Source: Alphaproteobacteria bacterium
GTDB lineage: Bacteria; Pseudomonadota; Alphaproteobacteria; Micavibrionales; Micavibrionaceae
Assembly: GCA_024275825.1 (NCBI GenBank)
Contig: JAJRYK010000029.1
Coordinates: forward strand, 1-64,000
DNA: 64,000 nucleotides
Direction: 5' to 3'
Part shown: piece by piece, positions 1-64,000 of the stretch
Layout: every line of letters begins with the position of its first letter
Numbering within the stretch: position 1 is the stretch's first letter
Position numbers and translations under genes: made by a program
The notes under the pieces: generated by a model
Database searches by the model: none
Seen by the model: only the letters and a program-made list of their open reading frames with translations
Told to the model about the DNA's origin: nothing

Positions 1-96
1 GCGAGATACACTAAAGCGATGCGAAGCTTCCACTTTACTACCACCAAATTCTACAAAGGAAACAACTCTTTTACGAAGGTCTATTGAATAAGTCAT
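1..96 (-). mobile_element. IS630-family transposase, N-terminal fragment at window edge
   Basis: The reverse strand from an ATG at 96 is open to the window edge for 32 codons. It reads MTYSIDLRKRVVSFVEFGG followed by SKVEASHRFSVSR. The pattern Y-S-x-D-L-R-x-R-V-V, then G-G-S, E-A and R-F-x-V-S-R is the N-terminal helix-turn-helix signature of IS630-type transposases, which bind the element ends. The catalytic DDE part lies outside the window. Seen: the reading frame and motif. Inferred: that an intact insertion sequence continues to the left. Terminal inverted repeats could not be identified in the 90 bases upstream of the start. Confidence 0.75.
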
Positions 97-188
97 CATG
101 CAGCATAGCATGCGCAATTATTAATTGGAATTACTATATTTAGTGATATTCCCACTAGAGCAAGCATCAAACCAAGCATTAATCCCGT

Positions 189-407
189 TCAAAAGCCTAA
201 AGAACCACTGATTAACCTTTGTCGTTCTGCTCTTTTGTCTGACCCGCCAACAAATTTTTCAAATATACGAGAAAGCCTTTGGCACTCTTCTCCGACCTTT
301 TTCGGCTCATCAAATACGGTATTAACATTTTTACGCAAAAATCCGGCTGGAGGGTCCTCTAGCCGAAGCGTAAAGATACAATGCTCAACTGCCTGCTGCC
401 GTTCCAT
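189..407 (-). CDS. Small protein, possibly a membrane-anchored protein cut by an in-frame TGA
   Basis: A 72-residue ORF with an excellent ribosome binding site (GAGGAAGG six bases before the ATG). It is charged and helical and matches no family I recognise. The frame ends at a TGA (189-191), but translation in the same frame continues open for 31 more codons (to a TGA near 96) and encodes a strongly hydrophobic stretch, LMLGLMLALVGISLNIVIPI. A soluble helix followed by one membrane segment would make a sensible small anchored protein, so the TGA looks like a nonsense change or a sequencing error. The IS630-type transposase begins right after it, so insertion damage nearby is also possible. 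Confidence 0.5.
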   Translation of the reverse strand: MERQQAVEHCIFTLRLEDPPAGFLRKNVNTVFDEPKKVGEECQRLSRIFEKFVGGSDKRAERQRLISGSLGF

Positions 408-473
408 ATCGCCTTCCTCAAATAAAAAAGCGATAATACTCCACAGCCTACAGTTATGTCAGTATTTTTATTG

Positions 474-1631
474 CTACTTAGGCAATAGCGCCCAATAGCG
501 CCCTTGCGACTTCATGTGCCCGGCCAGATACTCGGCGCGCGCACCATAACCCCAGAACACATCCCCGCGCACTGCACCGCGAATCGCGCCGCCGGTGTCT
601 TGGGCAACCATCAGGCGCTGCAAGCCTTGCTCGCCCGCTTTCGGTGGATCAATATCGACCCACAGCGGCAGACCGTAAGGCAGTTTCGAACGATCAATCG
701 CCAGCGACCGCTGCGCCGTTAACACCACGCCCTCGCCACCAATCGCACCCTGCTTCTTGCTCTCCCTAAAAAACACATAAGACTTATTGGTGTTCATCAC
801 GTCATCCGCCTCATCGGGATTAGCCTCTAACCACGCGCGGATCGATTGCATTGAGACAGTCTCTTTCGTCAAGGCCCCGCGCGCAATCAGCTCTCGCCCA
901 ATTGCGTAATAGGGATGCCCGTTCTGCCCGGCATAGCCGATGCGCATCACGCTCTTTCCCCCATTGGCATCATCAAGCTCAACAATGCCAGAGCCCTGTA
1001 TCTGCACAAAAAACGCATCCACCGGATCATCAACCCAGACCAGCACCTGATCCCCACCCTTTTCAAAAGCGTGTGGCCAATCCCCCTCCACAATCCGCGG
1101 CCGGTCTTCGTAAGGCTTCAAATTACCGCCAATCACACGCCCGGCAATGCGCCGCCCCTTCAAATCTTCACGAAAATCCCCCAGCTGCACCATAACCAAA
1201 TCATCAGGCCGCGCATGCAGCGGATAGCGATACGGCCCGCGGCGCGTCCGCGAACCGCGCAACGAGGCCTCATAATATCCGGTGAACAACCCCTGAGGCT
1301 CATCGCCAGCTAGAATTTGATACGGTCGAAAGTAACGCTCAAGAACCGAGCGTGGTTGGTCAGATTGCAACAGAGCCGCACAAGGCGCGTGCCAATCCCC
1401 ATACGTCCCGGCCTCCACTAAATCCCCAAAACGTTGATCAACAGGGCGCTTCATGATCCGCCCGCAAGAGACCCGCAGCGCGGGCAGCGCCGCCGCCACA
1501 TCATCGCGCGCCCAACCCGGCAAATCACGGAAATCAGCAGCCTTCAGCACCAATGGTGGCTCCTGAACCTCAGGCTCCTCCCCCGCACAGCCCACAACAA
1601 AAATCAAAAAGAAAAGAAAAATAAAGCGCAT
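474..1631 (-). CDS. mltA: Membrane-bound lytic murein transglycosylase A
   Basis: MltA cleaves the glycan strands of peptidoglycan to 1,6-anhydro products and acts as an outer-membrane lipoprotein in the periplasm. I place the start at the ATG at 1631, because this gives a short hydrophobic signal ending in the lipobox VVGC (Cys 15), giving about 385 residues. The frame is open about 50 codons further upstream, but that stretch is not signal-like. The central MltA domain is followed by a C-terminal 3D domain with the aspartate motifs VDIDPP, QDTGGAIRGAVRGD and GYG. It is downstream of the Tim44-like gene on the same strand, an arrangement common in alphaproteobacteria. Confidence 0.92.
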   Translation of the reverse strand: MRFIFLFFLIFVVGCAGEEPEVQEPPLVLKAADFRDLPGWARDDVAAALPALRVSCGRIMKRPVDQRFGDLVEAGTYGDWHAPCAALLQSDQPRSVLERYFRPYQILAGDEPQGLFTGYYEASLRGSRTRRGPYRYPLHARPDDLVMVQLGDFREDLKGRRIAGRVIGGNLKPYEDRPRIVEGDWPHAFEKGGDQVLVWVDDPVDAFFVQIQGSGIVELDDANGGKSVMRIGYAGQNGHPYYAIGRELIARGALTKETVSMQSIRAWLEANPDEADDVMNTNKSYVFFRESKKQGAIGGEGVVLTAQRSLAIDRSKLPYGLPLWVDIDPPKAGEQGLQRLMVAQDTGGAIRGAVRGDVFWGYGARAEYLAGHMKSQGRYWALLPK

Positions 1632-1795
1632 GTCTAAAGATTTAGCATACCGCCAAGAAACTCTGAAGTGCAAAACATAAAAGGCGAAGCAGAAATCAAA
1701 ATATTTTGCGGCGAGTCCGATGTTCACGTACAAAAATAGACGCTGTGCTCCGGTTCTCGAAAAGGGCGATTCGCAGTCCAAAAGATGAACGGTTT

Positions 1796-2515
1796 TTAAT
1801 GCGTGTCCGGGATCAAATCATTATCCCCGTCAAAGTCACCGCGGGTCTCAAAGACAAGCCAGCTTGGGCTTTTTGATTTTGTATCGTGGCCAAAGACCCA
1901 GATATCTTTCATTTCAGTGATCTTTTCCGGATGACCGGCAATGATTTTTTCGTCCTTATCCATAGTTACGCTGGTCTCATCGGCAATGAAACTTACAGTA
2001 ACATAAGCCATTTTGCCCTCCAGCCGCGCTTCGGTAATTTCAGCCTTTTTAATGACGTGAATTTCAGATTTTTGTATCTCACCAATTTTAGTGCGCGCCT
2101 CTAACGCGCCATCAAAGGCAGCGTAAACATCAGGACCCAAAAGATTCCCTAACGTTTCACGATCACCATCGGCGAAAGCCTCAACAATAATCACAAAAGC
2201 ATCCTGAGCTGCATTTAAAAACACCCCAATATCAAAATTACGGTCCGCTTTGCCAATGGCAAGCAAGCCAGCGCTCGCGCTTTCATCAAGACTCATCACG
2301 CCGGCCTTATCGCTAAAAGCCGCTAATTTCTCTTCTGCGCTGACCCCTCCCGCATCAGCAGAAAAAACAAGATCAGACGCCACATCATTGCCAACCTCGC
2401 GCAAGGTCACAGGCGGCCTTTGTCGTTCATCCCCATGGCGAGTACCTAAAATACTGCGCAGCCAAAACACCAGCCCAGCAGCAACAAGCGCATATACAAT
2501 CAGATCAGCAGGCAC
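1796..2515 (-). CDS. Tim44/TimA-like membrane-anchored protein
   Basis: A 239-residue protein with one N-terminal membrane helix (about residues 4-21) followed by a charged linker and a C-terminal Tim44-like domain (about 90-235) with the typical pattern of a helix followed by sheet strands ending in VSFIADETS and DIWVFGHD. Bacterial relatives (TimA) are the family from which mitochondrial Tim44, the import-motor tether, evolved. Their bacterial role is membrane-associated and poorly defined. It is divergent from fxsA and upstream of mltA, as is usual for alphaproteobacteria. Confidence 0.85.
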   Translation of the reverse strand: MPADLIVYALVAAGLVFWLRSILGTRHGDERQRPPVTLREVGNDVASDLVFSADAGGVSAEEKLAAFSDKAGVMSLDESASAGLLAIGKADRNFDIGVFLNAAQDAFVIIVEAFADGDRETLGNLLGPDVYAAFDGALEARTKIGEIQKSEIHVIKKAEITEARLEGKMAYVTVSFIADETSVTMDKDEKIIAGHPEKITEMKDIWVFGHDTKSKSPSWLVFETRGDFDGDNDLIPDTH

Positions 2516-2630
2516 GTGATATTCCCTCTATGTTTTGACTTTGTCTTACTATTCTACCATATTCTCGGTAAATAATGTCTTCAATAGAGATTAATGCAAC
2601 GATCGTAAAGGACAAGGGTTTTATAATTTT

Positions 2631-3092
2631 ATGCCATTTCTCATTATATTTATCGTAATCCCGCTCATGGAACTGATGGTTTTCGCCGCCGTCAGTGACA
2701 AAATCGGCATTGGCACGGCGTTTTTGCTCGCCTTCCTGACCGCCATCATCGGCGGCGCGATTGTCCGCCATCAAGGGCTGCAAACCATCATGGCGATGCG
2801 CGAGGCAAGCGGCGCAGGAAAGCTGCCCCTATCCAAACTGTTTGACGGCTTTTGTTTGGTCGCCGCCGGCGCGATGCTCATCACGCCCGGTTTTATCACA
2901 GACGCCGTTGGCTTCTCTCTGCTCGTTCCAGCCTTTCGCGATATCCTGCGCCACATCATCAAAACCCATACTAGCTGGGCCATGCATGGCGCGCAAAGCC
3001 AGCACCAAGCCTATCGCGCATCACCGGACGATATTATTGAAGGTGAATGCGAAGAAATTAATGAGCCCTCAAGTGACATTACGAAAAAATAA
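2631..3092 (+). CDS. fxsA: FxsA family membrane protein
   Basis: A 153-residue integral membrane protein. It opens with the hydrophobic FIVIPLMELMVF, then GIGTAFLLAFLTAIIGGAIVR and the stretch RHQGLQT that typify FxsA (suppressor of F exclusion of phage T7). Further hydrophobic segments follow around residues 80-105, ending in a polar tail. The biochemical role is unknown. It is normally adjacent to secB in alphaproteobacteria; here a recombinase-like gene sits between them. Confidence 0.88.
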   Translation: MPFLIIFIVIPLMELMVFAAVSDKIGIGTAFLLAFLTAIIGGAIVRHQGLQTIMAMREASGAGKLPLSKLFDGFCLVAAGAMLITPGFITDAVGFSLLVPAFRDILRHIIKTHTSWAMHGAQSQHQAYRASPDDIIEGECEEINEPSSDITKK

Positions 3093-3093
3093 T

Positions 3094-3122
3094 TTGACAT
3101 AGCCGCCGCAAGGCTCTAAAAA
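3094..3122 (+). promoter_or_regulatory. Sigma70-type promoter for the recombinase-like gene
   Basis: TTGACA (3094-3099), a 17-base spacer and TAAAAA (3117-3122) sit right after the fxsA stop and about 35 bases upstream of the recombinase-like start. The -35 is perfect and the -10 matches four of six. Confidence 0.45.
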
Positions 3123-3158
3123 CAACCTGAATATTTAACGAAAACTGAGTATGTGACA

Positions 3159-4109
3159 ATGAATGCCTCTAAATATCAACTTGACACGCATCCTGTAATT
3201 TTGGAAACCGGGCCAGAAGCTATTGCAGTTTGCCAAAATCTCTTCATGGGCAAAATGCTTAGCCAAAAAACAGTAGAGGCCTATAGCAGACATATAAAAA
3301 CATTCCTTAATTGGGCTAAGTCCAAAGACCTAAAGCTTGCTGATATTAGCGAACAAGATATCAAAGCACATTTAAATGAACTATCTAGGACAGTAAAACA
3401 GGCGACAATTAAGCAACATATTGTCGCACTAGGGTTTTTCGCAAAAGATTTATCGGGCATTGGTATTACATTACCAACAGGGCACTCTTTTGTGTGTTCT
3501 GACATTCAAAAGCCTACAAAAGCGCGAATTTTAACACAGGGCGAGTTAAACAAATTATTCTCTGCTCACGCAGAAAACAAAACAAAAGAAGCGCGTGATA
3601 CTGCTATTTTGAGCATAATGTTTCATTGCATGGCAAAGGTGGGGGATATAGCTGCGCTGGATATAGCTGATTATAAAATTGATAAAAGTGGCCAAGCGAC
3701 ATTAACGCTAGGCACTCACTGTGCAACCTCAATTGCCTCAAGAAATGCCTACACAGTTATTGTTCCTGAGGAGACTAAGGGTTTTATTGATCAGCACCTC
3801 AATAAAATGCGCAGCTTGGGGCGTGAAGCTGGGGTAATGTTTCGACCTTTTGTACACGACAAAGGCGCGCCCATAGACAGCAGGAGCATTCGTAGAATGT
3901 TCGAAGAGCGAGCAAGAAGAGCTCATATTGACACAACAAATCTATCACCTCAAAGCTTACGGGCAACCTCTATCGTAATGCATCACGAGCGGGGCTACTC
4001 TGCCAAAGACCTTGCAAAGATGGCCGGGCTTTCCAATGCGGATTCTATACATACAATTTTAAAAGCAAATAAACAAAATGCAGGTGACACACCCGCGCTT
4101 TCTGCTTAA
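3159..4109 (+). CDS. Tyrosine recombinase-like protein with degenerate active site
   Basis: About 316 residues with the two-domain build of XerC/phage integrases. The N-terminal core-binding SAM-like domain (about 25-110) contains LSQKTVEAYSRHIKTFLNWA, and a C-terminal catalytic-type domain spans about 125-310. The catalytic residues are largely absent. The first Arg box reads CMAKVGDIAALDIADY (Lys for Arg). The H-x-x-R box reads SPQSLRATS (Gln for His, Arg kept). The G-H box reads MAGLSNAD, and no tyrosine is seen in the tail (DSIHTIL). The fold is therefore clear, while strand-transfer activity is doubtful. The frame also allows a GTG at 3153. It splits the fxsA-secB pair and looks more AT-rich than its neighbours, consistent with acquisition. 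Confidence 0.8.
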   Translation: MNASKYQLDTHPVILETGPEAIAVCQNLFMGKMLSQKTVEAYSRHIKTFLNWAKSKDLKLADISEQDIKAHLNELSRTVKQATIKQHIVALGFFAKDLSGIGITLPTGHSFVCSDIQKPTKARILTQGELNKLFSAHAENKTKEARDTAILSIMFHCMAKVGDIAALDIADYKIDKSGQATLTLGTHCATSIASRNAYTVIVPEETKGFIDQHLNKMRSLGREAGVMFRPFVHDKGAPIDSRSIRRMFEERARRAHIDTTNLSPQSLRATSIVMHHERGYSAKDLAKMAGLSNADSIHTILKANKQNAGDTPALSA

Positions 4110-4148
4110 TCTTTCCCAAGACAGTTATAAATATTTGAGGGAAACGCC

Positions 4149-4745
4149 GTGAGTAAAAAAGACACCGAAAAGAAGAAAACAACCAAAGCGAAAAAACCAG
4201 CCGCCAAGGTCGCTGCAACACAGAAAAAAACCGCCGCTAAGGATAAAAAACCTGCGAGCAAGAAAGCTGAAGAGCCGCAGGCTCAACCACAAGGCGCTGC
4301 ACCAAGCGGCGTGCCATATATCATCCACACACAATATGTCCGCGACGTATCGTTTGAAAACCCCAATGCGCTGGACTCGCTACGCCCCGGTCAGCCTATG
4401 CCGGAGATGGATATTAATATCGGCATGGATGCGCGCCGCATTGAAGATGCGAGCATTCCAAACTTCTACGAAGTTGCACTTAATGTCCGCGCAGAGGCCA
4501 AGCGTGGCGACAACATCGTGTTTATTGCTGAGCTACAATATGGTATCGCGGTGTCCTTTGATGAGTCAGTCCCGCAAGATACGCACCACCCTGTGCTGCT
4601 GATCGAAATTCCACGCTTTGCATTTCCTTACGCCAGAGCAATCATGAGCGACCTGACCTCACAAGGCGGCTTCCCGCCTCTGCTGCTAAACCCGGTTGAT
4701 TTTCAGGCACTCTATGTTCAGAGATTTGCAAAGAAAACAAATTAA
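4149..4745 (+). CDS. secB: Protein-export chaperone SecB with Lys/Ala-rich N-terminal extension
   Basis: SecB holds presecretory proteins unfolded and delivers them to SecA. The core begins near residue 57 with YIIHTQYVRDVSFENPNA and contains the family strands DIN-IGMDAR, FYEVALNVRAEAK, VFIAELQYG and PVLLIEIPRFAFPYARAII-type sequence, ending in PPLLLNPVDFQALY. The first 50 or so residues are an unusual Lys/Ala/Pro-rich, histone-tail-like extension not typical of SecB. The start is GTG at 4149 with GAGGGAA upstream. Convergent with dnaQ. Confidence 0.95.
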   Translation: MSKKDTEKKKTTKAKKPAAKVAATQKKTAAKDKKPASKKAEEPQAQPQGAAPSGVPYIIHTQYVRDVSFENPNALDSLRPGQPMPEMDINIGMDARRIEDASIPNFYEVALNVRAEAKRGDNIVFIAELQYGIAVSFDESVPQDTHHPVLLIEIPRFAFPYARAIMSDLTSQGGFPPLLLNPVDFQALYVQRFAKKTN

Positions 4746-4746
4746 G

Positions 4747-5433
4747 TTAAGCGCTCTTTGTCCACGCCGCATCATCGAGCTTTTCAAGAAGCTCTGCGTG
4801 CGCCGTAAGCTCTTCTGCATTTGGCACATGTGAGCGTGGCTCACGGAATTTGCGCTCAACCTTGCTCTGCGTTTGGCCTTGCGTCTTCATCTCATCCCGC
4901 GCCAAGCTCAGCCCATGTTGGCGTCCGCCCAAGAGCTCTAGATACACTTCCGCCAGTAATTCAGAATCCAAAAGCGCGCCGTGATATGTCCGCTCTGTAT
5001 TATCAATTCCAAAACGCCGACATAGCGCATCCAAATTGGCTGGCGAACCTGGGAATTTTCGCCGCGCCATCTGCAGCGTGTCAATCGCCCGGCTCCACGG
5101 CAGCGGCGGATGACCGACGTGCTGAAGCTCATGATTAATGAATTTCATATCAAACTCAGCATTATGAATGACCAGTTTGTTCTCTCCAATGAAATCGATG
5201 AAGTCCGTATAGCATGCTAAAAATGTTGGCTTATCTGCCACAAACTCATCGGTAATGCCATGAATGGCAGTTGCGTCCGGCGGTATTTCGCGTTCTGGAT
5301 TAATGTAAAGCTGTAAATGCCGCCCCGTCGGCACATGATTTTCCAGCTCCACGCACCCGATCTCAACCAGCTTATGTCCCTCTGACGGTTCAAACCCTGT
5401 CGTTTCAGTATCGAGAACAATTTCAATCGTCAT
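4747..5433 (-). CDS. dnaQ: DNA polymerase III epsilon subunit (3'-5' proofreading exonuclease)
   Basis: A 228-residue DnaQ-type exonuclease with all three DEDD motifs: ExoI LDTETTGF (7-14), ExoII HNAEFDMKF (90-98) and ExoIIIepsilon YHGALLDSELL (150-160, His and Asp present). The C-terminal tail is the part that would contact the polymerase alpha subunit. It belongs to a leftward operon with four-base stop/start overlaps. In many alphaproteobacteria it directly follows coaE; here an amidotransferase gene is inserted between them. Its 5' end overlaps that gene by four bases. Confidence 0.95.
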   Translation of the reverse strand: MTIEIVLDTETTGFEPSEGHKLVEIGCVELENHVPTGRHLQLYINPEREIPPDATAIHGITDEFVADKPTFLACYTDFIDFIGENKLVIHNAEFDMKFINHELQHVGHPPLPWSRAIDTLQMARRKFPGSPANLDALCRRFGIDNTERTYHGALLDSELLAEVYLELLGGRQHGLSLARDEMKTQGQTQSKVERKFREPRSHVPNAEELTAHAELLEKLDDAAWTKSA

Positions 5434-6149
5434 GCTAAAAGCCCCGCACCCTCAAGCCACTCTGTCAGGAAAAGGCGCACTTGTGCATTAAGTGCATCAA
5501 CATATTCCTCACTTTGCTTCTGAAGATCACTGATATGAACCGCTGGGTTTTCACCCGTGATGTCCTTCACACTCGACACATACCATTCTTTTAAACGCTG
5601 CCGACGGATTTCAGCGTGGCATTGCAACCCCACAACATTATCACCATAGCTATAAATTTGACGGTATTTATCAGACGTAGCGAGCAAAGTCGCGCCCTCC
5701 GGCAAATCAAACGTATCACCATGCCAATGAAACATGTTTGTTTTGCTGCCGCATAAATGGCGAGCGGGGCTGTCTTTTCCTGCATCCGTCAAAATCAGGG
5801 GATTCCAACCAATTTCTTCCCCGCTCGATCCCGGATACACCCCTCCACCCAACGCTTTTGCGATTAACTGAGATCCAAAACAAATACCAAGAATCGCCTT
5901 ATTCGCCGCAACGCGCTTTTGAATAGCGTCAATTTCTCGATCAATAAAAGGAAAGAGCTCAGCCTGGTAAATACCCGTCGGTGAGCCCATAATCAAAAGA
6001 AGATCAGCCTCTAACGGGTCATACTCATCGAAATCTAATATTGGCACGCCAAAAGAGCGCATTTTAAATCCCTGCTCTTCTAAAACCTTACCCAAAAAAC
6101 ACGATCCATGATTGTGACTATGCTTAAAAATATGAACAGTTTTACTCAT
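5430..6149 (-). CDS. Class I glutamine amidotransferase-like protein
   Basis: A 239-residue stand-alone class I GATase domain related to the GuaA amidotransferase half. The nucleophile elbow ILGICFGSQLIAKALGG carries the catalytic Cys, and VVGLQCHAEI carries the catalytic His with the following Glu. Such proteins hydrolyse glutamine or gamma-glutamyl compounds, but the acceptor is not predictable from sequence. It overlaps both dnaQ and coaE by four bases, so it is translationally coupled inside the conserved operon. That position is unusual, since coaE and dnaQ are normally adjacent. Confidence 0.85.
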   Translation of the reverse strand: MSKTVHIFKHSHNHGSCFLGKVLEEQGFKMRSFGVPILDFDEYDPLEADLLLIMGSPTGIYQAELFPFIDREIDAIQKRVAANKAILGICFGSQLIAKALGGGVYPGSSGEEIGWNPLILTDAGKDSPARHLCGSKTNMFHWHGDTFDLPEGATLLATSDKYRQIYSYGDNVVGLQCHAEIRRQRLKEWYVSSVKDITGENPAVHISDLQKQSEEYVDALNAQVRLFLTEWLEGAGLLA

Positions 6150-6811
6150 GATGTTTTTTCTTTTTCTTCAAGGGGGCCACACTTTTGCAACTCTAACAAA
6201 ATTTTTCTCAATTGCCGCATGGTATGCGCCCGACCAAGCCCGGTATGCACAACAAAGTCTGCCCGTGCTGATTTCTCCCCATCAGGCAGTTGACGTGCCA
6301 AAATCGCATGCAGTTTTTCCTCGTTCATATTTGGCCGTGCCATCACGCGCGCGCGCTGAATAAAGGCCGGCGCACTCACATTAATCACATAGTCCACACG
6401 CTTTTCCGCGTCTGTCTCAAACAACAACGGAATATCCAGCGCTACAATATCCTTGCCCAGCATCTTTTGTGCATGAATAAAGCTTTGCTGCGATTCCTGC
6501 ACATAGGGATGCAAAATCCCCTCAAGCTCTTCGCGCTTTTGGTCATCTGAAAAAACAATCTTGCCCAGCGCTTTGCGATTTAGCGGGCGAACGCCCGCAT
6601 ATTTCCCGCCCTTAATTTTCTTATCATAGACTTTTGGATAGGTATGATACGGGAACGCCGCACGCACGTTCGTATTTGCCTCACACGCGCTAGAAAGAAA
6701 CTCATGCACTGCCGCATCAGAATCATGCACGGGAATACCGAGACGCATCAACATAGCGCCAGCGGTCGACTTCCCCATAGCAATAGACCCTGTCAAACCA
6801 AGAACAATCAT
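6146..6811 (-). CDS. coaE: Dephospho-CoA kinase
   Basis: Catalyses the last step of coenzyme A synthesis, ATP-dependent phosphorylation of dephospho-CoA. The 221-residue protein begins with a P-loop, GLTGSIAMGKST (5-16), followed by HDSDAAVHE (substrate Asp) and the later DIPLLFE segment that is diagnostic of CoaE. R-x-x-x-R elements (QRARVMAR) form the lid. The start overlaps the stop of aroE by four bases and its end overlaps the amidotransferase. Confidence 0.95.
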   Translation of the reverse strand: MIVLGLTGSIAMGKSTAGAMLMRLGIPVHDSDAAVHEFLSSACEANTNVRAAFPYHTYPKVYDKKIKGGKYAGVRPLNRKALGKIVFSDDQKREELEGILHPYVQESQQSFIHAQKMLGKDIVALDIPLLFETDAEKRVDYVINVSAPAFIQRARVMARPNMNEEKLHAILARQLPDGEKSARADFVVHTGLGRAHTMRQLRKILLELQKCGPLEEKEKTS

Positions 6812-7632
6812 AAAGCCGCCAGCCTCTCCAGCGCCTCATCCACCTCAGGCAAAACCCCAAACCACATCTGAAAGGCCGGCCGCGCCTGGTGCAGCAACAT
6901 CCCGATGCCCGTTACCACCGGATTACCGCGTCCCTGCGCGGCCTTAAGCAAATCTGTCATCAACGGCGCATAAACAATATCGCTCACCAGCGCATTTTTG
7001 GGCAAAGCTGCGAGATCAATCTCCAACGCTGGCTGGCCCTGCATGCCCAGCGACGTCGAATTCACCACAATATTTGCATCAGCTAAAAGAGCGGAGCGCT
7101 CGCCCCACGCACCAACTTTAATTTTCTCCGGCTGGCCAGCGCTCTGCACTAAATGCTGCGCTTTTTCCTGCGTGCGGTTGAGCAACAAAATTTCCGGCGC
7201 GCCTTCCTGCAGCAATCCCTGCACCACAGCGCGCGCTGCGCCACCAGCACCGAGCACCACTGCCCGGCCCGCAGCAAAATCAAAATCCGGCGCGCCTATT
7301 TTTACATTCTCGACAAATCCAAACACATCTGTATTGGTGCCAAACAAGCGACCATCCCTAATCTGCACGGTATTGACCGCCCCAACAGCGCGCGCAATCT
7401 CATCAACCTCGTTGCACAAATCAAGCATGTCTTCCTTATGCGGCAAAGTGACATTAAAACCCACATAACCCCCCTTAACCAAGTCACGCACGCGGTTCTC
7501 CAAATTTCCACATGGGACATCAATGGCCTCATAAGATCCAGTCAGGCCATGTTTCTCAATCCAGTGCCCATGGATCAGCGGCGATTTACTGTGAGAAATC
7601 GGATGGCCAATGACAGCAGCCTTTATGCTCAT
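6808..7632 (-). CDS. aroE: Shikimate dehydrogenase
   Basis: NADPH-dependent reduction of 3-dehydroshikimate in aromatic amino-acid synthesis. The 274-residue protein has the shikimate-binding SHSKSPLIH near residue 13, the catalytic Lys in FNVTLPHKE, the nucleotide-binding GAGGAARAV around 128, NRT at the adenosine phosphate site, VVNSTSLGM and the C-terminal GIGMLLHQA. Part of the overlapped operon between maf and coaE, in the order known from Rickettsia and Caulobacter origin clusters. Confidence 0.96.
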   Translation of the reverse strand: MSIKAAVIGHPISHSKSPLIHGHWIEKHGLTGSYEAIDVPCGNLENRVRDLVKGGYVGFNVTLPHKEDMLDLCNEVDEIARAVGAVNTVQIRDGRLFGTNTDVFGFVENVKIGAPDFDFAAGRAVVLGAGGAARAVVQGLLQEGAPEILLLNRTQEKAQHLVQSAGQPEKIKVGAWGERSALLADANIVVNSTSLGMQGQPALEIDLAALPKNALVSDIVYAPLMTDLLKAAQGRGNPVVTGIGMLLHQARPAFQMWFGVLPEVDEALERLAAL

Positions 7633-8228
7633 GGCCCTGCCCCTTGATAGTCCTTCAGATAACCAAGCAAGGGCAAAAGCGGCAAGCCAAGCACCGTAAA
7701 GTAACTACCCTCAACACGCTCAAACAGCCATGCCCCAGCGCCCTCAAGCTCATACGCCCCAACGGCGCGTGTCAGACCTTCGCCTGCTGCATTAAGATAG
7801 CCATGTAAAAATGTGCCATCAAAATCACGCATAGAAAGATGCGCCTCATCACTTTCTTGCCACAACACCAGCTCGCCCTTGGCGACCGTCACAGCGGAAA
7901 TCAAACTATGGGCTTTGCCCTTCAGCCGGCGCAATTTCGCAATTGCTTCATCGCGGCCCAGCGCTTTGCTTAAAATATCACCCTCAAAACCCAGCACCTG
8001 ATCTGCACCAATCACCAGCGCATCCGGATACTGCTTGGCGATATGAAGCGCTTTAGCTTTTGACAGCTCCAGCGCAATATCACGCGGCGGCGCACCACTA
8101 TTTTGCAAAATCTCTTCATCGATATCTGCAGGAATTACTTCAAAATCGAGCCCAACATCACGCAGCATTTTCGCCCGCACCGCACTGCCGGAGGCTAAAA
8201 TTAAGCGCGGCACATTAAACTTTGCCAT
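7629..8228 (-). CDS. maf: Maf family nucleoside triphosphate pyrophosphatase
   Basis: Maf proteins hydrolyse non-canonical or modified nucleoside triphosphates and act in house-cleaning and cell-division arrest. The 199-residue protein has the N-terminal LILASGSAVRAKML signature, the conserved DIDEE, the KA-K segment, VIGADQVL with the catalytic Asp, and GxYELEGAGAWLFE near the C-terminus. Its start lies inside the end of ppsR (14-base overlap) and its end overlaps aroE by four bases. Confidence 0.95.
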   Translation of the reverse strand: MAKFNVPRLILASGSAVRAKMLRDVGLDFEVIPADIDEEILQNSGAPPRDIALELSKAKALHIAKQYPDALVIGADQVLGFEGDILSKALGRDEAIAKLRRLKGKAHSLISAVTVAKGELVLWQESDEAHLSMRDFDGTFLHGYLNAAGEGLTRAVGAYELEGAGAWLFERVEGSYFTVLGLPLLPLLGYLKDYQGAGP

Positions 8229-9084
8229 TATGCTTCTCCTGATAGCTCTGATACAGCGCCATAATTTCCGCCGACGTTTCTTCGATCGAGCGTTTCGTCA
8301 CATCAATCACCGGCCAACCATGTTTTGAAAATAATTTACGCGCGCTTTTGATCTCATCCTCAATTTTTTCTTCATCCAGATAGAGATTTTTCTCCATATG
8401 AGCTTTGTTTTTTGCGTTATCTGCTTTTAAGCGCGAACGGCGCAGATGCATCAAGCGTGACGGCGCAGCACTAAGCCCCACATACATCGGCCCCTCAAGC
8501 TCGAATTTTTCCGGCGGCACATCCACGCCGGGCACCAGCGGAATATTCGCGACCTTAATGCCGCGCCGCGCCAGAAAGACTGAGGTCGGCGTTTTTGAAG
8601 TCCGCGACACGCCCACCAAAATCACATCCGCCTTCTCTAAGTCTTTCAGGTTTTTCCCATCATCATGGCGCATGGCAAAATCCACAGCAGAAACGCGCCG
8701 GAAATACGCATCATCCATCGTGTGTTGCAACCCCGGCACCCCCGCCGCATGCATACCAAGATACGATGACAGGCTGCGGATAATCGGGTCCAGCACCGCC
8801 ACGCACGGCACATGCAATTCGTCACAGCGCTCTTGCAAACGCGTGCGCATTTTCTTATCTACAAATGTAAAAATCACCGGGCCGGGATTGGCTTCAATTC
8901 GGGCGATCACCTTATCCAGCTGCTTTTGCGTGCGCACCAGCGGCCAGAATTTTTGCACTGGTTCAATATCCTCAAACTGCGCCAACACCGCCCGCGCCAA
9001 CCCCAAAAGCGTCGTGCCCGTTGCGTCAGAAACAAGATGAAGATGAAATTGATGTCGGTTTTCCGGTTTTTTTGATTTGCTCAT
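8215..9084 (-). CDS. ppsR: Pyruvate, phosphate dikinase regulatory protein (DUF299 kinase/pyrophosphorylase; RP001 homologue)
   Basis: Bifunctional ADP-dependent kinase and Pi-dependent pyrophosphorylase that turns PPDK or PEP synthase off and on. The 289-residue protein has LHLVSDATGTT near the start and the family P-loop GVSRTSKTPTS (158-168), followed by RRGIKVANIPLVPG and, later, SRLMHLRRSRL. This is the gene called RP001 in Rickettsia, which flanks the origin opposite hemE in Caulobacter. Here almost 4 kb of extra DNA lies between it and hemE. It is the first gene of the leftward operon. Confidence 0.94.
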   Translation of the reverse strand: MSKSKKPENRHQFHLHLVSDATGTTLLGLARAVLAQFEDIEPVQKFWPLVRTQKQLDKVIARIEANPGPVIFTFVDKKMRTRLQERCDELHVPCVAVLDPIIRSLSSYLGMHAAGVPGLQHTMDDAYFRRVSAVDFAMRHDDGKNLKDLEKADVILVGVSRTSKTPTSVFLARRGIKVANIPLVPGVDVPPEKFELEGPMYVGLSAAPSRLMHLRRSRLKADNAKNKAHMEKNLYLDEEKIEDEIKSARKLFSKHGWPVIDVTKRSIEETSAEIMALYQSYQEKHNGKV

Positions 9085-9132
9085 AGCCCTATTTGTACGC
9101 GAGGACGCGAAGTTTTTCTAGGTGTAATAATC

Positions 9133-9242
9133 CCCCCTCCCTAAGGGAGGGGGCTAGGGGGCGGGGTTTACGAACAGTGACTTATCAAACATCGTCACCC
9201 CCCACCTTAATCCCCCCCCCTAGGGGGAGGAAAACTGTTCGT
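9133..9242. repeat. C/G-rich compound palindromic repeat
   Basis: Three nested dyads lie here. One is CCCCCTCCCT paired with AGGGAGGGGG (9133-9153). The second is a long-range pair, ACGAACAGT (9170-9178) with ACTGTTCGT (9234-9242). The third is a CCCCCCTAGGGGG core near 9217. The design resembles dispersed REP/MITE-like elements made of CCCTC/GAGGG arms, and a related copy is at about 49.75 kb. It fills the gap between ppsR and the first DUF6782-like gene. Confidence 0.75.
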
Positions 9243-9265
9243 GCAATAACGGAAATTTATTAGAA

Positions 9266-10570
9266 TTAATTAATGCTACCTGTGCCTTCAAAAACAAACA
9301 CGTCTGGGAAGATCTTTTCTGCCAGCATTGTATCACGAAATGGAACGCCTTCGACATAGGTCACACACATATCATGCGTAATCTGCATAAAGTGCGCTTG
9401 ATTAATATCATCCTGCAAGCCGCTATAGGCCGGATCGCTCAGGATTTCGTCCCCTAGACCACGCAAATAGGGCGTTTTATCGGGTAAGCATGACAAAATC
9501 TCAACACCAATATGTGTGGGCTTACGCTTACCAAACGGATTACCCACCGGGTATTCCTGCAAAATATCATCCATATAACAGAGCGTTTCATGATCACAAG
9601 AATTCACACGCACAGGATCATTAAACCACTGCTTAAACGCTTCAGCCAGTGCCCTGCCATTAAACTGAGATGCTGGATCACGTTCAAGATAAGCCGAAAA
9701 TGTCATCGCCATATCGCCCTCATCCGAACCAATCAGATGGCGCCAAAAATTGCCTTGCCCCTCACTGCGCAGCTCCCATCCCACCAGAATAGAGAGCACA
9801 TCACAATCAGCAGCGCGCACGCGCTCGAGCAGCAAAATATAATCAGGCGCATAATCTTCATCAAACCCGCCATGGCGAATCTCCTGCCAGATATCACGCA
9901 AGGCACGAATCAAACACACCTTCAGGGCGTTGCGAAAATAATCGGAACGCGCAAAGCCCTCTGGACCCAGGCCTTGATCATGCAGCATGACAATTTTAGC
10001 AGGAACATCCAAATGAAAATCCCGCTCGCCCAAATCTTCAATCCCGATGCGCCAGTCATGATGAGCGACCTCACTTATCATGCGCGCCGCAGACGGGCTG
10101 AATATGAGCGATTGGAGACACTCACGTAAAATATAGTTGAAATCTGTTTCGCATACATCATTGTGCACATGAGCAAGCTCACCAATCAGCCACGTGCCGT
10201 CGTGCTGCGCATCAATCTGTGGTTTTTGGAAGACATCAAAACGATGCGGCAGAAAGTCTCTGGCCCGCAAACCCGACTCTCTCTTCTTCGTATTGCGCTG
10301 CAGTTGAAACGGCTTCACGTCATGATACTCATTTTGATACGCAGTAGTGAACTCAAAATACTCGTCCTGCGCGTGGTTACTCGGATGACCAGCGTCGTAA
10401 GTAGATGATCTCGGCTGATCCCTTATTATTCTTTCGTTTGGATCTGTCTTTTGGCTTGAGCAGTTTTGCGCTTTGCTCAACTTTATCCCCAGCTGAATCA
10501 GGCGCTTCTGAGACTTGCTCTCCATCTGTGAATAGAGAAATGATGTCGGCTGTATGTCCTTTTTGGCCAT
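9266..10570 (-). CDS. DUF6782-like protein A (putative metallopeptidase-fold), origin-proximal
   Basis: An unfamiliar protein of about 434 residues that is a diverged paralogue of the gene just upstream. Matching blocks include RALRDIWQEIRHGG (compare ARELRRHWQHRQGA in the neighbour), then VRAADCDVLSILVGWELRSEG (shortened match to the neighbour), and ALAEAFKQWF (compare AMASLFEAWF). I place both in the DUF6782 group from memory; that family is annotated as putative metallopeptidase, but no intact H-E-x-x-H is present here. The start is uncertain. ATG at 10570 has GGATC upstream but overlaps the neighbour by 194 bases; ATG 10525 or a GTG near 10318 are alternatives. Confidence 0.65.
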   Translation of the reverse strand: MAKKDIQPTSFLYSQMESKSQKRLIQLGIKLSKAQNCSSQKTDPNERIIRDQPRSSTYDAGHPSNHAQDEYFEFTTAYQNEYHDVKPFQLQRNTKKRESGLRARDFLPHRFDVFQKPQIDAQHDGTWLIGELAHVHNDVCETDFNYILRECLQSLIFSPSAARMISEVAHHDWRIGIEDLGERDFHLDVPAKIVMLHDQGLGPEGFARSDYFRNALKVCLIRALRDIWQEIRHGGFDEDYAPDYILLLERVRAADCDVLSILVGWELRSEGQGNFWRHLIGSDEGDMAMTFSAYLERDPASQFNGRALAEAFKQWFNDPVRVNSCDHETLCYMDDILQEYPVGNPFGKRKPTHIGVEILSCLPDKTPYLRGLGDEILSDPAYSGLQDDINQAHFMQITHDMCVTYVEGVPFRDTMLAEKIFPDVFVFEGTGSIN

Positions 10571-11747
10571 GGTTTTGATCCTGTGTATTGTGTTGAGCGC
10601 CAGAAGAGCGAATGTCTCCTGCGGCAGGTTCAAAATCAAATTGCAATTCTTGTTCCGTTTCGCGGAAACTACGCTCAAACTTAATAAACCAAAGGAAATT
10701 AGCGTTTGAGCGATCTCTGACCTCAGTAAAAATTGGGTCGTCCATAATCGTCATGGCATGCTGCGCCAGGTAATTTTTGCCGAAAGGCATCTCGCCCAGG
10801 GCGGCAATTAATGTCGGGGTAATTGATTCTTCGGCAGTCTCTGTGTTAAAGACATAGCCGCCGTAATCCGCAAGCATTCTCTGGATCAACTTCTTATCTT
10901 CCATGCGGCAGCGCTCTGAAAGGAACCAAGCCTCAAACAAAGACGCCATCGCCTCACCGTTATTCAATGTACGGAAATCAAGAAAAGCTTCGCGCGCCAA
11001 GGCATGACCAAGATCGCTGAGCGAAGAATTTTCAATACGCTCCCACGCTTCTTTCGCACCAGAAAGCTGAAGCTCCCATGCAATGCGCACCATTGAAACG
11101 CTCAGATCCGCAACCTGCACGCGATTAATCAAAACCGCATTATCAGGCTGGAACAGCATGGGATTAATCAGTGCACCCTGACGGTGCTGCCAGTGACGAC
11201 GCAACTCACGCGCGCACAATAAAACCTGGTCGGTAAGATCGAGATTTTGATTAATCAAAATTGTACCAACATTGCGGTCATATTCCGCATCCATAATCTC
11301 GGCTGAAAATTTAATCTCAATATTGTGGTCTTTAGCAAACTCTATATAGGCCGCAGCAATACGGCTCTTATTCAGTGTTTCCAGCATAAGATTAATATCC
11401 AGTGATGGCTGAACATCGCGAATGCCCGTGATCAAATCACGATCTTCGGCGAATTCTTCTAAACGTTGATATGGGTCTTCACTAAAGCCTTGTGAAAAGT
11501 GATCAAGCGAATCGATTTCTTTTTTGAGGGTGCACAATTCACGCTCAAGAATCTGCAAATCGGCATCGTCAAACATTGCCATATCTTCATCTTCATAATC
11601 AATATCGTAATCCATATAAAATAACGGCTGATCGCCAATGATTGTACATTGCACAGGCTGCGCATTATTTAGCGTATATGCCACACGACAAATGCGCTGT
11701 GCAGAATTATCTTTACCACCGGTAAACATTGTAAAAATGTTGCTCAT
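10377..11747 (-). CDS. DUF6782-like protein B (putative metallopeptidase-fold), origin-proximal
   Basis: A 456-residue protein with an acidic N-terminal region (about 45-65), a probable coiled stretch (65-85), a central domain (about 130-380) and a basic, low-complexity tail ending in RRWSSE. The central segment LLCARELRRHWQHRQGA resembles a zinc-protease helix H-E-L-R-H in which the first His is replaced, so activity is doubtful. DUF6782 membership is from recall and should be tested. It is upstream of the paralogue on the same strand and the two coding regions overlap, implying a tandem duplication followed by divergence. Confidence 0.7.
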   Translation of the reverse strand: MSNIFTMFTGGKDNSAQRICRVAYTLNNAQPVQCTIIGDQPLFYMDYDIDYEDEDMAMFDDADLQILERELCTLKKEIDSLDHFSQGFSEDPYQRLEEFAEDRDLITGIRDVQPSLDINLMLETLNKSRIAAAYIEFAKDHNIEIKFSAEIMDAEYDRNVGTILINQNLDLTDQVLLCARELRRHWQHRQGALINPMLFQPDNAVLINRVQVADLSVSMVRIAWELQLSGAKEAWERIENSSLSDLGHALAREAFLDFRTLNNGEAMASLFEAWFLSERCRMEDKKLIQRMLADYGGYVFNTETAEESITPTLIAALGEMPFGKNYLAQHAMTIMDDPIFTEVRDRSNANFLWFIKFERSFRETEQELQFDFEPAAGDIRSSGAQHNTQDQNHGQKGHTADIISLFTDGEQVSEAPDSAGDKVEQSAKLLKPKDRSKRKNNKGSAEIIYLRRWSSE

Positions 11748-11944
11748 GAACCCAAATCCATTTTGTTTTTGTTTTTTGCCCCTAAGAAAACGCAGAGATG
11801 CCCTAAAAATGTAGCGTTACTCAGTCACAAAAAAGTAATGCGAATATAATCCGCCCCTATGACTTCCATTATGCAGGGCAAATCGTTAACGCTTTCTTGC
11901 GAAAAAGCAGAAAAATGGAGATGAGAGGGAAATAATTCCCTTTT

Positions 11945-11959
11945 TTAAGAATGATTTAA
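11945..11959. promoter_or_regulatory. CtrA-type box TTAA-N7-TTAA
   Basis: TTAA (11945-11948), seven bases, TTAA (11956-11959) followed by C. This is the full CtrA recognition pattern of alphaproteobacteria. It lies in the 287-base gap 11748-12034, about 200 bases upstream of DUF6782-like B and about 750 bases from the candidate origin. A TTAAC half site occurs near 11887. CtrA boxes near the origin repress replication in Caulobacter. Confidence 0.45.
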
Positions 11960-12034
11960 CATATTTGATATGTTTGTTTAGGGAGTGTTAAGATTTGCGC
12001 GAAAATTTCATTACTTTTTAAGCGATTAGAGCTT

Positions 12035-12649
12035 TTACTGCCCCAACGTATCATCCAATACCGGCATATCCTCAATCAACAGCTCTTCATTCAAAACCGT
12101 CACTTCACCGCCCTTACTCACCGTAATATCGCTTTTAAACAGCGAATCCTTAAACATCATGCAGGCGGTGAGTTTGTAAGAGCCATCAGCCTGCGCACCA
12201 TTTAAGGTCAACGGTATAATCATTTTACCAATCGCTTTGCGGGCCGTGGGCGGCGGATCGTCTTTCCACCCAATATCATCGACATTTTCGACAATCAAAA
12301 AACGTCCATGCTTACCGCGCACATACCCGAAGAAAAAGCGGACATAGTCAAAAATACTTTCTTCATCAAGCATAATCGGCAGAGATTTGTTCATCGCATA
12401 TAAAGGGGCATTCGTGAAATCCATCGCGGTCACGCTGCCCAGCTTATAGAGCACATAGCGCTGCAGCGGCGGCATCACAGTGTGGTTCGAAATATCCAAA
12501 AACTGAAATCCCGGATAAAACGAGACATCAATCGCCATCACAGTTGTATCCAGCGGATCAAACACCACGCTATCAAAGGCTACATTGCATTCATCAAGAA
12601 TGCGCGCCGTGCTTTCTACATCTAATTTATCAAACGCTTCTTTAAACAT
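12035..12649 (-). CDS. Conserved-looking protein of unknown function
   Basis: I do not recognise a family. The ATG at 12649 is chosen because CGGAAG lies about six bases upstream; the longer frame (to 12700) adds 17 residues without a ribosome site. About 204 residues, acidic at both ends, with aromatic-rich centre (FDYVRFFFGYVRG) and PPLQRYVLYKLG; no signal or membrane helix. It is the last leftward gene before the candidate origin. Confidence 0.7.
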   Translation of the reverse strand: MFKEAFDKLDVESTARILDECNVAFDSVVFDPLDTTVMAIDVSFYPGFQFLDISNHTVMPPLQRYVLYKLGSVTAMDFTNAPLYAMNKSLPIMLDEESIFDYVRFFFGYVRGKHGRFLIVENVDDIGWKDDPPPTARKAIGKMIIPLTLNGAQADGSYKLTACMMFKDSLFKSDITVSKGGEVTVLNEELLIEDMPVLDDTLGQ

Positions 12650-12699
12650 AGCTGCTTCCGAATCACTTATACTGCTTTGACTATATAAACACGTAAACA

Positions 12700-13022
12700 C
12701 TCTACGGCGTGCTTATAACTCTGTGAAGGAATCATACGCCAACACTGGGTATAAATCCGGGATGAAATTACCCCGAATTCACGCCCAATTAAAAATAGCA
12801 CTCATACACATGTGAAGAAATGAAAAAGACCCCCTGGGTACAATATGAGCGAATCATACCGAATCGCGGGAAAGACTATTCATTTAGATGAGCGCTATAT
12901 GTGCATAAAAATCTGGACAAAACATATACCCGTAATACACAGGCCCTACTATCTAAAAACACCTATCTAAATATATATATATAATTAGTATAGCGAGCAT
13001 GATTGAGATGAAAGGGAATGAA
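12700..13022. other. Candidate chromosomal replication origin (oriC)
   Basis: A gene-free AT-rich gap directly upstream of hemE, the place of the origin in Caulobacter. It holds one exact DnaA box of the TTATNCACA type on the reverse strand (TGTGCATAA, 12900-12908). Two more have one mismatch: TCATACACA at 12802-12810 and TAATACACA at 12933-12941. Three GAATC (GANTC, CcrM-type) sites lie at 12729, 12851 and 12861, the first two within a direct repeat GAATCATAC. An A/T run (12966-12992, with ATATATATAT) could be the unwinding element. Genes diverge from it on both sides. Position and signals are seen; function is inferred. Confidence 0.6.
12900..12908 (-). promoter_or_regulatory. DnaA box
   Basis: TGTGCATAA, the reverse complement of TTATGCACA, an exact match to TTATNCACA, inside the candidate origin and about 60 bases from the A/T run. 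Confidence 0.5.
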
Positions 13023-14048
13023 ATGACCAAACCATTTTTGAATATGTTAGCCGGACAAAACCCTGCGCGAACCCCCTGTTGGTTCATGCGCCAGGCTGGC
13101 CGGTATCTGCCGGAATATCGAGAGCTGCGTGCGCAAAAGGGCGGCTTTCTCGACATGGCTTTTGACCCCAAATCTGCCTGTGAGATTACGATGCAGCCTA
13201 TCCGGCGTTTCGGCATGGACGCTGCAATTATTTTCTCCGATATCCTGACCATCCCCATGGCGCTGGGCCAGCATTTGGAATTTGTTGCTGGTGAAGGTCC
13301 GAAACTAGGCCCGCTGGATATTGATGCGCTGGAGTATAATCCGGATATGCTTCAGCCCGTTTACGATGCCCTCAGCGAAACAAAATCACAGCTTACGCAT
13401 GAGGGTTTTTACGACACCGCTTTGATCGGTTTTGCCGGTGCGCCATGGACCGTGGCAACCTACATGGTTGAAGGTGGCGGGTCGAAAGATTTTGCGAAGG
13501 TCAAAACCCTAGCTTATGGCCAACCTGAAAAATTTGCGAAACTCATAAACCACATTGTCGAAGCCACGGCAGATTACCTCATCAAGCAAGCCAGCGCAGG
13601 CGCTGAAGCTCTTCAAATTTTCGATAGCTGGGCCGGGGCGCTCGATCCGCACGGTTTCCAATATCAATCCATCGAACCAACCAAGAAAATTGTGGCGAAG
13701 ATCAAAGCCGTCCACCCCACAATTCCGATCATCGGTTTTCCGCGCGGTGCTGGTGTTCATACGCGTGCCTATGTCCAGCAAACTGGCATTGATGCTGTTG
13801 CGCTGGATAGCTTGATGTGTACCATGTGGGCGCGAGACAATCTCCAGCCGCTGATGCCTGTGCAGGGCTGCCTTGATCCAATGCGCTTAATGGCGGGCGG
13901 CGCTGGTCTTGAAAAAGCCGCCAATAAAATCCTGCGTGATTTTTCCGGCGGATCACATATTTTCAATCTTGGCCACGGCATTCATAAAGAAACGCCGATC
14001 GCCCATGTTGAGCAATTGATGGCCGTCATCAGAGATTTTAAGCGATGA
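13023..14048 (+). CDS. hemE: Uroporphyrinogen decarboxylase
   Basis: Decarboxylates the four acetate side chains of uroporphyrinogen III to give coproporphyrinogen III. The protein (341 residues from the ATG at 13023, with GAAAGGGA upstream) has the substrate-binding WFMRQAGRYLPEYR near residue 20, FSDILTIPMALG with the catalytic Asp, GFAGAPWTVATYM and the C-terminal FNLGHGI. An in-frame ATG at 12999 lacks support. It is the first rightward gene from the candidate origin and overlaps hemH by four bases, forming a hemE-hemH-hemJ operon. Confidence 0.97.
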   Translation: MTKPFLNMLAGQNPARTPCWFMRQAGRYLPEYRELRAQKGGFLDMAFDPKSACEITMQPIRRFGMDAAIIFSDILTIPMALGQHLEFVAGEGPKLGPLDIDALEYNPDMLQPVYDALSETKSQLTHEGFYDTALIGFAGAPWTVATYMVEGGGSKDFAKVKTLAYGQPEKFAKLINHIVEATADYLIKQASAGAEALQIFDSWAGALDPHGFQYQSIEPTKKIVAKIKAVHPTIPIIGFPRGAGVHTRAYVQQTGIDAVALDSLMCTMWARDNLQPLMPVQGCLDPMRLMAGGAGLEKAANKILRDFSGGSHIFNLGHGIHKETPIAHVEQLMAVIRDFKR

Positions 14049-15091
14049 TAAAAACGGCTGTTATCCTTCTCAACCTCGGCGGCCCTGATTCCAAAAACGC
14101 TATCCGTCCGTTTTTGCAAAATTTCTTCATGGATAGAAATATCATCGATCTGCCCCTACCTTTTCGTTATATTCTGGCCTGGCTAATCGCCAAGAAACGT
14201 TCCGGGCGTGAAGCCAGTGAAAGTTATGGCGCGCTTGGTGATAAATCACCGCTGCTCGAAAATTCACAGGCGCAAGCTAAGGCCCTGCAAAAGCAGCTCG
14301 GCAAAGACTTCAAAACCTTTGTTTGCATGCGCTATTGGCACCCGATGAGCCCGCAAATTGTGCGCGAAGTTCGCGATTGGGGCGCGGACCGGATTATCAT
14401 CCTGCCGCTCTATCCGCAATTCTCTACCGCCACCACGCGGTCATCACTGCAGGTCTGGAAAAAGGCGATGTTCGAAGTAGGCTATAAATGCCCAACGTCT
14501 ACCATTTGCTGTTACCCGTTCAATGATGGTTTCATTCAGGCTTCGGCCGAAAATATCAAAGCTAAAATCACTGGGGCTGCAAAAGACGGATACCAAAATC
14601 CCCGCATATTGTTTTCTGCTCACGGCCTGCCTGAGAAAACCATCAAAGGCGGTGATCCCTATCAATGGCAATGTGAACAAGGCGCAGAAAAAATTGCCGC
14701 TGCGCTCGATCTTAAAAAAGAAAATTGGGCAATCTGTTATCAATCCCGCGTCGGTCCCATGAAATGGATTGGCCCAAGTTTAGACGAAGAGCTTTTGCGC
14801 GCGGTCCAGGATAAAAAAGCGGTCGTTATCTACCCCCACGCCTTTACTCAAGAACATGTTGAAACTCTGGTCGAGCTGGATATCGAATACAAAGAAGAAG
14901 CCAACCATATGGGCCTTAAAGGCTATTACCGCGCCGAAACAGTAGGCACCCACCCCGCCTATATCGAAGGCCTCACCGCTCTCATCTACGCGCATCTGAA
15001 TGAAGCAGGCGTTAAGACCGAAGGACTAAAAACCATTTGTCCGGAAAATTTTGGGGGCTGTTGTATGCGTAACGCACAGAGTATAGTCTAG
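14045..15091 (+). CDS. hemH: Ferrochelatase
   Basis: Inserts ferrous iron into protoporphyrin IX. The 348-residue protein has LLNLGGPDS at the start, RYWHPMSP with the metal-binding His, LPLYPQFS, SAHGLPEKT and FTQEHVETLVELDIEY, all ferrochelatase landmarks. The C-terminus carries a cysteine cluster (CPENFGGCC) that may relate to the iron-sulfur cluster known in Caulobacter ferrochelatase, but ligand assignment is my inference. Overlaps hemE by four bases; hemJ follows within five. Confidence 0.96.
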   Translation: MIKTAVILLNLGGPDSKNAIRPFLQNFFMDRNIIDLPLPFRYILAWLIAKKRSGREASESYGALGDKSPLLENSQAQAKALQKQLGKDFKTFVCMRYWHPMSPQIVREVRDWGADRIIILPLYPQFSTATTRSSLQVWKKAMFEVGYKCPTSTICCYPFNDGFIQASAENIKAKITGAAKDGYQNPRILFSAHGLPEKTIKGGDPYQWQCEQGAEKIAAALDLKKENWAICYQSRVGPMKWIGPSLDEELLRAVQDKKAVVIYPHAFTQEHVETLVELDIEYKEEANHMGLKGYYRAETVGTHPAYIEGLTALIYAHLNEAGVKTEGLKTICPENFGGCCMRNAQSIV

Positions 15092-15095
15092 TTTC

Positions 15096-15542
15096 ATGCA
15101 AGAATTACTCTCTCTCAATTACGAATGGCTCCGTGCATTGCATATTCTTGCAATCATCTCGTGGATGGCGGGGTTGCTCTATCTGCCGCGTTTATTTGTT
15201 TATCATGTCGAGGCAAGGGTGGGTTCAGATAAATCTGAGACATTCAAGCTGATGGAGTTTCGTCTCATGCGCTATATTATGGGCCCCGCGAGCGGCGCAG
15301 CATGGCTTTTCGGCGGTCTTATGCTCTGGGCTAATCCGGTACTAATGCAGGATGGCTGGATGCATGTAAAGCTGCTCTGCGTGGTGCTGATGACCGGGGT
15401 TCATCACGCAATGATGAAATGGTGCAAGAATTTTGCCGCCGATCAAAATACCAAATCCACCAAATTCTTTCGGATCGTTAATGAAGTACCAACTGTTTTG
15501 ATGATCATTATCGTCATTATGGCCGTGGTTCAGCCATTTTAG
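15096..15542 (+). CDS. hemJ: Protoporphyrinogen oxidase HemJ
   Basis: HemJ is the heme-binding membrane oxidase that converts protoporphyrinogen IX to protoporphyrin IX in many alphaproteobacteria lacking HemG and HemY. The 148-residue protein has four hydrophobic segments, an early conserved His in ALHILAIISWMAGLLYLPR followed by FVYH, and a basic loop before the second helix. Its place after hemE and hemH supplies the missing step between them. Confidence 0.93.
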   Translation: MQELLSLNYEWLRALHILAIISWMAGLLYLPRLFVYHVEARVGSDKSETFKLMEFRLMRYIMGPASGAAWLFGGLMLWANPVLMQDGWMHVKLLCVVLMTGVHHAMMKWCKNFAADQNTKSTKFFRIVNEVPTVLMIIIVIMAVVQPF

Positions 15543-15572
15543 ATAAAAATATCAAAACCTTAGCTTTTCCTG

Positions 15573-15601
15573 TTGACTCAGGGGTCGATTGGCGGTAATT
15601 G
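15573..15601 (+). promoter_or_regulatory. Putative promoter of rho
   Basis: TTGACT (15573-15578), 17 bases and TAATTG (15596-15601) in the 230-base gap after hemJ. It would give a leader of about 165 bases before the rho start, a length compatible with the Rho-dependent attenuation of rho known in other bacteria. The -10 is weak. Confidence 0.35.
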
Positions 15602-15772
15602 TTGGTTATCTTAGTTTTAAATCCATAAAAAATTTGGAATGGCATGCTGTTAAAAAACAGCGCTGGGAAGCCCAGAAGTGCTTCGAGAGCTAAGACTAGT
15701 TAAAATTCCCAAATATTGAAATTTAAAAAACATTTTCACATTTATAAACCATCCGTCTACAGGACCCTCCCC

Positions 15773-17029
15773 ATGAATTTACAGGAACTAAAAATACGTT
15801 CGCCCGCCGAACTTCTCGCCTTTGCTGAAGAGCTCGAGATTGAAAATTGCAACTCTATGCGCAAGCAAGACATGATGTTTGCCATTCTGAAACAGCTCGC
15901 GCAGCAAAATGTACCGATTACGGGCACAGGTGTGCTTGAGGTGCTGCAGGACGGCTTTGGCTTCTTGCGTAGCCCGGAAGAAAACTATCTTCCGGGTTCC
16001 GATGATATCTATGTTAGCCCATCGCAAGTGCGCCGCTTCGGCCTGCGCACTGGTGATATCGTAGAGGGTGAAATTCGCGCGCCGAAAGATTCAGAGCGTT
16101 ATTTTGCGCTGCTTCAGGTCGGCTCCATTAATGGCGAGTCCCCTGATAAAACTCGCCACCGCATTAACTTTGATAACCTCACGCCGCTTTACCCAGATCG
16201 CAAAATAAAGCTTGAGATTGATGATCCAACGGTGAAGGCTCCCGTGCAGCGCGTGATTGAATTGACTGCGCCGATTGGCTTTGGCCAGCGTGCCTTGATC
16301 GTTGCGCCGCCCAGAACTGGTAAAACAGTGATGCTACAGAATATCGCCAGCTCGATTGCGGTGAACCATCCAGATGCCTATCTGATAGTTCTTCTGATTG
16401 ATGAGCGCCCGGAAGAGGTAACAGACATGGCCCGCTCTGTGCGCGGCGAAGTTGTCTCCTCAACATTTGATGAGCCAGCGAGCCGTCACGTCCAGGTTGC
16501 TGAAATGGTGATGGAAAAAGCTAAGCGCCTAACCGAACATAAGCGCGATGTGATCATCCTGCTTGACTCCATTACACGTTTAGCGCGTGCCTACAACACC
16601 GTTGTGCCCTCTTCTGGTAAGGTTTTGACTGGTGGTGTGGATGCAAACGCTTTGCAGCGTCCTAAGCGCTTCTTTGGCGCCGCGCGTAACATTGAACAAG
16701 GCGGATCATTGACCATCATTGCGACAGCTCTGATTGATACGGGCTCCCGTATGGATGAGGTGATCTTCGAAGAATTTAAAGGGACAGGTAACTCTGAAAT
16801 TGTGCTCGATAGAAAAATTGCTGATAAGCGCGTCTTCCCTGCGATTGATATCCAGAAATCTGGCACGCGGAAAGAAGAGCTCCTGGTCGACAAAGATACG
16901 CTCCAGAAAATGTGGGTCTTGCGCCGTATTCTTAACCCGATGGGCACGGTCGACGCCGTTGAATTCCTGCTCGGCAAGATGAAGAGCACGAAGAATAATG
17001 ACGAGTTCTTCCAGTCTATGAATCAGTAG
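15773..17029 (+). CDS. rho: Transcription termination factor Rho
   Basis: Hexameric RNA-dependent ATPase that releases RNA polymerase. The ATG at 15773 is preferred (CAGGA upstream) over the in-frame ATG at 15716; the product has 418 residues. It shows the Rho N-terminal helical region, a cold-shock RNA-binding fold with GFGFLRSP (about 61-68), Walker A PPRTGKT (about 179-185), Walker [14 protein letters not shown], and the Q/R-loop elements in [20 protein letters not shown]. The rho gene is in the usual position between hemJ and mnmE. Confidence 0.97.
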
Positions 17030-17032
17030 TAT

Positions 17033-17581
17033 TTAAAGGCCAGCGATAAGGCTGTCTGGTTTTTCGTCTACCTGGCTTTGCTTTTCTATCGGACCAATCC
17101 GCGCTAGAATATCTTCCCGCTCTCTGGCAAGGCATTCTTGAATGCGATATATTTCATCAAGCATGATTTTATCAAAAGCCTTAACGGTTTCAGATTTTTG
17201 TCCTTTTATGGTGGCCTGTTTACCAAAGGCAACGGTGTTTGATCCTAGGGTAAAATATAAATGTGCCGGGATTCCAGCTGGCCCGTTAGAGGTATTTCCG
17301 TTTTTGGCAAAATGCCATTCCCAATCTTGCTGATGATCGTTTGGCTCAGTAAAATAACGTTTTGCAGGCGCAATCAGCTGCTTTTGTTCATTGTATTTAT
17401 TTGTTGGAACGGCTCCGGCTTTAACAAATGCGTTGCGAAATAGTGATGTTTGCATACGCCTTGTGTTTGATTTAAGAATTTCGCGTAAGGCTGGAGCGTG
17501 CTTTGGCTTGAGTTCAAAATGCTCTTCACAGATAAGTCCCTTTTGCGAATAGTGAAGAGTTGCGTACTCAGTCATGGGCAT
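17033..17581 (-). CDS. Hypothetical protein
   Basis: A 182-residue protein of no family known to me, convergent with rho (stops three bases apart). The ATG at 17581 has AAAGGA at good spacing; a second ATG lies two codons on. The sequence is basic and soluble with a C-terminal helical region (EIYRIQECLAREREDILARI) likely to coil. It interrupts the rho-mnmE neighbourhood typical of related genomes, together with the next small ORF. Confidence 0.65.
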   Translation of the reverse strand: MPMTEYATLHYSQKGLICEEHFELKPKHAPALREILKSNTRRMQTSLFRNAFVKAGAVPTNKYNEQKQLIAPAKRYFTEPNDHQQDWEWHFAKNGNTSNGPAGIPAHLYFTLGSNTVAFGKQATIKGQKSETVKAFDKIMLDEIYRIQECLAREREDILARIGPIEKQSQVDEKPDSLIAGL

Positions 17582-18180
17582 TAAGTCCTTTATTGTTCGG
17601 CTATTTTTATAGTGCCTTAATTCTTTTTAAAAGCATTTTTTAATAAAAATAATACTTAATATAGTATATATTACGTAAATATACAAGTTTATATAATTTC
17701 ATTCTAAATTCCCCCTAAAATTGAAACGATACTATTTGCCATAATTATAAATATATGATCAGATGGTATTTAGGGTTACTGATCTTTTGGATATAAAAAC
17801 AGTGGGGAAAATAGTCCAAATATCAAAGATTTGTAGCCTTTAATAGATAATAAAAAACGGTTAATAACTTTAGGTGGGAAATGGGTTTTCTTTATATAAA
17901 ACAGCAAATATACCAGATGTTGTCTTCCGATTTGGGGTCAATGCAGGCTGTACGCCCTGTTCCTAAATACCTCTCCCTCCTCGATCCTTATGGCGTTTTG
18001 TCTCTCTGCTCAAATCTGCTCACTCTTGTCCCCTTAAATGCCATGTGGATTGAATACCAGCGCCCTGCTGGACTAAGCTAGCGATCTTTGATTTTGTTCA
18101 TGATGCACGATTTGCCCTCATAGCATCTTATAAAAGGCAAAAGACGAGACCGTTAAAATAAAAAATGCCCCTTGCGTCAT
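17582..18180. other. AT-rich intergenic region
   Basis: About 600 bases with no convincing gene. The first 300 are very AT-rich. A 66-codon frame at 17881-18081 has AGGTGG upstream but an implausible composition. The region leads into a strong terminator, so a short non-coding transcript is possible, but no known RNA family is recognised. Confidence 0.4.
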
Positions 18181-18182
18181 TT

Positions 18183-18228
18183 GGCCGCCTCACGAAGCAC
18201 CCCTGCTTTCCTGAGGCGGCCATTTTTT
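18183..18228 (+). terminator. Rho-independent terminator
   Basis: Perfect 10-base stem GGCCGCCTCA (18183-18192) and TGAGGCGGCC (18212-18221) with a 19-base loop followed by ATTTTTT. The nearest upstream coding gene in this direction is rho, more than 1.1 kb away, so it may end an unrecognised transcript in the gap. On the other strand the run of T starts about 16 bases beyond the stem. Confidence 0.75.
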
Positions 18229-18262
18229 ATGCTAAAAAGGCATTAAAAAACGACACAAAACG

Positions 18263-18291
18263 TTGACATAACCGCATTGTTTGTGTAAGTA
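18263..18291 (+). promoter_or_regulatory. Sigma70-type promoter
   Basis: TTGACA (18263-18268), 17-base spacer, TAAGTA (18286-18291), about 37 bases before the small gene at 18328. It follows immediately after the terminator, so it starts a fresh transcription unit. Confidence 0.6.
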
Positions 18292-18327
18292 TGGGGGCTT
18301 CTTAAACATTAAAAACAAGGTGTAAAA

Positions 18328-18585
18328 GTGATTGATACTGAAAAACAAGATAATTTGCTCAAGCAAGTGCCAGAAGACATATTTTCTGATGAGTTTCGTA
18401 TTTGGCAGCAGGAGTTTTTTGCTGTGGCTTCGGACTCAGATATTGGCCGTGATGCCGCTTTGTTGGGTCGGCCATCTGTTGGGCAGTCATTAGCTGATTC
18501 AATTGCGGGCCATCCGCGGGTGAAAGGCTCTCGTGACCCAATATTTGGGAAGCGCTGGGCGGATTCTGAGCCTGCCGTCGCTTAA
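18328..18585 (+). CDS. Small hypothetical protein, 85 residues
   Basis: Unknown family. The GTG start has AAGGTG upstream and a good promoter further up. The first half is acidic (EDIFSDEFRIWQQEFF), the second half polar with HPRVKGSRDP. No signal peptide or membrane helix. The transcription could continue into the DUF6489 gene and mnmE, since no terminator is visible downstream; only a short hairpin TCGCTT/AAGCGA overlaps the stop. Confidence 0.55.
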   Translation: MIDTEKQDNLLKQVPEDIFSDEFRIWQQEFFAVASDSDIGRDAALLGRPSVGQSLADSIAGHPRVKGSRDPIFGKRWADSEPAVA

Positions 18586-18664
18586 ATCAAGCGATATTCC
18601 CATTGCGCCGTTGCTTGCTTTTCCTTAGGATCACCTTAGTAAAGCAATCATTGAGGAGCGCCCC

Positions 18665-18931
18665 ATGAAAGTTAAATTCGACATTGAATGCACGCCTGAG
18701 GAGGCCCGTAAATTTCTCGGTTTGCCCAATGTGGAGCCGATGCAAGAGGCCTTGATGGCCGAATTGGAAGAGCGCATGCGTGATAGTATGAGTTCGCTCG
18801 ATCCTGAAACCATGCTTAAAACCTGGCTGCCCGCCACGATACAGGGTTGGGGCGAGGTGCAGAAGATGTTCTGGGATCAGATGGGCATGGGCGGCGCTGG
18901 TATGCCCCCCGCCGATGATAAAAAGAAATAG
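18665..18931 (+). CDS. DUF6489 family small protein
   Basis: An 88-residue helical protein beginning MKVKFDIECTPEEARKFLGL, with PNVEPMQEALM, DPETMLKTWLP and a Met/Gly-rich, lysine-ending tail (FWDQMGMGGAGMPP). This pattern is found next to mnmE in many alphaproteobacteria and is catalogued as DUF6489; function unknown. The ribosome site is GAGGAGCGCCCC just before the ATG. mnmE begins nine bases after its stop. Confidence 0.82.
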   Translation: MKVKFDIECTPEEARKFLGLPNVEPMQEALMAELEERMRDSMSSLDPETMLKTWLPATIQGWGEVQKMFWDQMGMGGAGMPPADDKKK

Positions 18932-18940
18932 CATACTGCC

Positions 18941-20272
18941 ATGTCTGACACAATTTACGCTCTTTCTACGCCGCCGGGTCGTTCCGGTGTTGCCGTTATC
19001 CGTGTCTCTGGGCCGCAAGCATGGGATAGTCTTGGCGCTCTCACAGATAAAAATATTGCTCCGCGTCAGGCGGCCCTATGCGCGCTAAAACACCCTGTTT
19101 CACGTGAAATTATTGATCATGCGTTGGTTCTGGGCTTTAAAACCCCACAGAGCTTCACCGGCGAAGATATCATTGAATACCATGCCCATGGTGGCCGTGC
19201 GGTCATTGGGGGGCTGTTAAGCGCCCTTTCTGCGCAGCCGCACCATCGTATGGCCGAGCCCGGAGAATTCACCCGCCGCGCCTTCGAAAATGGCAAGATG
19301 GACCTAACAGAGGCTGAGGCCATTGCTGATTTGATCGACGCCGAAACTCAAATTCAGAAGTCTCAGGCGCTTGCGCAGATGGGCGGCGCCCTTTCCACCC
19401 TTTATACGGAGTGGACTGCGCAGCTCACCACCATGCTCGCGCATATGGAGGCCGAGCTGGAGTTTCCCGATGAAGACCTTCCCGAGGATATCACCCAAAC
19501 CATGCGCCCGCGTGTGCAAGCGTTGATCGATGCCCTGTCCGATCACCTGAATGATAATCGCCGCGGCGAGCGTTTGCGCGACGGTCTTCAAATTGCCGTT
19601 ATCGGCGCGCCCAATGCGGGCAAATCGAGTCTTGTGAATGCTTTGGCGCAGCGTGATGTTGCTATCGTCTCTGACATTGCCGGCACCACCCGTGATGTGA
19701 TTGAGGTACATCTTGATCTGGGCGGATATCCTTTTATTCTGGCAGACACCGCGGGTTTACGTCCGGACCAGCTCAGCAATCAAGGTCAAGACAAAATCGA
19801 ATCCGAAGGCATCAAGCGCGCCCTGCAAAAGGCGCACGACGCTGATATCAAGCTTCTGATGTTCGACGCCACCGCGTCCGCGCCGGATAAGGATACCCTC
19901 GCTTTAATGGATGAACGCACGATTATTGCGCTCAATAAAATCGATCAGGGCAGCGCGCAATTTACCTTGGACAATGCGATAGAACTCTCCACTCAAACTG
20001 GCCAAGGAATCGAGATTCTCCTCGAAGACTTAATCAAAAAAGCTGACCTCCTCATTGGTCGCGCTGAAGCCCCAAGCCTCACGCGGCAACGCCACCGCAC
20101 CGCACTTGAAGAAACACAAAGCGCTCTCGAAAAGGCCCTCACCGTCACCCTCCCCGAACTCATGGCCGAAGATTGCCGCCTCGCCATCCGCGCCTTAGGA
20201 CGAATTACTGGGAAGGTGGATGTTGAGGATTTACTAGATGTCGTATTTGGTGACTTCTGTATCGGTAAATAG
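18941..20272 (+). CDS. mnmE: tRNA modification GTPase MnmE
   Basis: With MnmG it adds the carboxymethylaminomethyl group to U34 of certain tRNAs. The 443-residue protein has the folate-binding N-domain (IYALSTPPGRSGVAVIRVSG), a central helical domain with LTEAEAIADLIDAET, a G domain with GAPNAGKSS, the switch DTAGLR and NKID, and the terminal C-I-G-K box with the essential Cys. The last 39 bases are overlapped by a convergent gene. A parS-like site lies within it near its 5' end. Confidence 0.96.
   Translation: MSDTIYALSTPPGRSGVAVIRVSGPQAWDSLGALTDKNIAPRQAALCALKHPVSREIIDHALVLGFKTPQSFTGEDIIEYHAHGGRAVIGGLLSALSAQPHHRMAEPGEFTRRAFENGKMDLTEAEAIADLIDAETQIQKSQALAQMGGALSTLYTEWTAQLTTMLAHMEAELEFPDEDLPEDITQTMRPRVQALIDALSDHLNDNRRGERLRDGLQIAVIGAPNAGKSSLVNALAQRDVAIVSDIAGTTRDVIEVHLDLGGYPFILADTAGLRPDQLSNQGQDKIESEGIKRALQKAHDADIKLLMFDATASAPDKDTLALMDERTIIALNKIDQGSAQFTLDNAIELSTQTGQGIEILLEDLIKKADLLIGRAEAPSLTRQRHRTALEETQSALEKALTVTLPELMAEDCRLAIRALGRITGKVDVEDLLDVVFGDFCIGK
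19096..19111. promoter_or_regulatory. parS-like site (in mnmE)
   Basis: TGTTTCACGTGAAATT, 14 of 16 matches to the bacterial parS consensus TGTTTCACGTGAAACA, with an intact central TTTCACGTGAAA dyad. ParB encoded at 24.5 kb would load here. Confidence 0.7.
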
Positions 20273-20944
20273 AGAGGGGTTTGCTTCCACATAGTTTCTA
20301 AGCCAAGTTAGTGTCGTATCACAACAAACTTCTATAAGATCTTCATTGCTGAGTTGTCCGGATATATCAATTCTTTGCTCGCTTTTAGGTCTATCTTTAT
20401 CAAGATCTTTGATTTTACCACATAAGTTAATGCCAAGTTTGGAGAGCTTGTTCAAAAACTCTAATCGAGATTCATCAAGTTTTTTTTCTGCCCAGACAGG
20501 ATCCAAATCTATAAGATCTTGAAGCGCCCAAACCATGATTAGGCGATTAATAGACTTATAAGTAGAAAATGCAGGCTTATTGTTTTTATCCCTTAAAACG
20601 CCGCATAATAAGCCCCCATCAGTATGCAAAGACTCCATTAACTTATTTTCGCCTGCCATACCGTAATATGTTCTGAATAAGCTTTCAGGCGTTTCCTCTG
20701 GCGAAGGTTGATAAAAAGAGGGCTTTGGTGGGGCCGGTGGACCGGGCGCTTTGGAATTAAATAAGCTACGGGCAAATACTGAGGGGGCACGCCAAGCACT
20801 TTTCCAGGTGCGACTAGGCTTAGGTCTATTTTGAGTGTTCTTTTGACCGTCAGTACGGCCTGCCTGACGACGCCACGTTCCTGTTAAATGATCTCTGTTG
20901 TGGGCGTCTATCGCCATCTTTTTATTCCCTGCTTTCATATCCAA
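20234..20944 (-). CDS. Hypothetical protein inserted between mnmE and mnmG
   Basis: Up to 236 residues, no family recognised. The N-terminal third is basic and proline-rich (GPPAPPKPSFYQPSPEE); the rest is helical and soluble, with cysteines at LLCGVLR, NLCGKI and VCCDTTL. The stop lies inside mnmE, a 39-base tail overlap. The start is either the ATG at 20944 or the ATG at 20917; the latter has CAGGGA upstream. mnmE and mnmG are usually closer in this cluster, so the gene looks like an insertion. Confidence 0.65.
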   Translation of the reverse strand: MDMKAGNKKMAIDAHNRDHLTGTWRRQAGRTDGQKNTQNRPKPSRTWKSAWRAPSVFARSLFNSKAPGPPAPPKPSFYQPSPEETPESLFRTYYGMAGENKLMESLHTDGGLLCGVLRDKNNKPAFSTYKSINRLIMVWALQDLIDLDPVWAEKKLDESRLEFLNKLSKLGINLCGKIKDLDKDRPKSEQRIDISGQLSNEDLIEVCCDTTLTWLRNYVEANPSLFTDTEVTKYDI

Positions 20945-21028
20945 AATACTCTTTTTATTTACTTTGTCAAAAAAATGTTTCTGGCATTTGCTGTATCACT
21001 TGGTATATAAAGCGCACAGAGGAATGAG

Positions 21029-22942
21029 ATGAGCATAAAAAGTTATGATTACGATGTGATTATTGTCGGCGGCGGCCATGCGGGGTGTGAGGCTGCGGCG
21101 GCCAGTGCGCGTATGGGCGCCCGGACGGCGCTGCTGACGCACAAGTTATCGACCATTGGCGCCATGTCCTGCAATCCGGCGATTGGTGGGCTGGGGAAGG
21201 GGCATTTGGTGCGCGAGATTGATGCGCTCGATGGCCTGATGGGCCGCGTGATCGACCGCTCCGGCCTTCAATTCCGCATGCTTAATGCCCCTAAGGGCCC
21301 CGCCGTGCGCGGCCCGCGGGCGCAAGCCGACCGCAAGCTTTACCGTGAGGCGATGCAGGAGATTTTAAATGACCACCCTAATCTCACCTTAATTGAGGGC
21401 GGTGCCGAAGACCTCATTTTAAACGATCAAAACGAAATTCAAGGCCTGAAAACTAGTGATGGGCAGGAGATCACCTGTAAGTGCGTGGTTATCACCACCG
21501 GCACGTTCCTGCGCGGCTTGATCCATATTGGCGAAGAAACCCGCCCAGCCGGGCGCTCTGCTGGCCCTAACAATGATGAAGCGCCTGCCATCGGTCTTGC
21601 TGAAACGCTCGATCGCTTGAAATTTCCGTTAGGGCGCCTGAAAACCGGCACGCCCGCCCGCCTTGATGGTCGCACGATTGATTGGAGCGCCTGTGATGAA
21701 CAACCTGGCGATGTGTGCCCGGTGCCGTTTTCGTATCTGAGCGATAAGATAGAAGTGCCGCAAATCCCGTGTCACATCACATATACCAACGAAAATACGC
21801 ATAAAATTATTGCTGATAACCTGATGAAATCTGCGATGTATTCTGGTCAGATTAAGGGGGAGGGCCCGCGATACTGCCCGTCTATTGAGGATAAAATTTC
21901 CCGCTTCGCTGATAAATCACGCCATCAAGTGTTTTTGGAGCCTGAGGGGCTGGATGACCACACCGTCTATCCGAACGGCATTTCCACGTCTTTGCCGCGA
22001 GATGTGCAGGATGCTTATATCCGCACGATCAAGGGTCTCGAGAATGCTAAAATTATCGAATATGGTTACGCCATCGAATATGATTACGTCGATCCGCGTA
22101 GCCTCAAAAACACGTTGGAGACTAAGCAAGTCCCCGGCCTGTTCCTCGCCGGACAAATTAATGGCACAACGGGCTATGAGGAGGCGGGCGCGCAAGGCCT
22201 GATGGCTGGCATTAACGCTGCGCTGCAGACAATGAGCGCCGGATCACGTGCCGAAGCTGAAGTTTTTGCCTTAGATCGCGCCGATGCCTATATCGGCGTG
22301 CTGATCGATGATCTGATCACACGCGGCGCGCCCGAGCCCTATCGCATGTTCACCAGCCGCGCCGAATACCGCCTGCGCCTGCGCGCTGATAATGCTGATC
22401 AGCGCCTGACGGAAAAGGGCATTGCAATTGGTTGCGTTAGCGATATACGCCAAAAAATATGGCGCGCAAAGGCGCAGAAACTCGACCAAGCCCGCGTTCT
22501 TGTTGGTGGCCTCAGCGCCACACCCAATGAGCTCGAGGCTTACGAAATCAGTGTCAAAAAAGACGGATCCCGCCGCAGTGTCATGGATCTCCTCGCCTAC
22601 CCCGACATAGACTGGGAGCAGTTAACGACTGTTTGGCCAGAGCTGGGCGCTATAGAGCCGCCTATCCGCGAACAAATTGAATTCGATTCCCTCTATGCTG
22701 GTTATATGGATCGTCACGAGGCCGATATTGCCGCCTACCGCAAGGATGAGGCTCTTACGCTGCCCGCAGAGCTGGATTACAGCGCCGTTGGTAGCCTTTC
22801 GAACGAGGTGCGGAGCAAGCTCGAGCAAGCGCGCCCCGCAACATTGGGCGCGGCGGCCCGCATTCCAGGCGTAACACCGGCAGCGGTGATTGCCCTTTTG
22901 CGGTACGTTAAGCGCGGGGATCACAAAAAACATGCAGCCTGA
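21029..22942 (+). CDS. mnmG: tRNA uridine 5-carboxymethylaminomethyl modification enzyme MnmG (GidA)
   Basis: FAD- and NADH-dependent partner of MnmE in U34 modification. The 637-residue protein has the FAD Rossmann motif [13 protein letters not shown], then [18 protein letters not shown], the region CYITYTN-type [22 protein letters not shown] with the conserved Cys, and [20 protein letters not shown]. The C-terminal helical domain carries the MnmE contact. The 3' end overlaps rsmG by 11 bases. Confidence 0.97.
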
Positions 22943-23549
22943 TGATCTCATACACCAATATGGTGTTTCACGTGAAATGGCCGAAAAGCTCAGGCTTTAT
23001 CATGAGCTGCTTCTTAAGTGGCAAAAGGCGATTAACCTTATCAGTTCGTCTACAATTAACGATGCCTGGAGCCGTCATTTCATCGATTCAATGCAGGTGG
23101 CGCGCTATATTCCTGAGGGCACAAAAATTATTGCAGATCTCGGTTCTGGCGCAGGGTTTCCGGGCCTTGTGCTCGCAATCATGCGCCCCGAAATTGAGGT
23201 CCATTTAGTTGAATCGGACGAGCGAAAGGCGCAATTTCTTCGCACAGTTTCACGTGAAACAACCGCGGCGAGTATCGTGCATAATATGCGCATCGAGGAA
23301 GCCTATGCGGCTGTCAAGCCCGATGTGATTACCGCCCGTGCCCTCGCTAGTTTGAACGATTTATGTGCCTATGTGATGCCATGGGCAGAGCAAAATTTGG
23401 CTTTACAGATGCTTTTTATGAAGGGTGAGAATGCGCCTCAGGAGATTAAATTTGCGCAAAAACAGTATAAATTTGATGTCGAGGGCTACCAAAGCGAAAC
23501 CTCAAAACAGGCGCGCATCCTGCACCTTCGAAACCTAAGGCCCACTTAA
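22932..23549 (+). CDS. rsmG: 16S rRNA (guanine-N7) methyltransferase RsmG (GidB)
   Basis: SAM-dependent m7G527 methylation of 16S rRNA. About 205 residues from the ATG at 22932, which overlaps the mnmG stop; the frame is open further upstream inside mnmG. Motifs: [31 protein letters not shown] (SAM motif I), [11 protein letters not shown] and [13 protein letters not shown]. It carries two parS-like sites in its coding sequence, so its codons near VSRE serve two purposes. Confidence 0.95.
22964..22979. promoter_or_regulatory. parS-like site (rsmG 5' region)
   Basis: TGTTTCACGTGAAATG, 14 of 16 to the parS consensus, 32 bases into rsmG. Central TTTCACGTGAAA dyad intact. Confidence 0.72.
23246..23261. 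promoter_or_regulatory. parS-like site (rsmG middle)
   Basis: AGTTTCACGTGAAACA, 15 of 16 to the parS consensus; the best of the three sites. About 390 bases upstream of parA. Confidence 0.8.
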
Positions 23550-23575
23550 AAAATACGCGCAGAGCAAAGGTTTTC

Positions 23576-23604
23576 TTGACCTTTGCCGGGAATCTTTGCA
23601 TGAT
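23576..23604 (+). promoter_or_regulatory. Putative parAB promoter
   Basis: TTGACC (23576-23581), 17-base spacer, CATGAT (23599-23604), 31 bases upstream of the parA start. Confidence 0.4.
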
Positions 23605-23634
23605 GGGGGCACTCTCAAAAATAGGACTTAATTC

Positions 23635-24465
23635 ATGCGCTCACACAACAGGCCGCTGCGTACATCGAAAATCCCACGCCTTTTGGCAATTGCGAATCAA
23701 AAGGGCGGGGTGGGGAAAACCACAACGGCAATTAATCTCGCGACCGCGCTCGCGGCAGTTGGGAAAAATGTGTTGCTGATTGATTTGGACCCGCAGGGCA
23801 ATGCGTCCACCGGGCTTGGTGTGCGCCGTTCTTTAATCCGCGCCAGCGCCTATGACGTGCTTTTTGGTGAGGTTGATGTGACGCAGGCCGCCGTGCAAAC
23901 CCGCGTACCGCGCTTGTCCGTCGTGCCATCCTCTATCCATCTCTCGGGTGCAGAAATCGAGCTGGTCACCGCAGAAAACCGGGAGTATCGCCTCAAAGCC
24001 GCGCTCCGCAAGCCACTGCCTTACGACTATGTGATCGTTGACTGCCCGCCGTCGCTTAATCTTTTAACGCTTAATGCTCTGGTCGCGGTTGATTCGATCG
24101 TTGTGCCGCTGCAATGTGAATTTTATGCATTGGAGGGGCTCAGCCATCTGGTGAAGTCTGTTGAGCGTGTGCGCAAACACTTTAATAGCCGCCTCGACAT
24201 TCACGGCGTTGTGCTGACTATGTATGATCCGCGCAATAACCTCTCCAGTATGGTGGAGGACGATGTGCGCGCGCATTTTGGTGATAAAGTCTATAAGACC
24301 GTTATTCCGCGCAATGTGCGCTTATCTGAGGCCCCCTCATACGGCCTTCCCGCCATCATTTACGATATGAAATGCGCGGGATCACAATCATACATCAAGC
24401 TCGCGAAAGAGGTCATCCGCCGTGAAAAAGAATACAGCAAGCAACAGCAAACAGAGGCAGCATAA
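23635..24465 (+). CDS. parA: Chromosome partitioning ATPase ParA (Soj)
   Basis: Deviant Walker ATPase that moves ParB-parS complexes. The 276-residue protein has the deviant Walker A KGGVGKTT (23-30), LLIDLDPQGNAS, VIVDCPPSLNLLTLNAL and VPLQCEFYALEGL, all typical of chromosomal ParA. The first 15 residues are basic. parB starts three bases after its stop. The three parS-like sites upstream fit the normal origin-proximal layout. Confidence 0.97.
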   Translation: MRSHNRPLRTSKIPRLLAIANQKGGVGKTTTAINLATALAAVGKNVLLIDLDPQGNASTGLGVRRSLIRASAYDVLFGEVDVTQAAVQTRVPRLSVVPSSIHLSGAEIELVTAENREYRLKAALRKPLPYDYVIVDCPPSLNLLTLNALVAVDSIVVPLQCEFYALEGLSHLVKSVERVRKHFNSRLDIHGVVLTMYDPRNNLSSMVEDDVRAHFGDKVYKTVIPRNVRLSEAPSYGLPAIIYDMKCAGSQSYIKLAKEVIRREKEYSKQQQTEAA

Positions 24466-24468
24466 CGC

Positions 24469-25404
24469 ATGACATCAGCGCCAAAAAAACGCGGTCTTGG
24501 ACGCGGTTTAAATGCATTATTCGAAGATGAGGAAGTGTTCGCCGGCGTTGGCGCAGCGCTGTCTGGTGCGCCGGCGGAGCAGGGGGCCTCAACCGGCTTA
24601 GCTGCGCCCGCTGCAAGCAAGTCCCGTCAAACCGTTGGCATCGAAATGCTCGGCCAGAGCTTGATTCAGCCGCGTAAATTGTTCGAGCAAGACAGTCTTA
24701 ATGAGCTCGCCAAATCGATCAAGGTCCATGGTTTGCTGCAACCTATTTTGGTGCGCCCGTTAAAAGATGAGGCTGGCCGCTATGAAATTATTGCCGGAGA
24801 GCGCCGCTGGCGCGCAGCGCAGATCGCTCAGCTACATGAAGTGCCGATTATCATTCGTGAGCTGTCTGACGCCCACGCCCTAGAAATTGCTCTCATCGAA
24901 AACCTCCAGCGCGAAGACCTTAATCCCGTTGATGAGGCCATGGGGTATGAGCGCCTGATGAAAGAGTATAACTACACGCAAGAGCATCTGGGCGAAGCGC
25001 TCGGCAAGAGCCGTTCTCACGTCGCCAATATGGTGCGTCTGCTCGCCCTGCCCGATATCGTGCTCGCGCATCTGGAACGCGGAGATCTGTCCGCCGGTCA
25101 TGCCCGCGCGCTGATTACCGCGAAAAACCCGGAAAGCCTGGCAAAACAAGTTATCGCTAAAGGCCTCAATGTCCGCCAAACTGAAGCCCTTGCCGCCGAA
25201 GCCGCTGATCGCCCTGCTCCCAAAAGCGCTGCCAACGCCAAGCCGGCCAAAGATGTCGACACCATCGCACTAGAAAAAGACATCTCCAACCAACTCGGCA
25301 TGCGCGTCTCCATCGACAGCCGCGACGGCAAAAAAGGCAAAGTTTCCATCGAGTTTAAATCCCTGGACCAGCTGGATGGGTTGTTGAAGAGATTGACACA
25401 ATAA
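24469..25404 (+). CDS. parB: Chromosome partitioning protein ParB (Spo0J)
   Basis: CTP-dependent clamp that loads at parS and spreads. The 311-residue protein begins with RGLGRGLNALF, the ParA-stimulating patch, followed by a linker of about 30 residues rich in Ala/Gly. The N-domain has QPRKLF, HGLLQPILVRP and box II GERRWRAAQ (110-118); then comes the helix-turn-helix (LGEALGKSRSHVANMVRLL), and a C-terminal dimerisation segment. A bidirectional terminator follows. Confidence 0.97.
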   Translation: MTSAPKKRGLGRGLNALFEDEEVFAGVGAALSGAPAEQGASTGLAAPAASKSRQTVGIEMLGQSLIQPRKLFEQDSLNELAKSIKVHGLLQPILVRPLKDEAGRYEIIAGERRWRAAQIAQLHEVPIIIRELSDAHALEIALIENLQREDLNPVDEAMGYERLMKEYNYTQEHLGEALGKSRSHVANMVRLLALPDIVLAHLERGDLSAGHARALITAKNPESLAKQVIAKGLNVRQTEALAAEAADRPAPKSAANAKPAKDVDTIALEKDISNQLGMRVSIDSRDGKKGKVSIEFKSLDQLDGLLKRLTQ

Positions 25405-25405
25405 A

Positions 25406-25433
25406 AAAACGCAGAGTTTTTACTCTGCGTTTT
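25406..25433. terminator. Bidirectional rho-independent terminator between parB and mmgE/prpD gene
   Basis: AAAACGCAGAGT, loop TTTT, ACTCTGCGTTTT: a 12-base perfect stem with A-run before and T-run after, so it can end transcription from both sides of this convergent pair. Confidence 0.85.
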
Positions 25434-25458
25434 AAGGTTGTATTTCTATACTTAATAT

Positions 25459-27135
25459 CTATTCGTGGTCTTTATTCCAGTGCATTAAGCTCTGTCTTTT
25501 TGGGCTTCCCAATTCAAGAAGATCAGCTTCGATCATAAGCGGCCCTAACTGATCACCCCTTAGTTGTTCTAAATTATCAATTGTTTCAAAGAATAATGTG
25601 CGCTCTTTTGTGCTTACCCGTCCAGCTGTGAGCTTATCAAATTTACCAACATACTCATCACGGCTCCATGGTGTATCACCATAAACATGAGCATTGGCGC
25701 GGGCTTTTTCTTTCTCAAGAACCGTACCATCGGTCAAAGTAATAATCATTTTGCCACCCATCGCTTGTTCTTCCGGTTCTGTGCTATGGTAACGGCGTTC
25801 CCATTCCTCATCAAAAACTGTTTCAACCTTATTGACTAAGGCTTGTAAGTCTCTTTGTTCTTGAGTTGATAAGGCTTTGATGTCATAAGTTTTATCATTA
25901 TCCCATTCCCCTGTGCGTAATGATTGTCCGAGAGCAAACATAATGCTGTGATCCAGCGTTCCGCGCGGCGCGTGAATATCCCATTTTTCTGGGTCTCCTG
26001 AATCTGTTCCAATTACGTGGTGTGTGTGATGTGATGTTTCAAGCACAATGCTGGTAATTTGATCAACGTCAACCGTTCCATCAGGTCGCTTTGGTAGATC
26101 ATTATGCATTTCAAGGCCAGCGTCTATGGGGGCTTGTCCTTGATATTCAAAAGCATGTTCCTTTGGATAAGTTAGCATGATATTACGCAGCGGCTCGCCT
26201 TCATCAGGTAGTCTCACTTTGTACTCTGAGTTCTCGCCGCCTAGAGCGCGAACAACAATACTATCATATCCTTCATAAATAGGATTCGGGCCCTTCAAAT
26301 CCTGCATTTGTACCCAGTCAACCGCATCCAAGACAATTTGGGCGCAAATGCCGGGGACGAATTCTTTTTGTGAGCCGATATCACCTTTTCTGGATTGACG
26401 ATAAGAAACAGAGTTGTGTACAGCAAAGTTTATCGCATGATATGTTTGCTCTGTTGATAGACCAAGCATTGAGCAAAAGCCCGCGGCTGTTCCTGCTGCG
26501 ATGTGAGTCATATGATCAACTTTGTGTTCATGTAGACAAATTCCCGTTCCTTCACCTGTCCCCACTAGTGCAACGTGTACTTCGTACGCCACGACTATAC
26601 CGCGAACAAGATCTTCACCAGACAAATTAAGGTGCTGAGCCATGTTAATCAATAGAGAGATATTATCATCTGGGTGAGAATATTCAGCGGCTAAATAACA
26701 ATCGTCATGATCATCATGTCGTACAGCCGCCGCGTTAGCAAAAGCAGCCTTCAATGGGTTAAAAGTACGGTCATGTGGCAACCCATAAAGTCTAGCGCCA
26801 CCGGCACCTTCAAGAGCCATAGCTTGACTGCGTGCTGCTAAAATGGCGTCGCGGTTGAGGGCGATTGTTGCTATGCCTGCATTATCAACGAGGCGGTTTT
26901 TCACCGTGTCTCGGGCATCATCATCGATAATCACTTCCCGAGTTGCGACTTCCGCAAGGCGCCAAGACATTTCTCCTTCTCGAGCTTTTTGTTTTAACTC
27001 GGCGCGCTCGCTTTCTGATAACGCTTCATATTCTTTATTAAGTGACGCATTATCTAAACCTCTACCATTATCGAGCAAGGCTAGAGTTAAACTACGGTTG
27101 TTTTTTTCAGGTGTAATGGTGTGAATAGTGGGCAT
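25459..27135 (-). CDS. MmgE/PrpD family protein (2-methylcitrate dehydratase-like)
   Basis: MmgE/PrpD enzymes dehydrate 2-methylcitrate in propionate breakdown or related tricarboxylates. At 558 residues it is longer than most (about 450-480), with an extra charged N-terminal stretch of about 65 residues before the core starts at AEVATREVIIDD. Core landmarks: DNAGIATIAL, AAFANAAAVRHDDHDD with the active-site region, YSHPDDNISLLI, KVDHMTHIAAGTAAGFCSMLGL, and the C-terminal MGGKMIITLTDG. No prpB or prpC is nearby, so the substrate is open. It sits between parB and holA, which are usually neighbours in this cluster. Confidence 0.88.
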   Translation of the reverse strand: MPTIHTITPEKNNRSLTLALLDNGRGLDNASLNKEYEALSESERAELKQKAREGEMSWRLAEVATREVIIDDDARDTVKNRLVDNAGIATIALNRDAILAARSQAMALEGAGGARLYGLPHDRTFNPLKAAFANAAAVRHDDHDDCYLAAEYSHPDDNISLLINMAQHLNLSGEDLVRGIVVAYEVHVALVGTGEGTGICLHEHKVDHMTHIAAGTAAGFCSMLGLSTEQTYHAINFAVHNSVSYRQSRKGDIGSQKEFVPGICAQIVLDAVDWVQMQDLKGPNPIYEGYDSIVVRALGGENSEYKVRLPDEGEPLRNIMLTYPKEHAFEYQGQAPIDAGLEMHNDLPKRPDGTVDVDQITSIVLETSHHTHHVIGTDSGDPEKWDIHAPRGTLDHSIMFALGQSLRTGEWDNDKTYDIKALSTQEQRDLQALVNKVETVFDEEWERRYHSTEPEEQAMGGKMIITLTDGTVLEKEKARANAHVYGDTPWSRDEYVGKFDKLTAGRVSTKERTLFFETIDNLEQLRGDQLGPLMIEADLLELGSPKRQSLMHWNKDHE

Positions 27136-27215
27136 AATGTACTCCTACGCAGATGGTTTATGAAATTCGAAGAATAAGCACTATGACATGGCGAAACACA
27201 ATGCAAGGATAAACT

Positions 27216-28235
27216 TTAACCCCGCATCGTGCTAATCCCAAGCACCACCTGCGCACAGAGCGTTTCGACTGGCATGCCGGTGGTTTTGCATTGGGCTTCT
27301 AGCGCTAATAGGCGGGCTAGAACTTTGTCCAGACTTGGCAGGCGCCAGCGTTCGGCTTGTGTGCGGAAGGCATTTTGTTGTTTAAAAAAGATCGGTGGGG
27401 TGAGTTTTTTCATCGCTATATCGGCCATTTCGCCGCCCTCCATTCGCGCTTTGGTGGCATGCAGGCGGCGGAAGTGATTTTGCAGGCTCCGTACAATCAC
27501 AATGAAGTTTACATCTTCATCGAGCAGTTTATTATAGGTTTTTAGCGCTTTTGCACTCTGATTGCCCGCAACGCTATAGACCAGATCATCCAGCCCCTGT
27601 GCGCCGGCTTCGCCGCAGCAGGCCTGTACATCGCCCAAAGATACCGGCGCGGGATCGCCGTGTTTATAGGTGATAATCTTCTCCAGTTCGCTGCGCACCT
27701 TTTGCCGATTACCGGAAATATTCACCGCTAGCCATCCGACCGCATCGCCATCAATGTCTAGCTGGGCTTCTTGCATAGAGCCGCGGATCAGCTTGGATAA
27801 ATCACGTTCATCTTCAACATAGCAGGGCACGGCCGCAGCATTCTTGGCACCTTCACACAGTTTGCGCAAGGATGAGCGCGGGCCCAAATCGCCAGCCTCC
27901 AAGATAATCAGCGCTTGTTCATTGGGCGCCTCTAAATAGGTTTTCAGTAGAGATGTTAATTTGTCGCTCGCGCCCTCGACGCGGATCAGCCGATCACCGC
28001 CCATCATCGATATGGCGCAGGCTTCATCGGAAAGTCGCGCCGGATCGTCCGCTAAAATATCGATCGAGAGCGTCACGGCATTGAACGGATCATTAATATC
28101 CGCCACCACGCTCTGACCCATCGTTTTCGCACGTTCGCGCATCAATCCGTTATCCGGCCCGTAGACCAGGATAACCCGCGCAGCTTTGCTGGGGCTTTTA
28201 ACGAACGGCTCAATCTCATTCCATTTGAGTTTCAT
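27216..28235 (-). CDS. holA: DNA polymerase III delta subunit
   Basis: Clamp-loader wrench that opens the sliding clamp. About 339 residues from the ATG at 28235 (MKLKWNEIEPF); the upstream ATG at 28253 adds six residues. Features: VILVYGPDNGLMRERA, the SMMGGDRLIRVEGA strand and LILEAGDLGPRSSLRK, YVEDERDLSKLI, and the helical C-terminal collar. In alphaproteobacteria it follows lptE and leuS on one strand; here lptE is 3 kb away because of inserted glutathione genes. Confidence 0.9.
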   Translation of the reverse strand: MKLKWNEIEPFVKSPSKAARVILVYGPDNGLMRERAKTMGQSVVADINDPFNAVTLSIDILADDPARLSDEACAISMMGGDRLIRVEGASDKLTSLLKTYLEAPNEQALIILEAGDLGPRSSLRKLCEGAKNAAAVPCYVEDERDLSKLIRGSMQEAQLDIDGDAVGWLAVNISGNRQKVRSELEKIITYKHGDPAPVSLGDVQACCGEAGAQGLDDLVYSVAGNQSAKALKTYNKLLDEDVNFIVIVRSLQNHFRRLHATKARMEGGEMADIAMKKLTPPIFFKQQNAFRTQAERWRLPSLDKVLARLLALEAQCKTTGMPVETLCAQVVLGISTMRG

Positions 28236-28323
28236 AAAACCATCGTAAAACAATTCCCGCGCCCGTCAATTGGAATGCGCAAATTCTCTTGTTTAATCAC
28301 CATGCGTGCCTATATTAAGTTTC

Positions 28324-29259
28324 ATGAAAATAGCATTTCAAATGGAACCGATGGACGAGCCGGTGAAGGGCGAGAGTCATACGCTTATCTTGATGGAGGA
28401 GGCGTGTTGGCGCGGGTTTGAGGTTTATCATTATCATCCAGATGATGTGTTTCTCAATAATGAGGGTGTATTTGCGAAGGCTGCGCGGGTTCATGTTGAC
28501 CTGAGCAAAGATAAGCATTTCACGCTCAACGCATATGAAACAACGGATTTAAGCGAAATGAGTGTGGTTTTGTTTCGGCAAGACCCTCCTTATGATATGC
28601 GCTATGTGACGAATACATTTTTGCTGGATAATTTGAAAAGCGCCGGCGTTTTGTTTGTGAATGATCCGTACTGGATTCGCAACATGTCGGACAAGCTTTC
28701 AGGTTTTGAGTTTAAAGAGTATCTACCACCAATTCTCGTTGGGCGCGATCTCGATGAAATCGAAGCCTTTTTGATCGCGCATAAAGAGGTGGTGATTAAA
28801 CCGCTTTATAGCTTTCACGGTTACGGCATTACCAAATCGTTTTGTATGGACGAGATTAAAAAGGTAGTCGAAAAATCGCCTGTGCCGTTTATGTTCCAGC
28901 CGTTTTTACCAGAAGCTTTTGACGGCACAAAGCGGATTTTGTTTTTTGATGGCGAGGTTGTTGGTGCGATTAAATCTGTGCCGCCTGTCAGTAAGGAAGA
29001 TTTCCGTATCTTCCGTGAAAGCACCGATATTGCGTGCGACATCACGGAAGAAGAGTTGGAAATGTGCGCAAAAATGAGCCCGGTATTCAAAGAGCGCGGT
29101 CTTATTTTCGCCGGCGTTGATCTGATTGGAAAATATTTAATCGAAATTAATGCAGGATCGGTCGGGAGTCTTGTGCGCTTTAACGAAGTCTATGGTGGAC
29201 AGTGGGAAGCTAAGCTCTGGGACGTTATTGAGCGCAAAGTTAGCGCAAAAAGCCCTTAA
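28324..29259 (+). CDS. gshB: Glutathione synthetase-like ATP-grasp enzyme
   Basis: Would ligate glycine to gamma-glutamylcysteine. The ATG at 28324 (MKIAFQMEP) is chosen; upstream in frame there is only a GTG. About 311 residues with the GshB N-domain (LFRQDPPYDMRYVTNTFLLD), the ATP-grasp lysine stretch VVIKPLYSFHGYGI, and the metal-binding carboxylates in FAGVDLIGKYLIEINAGS. The final motif reads INAGSVGSL rather than the usual INVTSPT, so specificity may differ. It is convergent with the ligase-like gene and the stops overlap by 20 bases. Confidence 0.8.
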   Translation: MKIAFQMEPMDEPVKGESHTLILMEEACWRGFEVYHYHPDDVFLNNEGVFAKAARVHVDLSKDKHFTLNAYETTDLSEMSVVLFRQDPPYDMRYVTNTFLLDNLKSAGVLFVNDPYWIRNMSDKLSGFEFKEYLPPILVGRDLDEIEAFLIAHKEVVIKPLYSFHGYGITKSFCMDEIKKVVEKSPVPFMFQPFLPEAFDGTKRILFFDGEVVGAIKSVPPVSKEDFRIFRESTDIACDITEEELEMCAKMSPVFKERGLIFAGVDLIGKYLIEINAGSVGSLVRFNEVYGGQWEAKLWDVIERKVSAKSP

Positions 29260-30757
29260 TAATATCCTTGGTAAAATCAGCACATTGATACGCACTAATT
29301 AATTCTGGATGCGTACTTGTCAAGTCGGGCAGGGCGCGCATATAGGATTTTTGTTGCTCCAGACTTTCAAAAATCTCTCTGTTGACCAGCCAGTCTGGGC
29401 GCCCTTCGGTCAGAATATGCATCAGTGGCGCGCTGTATTTTTGCAGCACAGAATCCTGCAAACAGTGCTGAATAACGTCAGAAAAAGCGTGCGCGAAATC
29501 TTTGACAGTCTTGTTGCCAAAGGGCAGATCATAATAGCGTCCGTCGTGATGATGTGCGGCTTCGAAATTCTGTTCGAGCAGCGCGCGGGCGCTCTCAAGA
29601 TCGCAAAGATTAATGCCAAAATCTTTCGTTAACTCATTGATATTGCTGTAAAAATTATTGCAGTAGGAGAGCAGATAGCTAAGAATAGATCCCGTCACAC
29701 GTTGATGTTGTAGGCCGGAGCAGAACAGGCTGCTGATCTCCGCCCGGTGGCCAAATAATGTGCCTTCTTCATTGCGAATCTCTGAAATATTCGTCGTGCG
29801 TCGCCAGCTTTCGCTTTGTGCCTGACGGTAATTGAGTAAATTTTGCGGACCGTATCCTTGATTTTCAAGCCCTGAAAAGCTCGCCCATACGCCTTCCGGC
29901 AATTTTTCCAAAATGCCATTGTTATCAAAGCACGCAAATAAATGTTTGTTATTCATCGTGTACTCAATATGCGCATCGATCAGCTCTTCGCCACTTTTGG
30001 CAGTGAAGTAAAAATCAGGAATGCCGCCATTACGTCCGCGGCGGTTTAGAATTTTTGTGCGTGGCGATCCATTGATTTTCGAACCTTCATAAAACCCGGC
30101 ATCAGCCTCAGTGGTCAAAATCATAAAGGGCTCAAGCGCAACACTCAGGCGGATAATCTGTAGCAAATGTTCAGGGTCGCGGTACGAGACAGAGACTTGA
30201 ATGCTCGGATCTAGAAATGATTCAAAGGCGCTGACCATGTCGCTGCGCGGGGGAATCCAGAATGTGATATAGCGATCATTATGTGTTAAATGATGCTGCG
30301 CCGGCGCTATGTGCGGGAAATACCCAAACGGGCTTGGAAGCGCGCCACGTTCCAGCCCCAAATTCCATAATTCATCAAAGCGGCGGTTCATTTGTGTAAT
30401 AAGGTCACTAAAGTCACCTTTTGCAAAGGGGTCAGTCAAAATCTCCAGCGTGCTGGCGCTGGGTTCGTGGTTGATTACAATGGCTTTTTGTCGGCCCTCG
30501 CAGATAAAGCGTTTACTCTCTTCTTCGCTCAGCGGCGCCAGCGTTTCACTGTTATAAAGATTAAGCTCCAGCTCCATTCCGATCTTAGATACTGGCCCGC
30601 CGGGCAAATCAGGATTGCTCAGTGCGCCCTCATAGAGCGCTCTAACATCGTCTTTTGTGCTCACCGGCCAGTTTTGGGATTGTGTTTGGATAACAGACAT
30701 TGCGTTAATATAGCATTGCCAGGCTTTGAGGAAAGGGGCAAAGAAATTTTTTGACAT
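29240..30757 (-). CDS. Glutamate-cysteine ligase-like protein (GCS2/carboxylate-amine ligase superfamily)
   Basis: Probable first step of glutathione synthesis, judged from the fold signature and its partner. Up to 505 residues. IGMELELNLYN carries the paired metal-binding Glu of the superfamily; later blocks are SASTLEILTDPF, SVSYRDPEHLLQIIRLSVALEPF, GRNGGIPDFYF and FGHRAEISSLF. Not closely like E. coli GshA. The start could be the ATG at 30700 (MSVIQTQ); neither has a clear ribosome site. Convergent with the glutathione synthetase-like gene. Confidence 0.72.
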   Translation of the reverse strand: MSKNFFAPFLKAWQCYINAMSVIQTQSQNWPVSTKDDVRALYEGALSNPDLPGGPVSKIGMELELNLYNSETLAPLSEEESKRFICEGRQKAIVINHEPSASTLEILTDPFAKGDFSDLITQMNRRFDELWNLGLERGALPSPFGYFPHIAPAQHHLTHNDRYITFWIPPRSDMVSAFESFLDPSIQVSVSYRDPEHLLQIIRLSVALEPFMILTTEADAGFYEGSKINGSPRTKILNRRGRNGGIPDFYFTAKSGEELIDAHIEYTMNNKHLFACFDNNGILEKLPEGVWASFSGLENQGYGPQNLLNYRQAQSESWRRTTNISEIRNEEGTLFGHRAEISSLFCSGLQHQRVTGSILSYLLSYCNNFYSNINELTKDFGINLCDLESARALLEQNFEAAHHHDGRYYDLPFGNKTVKDFAHAFSDVIQHCLQDSVLQKYSAPLMHILTEGRPDWLVNREIFESLEQQKSYMRALPDLTSTHPELISAYQCADFTKDIIKGFLR

Positions 30758-31007
30758 TCTTTCATAAGAGGGGTAATCATTATTTGTTGCTTCACAGTAA
30801 TCGCGGCATTTGATGGTCTAGCTTGCACCGCGTTACCAATGCTAAAGCGCCATGGCTTAAGCTCTTATCTCAAGAGCTTCCGCTGTGGTCTCCATACTTG
30901 GACACCGCGCGGAATATTGAGCAGAAACCTTCTCTTATATTTTCCAGACGGTATTAAACATGAACCTGTCGCTTATATTGAGCGGCGCTTAAATATATGA
31001 GGAAAAA

Positions 31008-31265
31008 ATGGAAACAACAGTAAAACGAGAAGCCGTAATTGTGCGTCCTGAATATGGTCAACGCGGGGAAGCTTTTCTTGCTCTTAATGATACCTATAGA
31101 GAAGATGATGGCCCTTTAATATTCAATAGAGCGGGCATGGTTCCCATTCCAAAGGTGAGTGAAGATAGGGACGCAGATGTTAAGGCAATGAAAAAGCTGG
31201 AAAGCATTTCAGAGGCTTGGGAGGCGCGTGGTGTTTTGCCTTCTGTACCTACGGTGGGCCGCTAA
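31008..31265 (+). CDS. Small hypothetical protein, 85 residues
   Basis: Unknown family, but a good ribosome site (GAGGAAAAA directly before the ATG). Charged, soluble, with IVRPEYGQRGEAFLAL and a C-terminal helix around KAMKKLESISEAWEARG. Its last four bases overlap the end of lptE on the other strand. The 250 bases upstream contain a hairpin AAGCTCTT/AAGAGCTT near 30860-30881 and no gene. Confidence 0.6.
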   Translation: METTVKREAVIVRPEYGQRGEAFLALNDTYREDDGPLIFNRAGMVPIPKVSEDRDADVKAMKKLESISEAWEARGVLPSVPTVGR

Positions 31266-31759
31266 CCCCGCTTAAAATACAGCCCAACCTGTTGCTCAAT
31301 TTGCCGCGCTAAATCGTTAATGGCATTCAGGCGTGTGCTGTCTTTGGACACGCGCGTTGCGAATTCTCCGGCCAGAATATTGTAGCTGGCGATGGTTTGC
31401 AGGCTGCGTTCTAGGACGGTTTCCCCTGTATGATTGTCTTTTAAGCTAATAGAGGTGTTCAGCCTTAACTGTCCGCGCGTTGCATCATCATTTTTGGTAA
31501 TATCCAGCTTTGATGTGCTTTCCTGAATTGGTTTTATGCTTAGCGTGTAAAGTGCGTTTACTGGCCGCCCCTCGCGATAAAAGCGATCAATCAGCGCATT
31601 GCGCAGGATTTGTCCTTTGCGGTCTGGAATATTACTGATCTCAATTTGTGCCAGCGTTTCTTCGACACCGGTCGCTGTATATTTATTCACCCCATAAACC
31701 GGATGAAATCCGCAGGCGGTGAGGAGGAGGATAGAAAAGAGCGTTAAAAATTTATTCAT
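31262..31759 (-). CDS. lptE: LPS-assembly lipoprotein LptE
   Basis: Partner of the outer-membrane LptD translocon that inserts lipopolysaccharide. The 165-residue protein has a signal with lipobox LLTAC (Cys 16) followed by GFHPVYG, the alphaproteobacterial LptE landmark, then strands including [21 protein letters not shown]. Overlaps leuS by four bases, as is usual in this cluster (leuS-lptE-holA). Confidence 0.92.
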
Positions 31760-34302
31760 GCCACCACCATATTCACAACTCTGCCAGGCACATAGATGAA
31801 TTTACGCATCTTTTTGCCTTCAATGAATTTTTGTACATTATCTTGCGCCAGCGCTGCGGCCTTTGCTTCTTCTTCGCTGGCATCGGGGGCGAGGTCTATG
31901 CTGGCGCGCACCTTGCCATTAACCTGCACGCCGAGCGTTACAATATCGGTGGTTAATAGAGTCTCATCGGCGTTCGGCCATAACTGTTCCACCAGCATTG
32001 TCTTGTGCCCCATCATCTGCCAAAGCTCCTCTGCCAAGTGCGGCATCATGGGGTTGATCAGGATGATAAAGCTTTCCAGCGCTTCACGCATAACGGCATC
32101 GCGTTCTTTATAACCAGTAATTGCATTCGAAAATTCCCGCATGCGCGCGACCGCTTTGTTCATGTGGAAGTTTTCAATATCTTCCGCAATGCCGATGATC
32201 GATTTATGCGTCATCCGGCGCAGCTCTCCAGCGGCATCATCGAGGTCTCCAGAAATTTCTGTACCAACGGGCGGTAGAGATTCCTTCATCTCTCCCACCA
32301 TCCGGTGCAGCTTATTGATGAATCTCCACGCACCCTCAATCCCGCTTTCCGTCCATTCCAGATCCCGCTCCGGCGGGCTGTCAGACAGGATGAACAGGCG
32401 CGCTGCATCGGCGCCATAGGCATCCATGATGTCTTCCGGGTCGACGACATTTTTCTTCGATTTCGACATTTTAATCGTTGGGCCGACTGTGATCGCGGAG
32501 TTATCATCCATCGCGTCATAATCGGCGGGCGTTATCCATTTGCCATCGGCGTTCGTATAGGTCTCATGCGTGACCATCCCTTGTGTGAATAGGCCGGTAA
32601 AGGGCTCGCTGGTCTCGATCAGCCCGCAATCACGCATCGCCTTGGTGAAAAAGCGCGCATAAAGCAGGTGCAAAACAGCATGCTCCACGCCACCAATATA
32701 TTGCTCCACCCCGCCGCCAGCAGGCATCCAGTAATTGGCCTTGTCTTTAGATAGCGGCAAGCTTTCATTTTTTGGGTCGCAATAGCGGAATTGATACCAG
32801 CTACTCTCGAAGAACGTATCAAATGTATCGGTTTCGCGGGTTGCATCATTGCCGCATGATGGGCAGAGGACATTTTTCCAAGTCGGATGATGCGCCAGCG
32901 GATTGCCGGGTTTATCAAAGCTCACATCTTCGGGCAGGGTTACTGGCAGCTGATCTTCGGGAACGGGTACCGCGCCGCACCCCGCGCCATTTCCTTGGTC
33001 ACAATAAATAATCGGAATCGGGCATCCCCAATAGCGTTGGCGAGAGATTCCCCAATCGCGCAGGCGGTATTGTGTTGTGCCAAACCCAGTGTCGCCGTCT
33101 TCGCATTTTTTAATGACGGCATCTTTGGCGGTTTCGGTGTCTAATCCATCCAGCCATTGGGAGTTAATGTTCTTGCCGGGTTCGCTATAGGCGTCTTTTA
33201 AAGGCAAGTCATAGTCGCCATCAATAACGGGCAAAATTTCTAACCCGTATTTGCTCGCAAAATCAAAGTCGCGCTGGTCATGCGCAGGGACACCAAAGAC
33301 TGCGCCGGTGCCGTAATCCATCAAAATAAAGTTCGCAATATAGACGGGAACTTCGCGCCCTAATAATGGGTGTGTTGCTTTATAGCTTGTATCAAAGCCC
33401 AGCTTATCCGCTTGTGCGATCGCTTCTTCCGATGTGCCGGTGGATTGGCATTCTTTCAGGAAATCCTCAAAGCCATTCTTGCCACCGGCCAGTTTTTCAC
33501 TCATCGGATGGTCGGGCGCTAGCGCGAGGAAAGATGCGCCAAAAAGCGTATCAGGCCGCGTGGTGTAGACTTCAATCTGCTCATCGCTATCAACCAGGTC
33601 CCACTTAAATTGCAGCCCGCTGGATTTTCCAATCCAGTTTTTTTGCATGATTCGCACTTTTTCCGGCCAGCCGGGTAGATTGTCCAGCCCGTCCAGCAGT
33701 TCCTCAGCGTAATCGGTAATCTTCAAAAACCATTGGTTCAGGGTGCGGCGCTCTACGGGCGCGCCGGTGCGCCAGCCCTTGCCGTTAATCACCTGCTCAT
33801 TAGCCAGCACGGTGTTATCTACCGGGTCCCAATTCACCACCGATTCTTTGCGGTATGCGATGCCGCGCGCCAGAAAATCGAGAAACATTTTCTGTTCATG
33901 CCGGTAATAATCTGGATCACAAGTCGCAAATTCCCGGCTCCAATCAATCGATAGCCCCATGGGCTGAAGCTGGGTGCGCATAATGTCGATATTGGCATGT
34001 GTCCACTCACCGGGATGGCGGTTGTTTTCAATCGCGGCGTTTTCGGCCGGCAGTCCAAATGCATCCCAGCCCATCGGGTGCATGACATTAAAGCCCCGTG
34101 CATTTTTATAGCGCGCCACAACATCGCCCAGCGTATAGTTGCGCACATGCCCAACATGGATGCGGCCAGATGGATAGGGAAACATTTCCAACACGTAATA
34201 TTTTGGCTTATCGCTAGATTCATCAACGCTAAACACATTGGCCTTCGCCCACGCAGCGCGCCATTTTTCTTCGGTTTCCCGGATATTGTATTTTTCGCTC
34301 AT
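31756..34302 (-). CDS. leuS: Leucyl-tRNA synthetase
   Basis: Charges tRNA-Leu. The 848-residue protein has the class I HIGH-type motif HVGHVRNY near residue 50, a CP1 editing domain with [12 protein letters not shown], the zinc-type segment around [10 protein letters not shown] and [19 protein letters not shown], and the anticodon-binding and C-terminal domains ending in [10 protein letters not shown]. It is the start of the leuS-lptE pair; DUF3576 upstream follows the usual order. Confidence 0.98.
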
Positions 34303-34433
34303 GCATTACGGAATAGCGGAAAAAAAGGGGGGCGGCAAGGGGGGGCGATGTCTGGAAGATATAAATTTTTGTTGCGTGAGGGATTTAAACGCGCTATTTA
34401 AGATATGACAATTCACTAGAGAAGGGTTTTTAC

Positions 34434-34664
34434 ATGTCGTCATTTTCACAACAAAGAGTTTTAGCTGAAGCATTGGGCAGGGCGGATGGAGGGGGCTCTG
34501 CGCAAGGTGGGGGCAATAACCGCCCGGATTCGCAAGTGCTTTTGGAAGATCAAGGTATGGGCATAGATTCTGGCGCTTATTCACCATCGGCATCATCAAA
34601 GCCTGTGTCCTTAACGTCTGAACAAATAGAAAATGATTGGGAATCAGGATGGCATATTTGCTAA
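34434..34664 (+). CDS. Small hypothetical protein, 76 residues
   Basis: Unknown. AGAAGGG lies seven bases before the ATG. The product is Ser/Gly/Gln-rich and probably disordered, ending in NDWESGWHIC. It sits between leuS and the DUF3576 gene and is convergent with the latter (stop two bases before its end). Confidence 0.45.
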   Translation: MSSFSQQRVLAEALGRADGGGSAQGGGNNRPDSQVLLEDQGMGIDSGAYSPSASSKPVSLTSEQIENDWESGWHIC

Positions 34665-34667
34665 GTG

Positions 34668-35216
34668 CTATTCCGCCAATTTCACCACGCGCAGCTGACG
34701 TGCTCGTGTCAAAATAGCATCCTCTAGCTCACGCGCCGTTTCTGGTGCGGTTTCGCTATCTACCCAATTGCTGCCCTTTTTCACCTGCTTAAATACACGC
34801 ACCCGCACGCCATCGGAGCGCAGCTCGCGCCCCAGAATAAACACATTGAGCTTAAAGCGCTCTTTGGGCGCTTCTTCCGCCGTATACCAATCGGTCAAAA
34901 TCACCCCGCCAAACGGATCCGCGCTGGCCAGTGGCATGAACGATACGGTGTCCAAAGACGCACGCCACAGGAAGCTGTTCACATCAATGCCGTTATCACC
35001 GGCGCTATTGTCACGACGACCTTTGCCGCCAAAGATGCTAAAGCCGTCTTTGCCCAGAACGCTTTCTTTCTTGCCGTAGATATCCTCACCCGTAATATTG
35101 CGGTCATAGCCAGAGGGGTATTTGGCCTCGGTCTTAATTCCATCCGCACAGCCCGTAAGCAGCAAGGCTCCGGCGGCGATAGACAGGCCAAGGGCATATC
35201 GAGGGCGTTTCATCAT
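34668..35216 (-). CDS. DUF3576 family lipoprotein
   Basis: About 182 residues from the ATG at 35216 (a longer frame starts at 35231). A signal with lipobox LLTGC is followed by DGIKTEAKYP, the segment SFLWRASLDTVSFMPLASADPFGGVILTDWY, which is diagnostic of DUF3576, and VFKQVKKGSNWVDSETAP. Predicted outer-membrane or periplasmic lipoprotein of unknown role, normally upstream of leuS in alphaproteobacteria. Confidence 0.9.
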   Translation of the reverse strand: MMKRPRYALGLSIAAGALLLTGCADGIKTEAKYPSGYDRNITGEDIYGKKESVLGKDGFSIFGGKGRRDNSAGDNGIDVNSFLWRASLDTVSFMPLASADPFGGVILTDWYTAEEAPKERFKLNVFILGRELRSDGVRVRVFKQVKKGSNWVDSETAPETARELEDAILTRARQLRVVKLAE

Positions 35217-35437
35217 GATGTGTATTCTCACTTTAATGTTACTCTATATATAGCTTAATTAGCACGAGGCAGTCCGCGCGGCAAGCATTGAGCGCGCCTG
35301 TGCCCCCCTAAAAGCCCCTGTTGCAATTTTGCCACAGGTCCAAGAAAAATGTGACATCTTTGCTGAAATGCCGTTGAAAACAACCCCAAATACAGGCTTA
35401 GTAAGGGGGTCTTTTAGCAATAAAGGGCACAAACCCG

Positions 35438-35472
35438 CGGCGCTCCCGTTATTCTTAATGATAAGAGCGCCG
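35438..35472 (+). promoter_or_regulatory. Stem-loop in the porin leader
   Basis: CGGCGCTC (35438-35445) and GAGCGCCG (35465-35472) form a perfect 8-base stem, with an inner TTAT/ATAA pair possible. It lies about 40 bases before the porin start, with no T-run, so it is more likely a 5' stabiliser or regulatory fold than a terminator. Confidence 0.45.
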
Positions 35473-35512
35473 TTATTCAACTCGAAATTGTTCAATATTG
35501 GAGGAACGATTA

Positions 35513-36709
35513 ATGAAAAAACTACTTACATCTGCTGCAATTTGTGGCCTGGTGTTCGCTGCGGCTCCGGCTCAAGCGGGCATTGACCTAGAATTAGGCG
35601 GCTTCTTTAAAGGGTACGGCATGTTCGTCGACCAGGACGATGATTCAACAGCACTTTCTGGCGAAGCCCGTGAGTTCGACATTATCCGTAGCACAGAAAT
35701 CCACATGGGTGGCGAAACAGCATTGGATAATGGTCTAACTGTTGGTTTCCACACTGAAATGGAAGCTGATTCAGGCGGTCCTAATGATACCTTTAACGTT
35801 CAAGAAAGCTATGCTTACTTCTCAGGTGGCTGGGGACGTATCAATGTTGGTTCTGAAGATGGTGCATCTTACTTACTACAGGTTGCTACACCTTCTGCAG
35901 ACTCTAATGTTGACGGTATTCGTCAATATGTTAACGGCGTAAACTTTGTTGCTGCTGGTGCCGTTGGTACTGCTGCTGCTGCTTTCGGCGTAAACGATGC
36001 TTCTGGTGGCATGGGTTATGATCAGGATGTAACAGGTTATGCTGACAAATTGACATATCTTTCACCGATCATGAACGGCTTCCAAGTTGGTGTATCATAC
36101 ACGCCAGACATCGCTGATGCTTCTGATGAAGATGGCCAAAACTTTGATGAAATTGCTGGTGCTTCCGGCGCTGCATATGAATTTGCTGCACGTTACGAAG
36201 GCATGTTCAACAATGTTGGCGTTATCTTGGGTGCTGGTTATACAAATGTTGACCAGGAAGCTCCAGAAGCTGCGATTGCTGATGGCGAAGACACTGATGA
36301 CAGAACAGCATGGAACATTGGTGCTGACTTGGACATCGGTCCTTTCGGTGTTGGTGTGTCTTACTCTGAAGATGATCATGGTGAAATCGCCACTGCTGCT
36401 GCTGGTGCGACAATCCTGGATGATGAAAAGACAACAGTTGTTGGTGTAGACTACACAACTGGTCCATTCAAACTTGGTGCGTCATACATGGACATCGAAA
36501 ACTTCGGTGGCATTGGTGGTCTTGTTGCAACTGAAGGTATGGACGCTGATCGTTTCACCGTTGGTGTTGTATACACATATGGCCCAGGCATGACTTTCCG
36601 CGGTTCTATCTCACAGCTTGAGATCGACAACGTGAACTTGGCTGTTGCTGCTCAAGAAGACCAAATCGAAGCAACAAGCTTCCTTCTTGGTACACAAATC
36701 AACTTCTAA
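35513..36709 (+). CDS. Outer-membrane porin
   Basis: A 398-residue beta-barrel. The ATG at 35513 has GGAGGA seven bases upstream, and gives a classic signal peptide (MKKLLTSAAICGLVF, cleavage after AQA near residue 22). The mature part alternates hydrophobic and polar residues, with barrel motifs LELGGFFKGYGMFV, VGFHTEMEADSGG, SYAYFSGGWGRINVGSEDG, and the terminal Phe (LLGTQINF) needed for BAM assembly. Gram-negative general porin family of alphaproteobacteria. Codons are strongly biased toward a small set, indicating high expression. A terminator follows. Confidence 0.93.
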   Translation: MKKLLTSAAICGLVFAAAPAQAGIDLELGGFFKGYGMFVDQDDDSTALSGEAREFDIIRSTEIHMGGETALDNGLTVGFHTEMEADSGGPNDTFNVQESYAYFSGGWGRINVGSEDGASYLLQVATPSADSNVDGIRQYVNGVNFVAAGAVGTAAAAFGVNDASGGMGYDQDVTGYADKLTYLSPIMNGFQVGVSYTPDIADASDEDGQNFDEIAGASGAAYEFAARYEGMFNNVGVILGAGYTNVDQEAPEAAIADGEDTDDRTAWNIGADLDIGPFGVGVSYSEDDHGEIATAAAGATILDDEKTTVVGVDYTTGPFKLGASYMDIENFGGIGGLVATEGMDADRFTVGVVYTYGPGMTFRGSISQLEIDNVNLAVAAQEDQIEATSFLLGTQINF

Positions 36710-36763
36710 TCCGCCTTTGCTGCGCTTCGGCGGGGCAAGTCTGATTTAAGTTCATAAAGTTTC

Positions 36764-36795
36764 GAAAGGGCCTCATTTGAGGCCCTTTCTTTATT
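36764..36795 (+). terminator. Rho-independent terminator of the porin gene
   Basis: GAAAGGGCCTCA, loop TT, TGAGGCCCTTTC, then TTTATTT: 12-base perfect stem 55 bases after the porin stop. Confidence 0.88.
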
Positions 36796-36802
36796 TCTTA
36801 TT

Positions 36803-36895
36803 CGTCATTGCGAGAAGGCCGGTAGGCCGACGCGGCAATCTATTTTGGATACAAAATCTCTGGATTGCTTCGTCACGTTGTTCCTCGCAATGACG
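36803..36895. repeat. Palindromic element with CGTCATTGCGAG ends
   Basis: CGTCATTGCGAG (36803-36814) and its reverse complement CTCGCAATGACG (36884-36895) bound a 93-base unit with an internal GGCAATC/GATTGC pair. This end sequence is the hallmark of a dispersed palindromic repeat seen in many alphaproteobacteria and other genomes. It lies between the porin terminator and yggS. Confidence 0.85.
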
Positions 36896-36919
36896 GTGCT
36901 TTAATGTTAAAACGGCACC

Positions 36920-37594
36920 ATGAGCATTTCAAAAAATCTTCAAACTCTTTCTGGTCACATTGCCAAAGCAGCGGAAAAGTCTGCGCGGGATGTGCCTGAC
37001 ATTAACCTTATCGCCGTCAGCAAAAAGCAACCAATAGAGCGTATCCACGAAGCCCTCGCCGCTGGCCACCGTTTGTTTGGTGAAAACCGTGTGCAAGAGG
37101 CGCAAGGGCGCTGGGCTGATCTGCGCGGCAAATATCCCGATCTTAAACTCCATCTCATCGGCCCGCTGCAAACCAACAAAGCCAAAGACGCTGTTGCGCT
37201 GTTTGATGTGATCGAAACGGTTGATCGGGAAAAGCTCGCACGGGTTTTGGCCAAGGAAATGGACAAACAAGACCGTCATTTGCCGTGCTTCATTCAGGTC
37301 AATACAGGTGATGAGGTGCAAAAGGCCGGCATCGCCATCGCGGCGTTAGAAGAATTTTATCAGTTCTGCATACAAGAATGCGGCCTCAATATCATAGGCC
37401 TCATGTGCATCCCTACAGCAGACGAACCCGCGGCGCTCCATTTTGCTCTGCTCAAAAAATACGCAAATCAACTAGGCCTGGCGCATCTTAGTATGGGGAT
37501 GAGCGCAGATTTTGAAAAAGCAATCCCGCTCGGCGCGACCTATATCCGTGTGGGGACCGGGGTTTTTGGCGCGCGCGAAGAATTAAGAGCTTAG
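36920..37594 (+). CDS. yggS: YggS/PLPBP pyridoxal phosphate homeostasis protein
   Basis: PLP-binding TIM-barrel protein that balances B6 vitamers, without known catalysis. The 224-residue protein shows LIAVSKKQP (Lys for PLP), GENRVQEAQGRW, LHLIGPLQTNKAKDAV, FIQVNTGDEVQKAGI, GLMCIPT, and LSMGMSADFEKAI with the phosphate-binding tail GATYIRVGTGVFG. Next to the leuS cluster, as usual. Its last bases overlap a convergent gene by four. Confidence 0.95.
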   Translation: MSISKNLQTLSGHIAKAAEKSARDVPDINLIAVSKKQPIERIHEALAAGHRLFGENRVQEAQGRWADLRGKYPDLKLHLIGPLQTNKAKDAVALFDVIETVDREKLARVLAKEMDKQDRHLPCFIQVNTGDEVQKAGIAIAALEEFYQFCIQECGLNIIGLMCIPTADEPAALHFALLKKYANQLGLAHLSMGMSADFEKAIPLGATYIRVGTGVFGAREELRA

Positions 37595-38283
37595 CTATTA
37601 TAGCGCGCTTGCGATGCATGCGCATATGTTGGTTTGACGCTGGATGCGGCGTTGTAAGAGGCCGGCGTAAAGGCCAGCAAAGACGCAGGCAAAGCATCAC
37701 CGGAAATGCTCTCGTGATTTTCTGCAATGCGCACAGCTTTGTTTAGCGTATCTTGCGGCGGCACATTTTTGAAATCGGGGGTTTTGCCGTCCATCACCAT
37801 CGCATAGGCGTTGCTTGCGATGCTCTTCCCGGTCTCCTCTTCAATGACAATATTCACCAAACTAGCTGCTGCGCCAAGCGGCCCACCAAAGAGCGCGCCG
37901 CCAACGATTCGCCCCATGGGATTAATCTCATCACCTGTCATCGCGCGGTATGCGTGGCCAACAACCGGAATGTGATGCATGGGGTTTATGATGTCCACCA
38001 AATCACCAAAACCAAAACCGGCCTCTTCCCGCACCGGCGTGCCCGTCTCCTGCGCGCTCTGATAGGCCAGTGCGGCGGTGAAAGATGGCACATTGCCGGA
38101 TGTAAAATTTTGTGCCTCGCTCAGGGTTTGCTCGATCTGATCATGTGGCTCAGCAGGCGCATTTTCCCAGGACGGCACATAACCGCCCATTCGCTCATGG
38201 CGCACCATTTGCAAAACTTTTTTATTGTCAAAGGCCTGGCTTTCTTGCGCGGCTGATTGCGAAATGGAAATATGATCGATCAT
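37591..38283 (-). CDS. Hypothetical protein with glycine-zipper segment
   Basis: A 230-residue protein of unknown function. The central part reads LVDIINPMHHIPVVGHAYR, then MTGDEINPMGRIVGGALFGG, then PLGAAASLVNIVIEEETGKS; the Gly-rich stretch is a glycine zipper that could insert in a membrane or form an oligomer. I recall this block (INP..HIPVV...YR..TGDEI) as recurring in uncharacterised alphaproteobacterial proteins. No signal peptide. Both flanks look disordered. The start is uncertain; no ribosome site is visible. Confidence 0.7.
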   Translation of the reverse strand: MIDHISISQSAAQESQAFDNKKVLQMVRHERMGGYVPSWENAPAEPHDQIEQTLSEAQNFTSGNVPSFTAALAYQSAQETGTPVREEAGFGFGDLVDIINPMHHIPVVGHAYRAMTGDEINPMGRIVGGALFGGPLGAAASLVNIVIEEETGKSIASNAYAMVMDGKTPDFKNVPPQDTLNKAVRIAENHESISGDALPASLLAFTPASYNAASSVKPTYAHASQARYNS

Positions 38284-38329
38284 GCGATAATACGTGCAAT
38301 TTTTGTGCCAAAGCCGTTAGAATAGGCCC

Positions 38330-38932
38330 ATGAGAATTGTGATTATAGATCAGGACGAGCATTCAAGAGCGGCCTTGGCGAGCATGCTCAAGGTCTATGC
38401 GCTTGATGAGCATTGTGCTTTGGTGAAATCTGTTGGTGATGCGGCGGTGCTTATGAGCGCTCAGGATAATGCTGTGTGTTTGTTGGTCGTAGATGCCGGG
38501 GAGGATGTCTCGCATAATCTCCATATAAAGCAGGCCGATCAATTCACCCGCCCACTGCGCGCCGGGCAGTTATTAGACAGGGTTCGCCGCTATAATGCGG
38601 GCGCAGATGGGGCAGCAACCTTCGATAAAACCGTTGATATTGGCCCCTATACGCTTGATACGCACAATAATGAGCTTTCGGGTCAAGAAACTGACGATGC
38701 CATTCGCCTGACAGATAAAGAGACCCACATTCTGGCATTTTTAGCTAAACAAGCGGGCCGCTTCATTGATCGCCAAACCCTGCTTGATGAGGTTTGGGGC
38801 TATGCAAAATCTGTAGAGACGCACACGCTGGAGACGCATATCTATCGTCTGCGCCAAAAAATTGAAAAAGACCCCTCTGCACCGCAAATTTTAAAAACGG
38901 ATGAAAATGGCTATTTCATTGATATAAAATGA
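38330..38932 (+). CDS. OmpR-type winged-helix regulator with shortened receiver
   Basis: A 200-residue DNA-binding response-regulator relative. The N-terminal 85 residues start like a receiver (IVIIDQDEH acidic pocket, LLVVDAGED at the acceptor position), but only about 25 residues separate this from FTRPLRAGQLLDRV, which replaces the usual K-P-F and helix 5. So strands and helices 3-4 of the receiver are missing. The C-terminal domain (about 105-200) is a normal OmpR winged helix: LTDKETHILAFLAKQAGRF, DEVWGY, ETHIYRLRQKIE, GYFI. Phosphorylation is doubtful. No histidine kinase gene is beside it. Confidence 0.82.
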   Translation: MRIVIIDQDEHSRAALASMLKVYALDEHCALVKSVGDAAVLMSAQDNAVCLLVVDAGEDVSHNLHIKQADQFTRPLRAGQLLDRVRRYNAGADGAATFDKTVDIGPYTLDTHNNELSGQETDDAIRLTDKETHILAFLAKQAGRFIDRQTLLDEVWGYAKSVETHTLETHIYRLRQKIEKDPSAPQILKTDENGYFIDIK

Positions 38933-39484
38933 TTATTTTATTTTTTCAACAGCATCAACCAGGCTTTGTAAAAAGCTCTCACTGCGTTCAATCTGCAAAT
39001 ATTCAATCCTGCGCTCTGCCAATATTTTTAAATCCCGCAAAAGCCCGTGAATTAAGCGGAGATCCTGTGTTTTCAAGCCAAGCGGGTTTGCGTTCATATC
39101 ACCGGTTTGCATGCGCGGCGGCGCGCTTTGCGTCGCTTCTGCGCCATGTTGATAGGCGCTGGCGGCCATTGCCGCACGACCTGTGGGCGCAGCGGGCGCT
39201 TCGTTCGTTGGCGCTGTAAAAACAGCCGGCGTGTCTTCCGGCGTTGAGGAATTTGACGTGGTTTCCATCTGCGATTTCAGGAAATTCTCCAAAAACACCT
39301 GCAGCGCGCTGACGGTGACAAGGGCGCTGTCATCCTCATCAAAGCCAAAAGGCGCGTCATCATCGCGCTTTTTACCCTTACGGCGCTCATAGTCCGGGTC
39401 ATGACGCTGGATCTCTTGACGGGTATCGGTCGTCTCAGCGTGACGTGGTTTGGGCGCAAATACGTTTCCAATAGCGGAAAACAT
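38933..39484 (-). CDS. Hypothetical cytoplasmic protein with C-terminal helix
   Basis: The start is the ATG at 39484 (AAAGGA upstream), giving about 183 residues; the frame is open further up inside the divergent Smr gene. Composition: charged, Ala/Pro-rich linker in the middle (about 70-130), and a C-terminal helical block LIHGLLRDLKILAERRIEYL. Convergent with the winged-helix gene, one base apart, and divergent from the Smr gene. Function unknown. Confidence 0.6.
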   Translation of the reverse strand: MFSAIGNVFAPKPRHAETTDTRQEIQRHDPDYERRKGKKRDDDAPFGFDEDDSALVTVSALQVFLENFLKSQMETTSNSSTPEDTPAVFTAPTNEAPAAPTGRAAMAASAYQHGAEATQSAPPRMQTGDMNANPLGLKTQDLRLIHGLLRDLKILAERRIEYLQIERSESFLQSLVDAVEKIK

Positions 39485-39560
39485 GATTAAGTCCTTTAAT
39501 AATGTTACGGTTCTTAATAGTATTTTAACATGTACGCAAAAAATATGCCAAAATGTGGAT

Positions 39561-40154
39561 ATGTCAGAGGATAACAACAAAAATAGCAGTAAAAACAAAG
39601 ACAAAGCCATGAGCGCAGAAGATGCCTCTGTCTGGCAATCCATGACGCATGACGTAAAGCGCTTGCCCGGCAAGCGCTATGATGATGGCTCTAAACCCTC
39701 CGACTCTGAAGCAGAGCCTGATGAGCGGGCGGGCAGCGAGACGATTATACCCCTGCCCGCCTCACCTGCGCCTTTAAAAGCGCCGCAAGGCAACGAGCTT
39801 GATCGCCGCACCGAAGACCGCCTGCGCAAGGGTAAAATGCCCATTGAGGCCACGCTGGATTTGCACGGTATGATTCAGGATGAAGCGCATGAGGCACTCA
39901 CCCGCTTTATTGAGCACGCTTATGGCCAGGGCAAGCGCTGCGTCCTCGTCATCACTGGCAAGGGCCAAAGAAAGAATGAGCGCCAAACCGGCAGCGCAGA
40001 TTGGCTCAGCCCCAAGCCCGGCATCCTCAAACGCCGCGTCCCTGACTGGCTGACGCAGACCCCGCTTCAGCCCCTGGTGCTCAAAGCGCTCCCCGCCAAA
40101 CAAAAAGACGGCGGCGAGGGCGCTCTGTATGTTTATTTGAGGCGGAAACGTTAG
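39561..40154 (+). CDS. Smr domain protein
   Basis: About 197 residues from the ATG at 39561. A charged, disordered N-terminal half leads to a Smr (MutS2-type) nuclease domain: EATLDLHGMIQDEAHEAL (signature LDLHG), CVLVITGKGQR, and the C-terminal VLKALPAKQKDGGEGALYVYL. Smr domains nick or bind RNA/DNA; stand-alone ones of alphaproteobacteria normally lie beside mltA, but here it is 38 kb away. A fine sigma70 promoter follows its stop. Confidence 0.85.
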   Translation: MSEDNNKNSSKNKDKAMSAEDASVWQSMTHDVKRLPGKRYDDGSKPSDSEAEPDERAGSETIIPLPASPAPLKAPQGNELDRRTEDRLRKGKMPIEATLDLHGMIQDEAHEALTRFIEHAYGQGKRCVLVITGKGQRKNERQTGSADWLSPKPGILKRRVPDWLTQTPLQPLVLKALPAKQKDGGEGALYVYLRRKR

Positions 40155-40157
40155 GTG

Positions 40158-40186
40158 TTGACATAATTTTATATTGACATTATAAA
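40158..40186 (+). promoter_or_regulatory. Strong sigma70 promoter
   Basis: TTGACA (40158-40163), 17 bases, TATAAA (40181-40186), 25 bases before the next start. The best match to consensus in the window. Confidence 0.75.
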
Positions 40187-40211
40187 CAAGCTCTAGCTAT
40201 CAGGAGGGGGC

Positions 40212-41243
40212 ATGGATTCCGCAGGTTATTATTTTGATGAAACTCAACAGGACTGGATCGCGGTGCCTGCTGATGAATATCAGCCAGAGATGCATGGCGA
40301 TAAAGACGTGTGCTGTTCTGATCCAAATTGTCGTGAAAGAATTATTTTCCGGGAAACAAAGACATCACACGGAGGGAGTACGCCAAGCAGGCGTATCTAT
40401 GTAGCTAAATCCCGTCAGGCACACGAAGCAAAAGGTTGTCAGGCTCTGGGTCCGGAAGTTAAAATTTATAGCAACGGCATAGATTTTGTGTCTGCTTTAA
40501 AAGATGAGCGCTTGCTTGATATGTACTTCAATATGGATTTTTCGCTTGGGAATCCTGTTTTTGGTAAGCTGGGCGATGTTCGCATAATTAATCGTTTGGC
40601 TACGTCCTATAATAGATCAAGGAAAGGGCCGTATGGCCGGGTCGCCATTCATAACTTATTTGAATATGAATCACGTCTTGAGCGGATAGAAGAAGAACGT
40701 CCAGATGTCTTGAATAGAGTGCAGATAGCCCATTGCCAGCACGTCCGCCCGCGTCATCATTTTGATATCCGAGGGGGGCAGCAAGATGAAAAGTTATCGA
40801 CGGTTTTTGCAGGAGCAAGATGGAGAGCATACCAAAAAGGGGCATCATTAACCGATATTGTGTATGGGTTTCCACACTATTTTTTATGTCGCCCAGAGTT
40901 TGATCATGCGCGTGAAACGGCGACATCACTTATAAGCACGACATTTCAGACTGAGACTCGTGCAGGCGCAAAACTCTATGTGCGCAATCACATTATGTTT
41001 GCGAGTGAAGGCCTGAAAGAAAAGGCCGTGTCAGCTGGGGATCAGTTTTTAGTTGCGGCTACGCCGTGTTTAATTCCGACTCGCTTTAAGGCTGAATATA
41101 GGGCTGCCGCTATGCGTGCAAGCGAGGGGGCGCATGATGCTGTTCTTTATTTAGATTGGCAAGTTGATGATGAGCAACAATTGATGCCAGCGCCAGACGC
41201 ACAATTACATTTAAGGCCGCTGCCAAGCCCTGATGCGGCGTAA
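40212..41243 (+). CDS. Unknown protein with Cys-rich N-terminal patch
   Basis: A 343-residue protein of no family I recognise, with a strong promoter and AGGAGGGG before the ATG. Residues about 30-80 contain CCSDPNCRERIIFRE and, after a basic strand, HEAKGC, which could form a zinc ribbon. This loosely recalls the N-terminal cysteine pattern of CoiA-like proteins, but that is a guess. Later parts include HVRPRHHFDIRGG and a strand-rich C-terminal domain (AGAKLYVRNHIMFASEG; GDQFLVAATPCL). No signal peptide. Confidence 0.65.
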   Translation: MDSAGYYFDETQQDWIAVPADEYQPEMHGDKDVCCSDPNCRERIIFRETKTSHGGSTPSRRIYVAKSRQAHEAKGCQALGPEVKIYSNGIDFVSALKDERLLDMYFNMDFSLGNPVFGKLGDVRIINRLATSYNRSRKGPYGRVAIHNLFEYESRLERIEEERPDVLNRVQIAHCQHVRPRHHFDIRGGQQDEKLSTVFAGARWRAYQKGASLTDIVYGFPHYFLCRPEFDHARETATSLISTTFQTETRAGAKLYVRNHIMFASEGLKEKAVSAGDQFLVAATPCLIPTRFKAEYRAAAMRASEGAHDAVLYLDWQVDDEQQLMPAPDAQLHLRPLPSPDAA

Positions 41244-41257
41244 TTCTTTATAGATAA

Positions 41258-41704
41258 TCAGGGGTTGGGGCCGAAAAGCCCCCTTTGGCCGCTTTGTTCT
41301 TCCGTTGGCCTTCTCGCACCTTTCTCGGGGCCATCGTGGATGACCCTGCGTTTAGTTGCCCCGGCCATGCGGCCTGGTATATTGCTAGAGGGCTTTATAG
41401 GCGGCGGTAGCATTTTTCGGCGTTGTGCTTGTTCTATGAACTCATAGATTTTTGCTTCTTTACCTTCGAAGGTTGTTGGCATTTGTCCCGATTCATATAG
41501 GCGCTTCATTTTATTTAGCGCAAATTCAACATGGTCACGATTTGGCGGAACATCGAGATTGTCGGCTATAGCAAAACCGTGCCCTCCAATAAAAACCATC
41601 CAGCAGCACTCACCAAACTCACTATTTGGGTTTTCTTGATATTCAGCTTGGAAATTATTATCCAGCTTGATAGGGTCATCTCTATTAAAATTGTGCTTAG
41701 CCAT
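41258..41704 (-). CDS. Hypothetical protein, 148 residues
   Basis: Unknown. GGAAAGG lies just upstream of the ATG. The N-terminal half includes GECCWMVFIGGHGFAIADN and a helix FALNKMKRLYESG; the C-terminal 40 residues are basic and Pro/Gly-rich. Convergent with the Cys-patch gene, 14 bases apart. Confidence 0.6.
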   Translation of the reverse strand: MAKHNFNRDDPIKLDNNFQAEYQENPNSEFGECCWMVFIGGHGFAIADNLDVPPNRDHVEFALNKMKRLYESGQMPTTFEGKEAKIYEFIEQAQRRKMLPPPIKPSSNIPGRMAGATKRRVIHDGPEKGARRPTEEQSGQRGLFGPNP

Positions 41705-41785
41705 TACAAGCCTTTCCTTTTCATAACTTAACAGAAAAAAGGTAAAAAACGCAAGTTTTATTAATCTGGCTGAATTAGGCGGTGC

Positions 41786-43273
41786 TTAATCAGTTTCAAT
41801 TGGCGCCTCATAAGCCTCATCAGCGCTGTCTTCATCGCTTTCATCCCGTTGCGTAGGATAGTTCAATTCGTCTTGTTCACCCAGAGTAATATCCAGCGCA
41901 TTAAGGGCTTCGGCAATCGGAATAAAGAAGTTAAGGCCTTCACTGAAAGGAGAGTTTGAGACACTGATGCCGCTTACCGAAAGGCCGACAATATTGCCGT
42001 ATTCATCAAGCAAAGCACCGCCGGAATTGCCGCCATGAATGTCAACATCGGCTTGGATAAAGGGCAGGCTGACCCCTTCACTTTTGCGAATTCTGTGGGC
42101 GCTGACAATGCCTTTTGTCACAGTGTCTTGCAGGCCCCCATAGGAAATGGGATTCCCAAGCGCATACACATCTTCACTGACCGTCAGCTTTTCCGTGCGG
42201 ATGGGCAGGGGTGTGATCTTGAGATTTTTGGGAATTTCTTCGAGCTTTAGCAGCGCAACATCACGCACCTTATCCACGCGCAAAACCTCGGCGATCAGCT
42301 TGTGGCGCTTACCCTTCGTCACAATGCGCATGCGGGTTGCATCGCCCACAACATGCTGGTTGGTCAGGATATGCCCCTCACGCGTGATAAAAAAGCCGGA
42401 GCCGTGACCGTTTTTTTGGATCAGCACATTGGCCTTGCGGATCTCGTCAATATGTTTGGGGACGGGCTGGCGCGAAAGGGCGCGTTCTTCAATATAGACC
42501 TCTTCGGTCGGGCTATATTTGCGGGGTTCTGGCTTAAGCCCGCGGCCGAAACTACTGCCGGTGCGCCAGTTTTGCGGCGGCTTTGTACCCTCAACGATCA
42601 GTTTGTAAAAATCTTCATCTGCGGCCAGATTATGCGCGGCCATTTCAAAGGCATCATAGAACAGCAGATCAAGCCCCTCCGCATTGGGATAGGCACGTTT
42701 GGTGTAGCCTTCAGTCGAGGTTTTAAAAACCACCGTGCGGCGCAGCGCGTCATAAATGCTCCAGTCAATCTTCGCATAGAGCTCGCCCTTTAGATTCGGC
42801 TTGCCACCAAAGAAGGCTGAAATCGCATTTCCGCCGCGATGGCAAACATCAAGGTCAATATCAGTGACCCGCGCGCTGATGAAATACTCGGCGCGCTGTA
42901 GCTCATCTTCGGGGCGGAAATCAACATTGATGCTGTCCACCACGTCATAGCCATTGGCCTCCAGCGCATTGGCAAACGTGCTTTTGATGTATTGTGATTC
43001 AAACTGTTTTTTGCTCAGCACGCGGCGGCTGACGGGATAATTGCTCCAGGAACAGATATTGCCCAGCAAAAACCCCATGCCGCTTTCCATCCCGATCTCT
43101 GTACCGGGCGGTAACAGGAAGCGCATGCGCGAGAATTTAATCGGCCGCGGATTGGCCATTTCCGGCACCAGCGGACCATCAGCATAATCAACCCGCTTCA
43201 CCACAATTTCTGCGCAGCCCGCAAGGGCTATGCTTGAAAAAACAATGAGTAAGGCTGTCAAAAATATGCGCAT
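41786..43273 (-). CDS. Trypsin-like serine protease lipoprotein (S1C type, no PDZ)
   Basis: A 495-residue exported lipoprotein: signal with lipobox LAGC (Cys 20). The N-terminal half (about 40-250) has no recognised domain. The C-terminal half is a trypsin-like domain with the triad His in ILTNQHVVGD, Asp in VRDVALLKL, and Ser in GGNSGGALLDEYGN; the TSAHRIRK-type loop after GLQDTVTKGIV fits HtrA/DegP proteases. No PDZ domain follows, and the tail is acidic. It could process envelope proteins. The adjacent gap (43274-43485) has no gene. Confidence 0.88.
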   Translation of the reverse strand: MRIFLTALLIVFSSIALAGCAEIVVKRVDYADGPLVPEMANPRPIKFSRMRFLLPPGTEIGMESGMGFLLGNICSWSNYPVSRRVLSKKQFESQYIKSTFANALEANGYDVVDSINVDFRPEDELQRAEYFISARVTDIDLDVCHRGGNAISAFFGGKPNLKGELYAKIDWSIYDALRRTVVFKTSTEGYTKRAYPNAEGLDLLFYDAFEMAAHNLAADEDFYKLIVEGTKPPQNWRTGSSFGRGLKPEPRKYSPTEEVYIEERALSRQPVPKHIDEIRKANVLIQKNGHGSGFFITREGHILTNQHVVGDATRMRIVTKGKRHKLIAEVLRVDKVRDVALLKLEEIPKNLKITPLPIRTEKLTVSEDVYALGNPISYGGLQDTVTKGIVSAHRIRKSEGVSLPFIQADVDIHGGNSGGALLDEYGNIVGLSVSGISVSNSPFSEGLNFFIPIAEALNALDITLGEQDELNYPTQRDESDEDSADEAYEAPIETD

Positions 43274-43485
43274 GAAGCTCTATATAACAAGGTTGTCGCT
43301 ATTAAAATCATACCAGCGTACTTCATCACAATGGAAGAGGAAAGCCGCATTTGCCGCTACGCAGCATAGAAATGTCGCTTAAGGCGCACTAGTTTATTAC
43401 TTCATTCATCTTTTTATGATTGAATGGATAGGGTAATTATTATTTTTTAGTCTGTGTTTTTTAAGTCATCAAAAAGGGCATTCCG

Positions 43486-44046
43486 ATGAGCGATCAAAGC
43501 AAAGCAAAACCACTGGATATTGTGCCAAGTGTTGAATGGCTGACGGAGCTTCATCCCGGTGAGCTTCAGGATTTGTGTGATGCGACTGAGGCCGCGATTG
43601 AGGGCGGCGGCGGGTTTGGCTGGGTTGAACCGCCGGCACGTGATGTGCTGGAGCGCTATTGGCAGGGTGTGCTCGCAATGCCGTCGCGCGTTTTACTCGT
43701 GGCGCGCCTTGATGGCGTGATCTGCGGCACTTGTCAATTGCTTGAGCCACCGCAAAATAACGAGGCACAAAAACACACGGTCCAGCTAACCACAAATTTC
43801 ATCGCTCCCTGGGCGCGTGGGCACGGCCTGGCAAAAATGTTGCTGGAAAAGGCAGAGGCCGTAGCAAAAGAGGAAGGCTTCGCCGTTATCAACCTCGATG
43901 TTCGCGAAACACTAGAGCAAGCCATCGCGCTATACGAAGCCATGAATTACGTCCGCATCGGCGAGCACCCCTATTATGCGCAGGTGGGTGATACGGTGCT
44001 GAAGGGTTATTACTATTATAAAGTGATTAATCCGCAGGCGGTTTAG
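43486..44046 (+). CDS. GNAT family N-acetyltransferase
   Basis: Acyl-CoA-dependent N-acetyltransferase; target unknown. The 186-residue protein has AAAGGGC upstream. Strand beta4 VLLVARLDGVICGTCQL, the acyl-CoA pyrophosphate loop region APWARGHGLAKMLLEKAEAVA (R/Q-x-x-G-x-A type, with G-H-G-L-A), and the C-terminal LYEAMNYVRIG are all GNAT marks. Confidence 0.9.
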   Translation: MSDQSKAKPLDIVPSVEWLTELHPGELQDLCDATEAAIEGGGGFGWVEPPARDVLERYWQGVLAMPSRVLLVARLDGVICGTCQLLEPPQNNEAQKHTVQLTTNFIAPWARGHGLAKMLLEKAEAVAKEEGFAVINLDVRETLEQAIALYEAMNYVRIGEHPYYAQVGDTVLKGYYYYKVINPQAV

Positions 44047-44122
44047 CCTTTTTCTTGCACATTTTGTTATTGTTATGGGATACTTTGGTTGATCTATATT
44101 TTAGTGTAACCAAGGTTGAGAG

Positions 44123-44311
44123 ATGTCTGTGCCTAAAGACAAGACAAAGAGGCCGTCAGGGGGCGCTGCCACTCCATTATCTGACGATCGGTTGGATGAA
44201 ATTCTTCGCGCGGCAGCAGAGGCTGGCGGGGAAGGGGATGATCTTGGCCTTATAATAGACTTTATGCTCGACCAACGTAATTTGTCAGATTCTATCCCTA
44301 AACCTGAATAA
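44123..44311 (+). CDS. Small hypothetical protein, 62 residues
   Basis: Unknown. AAGGTTGAGAG lies before the ATG. A helical, acidic middle (DEILRAAAEAGGEGDDLGLI) is flanked by basic and Pro-rich ends. First of three small consecutive orphan genes on the same strand. Confidence 0.5.
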   Translation: MSVPKDKTKRPSGGAATPLSDDRLDEILRAAAEAGGEGDDLGLIIDFMLDQRNLSDSIPKPE

Positions 44312-44377
44312 AAGCCGTTAATATTTTCAGAAAAAGCATGGTTTTGTATTTTTCCGAGCATAAATGCAAAAATCCTA

Positions 44378-44405
44378 TTGACCCCTTTCGGAAATTTAGT
44401 ATTCT
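44378..44405 (+). promoter_or_regulatory. Putative promoter of the second small gene
   Basis: TTGACC (44378-44383), 16-base spacer, TATTCT (44400-44405), about 95 bases before the start at 44501. Confidence 0.4.
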
Positions 44406-44500
44406 CCAAGTTATATTTTAATGATTATTTGTGGTTTTTTATTACATGAATCGCTAGAATATTTTTGGCTCGATGGTTATTGTTTTTAAGAAGGCGAAGA

Positions 44501-44809
44501 ATGAGTATTAGAATAACGGAATTGTTGAAAAATGCTGCGGGCACTGCTGTTGCAATTCGTATGAATGAGGACCCAAAGGCTGCCGATATAATGACGTTAA
44601 CGGCGAGGATGAATCAATATGCTGTTGCAGCTGAGAAATGTTTTCCAAAAGCCTCTGTAGGCGACACTTGGAGTCTTGAAGATGCTTACAATGCTTTGTT
44701 GAGAATGCCCGATGTTCCAGCGGAGGAAGGCTCAGATGTAGACGCCTTCATAGATGGGGTTAGCAAGGCATACCGTACTTTAGGCGCCGATACCTCAGTT
44801 GTGCCATAG
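44501..44809 (+). CDS. Small hypothetical protein, 102 residues
   Basis: Unknown family. The ATG at 44501 has GAAGGCGAAGA right before it; the frame extends back to 44465 without support. Helical and soluble (ITELLKNAAGTAVAIRMNED; MNQYAVAAEKCF; DAFIDGVSKAYRTL). Confidence 0.55.
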   Translation: MSIRITELLKNAAGTAVAIRMNEDPKAADIMTLTARMNQYAVAAEKCFPKASVGDTWSLEDAYNALLRMPDVPAEEGSDVDAFIDGVSKAYRTLGADTSVVP

Positions 44810-44896
44810 GCGGGGCCAAATTCTTTAGTCTGAATTTTGTTGCATATATCATTGAAGCATGATATATTTTATGTAAATCATCTAAGGGAGAGCGAT

Positions 44897-45199
44897 ATGA
44901 CTGGAGAGACTAAAACTATACAAAGCGCCTCCAAACCTGATGAGTTTCTTGGTAAATTGAAGGGGTATTATCTTGAGGCATTTCAGAAACCCGCGTCTTC
45001 TGGATCGCCTGATATGAGCCCTTATATTGATCAACAAATAAAAGGCATTGCTGCAACAGCTCTTAATGCTGCGTATGGCGTTGAGCAAATTGAGATGGGC
45101 AAGCTTGAAGCTGTTAGCGCTGTTCATGCTGTTTTTGCTCCCATTCCTGCTGTGCAAGAGGTTGTAGACCAAGCATATGCCGAAACTTTCTCTGTCTAA
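44897..45199 (+). CDS. Small hypothetical protein, 100 residues
   Basis: Unknown family. Start at the ATG 44897 with AAGGGAGAG upstream; the open frame to 44837 lacks support. Helical, weakly acidic, with LGKLKGYYLEAFQ, GIAATALNAAYGVEQIEMGK and VQEVVDQAYAETF. Third in the small-gene set before the HIT gene. Confidence 0.55.
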   Translation: MTGETKTIQSASKPDEFLGKLKGYYLEAFQKPASSGSPDMSPYIDQQIKGIAATALNAAYGVEQIEMGKLEAVSAVHAVFAPIPAVQEVVDQAYAETFSV

Positions 45200-45316
45200 C
45201 TGGAGTGATGTTCAACGCATCCGCTCCCTCATTTACCAACCCCTTCTTATCTTGCCTCTCGCTTATTGGTGTGTAATCTGATCCTTTGAGAGAATAGAGT
45301 TAAGGGAGCCCAAAAC

Positions 45317-45685
45317 ATGACCACATACGACCCCCAAAATATCTTCGCCAAAATTCTGCGCGGCGAAATCCCCAATGATACGGTCTATGAGGACGATCAC
45401 GTCCTCGCCTTTCGCGATATAAGCCCGCAAGCGCCTGTGCATATTTTGGTGATCCCAAGGGGCGCATACATCTCCATCGATGATTTTGGCGCCAATGCCA
45501 GTGCGGCAGAGATTAAAGGTTTTTATGAGGCCGTTTCAAAAATTGTCGCGCAAGAAGGCCTCACCAAAAATGGGTTCCGCTGTATCGCCAATACCGGCAG
45601 CGACGGCGGCCAAGAGGTGCCGCATTTTCACCAGCATATTTTGGGCGGCGCGCCTGTGGGGCCTATGGTGGTGAAGAAGGGTTAG
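45317..45685 (+). CDS. HIT family protein (HinT-like nucleotide hydrolase)
   Basis: Purine nucleoside phosphoramidase. A 122-residue protein: NIFAKILRGEIPNDTVYEDD, AFRDISPQAPVHILVIPR, GFRCIANTGSDGGQEVPHF and the triad HFHQHILGG are typical. AGGGAGCC precedes the ATG. The 23 final bases overlap a convergent large gene. Confidence 0.95.
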   Translation: MTTYDPQNIFAKILRGEIPNDTVYEDDHVLAFRDISPQAPVHILVIPRGAYISIDDFGANASAAEIKGFYEAVSKIVAQEGLTKNGFRCIANTGSDGGQEVPHFHQHILGGAPVGPMVVKKG

Positions 45686-47273
45686 GGGGCACACCAAAAT
45701 TCAATGTCTCATCAAAGCCCAGCGCGCCTTTTCCTTCGTGCAATTTAAAGGGCAGTAGCATTACGCTTTTTATATCACCAAGCTTACCGTAGCCAATCAT
45801 TGGGCCGGTGTGTTTTTCATTTCCCCACGCGTCCCTTAATAGCCTTTTAAGCAATGGTTTTCTATTTCTCTTTTTCTCGCGGTTTAGCTCATTTAGCATG
45901 CCAAAAGAAACGCGGATAACCCTTTGACCTTTCGCATACTTGCCGATGAGCGCTGTTTGAAACAGCGTTTTTCCATTAAAACGCATGCACCTTTCGTCAA
46001 TTTTATCATGGTTAAAAATGCGCACAAAATGTTGCGGCCCATCATACTCGACCAAAATTGTTGGCTTTTTTATATGTTTGCCAGACCATGTTTTTGTCCC
46101 GGTCACCGCAAGATCAAAAACATGGCCTAATTTATTTAGCATATGGGGTTCATCATCTGTTAAAAGCCCAGCCTCATTCAGATGGTCTTCGAGTATTTTT
46201 TCTTCTTTCGAATGCTTGTGATCTTCGTCTGGAAGTTTGACATTTGGTGGCCAGCCGAACCAAAGACTGGCTTGTACCATTTGTCGCTTTGCTGTTGTAT
46301 TTAAAGTTTCAGTGCTTATATTCTCGTAATAGTACTTTGCGTGGTTTTCAAATTTTTTATGGCCGCTTAAGGCATGGTGAACAGCGCATGCCCAAAAGCT
46401 CATACATTGTGTTTTCTCATTGCTGGCTTTTACAGCGGCCTGACGTAAGAGCGTTTCAGCAAATTCTTCTGGAAGTACCATTCCCAAAGAGGCTGTTGCT
46501 CTCAAAATTTTATTGGGCATATCGGCTCTGAAAAACTCATGTGATGCATGCGTCATTTCATCATCTTCAGCTGTAAGGTCAAGCATATCAGCAAGCAGCT
46601 CTGTTGTGCGCTCAAAAAAGGCGTTTTGAAAGTCCTGTGGTGGATAGACGCTTAGGTTTTCAAAGCTCCTAATAATGTTTAACACACCATGTGGTCCAAA
46701 CTCTTTAATGTGCGTGCGTGCAAAATTTAGCGCATCATTGAGAAGCACGTCTTCAGCGCGGCAGCGTTTTGGATGTTTTCGTGACAGTTCAGAAAATTGT
46801 TTGAGACCGCGATGGAAGTTTTGTAGAAAATGTTTCTTTTCTTGCGGGTCTGTAATGGTTTCAAAGTCACTTAATCTTTGTGCAAAGGCGCTTTGCCATT
46901 CCCGCATAAAAGGCCGGAATGCAGGAATATTCATCTGCGAGAGGGCGTCAATATAATGTGCAAGATCCTCGATTGATGCCTCAGAGAGAACTTTTTTTGT
47001 TTCTTGTTCCCAAACCCCTAGATTCTGGCGCATGAATGACAGAAGGCCTTGCCAAAGGATCTCATCCTTTTTCTCCAGATCACCGGCTAGTTTTCGAATA
47101 CTATTGATGATAATTGCAAATTCTTGCGCTGTGAGATCAAGGCCTTCAATCGCATACCAATTTTTAGTAAACAAGGTGGTGCCTCGATCAATATTCTCAT
47201 CAAGGTTCGAGAAGTATTGCATCGCCCCGTATTTGAGCAGGGAGTTTTCATCATGTTCATATGCGTTTGACAT
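45663..47273 (-). CDS. RAP-domain protein with OPR/FASTK-like helical array
   Basis: A 536-residue protein. The C-terminal segment 382-465 reads as a RAP domain (a PD-(D/E)xK-type fold): HVFDLAVTG, ILVEYDGPQHFVRIF, FNGKTLFQTALIGKYAKGQRVIRVSFGMLNEL, with D386, E409, D411 and H415 in the expected places. Upstream (about 100-345) are helical pairs such as GPHGVLNIIRSFENLSVYPP, MPNKILRATASLGMVLPEEF, resembling octotricopeptide/FASTK repeats of organellar RNA-binding proteins. RAP proteins are mostly eukaryotic organelle RNA factors, with scattered bacterial members. Function in this bacterium is unknown; RNA binding or cleavage is the inference. Confidence 0.75.
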   Translation of the reverse strand: MSNAYEHDENSLLKYGAMQYFSNLDENIDRGTTLFTKNWYAIEGLDLTAQEFAIIINSIRKLAGDLEKKDEILWQGLLSFMRQNLGVWEQETKKVLSEASIEDLAHYIDALSQMNIPAFRPFMREWQSAFAQRLSDFETITDPQEKKHFLQNFHRGLKQFSELSRKHPKRCRAEDVLLNDALNFARTHIKEFGPHGVLNIIRSFENLSVYPPQDFQNAFFERTTELLADMLDLTAEDDEMTHASHEFFRADMPNKILRATASLGMVLPEEFAETLLRQAAVKASNEKTQCMSFWACAVHHALSGHKKFENHAKYYYENISTETLNTTAKRQMVQASLWFGWPPNVKLPDEDHKHSKEEKILEDHLNEAGLLTDDEPHMLNKLGHVFDLAVTGTKTWSGKHIKKPTILVEYDGPQHFVRIFNHDKIDERCMRFNGKTLFQTALIGKYAKGQRVIRVSFGMLNELNREKKRNRKPLLKRLLRDAWGNEKHTGPMIGYGKLGDIKSVMLLPFKLHEGKGALGFDETLNFGVPPNPSSPP

Positions 47274-47367
47274 GCCGCTAAACTACAGAAAATATTAAAT
47301 TATGTCAATAAAAAAACCAGAAAACGAGCGAGTCTTTTAGGTTTTTTTGGAGGAAAAATAGAAATTC

Positions 47368-47970
47368 TTAACATGTGGCAGCGTATTGGCCCGGGAAAAC
47401 GATAATATTATCGCCCAAAGCCGCCGATGAAAATGCAGCGGGCGCGAGCTCTAACCCTGCATTTTGCTGTTCAATTACATGTTCTTGCGCGAGGCAAATA
47501 AAAGCTTCGGCGACTAATATCTGAGCCTTGGCCTGCGCATGAAGAATTTTGCACAAAGCTTGTTCGTTTTCATCACACAGGAAGAAACCATAGACCTCAA
47601 GCAGCTCTGCCATATTCTCTAAATCATCGCTTGTATGGATCAAAACGTTGAAAATTTGTTCAGAATTAATGCTCATTCCTTGCGCGTTTTGTGCCCAGAT
47701 TGTCCCATATTCACCAATAATCCGTTCACACTCCATCTCTAGAATGCGCAAATTTGGTGAAACTTTTGTGGAGTGGCCAATTAATGTCTTCGCGCCCAGC
47801 GCAATCGCCAGCAGCGCACTATCCGGCTGCAGCTCGCTAATCACCTCATGCAGGCCATATATAACATCATCGCTCAATGTTTCGCGGCCGTGAAGAATAT
47901 CGCCCATAATTACGGGCACCTGAAGGCGGTTCGCGGTGAACGCTAAATCGTGCTTGCTTAAAATCATCAT
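47368..47970 (-). CDS. Hypothetical protein, 200 residues
   Basis: Unknown family. AGGTAGGGA precedes tandem ATG codons at 47970/47967. Largely helical, acidic, with a block ALLAIALGAKTLIGHSTKVS and LEMECERIIGEYGTIWAQNA. Ends in VFPGQYAATC. No signal peptide. Located upstream of, and on the opposite strand to, comM. Confidence 0.6.
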   Translation of the reverse strand: MMILSKHDLAFTANRLQVPVIMGDILHGRETLSDDVIYGLHEVISELQPDSALLAIALGAKTLIGHSTKVSPNLRILEMECERIIGEYGTIWAQNAQGMSINSEQIFNVLIHTSDDLENMAELLEVYGFFLCDENEQALCKILHAQAKAQILVAEAFICLAQEHVIEQQNAGLELAPAAFSSAALGDNIIVFPGQYAATC

Positions 47971-48087
47971 AAATCCCTACCTGTTTTTCTTTGTTTTTTA
48001 TTGGTTCGTTATCTTCCTTAGTAAGGGGAAAAGATGAATCAAGTCTTAACAGCTTTCATTTTTTCTGTGGCTGTGTCATAAAGTTGT

Positions 48088-48110
48088 TTATTCACAAATG
48101 CTTATACACA
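48088..48110 (+). promoter_or_regulatory. Pair of DnaA-type boxes upstream of comM
   Basis: TTATTCACA (48088-48096) and TTATACACA (48102-48110), both exact TTATNCACA, in the same direction and five bases apart, 30 bases before the comM start. May allow DnaA control of this gene, or be coincidence. Confidence 0.35.
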
Positions 48111-48139
48111 TCAAAAAGATGTGGGGGGAATGGAGTTTT

Positions 48140-49678
48140 ATGGTCGCGCGCGTTAATACAGTGTCGTTTCAAGGCGTCGATGTACAACCTGTTGATGTGC
48201 AGGTCCAAATCTCGAACGGTTTGCCGGCCTTTAATATTGTCGGCCTGCCTGATAAAGCGGTGGCGGAGAGTAAAGAGCGTGTCCGTGCGGCCCTTCATGC
48301 GTTGGGCCTGTCCCTGCCGCCCAAGCGCTTAACGGTGAATCTCGCTCCTGCGGATTTAAGCAAAGAAGGCAGCCATTATGATCTGCCCATCGCGCTGGGC
48401 TTGCTGGCGGCGATGGAGGTGATTTCGAAGGAGGAGCTGGCGGAATATGTGGTGCTGGGCGAACTTGCGCTGGACTCAACCATCACCCGCGTGGCCGGGG
48501 TTTTGCCCGCCGCCATGCATGCTGCCGCCGTTGGCCATCGCTTAATTTGTCCAAAAGCCTGCGGGGGCGAGGCGGTCTGGGCAGGCGATATAGAGATTTT
48601 GGCCGCGCGTGATTTGCTTCAGCTGATTAACCACATCAAGGGCACGCAGGTCATGGCCCAGCCCGAAGCTCTTATCGAAGATCAAAATCCCCATAAAGGG
48701 CCAGATTTGGCTGACGTGAAGGGGCAAGAGAGTGCTAAGCGCGCCTTAGAGGTTGCTGCAGCCGGTGGCCATAATTTACTGATGATCGGCCCGCCCGGCT
48801 CTGGTAAGTCCATGCTCGCTAGCTGTATGCCCGGTATTTTGCCGCCGCTGAGTCCTAAAGAAGCGCTGGAGGTCTCGATCATTCACTCCTTGGCCGGAAC
48901 CCTGCCCCAGGGCGGCCTGCTCCGTACGCGTCCCTTCCGCGATCCGCACCATTCTGCCTCCCTACCTGCGCTGGTGGGCGGCGGGCATAAGGTTAAGCCC
49001 GGCGAGATTTCGTTGGCGCATAATGGCGTGCTGTTTTTGGATGAGCTTCCCGAATTCGCCCGCGGTACGCTGGAATCGATGCGCCAGCCCTTGGAGTCTG
49101 GCGAGACCTTGATTGCGCGCGCGAACCAGCATGTGCGCTATCCTGCGAATTTCCAGCTGGTCGGCGCGATGAATCCCTGTCGCTGCGGTTATCTGGGCGA
49201 TCCTGATCAGGAATGCACCAAGGCCCCGCGCTGCGGCGGTGATTACCAGTCTAAAATTTCAGGCCCAATGATGGACCGGATTGACTTACAAGTTGAGGTC
49301 CCGGCGGTCAGCGTGGCAGATCTGAATAATGACACGCGCGCTGAGCCCTCCGAAACCGTTGCTGTGCGCATTGCCAAGGTTCGCGATATTCAGCTGCAGC
49401 GTTTTGCGGCCTTAGGCGTGTCCGGCCAGATATTAACCAACGCCCAAGCCAATGCCAAAGCGCTCGATGATATCGCCGTGATGGAGGATGAGGCAAAAGA
49501 TCTCCTCAATAAAGCCATGGACAGCGCAAAACTCTCTGCCCGCGGCTATTATAGAATCTTACGCGTCGCCCGCACGATTGCAGATATGAGCGCGATAAAG
49601 TCAGGTGAAGTCCCTGAGAAAATTAGAAAAATAGACATCGCTGAGGCCTTAAGCTACCGCCGCACCACACACAAATAA
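48140..49678 (+). CDS. comM: YifB/ComM family AAA+ ATPase (magnesium chelatase-like)
   Basis: ComM is a hexameric helicase that aids branch migration in natural transformation. The ATG at 48140 (GGGGGAATGGAG upstream) gives 512 residues. The N-terminal Lon-like domain has NIVGLPDKAVAESKERVRAAL and DLPIALGLLAAM; the AAA+ core has GPPGSGKSM, PFRDPHHSAS, the Walker B LFLDELPEF, AMNPCRCGYLGD and ISGPMMDRIDLQVEV; the C-terminal helical domain has ARGYYRILRVARTIADM. Other DNA-uptake genes are not visible in this window. Confidence 0.95.
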   Translation: MVARVNTVSFQGVDVQPVDVQVQISNGLPAFNIVGLPDKAVAESKERVRAALHALGLSLPPKRLTVNLAPADLSKEGSHYDLPIALGLLAAMEVISKEELAEYVVLGELALDSTITRVAGVLPAAMHAAAVGHRLICPKACGGEAVWAGDIEILAARDLLQLINHIKGTQVMAQPEALIEDQNPHKGPDLADVKGQESAKRALEVAAAGGHNLLMIGPPGSGKSMLASCMPGILPPLSPKEALEVSIIHSLAGTLPQGGLLRTRPFRDPHHSASLPALVGGGHKVKPGEISLAHNGVLFLDELPEFARGTLESMRQPLESGETLIARANQHVRYPANFQLVGAMNPCRCGYLGDPDQECTKAPRCGGDYQSKISGPMMDRIDLQVEVPAVSVADLNNDTRAEPSETVAVRIAKVRDIQLQRFAALGVSGQILTNAQANAKALDDIAVMEDEAKDLLNKAMDSAKLSARGYYRILRVARTIADMSAIKSGEVPEKIRKIDIAEALSYRRTTHK

Positions 49679-49749
49679 ACCAACTGGTCGGTATTTTTAG
49701 CTTTAATCTCTTTTGGGGTTCAATTCCTCGCCGCTTGGGGGGTAGTTAG

Positions 49750-49855
49750 CCCCCTCTCCCTTGAGGGAGAGGGCTGGGGTGAGGGTATGACACTGCACCT
49801 TAAGAGAAAGCCCCCTCACCCTAACCCTCTCCCACTTGGGGAGAGGGGATAGTTG
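49750..49855. repeat. Compound C/G-rich palindromic repeat (copy 2)
   Basis: CCCCTCTCCC paired with GGGAGAGGG in the left arm (49750-49773), then GGGGTGAGGG answered by CCCTCACCC, and CCCTCTCCC with GGGGAGAGGGG on the right arm. Two hairpins and a long-range pair give one large palindrome. Same style as the repeat at 9133. Confidence 0.8.
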
Positions 49856-50315
49856 GTATGATACCTCGCCCCTTGCGGCGGGGTTGTTCATTTTAGCGGA
49901 TATATCGCGGCGCGCATTGCGAATGCAGGGGCAGCGCTCTTTCCTCTCCTCTCCTCTCCTGCTCTACCCTGCCCACTCCGCCTATCTCTCCCTCTTTTCC
50001 TAGAGGTGTGCTATGTAAATTAATTAAGGGGGCCTGCGATTTTTTATGAGGAATCGGCTGCGCTATTGCTGTTTTATGATCACTTTAATTATTGGCACCT
50101 TCCCAAATTAGGAATTCTATCCTGTAATTGTGCTGTGACGATAAACAAAAAGAACACCATCGAAAGCAAAGAAAATCATGTAAAATCAATATACTAGACC
50201 TCCACCCCTCAAATTTGAGCAAACAAAAAGAAGGATCCAGGCTTTATTGTTTAGAATCAATATGTTGCAGGCCATAAATTTTTCATGTGAGAAAGTCACA
50301 CTAAAACGTCAAAAA

Positions 50316-50330
50316 TTAAAGGTTTCTTAA
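50316..50330. promoter_or_regulatory. CtrA-type box TTAA-N7-TTAA
   Basis: TTAA (50316-50319), seven bases, TTAAC (50327-50331), 60 bases upstream of the next gene. The full alphaproteobacterial CtrA pattern in a promoter position. Confidence 0.45.
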
Positions 50331-50390
50331 CGTAAAAAAGATAAAATTTTATATAAGTAAAAAATACGATAACTCAGGGTAAGTGTAACA

Positions 50391-51461
50391 ATGACGGCTT
50401 TTTCACCAGCCAATCCGATCAATATCATGGATATGTTCAATGGCCAATCCGGCGCCTTGTCGAGTCGTTCAAGCATTTTAGATAACAGCATCACGCAATC
50501 TCAAACACCAATGACAGCCGTATCTGGGCGCAATTTTGTTGCTGAGCTGCCGGAGGTCGATCTTGGTCCTATGAAGCCGAATGCTACAAACCATGTGTCT
50601 AATCTTCCTGATCTTAAAACGGATGCGCTTACAACGCGCACACAAGTAGCGAGCGTCGCGGCAAACTATGTTGCTGAGGTTGGGAAAGTTCAAAATACCA
50701 TGGATGCGGCCATGAAGCCGGGCGCAGCTAATCTTGGTATAGATCTTAGCCAAGCCCAACAGACGATTATCCCATCACCGCAAACGACGCATGCAGATGC
50801 GGTTTTCACAATGGGTACAAATGCGGTTGCTGGCGGTCCAGTTGTTTCGGCGTTGCAGGCTGTGAGTGAAATTAAGCAAGAGCGTGGACGATTAACAGCA
50901 GAGCAAGAAGGAAAACTCTTGGATGAAATGCGCGCACAGCTCAGCCCGCAACGTGATGCGATGGGCAATGTTGTTGCGCCGGCCAAAATTCCGTCTGATT
51001 ATGATGTTGCAGCCCTGAGCAACGAAGAGATGAAAGCTCTCTATATGCCGCCAGAACAGCAACCCGAAGGACAGCAAATTTTTGCGATGCTCCATACGCT
51101 GGATGAAGATATTTTGCCGGGCCTTAGGCATGCGGAAACGCGCAAAAATAACTATGAAGGCGACAAGTTTGATAAGGCGGTTGCGCGGGGTGATATGGAG
51201 GCCGCCACGATCATGCTTGATGGTGATGTGGACCAAGCCCGCGAAGCGATTGCCGCTGTTCATGGTGATGAGCCGCCGCTGCGCGCAGAAGATGTTAATC
51301 TTTGGAGTGATAGCCTGGCCTTTACGTCCTTGCCAACGACAGAAAATGTGCAGCTTGATGTTGAGGTTAAAGCTGCGCTAGCCAGCCTTGATCGTGAGAT
51401 GGTTATTAAGCCTGAGCTGGATAATCAGTTTAAATTAGCGCAAGGTGGTTTCGCAGCGTAA
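50391..51461 (+). CDS. Hypothetical protein preceded by a CtrA-type box
   Basis: A 356-residue protein of unknown family. The start is weakly marked by AGGGTAAG 10 bases upstream. The N-terminal 90 residues are Ser/Thr/Asn-rich and disordered; a middle block (about 130-165) has NAVAGGPVVSALQAVSEIKQ; acidic helical segments follow to the end (DEDILPGLRHAETR). No signal peptide or membrane helix. Candidate cell-cycle-regulated gene by its promoter. Confidence 0.6.
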   Translation: MTAFSPANPINIMDMFNGQSGALSSRSSILDNSITQSQTPMTAVSGRNFVAELPEVDLGPMKPNATNHVSNLPDLKTDALTTRTQVASVAANYVAEVGKVQNTMDAAMKPGAANLGIDLSQAQQTIIPSPQTTHADAVFTMGTNAVAGGPVVSALQAVSEIKQERGRLTAEQEGKLLDEMRAQLSPQRDAMGNVVAPAKIPSDYDVAALSNEEMKALYMPPEQQPEGQQIFAMLHTLDEDILPGLRHAETRKNNYEGDKFDKAVARGDMEAATIMLDGDVDQAREAIAAVHGDEPPLRAEDVNLWSDSLAFTSLPTTENVQLDVEVKAALASLDREMVIKPELDNQFKLAQGGFAA

Positions 51462-51549
51462 TACAATCCTTTTCGTTTATTTCTTTCAGCGCTCTCATTT
51501 ATTCGCTATAAATCTTTTGAAGACATTATTCATGATTCAAGAGGTAACA

Positions 51550-52428
51550 ATGCGCTCAGCCCATCTTTTTCTTTTTATGCTTATTGGTATGTTTATAACG
51601 CTTTCAAGCGCTCAAGTGCTTGCTCAGAAAGCGTTTGATCATTGTAAGAATGCGGAGCATACAGCAGATATTTTGACGTGTTTGAACAAGCGCTCTGATG
51701 CGAGCGCGGCGAAGCTCAATAAGGTTTATGAGCGCGTGGAAGCGGCGCAAAGCGCAGATATGATCGCACTGCTTAAGCTCGCGCAGGCGGAATGGATTAA
51801 ATATCGCGACGGACAATGTGGTTGGGCCAAAGTGCAGGCGGAAAATGAATCGCTGTATCGTATAGAAGAGCTTTCATGTTTGATCACGCTGGCGGAGCAG
51901 CGTCGCGAGGTGCTTGAGCAATTCTCTGCATCGGCGGGTGAAGAAGGGAAGATTGACGAAGAACAAATGACCTTTCCGCGCTGGATGAATGTTGTGGCGC
52001 ATCAAAATCCTGCGGTGTATTGGCGCTATGGTGATCATGTCAGCGCCGATCTGAATTGTGACGGGCAGGACGAAGAAATTTTACTGGGTCAGACAATGAA
52101 GGCGGTTGCGAACAATGAGGGTGAAACCGCACATTACACGCCTCATTCTGTTCTCGCGGTGGTCAGTAATCCAGCAATGGGCAAACCCGAAGCGGCCATT
52201 GTACCACTCGAAATGGTGGCTAGCGAAGGTAAGGTTTGCGCGCCGAAAATATCATTTATTGCGTCTGAGAAAGCTGATCCTGCGCGCGGTGAAGAAGATG
52301 CGGGAGCGGTCGTTCCACGCTGCACAGCGACGCTGGAAATTGCTGCTAAGGGTTGTGCATCACAAACACTTCGCTGGATGGGTGGCAAATATGTTTTTGA
52401 TGTTTCCCCAAAGCCTAATGAGCAATAA
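51550..52428 (+). CDS. LprI/DUF1311-type exported protein with extra C-terminal domain
   Basis: About 292 residues from the ATG at 51550 (AGAGGTAACA upstream); the longer frame back to 51445 has no support. A signal peptide (about 1-25) is followed by a cysteine-paired DUF1311/LprI lysozyme-inhibitor-like domain: FDHCKNAEHTADILTCLNKR, AQAEWIKYRDGQCGWA and LSCLITLAEQRREVL. After about 155 comes a second domain with VSADLNCDGQDEEILLGQ, a calcium-loop-like D-x-N-x-D-G, and Cys pairs. Predicted periplasmic or surface protein. Confidence 0.82.
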   Translation: MRSAHLFLFMLIGMFITLSSAQVLAQKAFDHCKNAEHTADILTCLNKRSDASAAKLNKVYERVEAAQSADMIALLKLAQAEWIKYRDGQCGWAKVQAENESLYRIEELSCLITLAEQRREVLEQFSASAGEEGKIDEEQMTFPRWMNVVAHQNPAVYWRYGDHVSADLNCDGQDEEILLGQTMKAVANNEGETAHYTPHSVLAVVSNPAMGKPEAAIVPLEMVASEGKVCAPKISFIASEKADPARGEEDAGAVVPRCTATLEIAAKGCASQTLRWMGGKYVFDVSPKPNEQ

Positions 52429-52443
52429 GCAAGAGCGGGCCAG

Positions 52444-52989
52444 ATGAACAATATTTGTGTTTTTTGTTCGGCCTCAGATCAGGTTGATCCTTTATATAAG
52501 AAGGCTGCTGAGGCGCTTGGCAATGTTCTGGGCGCTGAAGGGGTTCGCCTCATCTATGGCGGTGCCAGTATCGGCCTGATGGGCATTTTGGCCAATACTG
52601 TACTCGGTGCAGGCGGTGAGGTGATCGGTGTTATCCCAGAGAATTTACAGCAAAGAGAGCTCGCGCATCAAGGCTTGAGCGAACTTCATGTAACAAAAAC
52701 CATGCAAGAACGGCAAAAAATGATGGCGGACCTTGCGGATGTTTTTGTTATCCTGCCTGGAGGTTTGGGCACATTGACGGAATTGACGGAGGTGATGACC
52801 TGGAAACAGCTGAATATTCACGATAAACCGATTTTCTTGCTCAATATTGGTGGATTTTGGGACCCATTACTGAAAACCTTTGCTCATATGGATAAGCAGG
52901 GCTTTTTCCATGGTGAATATAGCCATATATTTGAGGTTTTCGATGATATTGAGGCGCTTCAGGCATGCATAATCCAGACAAAAACATAA
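52444..52989 (+). CDS. LOG family Rossmann protein (nucleoside 5'-monophosphate phosphoribohydrolase-like)
   Basis: Cleaves N-glycosidic bonds of nucleotide monophosphates; in plants it activates cytokinins. The 181-residue protein has IYGGASIGLMG and VFVILPGGLGTLTELTEV, the LOG motif P-G-G-x-G-T-x-x-E with the catalytic Glu, and later HDKPIFLLNIGGFWDPLL. Natural bacterial substrate is uncertain. Confidence 0.92.
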   Translation: MNNICVFCSASDQVDPLYKKAAEALGNVLGAEGVRLIYGGASIGLMGILANTVLGAGGEVIGVIPENLQQRELAHQGLSELHVTKTMQERQKMMADLADVFVILPGGLGTLTELTEVMTWKQLNIHDKPIFLLNIGGFWDPLLKTFAHMDKQGFFHGEYSHIFEVFDDIEALQACIIQTKT

Positions 52990-53125
52990 ATTACCGTATT
53001 GTATTATCGCAGTGTTAAGTCTTTCATTTTATACTGTATTATGATGGCGGCTCGGCGTAAGGTATAGGGCAGATGTCTGTTATCATTCGGATTGAATTCA
53101 AAAAGGATCATGTGGAAGTTCTAAG

Positions 53126-54181
53126 GTGGAAAACGCAAAACAAATTAAAAAAGCCAATGAGCACGCTCTCGCAGCGCTAGAGCGCATGCAAAAAGAGCAG
53201 CTCTTGCCGACGCCCAAAAACTATGAGCTTTGGTTTGTGTATTATGCAGCCATAAATCCAGAAGTTTGCCGTGCTATTGAGGCGCTTGACGCAAGTGGTG
53301 AAGCCATTACGACGGAGATCTGTGATGAGCTGTATGAGCGCTTTATTGGCCACAACAAAGAAAGCGAACAAGTAAAAGAAGCTGGCAATAAAATTCAAGA
53401 AACCATCAAAAACGTTAACAGTATGGTGAGTAGTGTGCAAGAGGCCAGCACGCAGTATAGTGAGGCGCTCAGTGATGCGTCAGGCAAACTCAGCACAGGT
53501 GAAATTGATAAAGAGCAGTTGGAGCAAGTGGTGCAAACGGTGATGAGCAGCACGAAGTACATGATTGATCAAAATGTGGCGTTGGAAGAAACATTGGCGC
53601 AATCGTCTGCAGCGGTGCAAGAGCTTCAGCGCGATCTGGAGATTGCACGTCAGGAAGCACTGACTGACGGCCTTACCAACCTTGCTAATCGCAAGGCTTT
53701 TGATTTAGAGATCGTACGTATTAAGGCGCTCTCGGAAGAAGAGGGCCAGCCTTTCTCGCTTTTGTTGCTCGATATCGATTATTTCAAAAGCTTCAACGAT
53801 AATTTTGGCCATCAGGTCGGCGATCAGGTTCTACGTCTGGTCGCGCACACACTCACTGATGGTGTGAAGGGCCGTGATGTTGCCGCGCGCTATGGCGGTG
53901 AAGAATTTGCGATTATCTTGCCCGAAACGCCCCTAAAGGCCGCGCAGATGGTCGCTGATTATTTGCGCAAGGCCGTGGCCAGCAAGGATATTGTGAACCG
54001 TAATAGCGGCGAGAAACTAGGTCGCATCACGCTGTCCGGCGGCTGCGCCGAATATGCACCGGGCGAGAGCGTTGATGCCCTGATTGGGCGCGTCGATACC
54101 GCCCTTTATGCCGCCAAACATAACGGCCGCAATCAAATCTCTTCTGCCCCGCCGCCGAGTCAGAAAAAAGCGGCGGGTTAA
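53126..54181 (+). CDS. Diguanylate cyclase (GGDEF) with helical N-terminal region
   Basis: Synthesises c-di-GMP from two GTP. The 351-residue protein starts at GTG 53126. The N-terminal 90 residues are the helical NYELWFVYYAAINPEVC region common in alphaproteobacterial cyclases, then a coiled coil (about 90-180), and the GGDEF domain (about 185-345) with DGLTNLANRKAF, LLLDIDYFKSFND, and the active-site RYGGEEF. The inhibitory I-site R-x-x-D reads KGRD, so the Arg is replaced by Lys and product inhibition may be weak. No membrane segment. Confidence 0.92.
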   Translation: MENAKQIKKANEHALAALERMQKEQLLPTPKNYELWFVYYAAINPEVCRAIEALDASGEAITTEICDELYERFIGHNKESEQVKEAGNKIQETIKNVNSMVSSVQEASTQYSEALSDASGKLSTGEIDKEQLEQVVQTVMSSTKYMIDQNVALEETLAQSSAAVQELQRDLEIARQEALTDGLTNLANRKAFDLEIVRIKALSEEEGQPFSLLLLDIDYFKSFNDNFGHQVGDQVLRLVAHTLTDGVKGRDVAARYGGEEFAIILPETPLKAAQMVADYLRKAVASKDIVNRNSGEKLGRITLSGGCAEYAPGESVDALIGRVDTALYAAKHNGRNQISSAPPPSQKKAAG

Positions 54182-54239
54182 GGCAATTTATCGCGTATGA
54201 GCTCTTGGCGCGCTCTGTAAAACCCCCTATCTTTGTCAC

Positions 54240-56540
54240 ATGCACGATTCTTCCTCACAGGCGCCGGTTGTAAGCGCGTACGATAATTCAACGACTCCGC
54301 CTTACCTTCAAGGCTTAAACGAGCAACAACGCGACGCGGTTGAAACGCTTGATGGTGCTGTGCTTGTGCTTGCTGGTGCGGGTACAGGCAAGACCAGAGT
54401 GCTGACGACGCGGCTTGCGCATTTGTTGCAAACGGCGCGCGCGTACCCATCGCAGATTTTGGCGGTGACCTTCACCAATAAAGCCGCGCAGGAAATGCGT
54501 CATCGCGTGAGTGCGGCGCTTGATGGTGCGCCGGTGGATCCGTCTTCGCCCTCGCAAGGCTCAGGCTACGACGTGACAAGTGGGTGGTGGCTTGGCACGT
54601 TTCATTCGCTGGCTGCGCGGATGCTGCGGCGGCATGCGGACCTTGTTGGGCTGTCTAGTAATTTCTCTATCCTCGATCCGGATGATCAGGTGCGCTTGCT
54701 CAAGCAGATCATGGAGGTCAATGGTATTGATGTGAAGAAATGGGCACCTAAGGCGATGATCAATTTTATCGATCGCTGGAAAGATCGCGGCCTGACCCCG
54801 GATCAGGTGGGTGAGAATGAGGCCGGTGATATGGCCGATGGTAAATTGCCAATGCTCTATAAAATTTATCAGCAGCGTATGCGCGCGATTAATGCCTGTG
54901 ATTTTGGTGATTTATTGCTGCATATGATCACGATTTTGAAAGACCCGGCGAACAAGAATGTGCTGGAGGATTATCATCGGCGCTTTCGTTATATTTTGGT
55001 CGATGAATATCAGGATACGAATGTTGCGCAATATTTGTGGTTGCGGCTTCTGGCGCAGGGGTCGCAGAATATTTGCTGCGTTGGTGATGATGATCAATCA
55101 ATTTATGGCTGGCGCGGGGCGGAGGTTGGCAATATTTTAAAATTCGAACAAGATTTCCCCGGCGCGAAAATCATTCGGCTAGAACAAAACTACCGTTCGA
55201 CTAATAATATTCTGAAGGCTGCTGGGGCGATCATTGCCAATAATGAAGGACGGCTGGGTAAGGAATTGTGGAGCGAGGCAGGCGACGGTGAGAAAATCAC
55301 TGTATGCGGCCTGTGGGATGGCGGGGCTGAAGCGCGATGGGTTGGTGAAGAGATTGAACAGCTTCAGCATAAGCAATGGCGGCTAAATGATATCGCGGTT
55401 CTTGTGCGCACCGGTTTCCAAACACGCGAATTTGAGGAGCGCTTCATTAAGCTCGGCTTGCCCTACAAAGTTATTGGCGGTCCGCGCTTTTATGAGCGGA
55501 TGGAGATTCGCGATGCGCTGGCCTATTTCCGCATCACGATGCAGCCCAATGACGATCTGGCGCTGGAGCGCATTATTAATACGCCCAAACGTGCCATCGG
55601 CCCGGCGACGGTGCAAACGCTCTATGCTTACGGGCGCGCCAAGGGGATTAGTCTGACGCAAGCCATCATGGATTTAACACAAACTGATGAGCTGCGGCCC
55701 AAGGTGAAGGGCACGCTGATGAAACTGATGGATGATATGAATCGCTGGCGTTCGCTGGTCGATAATACGCCGCACCCAGAGCTGGCGGCGCTGATTCTTG
55801 AAGAATCTGGCTATATGCAGATGTGGAAAGAAAATAAAACGCCCGAAGCGCCGGGGCGTGTTGAGAATCTAAAAGAGCTTGTCTCTGGCATGGGCACGTT
55901 TGAATCGATGGCAGAGTTTTTGGAACATATCGCGTTGGTGCTGGAAAATCAGGACACCAGCAGCGGTGAGTTTATTTCTATCATGACCTTGCATGGGGCA
56001 AAGGGGCTGGAATTTGACGCTGTTTTTCTGCCGGGCTGGGAGGAGGGGCTGTTCCCCTCTCAACGCACTATGGATGAAAATGGTGTGAAGGGGTTGGAGG
56101 AGGAGCGCCGCCTTGCCTATGTCGGCATTACGCGCGCGAAAAAGCGGGCGCATATTTCCTATGTCGGATCACGGCGCATGTATGGCAGCTGGATCAATTC
56201 TGTGCCCTCGCGTTTTGTGGACGAGCTGCCCGATGATCTGGTCGATGCGAGCGCCGATAATGGTCTATACCAATCCGGCCGCTCCAGCCATTGGGATTCT
56301 AGCGGTTTTAAGCCTGCGCCAAAAAAGCAAGCACATGATCGCAATCCGCCTTCGTCCAAAGGCTACGGCGCGACAAGAGTGAAGAGTGATGATGGCACAA
56401 TTTTCGCGCGCGGCGATCGCATTTTTCACGACAAATTCGGGTACGGCGAAATCTTCAACATCGATGGCCACAAGCTCGATATCAATTTCGAACATGGCGG
56501 GCATAAAAGGGTGATGGATAGCTTTGTGGAGAAGGGTTAG
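54240..56540 (+). CDS. uvrD: UvrD/PcrA-type DNA helicase
   Basis: SF1 3'-5' helicase in mismatch and excision repair. The 766-residue protein has LNEQQRDAV (Q motif), AGAGTGKTRV (I), VTFTNKAAQEM (Ia), LVDEYQDTN (II), VGDDDQSIYGWRGA (III), EQNYRSTNNIL, TLHGAKGLEFDAVF (V) and EERRLAYVGITRAK (VI), with the Tudor-like C-terminal tail KFGYGEIFNIDG. Overlaps a convergent gene by four bases. Confidence 0.97.
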   Translation: MHDSSSQAPVVSAYDNSTTPPYLQGLNEQQRDAVETLDGAVLVLAGAGTGKTRVLTTRLAHLLQTARAYPSQILAVTFTNKAAQEMRHRVSAALDGAPVDPSSPSQGSGYDVTSGWWLGTFHSLAARMLRRHADLVGLSSNFSILDPDDQVRLLKQIMEVNGIDVKKWAPKAMINFIDRWKDRGLTPDQVGENEAGDMADGKLPMLYKIYQQRMRAINACDFGDLLLHMITILKDPANKNVLEDYHRRFRYILVDEYQDTNVAQYLWLRLLAQGSQNICCVGDDDQSIYGWRGAEVGNILKFEQDFPGAKIIRLEQNYRSTNNILKAAGAIIANNEGRLGKELWSEAGDGEKITVCGLWDGGAEARWVGEEIEQLQHKQWRLNDIAVLVRTGFQTREFEERFIKLGLPYKVIGGPRFYERMEIRDALAYFRITMQPNDDLALERIINTPKRAIGPATVQTLYAYGRAKGISLTQAIMDLTQTDELRPKVKGTLMKLMDDMNRWRSLVDNTPHPELAALILEESGYMQMWKENKTPEAPGRVENLKELVSGMGTFESMAEFLEHIALVLENQDTSSGEFISIMTLHGAKGLEFDAVFLPGWEEGLFPSQRTMDENGVKGLEEERRLAYVGITRAKKRAHISYVGSRRMYGSWINSVPSRFVDELPDDLVDASADNGLYQSGRSSHWDSSGFKPAPKKQAHDRNPPSSKGYGATRVKSDDGTIFARGDRIFHDKFGYGEIFNIDGHKLDINFEHGGHKRVMDSFVEKG

Positions 56541-57160
56541 TTTCTTTGTGGCATCGGTATCGCAGGTATAGCAATAACGCTATACATGGATTCTTGATTT
56601 CCATCGGGCGTTATAATTTTTTCGCCAGGCTTGATATAGGCGATGTCTGCCGGCTCAATTATGCTTGTTAATTTTGATTCATTACCTGCCATTTGCCAGG
56701 AACTTATGAGTATTGGCACGCTTGTTTTGTTTGGGCATGCTGATTTGAAATTGGCAATTGTGACTAAGCAGATATCTCTGTGTCCAGTTATGTAGGCAAA
56801 GAGTTTCGATAGATCTTCTATTTCAGGCACAATTTTTTGAAAAGCCTTTTGTGATGATCCATTGATTCCATGGAACATGAATTGTCCGTTTTCAACACGA
56901 GCATCGGCCTGAAAAGATGTGGCTGATGTCGCCCTTCCATTAATTGCGTATTTATCCCAATTGCTTTTTAGGGCGCGATGCCGCGCGGCCATTAGATCAG
57001 TCGTGAGGTTTGTATTAAATATTGGTCGTTTCAGGATGACAATGGATGCGTCCCCCGACTTTGCCGCGTTTGTAAAATCCTGCATATTGTCTTTATTAAC
57101 TATATTTGTCATACGATTTACCGTTTGTGATGGGCTTTGATCTTTTATTATTTTTACCAT
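56537..57160 (-). CDS. Hypothetical protein, 207 residues
   Basis: Unknown. The ATG at 57160 has AGGAGAAG upstream and is preferred over the ATG at 57193. Mixed alpha/beta, soluble, with ALKSNWDKYAINGRATS and a tail MYSVIAIPAIPMPQRN. Convergent with uvrD. Confidence 0.6.
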   Translation of the reverse strand: MVKIIKDQSPSQTVNRMTNIVNKDNMQDFTNAAKSGDASIVILKRPIFNTNLTTDLMAARHRALKSNWDKYAINGRATSATSFQADARVENGQFMFHGINGSSQKAFQKIVPEIEDLSKLFAYITGHRDICLVTIANFKSACPNKTSVPILISSWQMAGNESKLTSIIEPADIAYIKPGEKIITPDGNQESMYSVIAIPAIPMPQRN

Positions 57161-57228
57161 GATGCTTCTCCTGCTTAATAGTGCAACGCTCAAACATTAC
57201 ATAAGCGCGATGTATATGTAAAGAAAAT

Positions 57229-57237
57229 TGTGGATAA
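57229..57237 (-). promoter_or_regulatory. Isolated DnaA box
   Basis: TGTGGATAA, the perfect reverse complement of TTATCCACA, in the gap upstream of the NDUFA9-like gene. Single site, not an origin; it may titrate DnaA or be chance. Confidence 0.35.
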
Positions 57238-57450
57238 TTTTTAGTTTTTTGTTTAAAAAGCGATTTTTGCCGGATTTTAGGGGTTCGGTGTGGCTATTTT
57301 TATAGCCTGGTACCTAAATTTTGTAATCTCCGGCCTGTTTCAGGGTGGGCAGGGTGATATTGTAGGGCTTCATCAAATCTGGACTTATTGTCCGCTGCGT
57401 CCCATAGTATTGCAGGGATTAATGAGGGAGAAAGCTAAGGGATTTCAGGA

Positions 57451-58428
57451 ATGAGCAAGAATCAAAAAATAGCGACTGTCTTTGGTGGTACAGGCTTTGT
57501 CGGCACGCAGGTGGTGCGGGAGCTGGCTAGTCGCGGCATTATCGTGAAAATAGCGACTCGCGTACCGGAGCGGGCTTATTTCCTCAAGCCTTGTGGCGCG
57601 GTTGGGCAGATTGTCCCGTATGCGTGCAGCTATAGTGATCCAAAAAGCATTGCTGCGGCTGTGAGCGGCGCAGACTATGTGGTTAATTGTGTGGGCATTC
57701 TCTATGAGAAGGGCAAAAAACGCACATTCCAAAAGGCGCATGTGGACACGCCGGAGGTGGTTGCAAAGGCCTGTAAAAAAGCGGGTGTTAAACGGGTCGT
57801 GCATATTTCTGCGCTGGGCATTGAAGACTGTGGATCTAAATATGCGAAGAGCAAGCTCGCAGGTGAGCGTGCGTTATTGAAGGCGTTCCCCGCTGCGACT
57901 ATTTTACGTCCCAGTGTGATCTTTGGCGAAGGGGATAAATTCTTTAATATGTTTGCGGGTTTGGCGGAAATTTTACCTATGCTGCCTTTGATCGGCGGCG
58001 GAAAGACAAAATTCCAGCCCGTCTATGTGGGTGATGTGGCCGATGCTGTGGTGACGGCGCTGGAGGGCTCTAGCGTGGGGTACGATGATCTGCAGGGGCA
58101 GATTTACGAGCTTGGTGGGCCGGATGTGGTGAGCTTTAAGGAGATTTATGAGATTTTATTTGCGCAAACCGGCCGCACGCGGATGTTGATCAACTTACCA
58201 TTTTGCATCGCAAAGATTGAGGCGGCGTTTATGTCTCTGTTGCCCAATCCGCCTTTGACTCCGGATCAGGTTGAATCGCTCAAATCCGACGTGGTGGTTG
58301 GCGCGAAAGCGAATTGTCTTGACGATCTGGGTCTTCGTGCCACATCAATGGATATGATTTTGCCGACATACTTGGCGCGCTATAGGCCCGGCGGGCGTTT
58401 TGGTGACCAAAGGGATCAAGCAGCCTAA
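57451..58428 (+). CDS. NDUFA9-like NAD(P)-binding protein (complex I-associated type)
   Basis: Atypical SDR related to the NDUFA9 subunit of complex I, found in many alphaproteobacteria as a stand-alone protein. The 325-residue protein opens with TVFGGTGFVGTQVVREL (Rossmann G-x-x-G-x-x-G), then DYVVNCVGILYEKG, VVHISALGI, the YAKSKLAGERAL (Y-x-x-x-K type), LRPSVIFGEGDKFFN and FQPVYVGDVADAV. Suggests a role in membrane-associated redox or lipid/ubiquinone handling. Confidence 0.9.
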   Translation: MSKNQKIATVFGGTGFVGTQVVRELASRGIIVKIATRVPERAYFLKPCGAVGQIVPYACSYSDPKSIAAAVSGADYVVNCVGILYEKGKKRTFQKAHVDTPEVVAKACKKAGVKRVVHISALGIEDCGSKYAKSKLAGERALLKAFPAATILRPSVIFGEGDKFFNMFAGLAEILPMLPLIGGGKTKFQPVYVGDVADAVVTALEGSSVGYDDLQGQIYELGGPDVVSFKEIYEILFAQTGRTRMLINLPFCIAKIEAAFMSLLPNPPLTPDQVESLKSDVVVGAKANCLDDLGLRATSMDMILPTYLARYRPGGRFGDQRDQAA

Positions 58429-58470
58429 AGCGTATAAGGCACATTAATAGTAAAAAAGGTTTTGAAGTAT

Positions 58471-59418
58471 ATGCGTAAGACTATCATTTTATTTTTAGCA
58501 CTTTGTCTGACGTTTATGTTTACGGCGGATGTACTGGCGCGAGAAGAGGGCATTGCCGCCGTGGTGAATGAGGATGCAATTTCCTTCTCTGATTTGAATG
58601 ATCGCATGACGATGATCATTGCCTCTTCTGGTCTGCCGGATAGCGAGGAAATCAGGCAAAAATTGGCACAGCAGGTTATTAATTCCCTGATTGAAGAGCA
58701 GCTAAAACTGCAAGAAGCGCGCAGCGCTGAGATTAATGTTGACGAAGAAGAGATTCAAAAAGGTCTCGCAACAATTGCGCAGCAAAACCAGATTCCGGTC
58801 GATAAGTTTGAGGCGATGATTAAGGGTAGTGGTATTAACATCGCGACCATGCATCGTCAGATTGAATCACAAATTGCGTGGACGAAAGTGGTGCAGGCGA
58901 AAATTCGTCCTAAAATAACGGTAACAGATACCGATATCGATTCAAGGTTTGCACAGCTAGCATCAAACAAAGGCGAAGTAGAATACCGTTTGGCTGAGAT
59001 TTTTCTGCCCGTTGATACGCCGGAGAGTGAAGCTGATACGCGGCAATTAGCGCAAAATTTAGTGAAGGAAATCAAAAGCGGTAAGGCACCATTCTTCAAA
59101 TTAGCGCAGCAATTTTCTAAGGCTGCGGGCGCAGCGCAGGGCGGCGATATGGGCTGGGTGCAGCACTCACAGATTGCTGAGGAACTTAGTGAAGGCGCAC
59201 AAAAACTGACGAAGAATGAGGTCAGCGCGCCCATTCGTTCGATCAGCGGCTATCACATTTTGCACTTGCTTGATCAGCGTGAAATCTCTGATGAAACCTT
59301 GCCGACGCGCGAGCAAGTGATGTCGATCATTGGCACAGAGCGTTTAGAGCGCTTGCAGCGCCGCTATCTCCTCGATCTTAAATCTGCAGCCTTTGTTGAG
59401 AACCGTGTTGGCTCTTGA
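58471..59418 (+). CDS. surA: SurA-like periplasmic peptidyl-prolyl isomerase
   Basis: Chaperone for outer-membrane proteins. The ATG at 58471 gives a signal peptide (cleavage after VLA, about residue 23) and 315 residues. An N-terminal SurA core (EEGIAAVVNEDAISFSDL; QVINSLIEEQLKLQEA) is followed by one parvulin domain (about 155-260): EYRLAEIFLP, AQQFSKAAGAAQGGDMGWV and SISGYHILHLLD. In related genomes surA lies between lptD and pdxA-rsmA; here rsmA follows directly with overlap, and pdxA is absent. Confidence 0.93.
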   Translation: MRKTIILFLALCLTFMFTADVLAREEGIAAVVNEDAISFSDLNDRMTMIIASSGLPDSEEIRQKLAQQVINSLIEEQLKLQEARSAEINVDEEEIQKGLATIAQQNQIPVDKFEAMIKGSGINIATMHRQIESQIAWTKVVQAKIRPKITVTDTDIDSRFAQLASNKGEVEYRLAEIFLPVDTPESEADTRQLAQNLVKEIKSGKAPFFKLAQQFSKAAGAAQGGDMGWVQHSQIAEELSEGAQKLTKNEVSAPIRSISGYHILHLLDQREISDETLPTREQVMSIIGTERLERLQRRYLLDLKSAAFVENRVGS

Positions 59419-60235
59419 TAACCTGCCGCCATTGCGTGAAATTATTGCGCAGCATGATCTGCAGGCGCAAAAATCGCTGGGGCAGAACTTCCTTCTTGAT
59501 CAAAACATCACTGATAAAATCGCGCGCTATGCGGGTGATTTAACAGCTGCGACGGTCTTTGAAATTGGACCAGGCCCGGGTGGCCTGACGCGTTCTTTGC
59601 TGCGCGTTGGTGCAGCAAAAGTGATTGCTATAGAGTTTGATCCGCGCGCTGTGATGGCGCTGGAAAGTTTGAACGAGGCAGCGGCGGGGCGTTTGGAGAT
59701 TATTCAAGGCGATGCGCTGGAGGTTGATTTATTGAGCCTTGGCGCCGCGTCGCGTGCGATTGTTGCTAATTTGCCCTATAACATCGCCACGCCATTGATT
59801 GTGAACTGGCTCTCACAGATTCATGTTGATCAAGGCGCTTATCAGTCTATGACACTGATGGTGCAAAAAGAGGTTGCGCAGCGCATGGTCGCGGTGCCTA
59901 GCACAAAGGCTTATGGCCGTTTGTCTGTGCTGTGCCAGTTTTTGTGTGATATAAGAAAGCTGTTTGACCTCCCGCCTTCGGCCTTCACTCCGCCGCCGAA
60001 GGTGACCTCCAGCGTTGTGCAGTTTGTGCCGAAAGATCTGGGCGGCGATAAGCCTGCTTTTAAGGCGCTAGGAAAAATCACAGCTGCCGCCTTCGGACAA
60101 CGCCGGAAAATGATTCGCACTAGCCTAAAAAACTATGCGGAGATTTTAGAAGAGTTGGGCATTGACTCAACATTGCGTGCAGAGAACCTGAGTGTTGCGC
60201 GCTATATCGCGATTGCCGCTAAAGCCCAGCCATAA
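59405..60235 (+). CDS. rsmA: 16S rRNA dimethyladenosine transferase RsmA (KsgA)
   Basis: Dimethylates the two adjacent adenosines of helix 45 in 16S rRNA. About 276 residues. No ATG is available; GTG at 59405 is chosen because GAG precedes it, while TTG 59393 and 59396 are alternatives. Motifs: KSLGQNFLLDQNI, FEIGPGPGGLTRSLL (SAM), IEFDPRAV, VANLPYNIATPLI (NLPY catalytic) and the helical C-domain PPPKVTSSVVQF. Overlaps surA and is convergent with gmk (17-base overlap). Confidence 0.95.
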   Translation: MLALDNLPPLREIIAQHDLQAQKSLGQNFLLDQNITDKIARYAGDLTAATVFEIGPGPGGLTRSLLRVGAAKVIAIEFDPRAVMALESLNEAAAGRLEIIQGDALEVDLLSLGAASRAIVANLPYNIATPLIVNWLSQIHVDQGAYQSMTLMVQKEVAQRMVAVPSTKAYGRLSVLCQFLCDIRKLFDLPPSAFTPPPKVTSSVVQFVPKDLGGDKPAFKALGKITAAAFGQRRKMIRTSLKNYAEILEELGIDSTLRAENLSVARYIAIAAKAQP

Positions 60236-60860
60236 GGCCGCGCACGAAATCTGATAGACCTTGTAGACGTCGTTTTCTAAGGCGCTCTCCGTCTAAAATG
60301 GTCTGCGCTTTGGCAATCGCCTCATCAATATCGTTATTTACAATCACGTAATCATATTCGGCGTAGTGTGAAATTTCATCGGCAGCCTTCTCCATGCGCC
60401 CGCGAATTTGTTCATCTGTTTCGCGGGTATCGCGCGAGCGGTTACGCAGGCGTTTTTCCAGCTCTTGCCGTGAGGGGGGGAGAACGAATACAGTGACCAA
60501 ATCCTCGCGCGCCATTTCCTTAAGCTGCTGCGCACCCTGCCAATCAATGTCAAATAGTATGTCTCTGCCTTGACTGAGTGCCTTTTCAACGGCCGCTTTT
60601 GGCGTGCCGTAATAATGATCAAAGACTTTGGCGTGTTCGAGCATCTCTTCATTTTCAACCATTGCCCGGAATTCATCGGGCTCGACGAAAAAGTAATCCT
60701 GTCCGTGTACCTCACCGGCGCGGCGGGGGCGGGTGGTGGTGGAGATAGAGATGTCTGCATCTGCATTGTTCTTCAGTAGCGCGCGCGTGATCGTGGTCTT
60801 TCCCGCGCCAGATGGCGAAGACATTACATACATTAATCCGCGGCGTTTCAGAATACTCAA
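60219..60860 (-). CDS. gmk: Guanylate kinase
   Basis: Phosphorylates GMP to GDP. The 213-residue protein has the P-loop SPSGAGKTT (about 14-22), the GMP-binding TTRPRRAGEVHGQDYFFV and YYGTPKAAVE, and DIDWQGAQQL, and the lid KRLRNRSRDT. Adjacent to rsmA on the opposite strand. Confidence 0.97.
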   Translation of the reverse strand: MSILKRRGLMYVMSSPSGAGKTTITRALLKNNADADISISTTTRPRRAGEVHGQDYFFVEPDEFRAMVENEEMLEHAKVFDHYYGTPKAAVEKALSQGRDILFDIDWQGAQQLKEMAREDLVTVFVLPPSRQELEKRLRNRSRDTRETDEQIRGRMEKAADEISHYAEYDYVIVNNDIDEAIAKAQTILDGERLRKRRLQGLSDFVRGLMAGL

Positions 60861-60924
60861 AGCTCATTCCTCTTTCAAAAAGTCTCGACTGCTTTAAGAT
60901 AACGCTGAGAAGAGAGGGAGTGCA

Positions 60925-61695
60925 ATGGGGAATTTCAAACACATTGTGATTACGGGCGCATCGAGCGGCATTGGTGAGGCATTGGCGCTTGCTTATGCAC
61001 AAGAAGGTGTCGTTTTGAGTTTGACGGGGCGCAACGAAGAGCGCTTGAAAAGCGTCGCTGCGTCGTGCCGGGCGTGCGGTGCGGAGATTTGTGATACTGT
61101 GCTTGATGTGGCAGATGCAGAAAAAATGCAAGCGTGGTTGCTTGAGCGTGATCAGGCACAGCCCGTAGACTTGATTGTGGCCAATGCGGGTATTTCTGCT
61201 GGAACAGGGGGTGGCCTGGAAACGCTTTACCAGCTGCAACAGCTTTTTGGTGTGAATGTGAGCGGTGTGTTTAATACGATTATGCCGCTGCTACCGACAA
61301 TGATAGAGCGCGGGTCTGGGCACGTCGCGATTATGAGCTCTTTGGCTGGCTTTAGAGGCTTTCCCGGCGCACCCGGATACGGCGCGTCTAAGGCTGCGGT
61401 GAAAGTGTATGGAGAAGGGTTGCGCGGCATGCTCGCAGGAAGTGGCGTTGATGTCAGTGTTATTTGTCCTGGCTTTGTTAAATCACGCATGACAGATGAG
61501 AATGATTGTCCCATGCCGTTTTTCATGGAGACAGATAGAGCGGTGCGAATCATTCAAAAAGGCCTCGCACAAAAAAGGGGCCGGATTGCTTTTCCTCTAC
61601 CCATGCATTTCTTGGTGTGGCTCTTGGGCGTAATACCTGATGTGCTGGCACACCATATTTTAAAGGGCACACCCGCCAAAAAATCACTAGATTAA
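60925..61695 (+). CDS. Short-chain dehydrogenase/reductase
   Basis: NAD(P)-dependent oxidoreductase, substrate unknown. The 256-residue protein has TGASSGIGEALALAYA (coenzyme), VANAGIS, the catalytic Ser in IMSSLAGF, and YGASKAAV (Tyr-x-x-x-Lys). C-terminal hydrophobic stretch MHFLVWLLGVIPDVLAHHIL could anchor it to the membrane. Its best resemblance is to SDRs of the classical type. Confidence 0.9.
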   Translation: MGNFKHIVITGASSGIGEALALAYAQEGVVLSLTGRNEERLKSVAASCRACGAEICDTVLDVADAEKMQAWLLERDQAQPVDLIVANAGISAGTGGGLETLYQLQQLFGVNVSGVFNTIMPLLPTMIERGSGHVAIMSSLAGFRGFPGAPGYGASKAAVKVYGEGLRGMLAGSGVDVSVICPGFVKSRMTDENDCPMPFFMETDRAVRIIQKGLAQKRGRIAFPLPMHFLVWLLGVIPDVLAHHILKGTPAKKSLD

Positions 61696-61760
61696 AACCT
61701 ATGGTTGCTTTATAGATATCTTATATAAGCGTTGTAAATACAGGGGTTTTTGCTCAAAAC

Positions 61761-61802
61761 TTGACAAGACCCTATAAAGAGTAGTGATATTATAAATACT
61801 AC
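61761..61802 (+). promoter_or_regulatory. Promoter and candidate operator of the ArsR-type gene
   Basis: TTGACA at 61761 with GTGATA 17 bases on, and an inverted repeat GTAGT (61781-61785)/ACTAC (61798-61802) over the -10. The dyad could be the autoregulatory site of the ArsR family repressor encoded just downstream. Confidence 0.4.
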
Positions 61803-61858
61803 CCTGAGTATTCCTAATGTACGGTTTTTTTTAATGCTATTTTTTAAATTTATTTGTG

Positions 61859-62161
61859 ATGCATACGAAGATTTTAAAACAAAATATTCAACGCGCGACG
61901 AAGCTATTAAAGGCGCTCTCGAATGAGAAAAGATTGGAAATCATATGTGCCCTAGATGACGGAGAGAAGTCTGTTGGCACGCTTGAGAATATGATTGATT
62001 TGAGTCAATCTGCGCTGTCTCAGCATCTAGCACGATTGCGCCGCGATGGTTTGGTTGAAACGCGCCGTGAGGCACAGACGATCTATTATGCGCTTTGTGA
62101 TGAGTCGGTTAAAGTGATTTTAGAGTGTTTGAGCAAATGCTGCGATGAGATGCACGATTAA
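61859..62161 (+). CDS. ArsR-family regulator, HlyU/BigR-like (possible persulfide sensor)
   Basis: A 100-residue winged-helix repressor. ALSNEKRLEIICALDDGEKS, NMIDLSQSALSQHLARLRRD and GLVETRREAQTIYYALCDES match the HlyU/BigR/SqrR group, which senses reactive sulfur through two Cys. Here Cys sits in IICAL (about residue 31) and again at CLSKCC near the C-terminus, positions like the sensing pair. ATG 61859; a GTG precedes it. No sulfur-metabolism gene is adjacent, so the sensor role is an inference. Confidence 0.85.
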   Translation: MHTKILKQNIQRATKLLKALSNEKRLEIICALDDGEKSVGTLENMIDLSQSALSQHLARLRRDGLVETRREAQTIYYALCDESVKVILECLSKCCDEMHD

Positions 62162-63092
62162 CTGCGCGGTGTAAAAGTCTTCAAAACATCTTCTGGTATC
62201 AACTGTTTCAGATTGTTTCTTTGAATAACAGTGACATGCTTTCCCTTGGGTGCATGTTTTAGTGGCTGGCTATGTTTAGAGAAAATTGTAAGGGTGGGGC
62301 ACCCTGTTGCGGCAATCATATGTATTGGGCCGGTATCATTGCCGATTGCGCCGGTCGCTGTCTTGGCGAGCGTTACGATATGCGCAAGAGTGGTTTGACC
62401 TGTGAGATTTAGCGCTGCCGGGCACGCTTCTACGATAGTGGAGGCCGTGTCTTTTTCGACGTTACTGCCGAGGATGACAATCTGATATCCTTGCGCCGAG
62501 AGTGTTTGTGCCAGTGCCCCATAGTGCGCCGCCGGCCAACGTTTTTCTGGTCGATTAGGCGCAGATCCAGGCACGAGCAGGATATAGGGCGCTTTGATAT
62601 CAAAATTGAGATGTCTTCTTCTAACCAATCGAGCGTATCAATTTCAATATCAGTGATCCCCGCAAGGCCGAGCGTTTGTATATGACCATCAAAGGCATGG
62701 CCTGCTGTGCGCTGCGGTGATGTGTTTTGGTGAGATGCGCCCGTGGCTGTGCCCACCCATTCAGGGCGCTTGTTTGCGTTGAAGAGTTTGAAATACAGAG
62801 TGCTGCGATCATTATTTTGCAAATCATAAACACGCGCAAATGCTCCATTGCGGAGTTTTTTGCGCAAGCGTAACCAGCCGCCTATATTTACCCAGTTTGG
62901 TTTTTCATCAATCCATATCTGACCAAAATAGCCGCATGCTTTCGCAAAGCTTTCAAATGATGCGGTGGTGAGTAACGTGATTTGCGCGTCTGGATGAGCC
63001 TTACGAATAGCCGCCATCGGTCCCATTGCCTGAATAAAATCTCCCAGCGCGCCGAGCTTGATGACTAGAATATTTTGAGAGCTGTGTGCCAT
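62158..63092 (-). pseudogene. Heptosyltransferase-like glycosyltransferase (GT9), frameshifted
   Basis: Two reading frames each hold half of a GT9 enzyme of LPS core synthesis. The N-terminal half starts at ATG 63092 (NILVIKLGALGDFIQAMGP; VYDLQNNDRSTLYFKLF) and runs to EEDIS. The C-terminal half (62158-62628 frame) has YILLVPGSAPNRPEKRWP, IVILGSNVEKD, LTGQTTLAHIV and GNDTGPIHMIAATGCPTLT. The frames meet near 62605-62615, where one extra base beside a run of T would restore DISNFDIKAPY. The break is real here or a sequencing error; combined length would be about 310. The gene almost abuts the GT4 gene. Confidence 0.85.
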
Positions 63093-63093
63093 A

Positions 63094-64000
63094 TTATTTG
63101 ATAGCGCTGCGAAGGTCTTTCGGCGCGTGGCTGTGGAAATTTTGGGATTGTATGACTTGCGCCGCTTGTGGTTGCTGCATTTGTCCGCGCAGCAGCTCCG
63201 CATAGACATCCAGCGTTTTATCCGCCATCTGATCGCGCGTGAAATGATCGGCCACATGCGCCATCGCGCGCGTGGCTAAAATAACGCGCTGGTTTGCGCT
63301 GAGCGATAGCGCTTCCTTAATCGCAGCTGCCAGCATTGCCGAATCGCCCGGCGGAACCAGCCAGCCTGTTTCGCCCGGCAGCACGGTTTCCTGCGCGCCG
63401 CCATGCGCTGTGGCAATGATCGGCCGGCCCATCGCTTGGGCCTCAACGGGCACGCGGCCAAAGCCTTCCGGATCGGTGGAGGCGGACACAACGACGGTGG
63501 AGAGCATATAGGCCGCGGGCATATCATCACAATGATCAACAATGCGCACTTGTCCGCCTAGGCCCTTTTCCTCGATTGTGGCTTCCAGCTCTTTCCGGTA
63601 TTCGCTGCGCCCTTGGTCAGATCCAATGATGACGCAGAATAAATCCTTGCGATCCAGCCTTGCCATCGCCTCGATCAGCACATGATGCCCCTTCCACCGT
63701 GTCAGGCGGCCGGGCAGCATAATGATGTTCGAGCCATCAGGAATGCGCCAGTCTTGGGAGAGCGTGATCAGGCGTTCAGGCGTGACCGTGGTCGGGTGAA
63801 ACTTCTCTAGCTGAATGCCGCGATGGATTAAACGAATACGCGAGTCTTCAACCTGATAGTTATCCTTTAAATATTGCGCCACATAATGTGAAATCGCGAT
63901 CACGCGCTCACCCTTCGTAATCGCGCTGTTATAGAACTGCTTGGCCTTACCATTAATGTTATAGGGCGCATGGCAGGTCGTCATGAAATGCGCCTTTGTG
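63094..64000 (-). CDS. GT4-family glycosyltransferase, 5' end outside window
   Basis: The visible 302 codons cover the C-terminal two thirds of a GT-B glycosyltransferase: YVAQYLKDNY, RIRLIHRGI, IIMLPGRLTRWKGHHVLIEAM, VVVSASTDPEGFGRVPVEAQ (the E-x7-E active-site region) and ATAHGGAQETVLPG. An ATG at 63984 lies in the frame, but the frame stays open to the edge and the upstream residues TKAHF fit the family, so the true start is outside. Probably LPS or surface polysaccharide assembly, with the neighbouring GT9. Confidence 0.92.
   Translation of the reverse strand, partial: TKAHFMTTCHAPYNINGKAKQFYNSAITKGERVIAISHYVAQYLKDNYQVEDSRIRLIHRGIQLEKFHPTTVTPERLITLSQDWRIPDGSNIIMLPGRLTRWKGHHVLIEAMARLDRKDLFCVIIGSDQGRSEYRKELEATIEEKGLGGQVRIVDHCDDMPAAYMLSTVVVSASTDPEGFGRVPVEAQAMGRPIIATAHGGAQETVLPGETGWLVPPGDSAMLAAAIKEALSLSANQRVILATRAMAHVADHFTRDQMADKTLDVYAELLRGQMQQPQAAQVIQSQNFHSHAPKDLRSAIK

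Follow-up and report, generated by a model that had tools for sequence, protein, structure and literature searches.

Overlapping DUF6782 genes without zinc ligands, and a conserved upstream partner, in the Micavibrio order

Beside the genes hemE and ppsR, in the neighbourhood of a putative replication origin, a genome of the Micavibrio order encodes two related proteins of a putative metallopeptidase family, both of which have lost the first His of the zinc-binding helix. The locus raises the question of what such a pair is kept for. The window that we analysed is a stretch of 64,000 nucleotides (GenBank assembly GCA_024275825.1, contig JAJRYK010000029.1, positions 1 to 64,000) from a MAG of 1.92 Mb in 55 contigs. 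A first-pass annotation, made from the letters alone, had read the two genes, here called A and B, as a divergent tandem duplication with a specialised function in this lineage and as a possibly catalytically dead pair. The accessible text on the obligate bacterial predator of the same order states that about half of its genes had no assigned function (PMC3189940).

Table 1. Features of the A-B locus in the window
Feature	Coordinates	Strand	Description or basis
Gene A	10377..11747	-	456 aa; open reading frame and DUF6782 match
Parts of gene A		-	N-terminal CRVAYTLNNxQPVxCTIIGDQPLFYMD block; DUF6782 core without zinc ligands; tail of low model confidence
Gene B	9266..10570	-	434 aa from ATG 10570; DUF6782 core without zinc ligands
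A, RELRRHWQ in place of HExxHxxQ	11187..11210	-	alignment columns
B, RALRDIWQ in place of HExxHxxQ	9884..9907	-	alignment columns
Same-strand A/B overlap	10377..10570	-	194 bases, B in frame +1 relative to A
AGGA, ribosome-binding-site-like word	10579..10582	-	8 bases before B start, within A
Second conserved in-frame B start, GTG (VKPF...)	10316..10318	-	past A stop; would give 350-aa form, no overlap
A tail motif 1, ADIISL	10533..10550	-	tail motif count
A tail motif 2, AEIIYL	10398..10415	-	tail motif count
HP221	12035..12649	-	204 aa, unnamed; conserved upstream partner of A

Paralogy, the lost site and the predicted fold

The region 9266-11747 does hold two related open reading frames, both on the minus strand (Table 1), and their assignment to DUF6782 (PF20573) is confirmed by profile search. 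Against a curated Pfam cut-off of 27 bits, A scores 104.2 bits (E 8.8e-30, profile positions 31-240) and B 53.2 bits (E 3.3e-14, profile positions 92-208), and every B row of our alignment matches the profile at E <=0.1 (64/64); Pfam found no other domain in either protein. Paralogy was established both by pairwise comparison (28% identity over 178 residues, E 4e-12) and by comparison of the A and B profiles (99.4%, E 2e-21). The idea of a tandem duplication is less well supported than paralogy. The A members form one clade in the tree and the B members another (100/99), while a quick tree of a reduced set, from which rows that were long or nearly duplicated (11 name prefixes) and half of all A and B rows had been taken out, groups A with B at an SH-aLRT of 85, below the tool's star, and a fuller tree leaves the grouping undecided. 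In two loci of family f6 genomes (L204 and L205), DUF6782 domains sit within very long open reading frames of >2200 and >1500 aa.

Intact DUF6782 relatives read HELRH...EAD over the active site, and the window's A and B, with RELRR and RALRD, do not have this site of HExxH plus a third ligand in EAD. Among 67 A rows, the first His is replaced by R in 54 and present in 2, the Glu is retained in 63, R takes the place of the second His in 58 (H in 1 among the letters listed), and the third-ligand place holds E in 12. Among 64 B rows, R or K stands at the first His in 58 and H in 2, the Glu has become A in 55 and the second His D in 55, with H in none, and E is absent from the third-ligand place among the letters listed. 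The Arg of HExRH is kept throughout (67/67 in A, 64/64 in B). The loss first noticed at one His is therefore real and reaches the other ligand places, and the ligand columns support the suggestion of a dead pair. It is no novelty of a local lineage: A, B and the site loss occur in families f1, f2, f6 and f7 of the order, where the f2, f6 and f7 members likewise lack HExxH and cluster with the A and B of f1 in the tree. Since the lost site has been replaced in a conserved manner, a retained function without catalysis is favoured, and the alignments speak for A and B as catalytically dead zincin-type proteins kept for a non-catalytic role.

AlphaFold2 models have a mean pLDDT of 88.8 for B and of 74.8 for A, the cores being mostly above 90 and the tail of A of low confidence. 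The two models are alike in topology (strands, then two long helices), so that the structural likeness on which the first-pass reading depended is present in the predicted structures. Structure matches are mostly to zincins, with best Z-scores of 7.8 for A (8s5f) and 5.9 for B, which lie below 8, where the tool cautions that a match may reflect no more than a common arrangement; a zincin relationship of the models is suggestive only. With B as query, Foldseek had no hit at E <=0.001; A showed no sequence relation to a solved structure, and profile searches of HP221 against solved structures gave nothing below E 0.1. PADLOC at 0.01 returned no match for A, B or the window's HP221, and PHROGs one weak match for A (metallo-protease) at 0.099. 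The literature searched held no paper on DUF6782, and a search for inactive zincin pseudoproteases brought up one paper, on plant FtsHi.

A start of B inside A, and the tail of A

The mechanical open reading frame of B spans 9266-10678 (-) and begins at TTG 10678. The likely start is instead ATG 10570, from which the overlap length of 194 bases follows. We compared 77 A-B pairs that are unique by sequence, although they come from related genomes and their counts are not independent events; relative to A, B is in the +1 frame in 69 of these, and the further tests were applied to those 69, which share the common frame relation. B-frame stops are absent from the last 100 bases of A (0 in 2277 codons), against 42 per 1000 codons in the same frame of the A body. 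The signal AGGA-N8-ATG, in the frame of B, is found in 44 of the 69 genomes, between 65 and 206 bases away from the stop of A; no other frame has it at that spacing, and the A body has it in 3/69. The A peptides encoded over this signal vary (QDxxH, EDxxN, KDxxD), and both third bases that the signal requires are present in 44 of 48 such peptides, compared with a background of 38% for G and 67% for T.

These comparisons have to be set against the account that the overlap is merely an artefact of ORF calling and that B begins at GTG 10318. The start site after the A stop is itself conserved, holding ATG, GTG or TTG in 39/50 cases versus 1277/4434 elsewhere in B (p 8e-13); several B genes that are unlinked to A or do not overlap it have open frames of about 350 aa, which suggests that the short form may suffice; and the exact signal is missing in 25/69 genomes. 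We dropped this account after the stop counts and the start-signal test, and with the identical frame relation of most pairs also against it, we rate it quite improbable. By the measure of conserved nucleotides, the A-B overlap is genuine and the start of B inside A is under selection.

The tail of A carries a short recurring motif. Of 64 A tails, 58 have the pattern [A/S/G..][D/E/N..][IV][IV]x[L/F..] one or more times and 35 at least twice, with a mean of 1.45 per tail compared with 0.03 in shuffled tails; the count took 64 of the 67 A rows, the other 3 being without the core word at which tails were cut. The motif is present as well in A proteins without an adjoining B (e.g. L126, L128 and L130) and is thus kept for A itself. 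A general terminal signal was considered and rejected, a closely related pattern being found 7 times in the last 60 residues of 658 other mechanical open reading frames from 40 loci, where shuffling predicts 17. Elsewhere in the window (47368-47970, minus strand), an unrelated protein of 200 aa with no Pfam match has GDNIIVFPG in its C-terminus, which resembles the A tail motif.

Distribution, the HP221 family and the origin

Searches of the order's 142 genomes found A in 134 (E 1e-40), with one match each except in G086, which has two on two contigs; B is found in 121 (E 1e-25) and HP221 in 141 (E 1e-8), mostly in two to three copies. The window's genome is close to Micavibrio, at least 80 named relatives of A being MAGs, many of them named Micavibrio. 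The 21 genomes in which B is missing at E 1e-25 include at least six of genus g51 (family f6) that retain A and HP221, and a fixed A-B partnership is therefore not universal. We collected 119 loci with A, many of which end at contig ends and some of which count a genome twice under different locus ids; B is in the locus in 103 and HP221 in 81, and in 77 of the 81 with HP221 this gene is encoded on the strand of A, no more than 2.5 kb upstream of it. Four of the eight genomes without A (G019, G037, G063 and G106) also lack B and the origin-type HP221. We rejected this co-loss as a sign of a functional link because hemE and ppsR are gone too, which indicates that the assemblies lack the region; the hemE search was positive in 4 control genomes, and the ppsR search had no positive control. 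The same four genomes are rated 97-100% complete, and the origin region seems to drop from bins.

HP221 is an unnamed family, the window's member having no Pfam or NCBIfam match at E 10 and no PHROG at 0.1. Across 286 genomes outside the order, HP221 is found in 18, DUF6782 in 15 and both in 8 (Fisher p 2e-7). In four of them (G191, G242, G330 and G358), HP221 stands just upstream of a DUF6782 gene on the same strand at a total of 7 sites, one of these HP221 matches being weak (28 bits). Five of the partner genes were read, and HExxH is present in 4 and absent in that of G242; the placement of HP221 upstream of intact DUF6782 genes thus recurs in other alphaproteobacterial families. We propose the HP221-type gene upstream of a DUF6782 gene as a candidate module, though HP221 also occurs alone: of the 18 HP221 genomes from outside the order, 10 gave no match to PF20573 at 1e-5, and the 19 HP221 regions retrieved comprise 5 with a clear DUF6782 neighbour, 2 with a degenerate one and 12 in which none was found.

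A fusion joins the two families directly. In the window's own genome (G000), another HP221 copy and a C-terminal domain, the third degenerate DUF6782 domain, form one open reading frame (C24:25112-26170; L184:4110-5171, minus strand). The profile of this C domain matches that of A at 95.4% by hhalign (E 2e-8), with 1% for an HP221 control; one row of the C-domain alignment (L228) is badly cut, and G012 is in it twice. As judged from the places of the open reading frames, with matches from E 6e-124 to 7e-5, HP221 and the C domain are separate neighbours in 10 other genomes and a single frame in 5 more. The fused frame adjoins genes that look suf-like by eye. Another HP221 copy of G000 (C17:10367-10966; L185:5362-5982, plus strand) lies upstream of an outer-membrane beta-barrel gene and near genes that by eye are rnpA- and yidC-like, with similar neighbours in G064 and G012.

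The position beside a putative origin could be taken as a clue to function, whereby the cassette would act in replication initiation or origin segregation and for that reason lie between hemE and ppsR. As far as the available portion of PMC1914354 goes, hemE and COG1806 (ppsR) flank the Caulobacter origin and mark the Caulobacter and Rickettsia origins. The placement of the window's pair beside an origin rests on this gene order. The interval between hemE and HP221 contains one DnaA-type box, and GC skew does not fix an origin point there. Over about 14 to 50 kb of the window the skew stays near zero, turning positive past 50 kb, and two DnaA-type boxes 14 bases apart lie at 48088-48110, a combination that suggests that the origin may not adjoin hemE in this genome. 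Between ppsR and B (9120-9240), palindrome-like G- and C-runs were seen by eye, possibly a REP-type repeat.

Whether A and B always keep to hemE has a mixed answer as well. In family f1, a block of the form rho-hemJ-hemH-hemE / HP221-A-B-ppsR-maf-aroE-coaE-dnaQ recurs with rearrangements, hemE or ppsR is in the same stretch as A in 31/35 loci, and the chromosome of G046, of the same family, starts at hemE within this locus, all of which would suit an origin-linked role. Against it stands genus g29 (G066-G076), where A, B and a high-scoring HP221 are kept in 11/11 genomes but lie apart in 10 (G074 has B beside A), and where the three loci read (L058-L060) have no hemE or ppsR close to A. That g29 keeps the genes mostly apart argues against an origin-bound role, as does the absence by Pfam of a further domain in A or B, and we think such a role improbable. 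The origin-side position is probably inherited gene order, given that hemE and COG1806 mark other origins and that g29 keeps the genes elsewhere.

Proposed role and likeness to known systems

We see about an even chance that A and B are pseudo-enzymes that form a soluble, non-catalytic complex with HP221. The prediction builds on what the sequences show: shared descent of A and B, site loss with conserved replacement, wide presence, the overlap with its start signal, the HP221 linkage and one fusion. That g29 keeps all three genes, mostly apart, also speaks for it. Against it count the 21 genomes in which B is missing, the HP221 copies that stand alone, the zincin matches below Z 8, and the A proteins that have E at the third-ligand place (12/67) or the first His (2/67). 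We hypothesize that the zinc ligands of both proteins were lost before the common ancestor of f1, f2, f6 and f7 and that the proteins were kept for binding; that HP221, encoded upstream on the same strand, would join them by mutual binding; and that the overlap might balance the production of A and B. A partner may dock on the pair of short hydrophobic motifs in the tail of A, and the complex could regulate or scaffold another cytoplasmic process, for which replication control is not favoured. More tentatively, HP221-DUF6782 may be an undescribed two-part alphaproteobacterial module in which a zincin protease has HP221 as its dedicated partner, be it chaperone, inhibitor or adaptor. Three copies of the protease would then have become dead binding proteins in the Micavibrio order, namely A, B and the C domain that in this genome is joined to HP221, and would have been fixed as a housekeeping complex, with B in two forms, one starting inside A and one after it.

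Alternatively, A and B, as dead copies, could be decoys that bind the substrates of active DUF6782 proteases, or draw HP221 away, so as to tune them. Three or more DUF6782 matches are present in 59/142 genomes of the order, the source genome keeps a DUF6782 gene with HELMH (C43:11961), and the intact genes downstream of HP221 elsewhere would suit this reading, but in 78/142 genomes the matches number one or two and are probably just A and B, which would often leave a decoy without an enzyme to act on; we consider this reading unlikely. An enzyme with a non-standard site, in which the conserved RELRR/ALRD helix performs other chemistry, would account for replacement letters that are conserved rather than random, and the best structure match of A is to the HExxH domain of an oxygenase. 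Most members lack a three-residue zincin-type metal site, however, and A and B differ from one another there, which makes this reading very unlikely. The least probable is that the proteins are exported effectors used against prey: the host is related to an obligate predator, and some other DUF6782 proteins have N-termini that by eye are signal-like or lipobox-like, but A and B have no such N-terminus by eye, and A is single-copy per genome and mostly set in a housekeeping gene block.

The proposed complex provides a pair of proteins open to experiment, together with a partner, and nearly every sampled genome of this order, which includes an obligate bacterial predator, carries them. New here is HP221 itself, with its place upstream of A, its recurrence next to intact DUF6782 genes elsewhere and its fusion to a degenerate DUF6782 domain; the first-pass reading had included neither this partner nor the start signal inside A nor the scattering of the three genes in most g29 genomes.

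Compared with DUF6782 (PF20573) in general, A and B share a score over the cut-off and the conserved Arg of HExRH, but differ in the missing zinc ligands, in the extra N-terminal block and motif-bearing tail of A, and in the overlapping N-terminal extension of B. IrrE/PprI, selecase and SprT-like zincins are known as HExxH proteins, whereas A and B are without that site. IrrE and selecase are weak fold matches of A and B, and SprT-like and Peptidase_M78 profiles also match one intact DUF6782 relative adjoining HP221. Domain I of anthrax lethal factor is a zincin-like domain without catalysis that is used for binding, and the structure matches of A and B include some covering that part of its chain. 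The likeness is one of fold only, at Z 5 to 7, and carries no hint of a toxin.

Like translationally coupled same-strand overlaps, A and B are co-directional, with a ribosome-binding-site-like word within the upstream gene; unlike the usual coupled overlaps, theirs is 194 bases long, when more than 80% of gene overlaps are shorter than 30 bp according to the accessible part of PMC12548453. The A-B pair is a case, with good support, of a bacterial same-strand overlap that is both long and conserved, in which the start signal is kept in the nucleotides while the overlapping amino acids vary.
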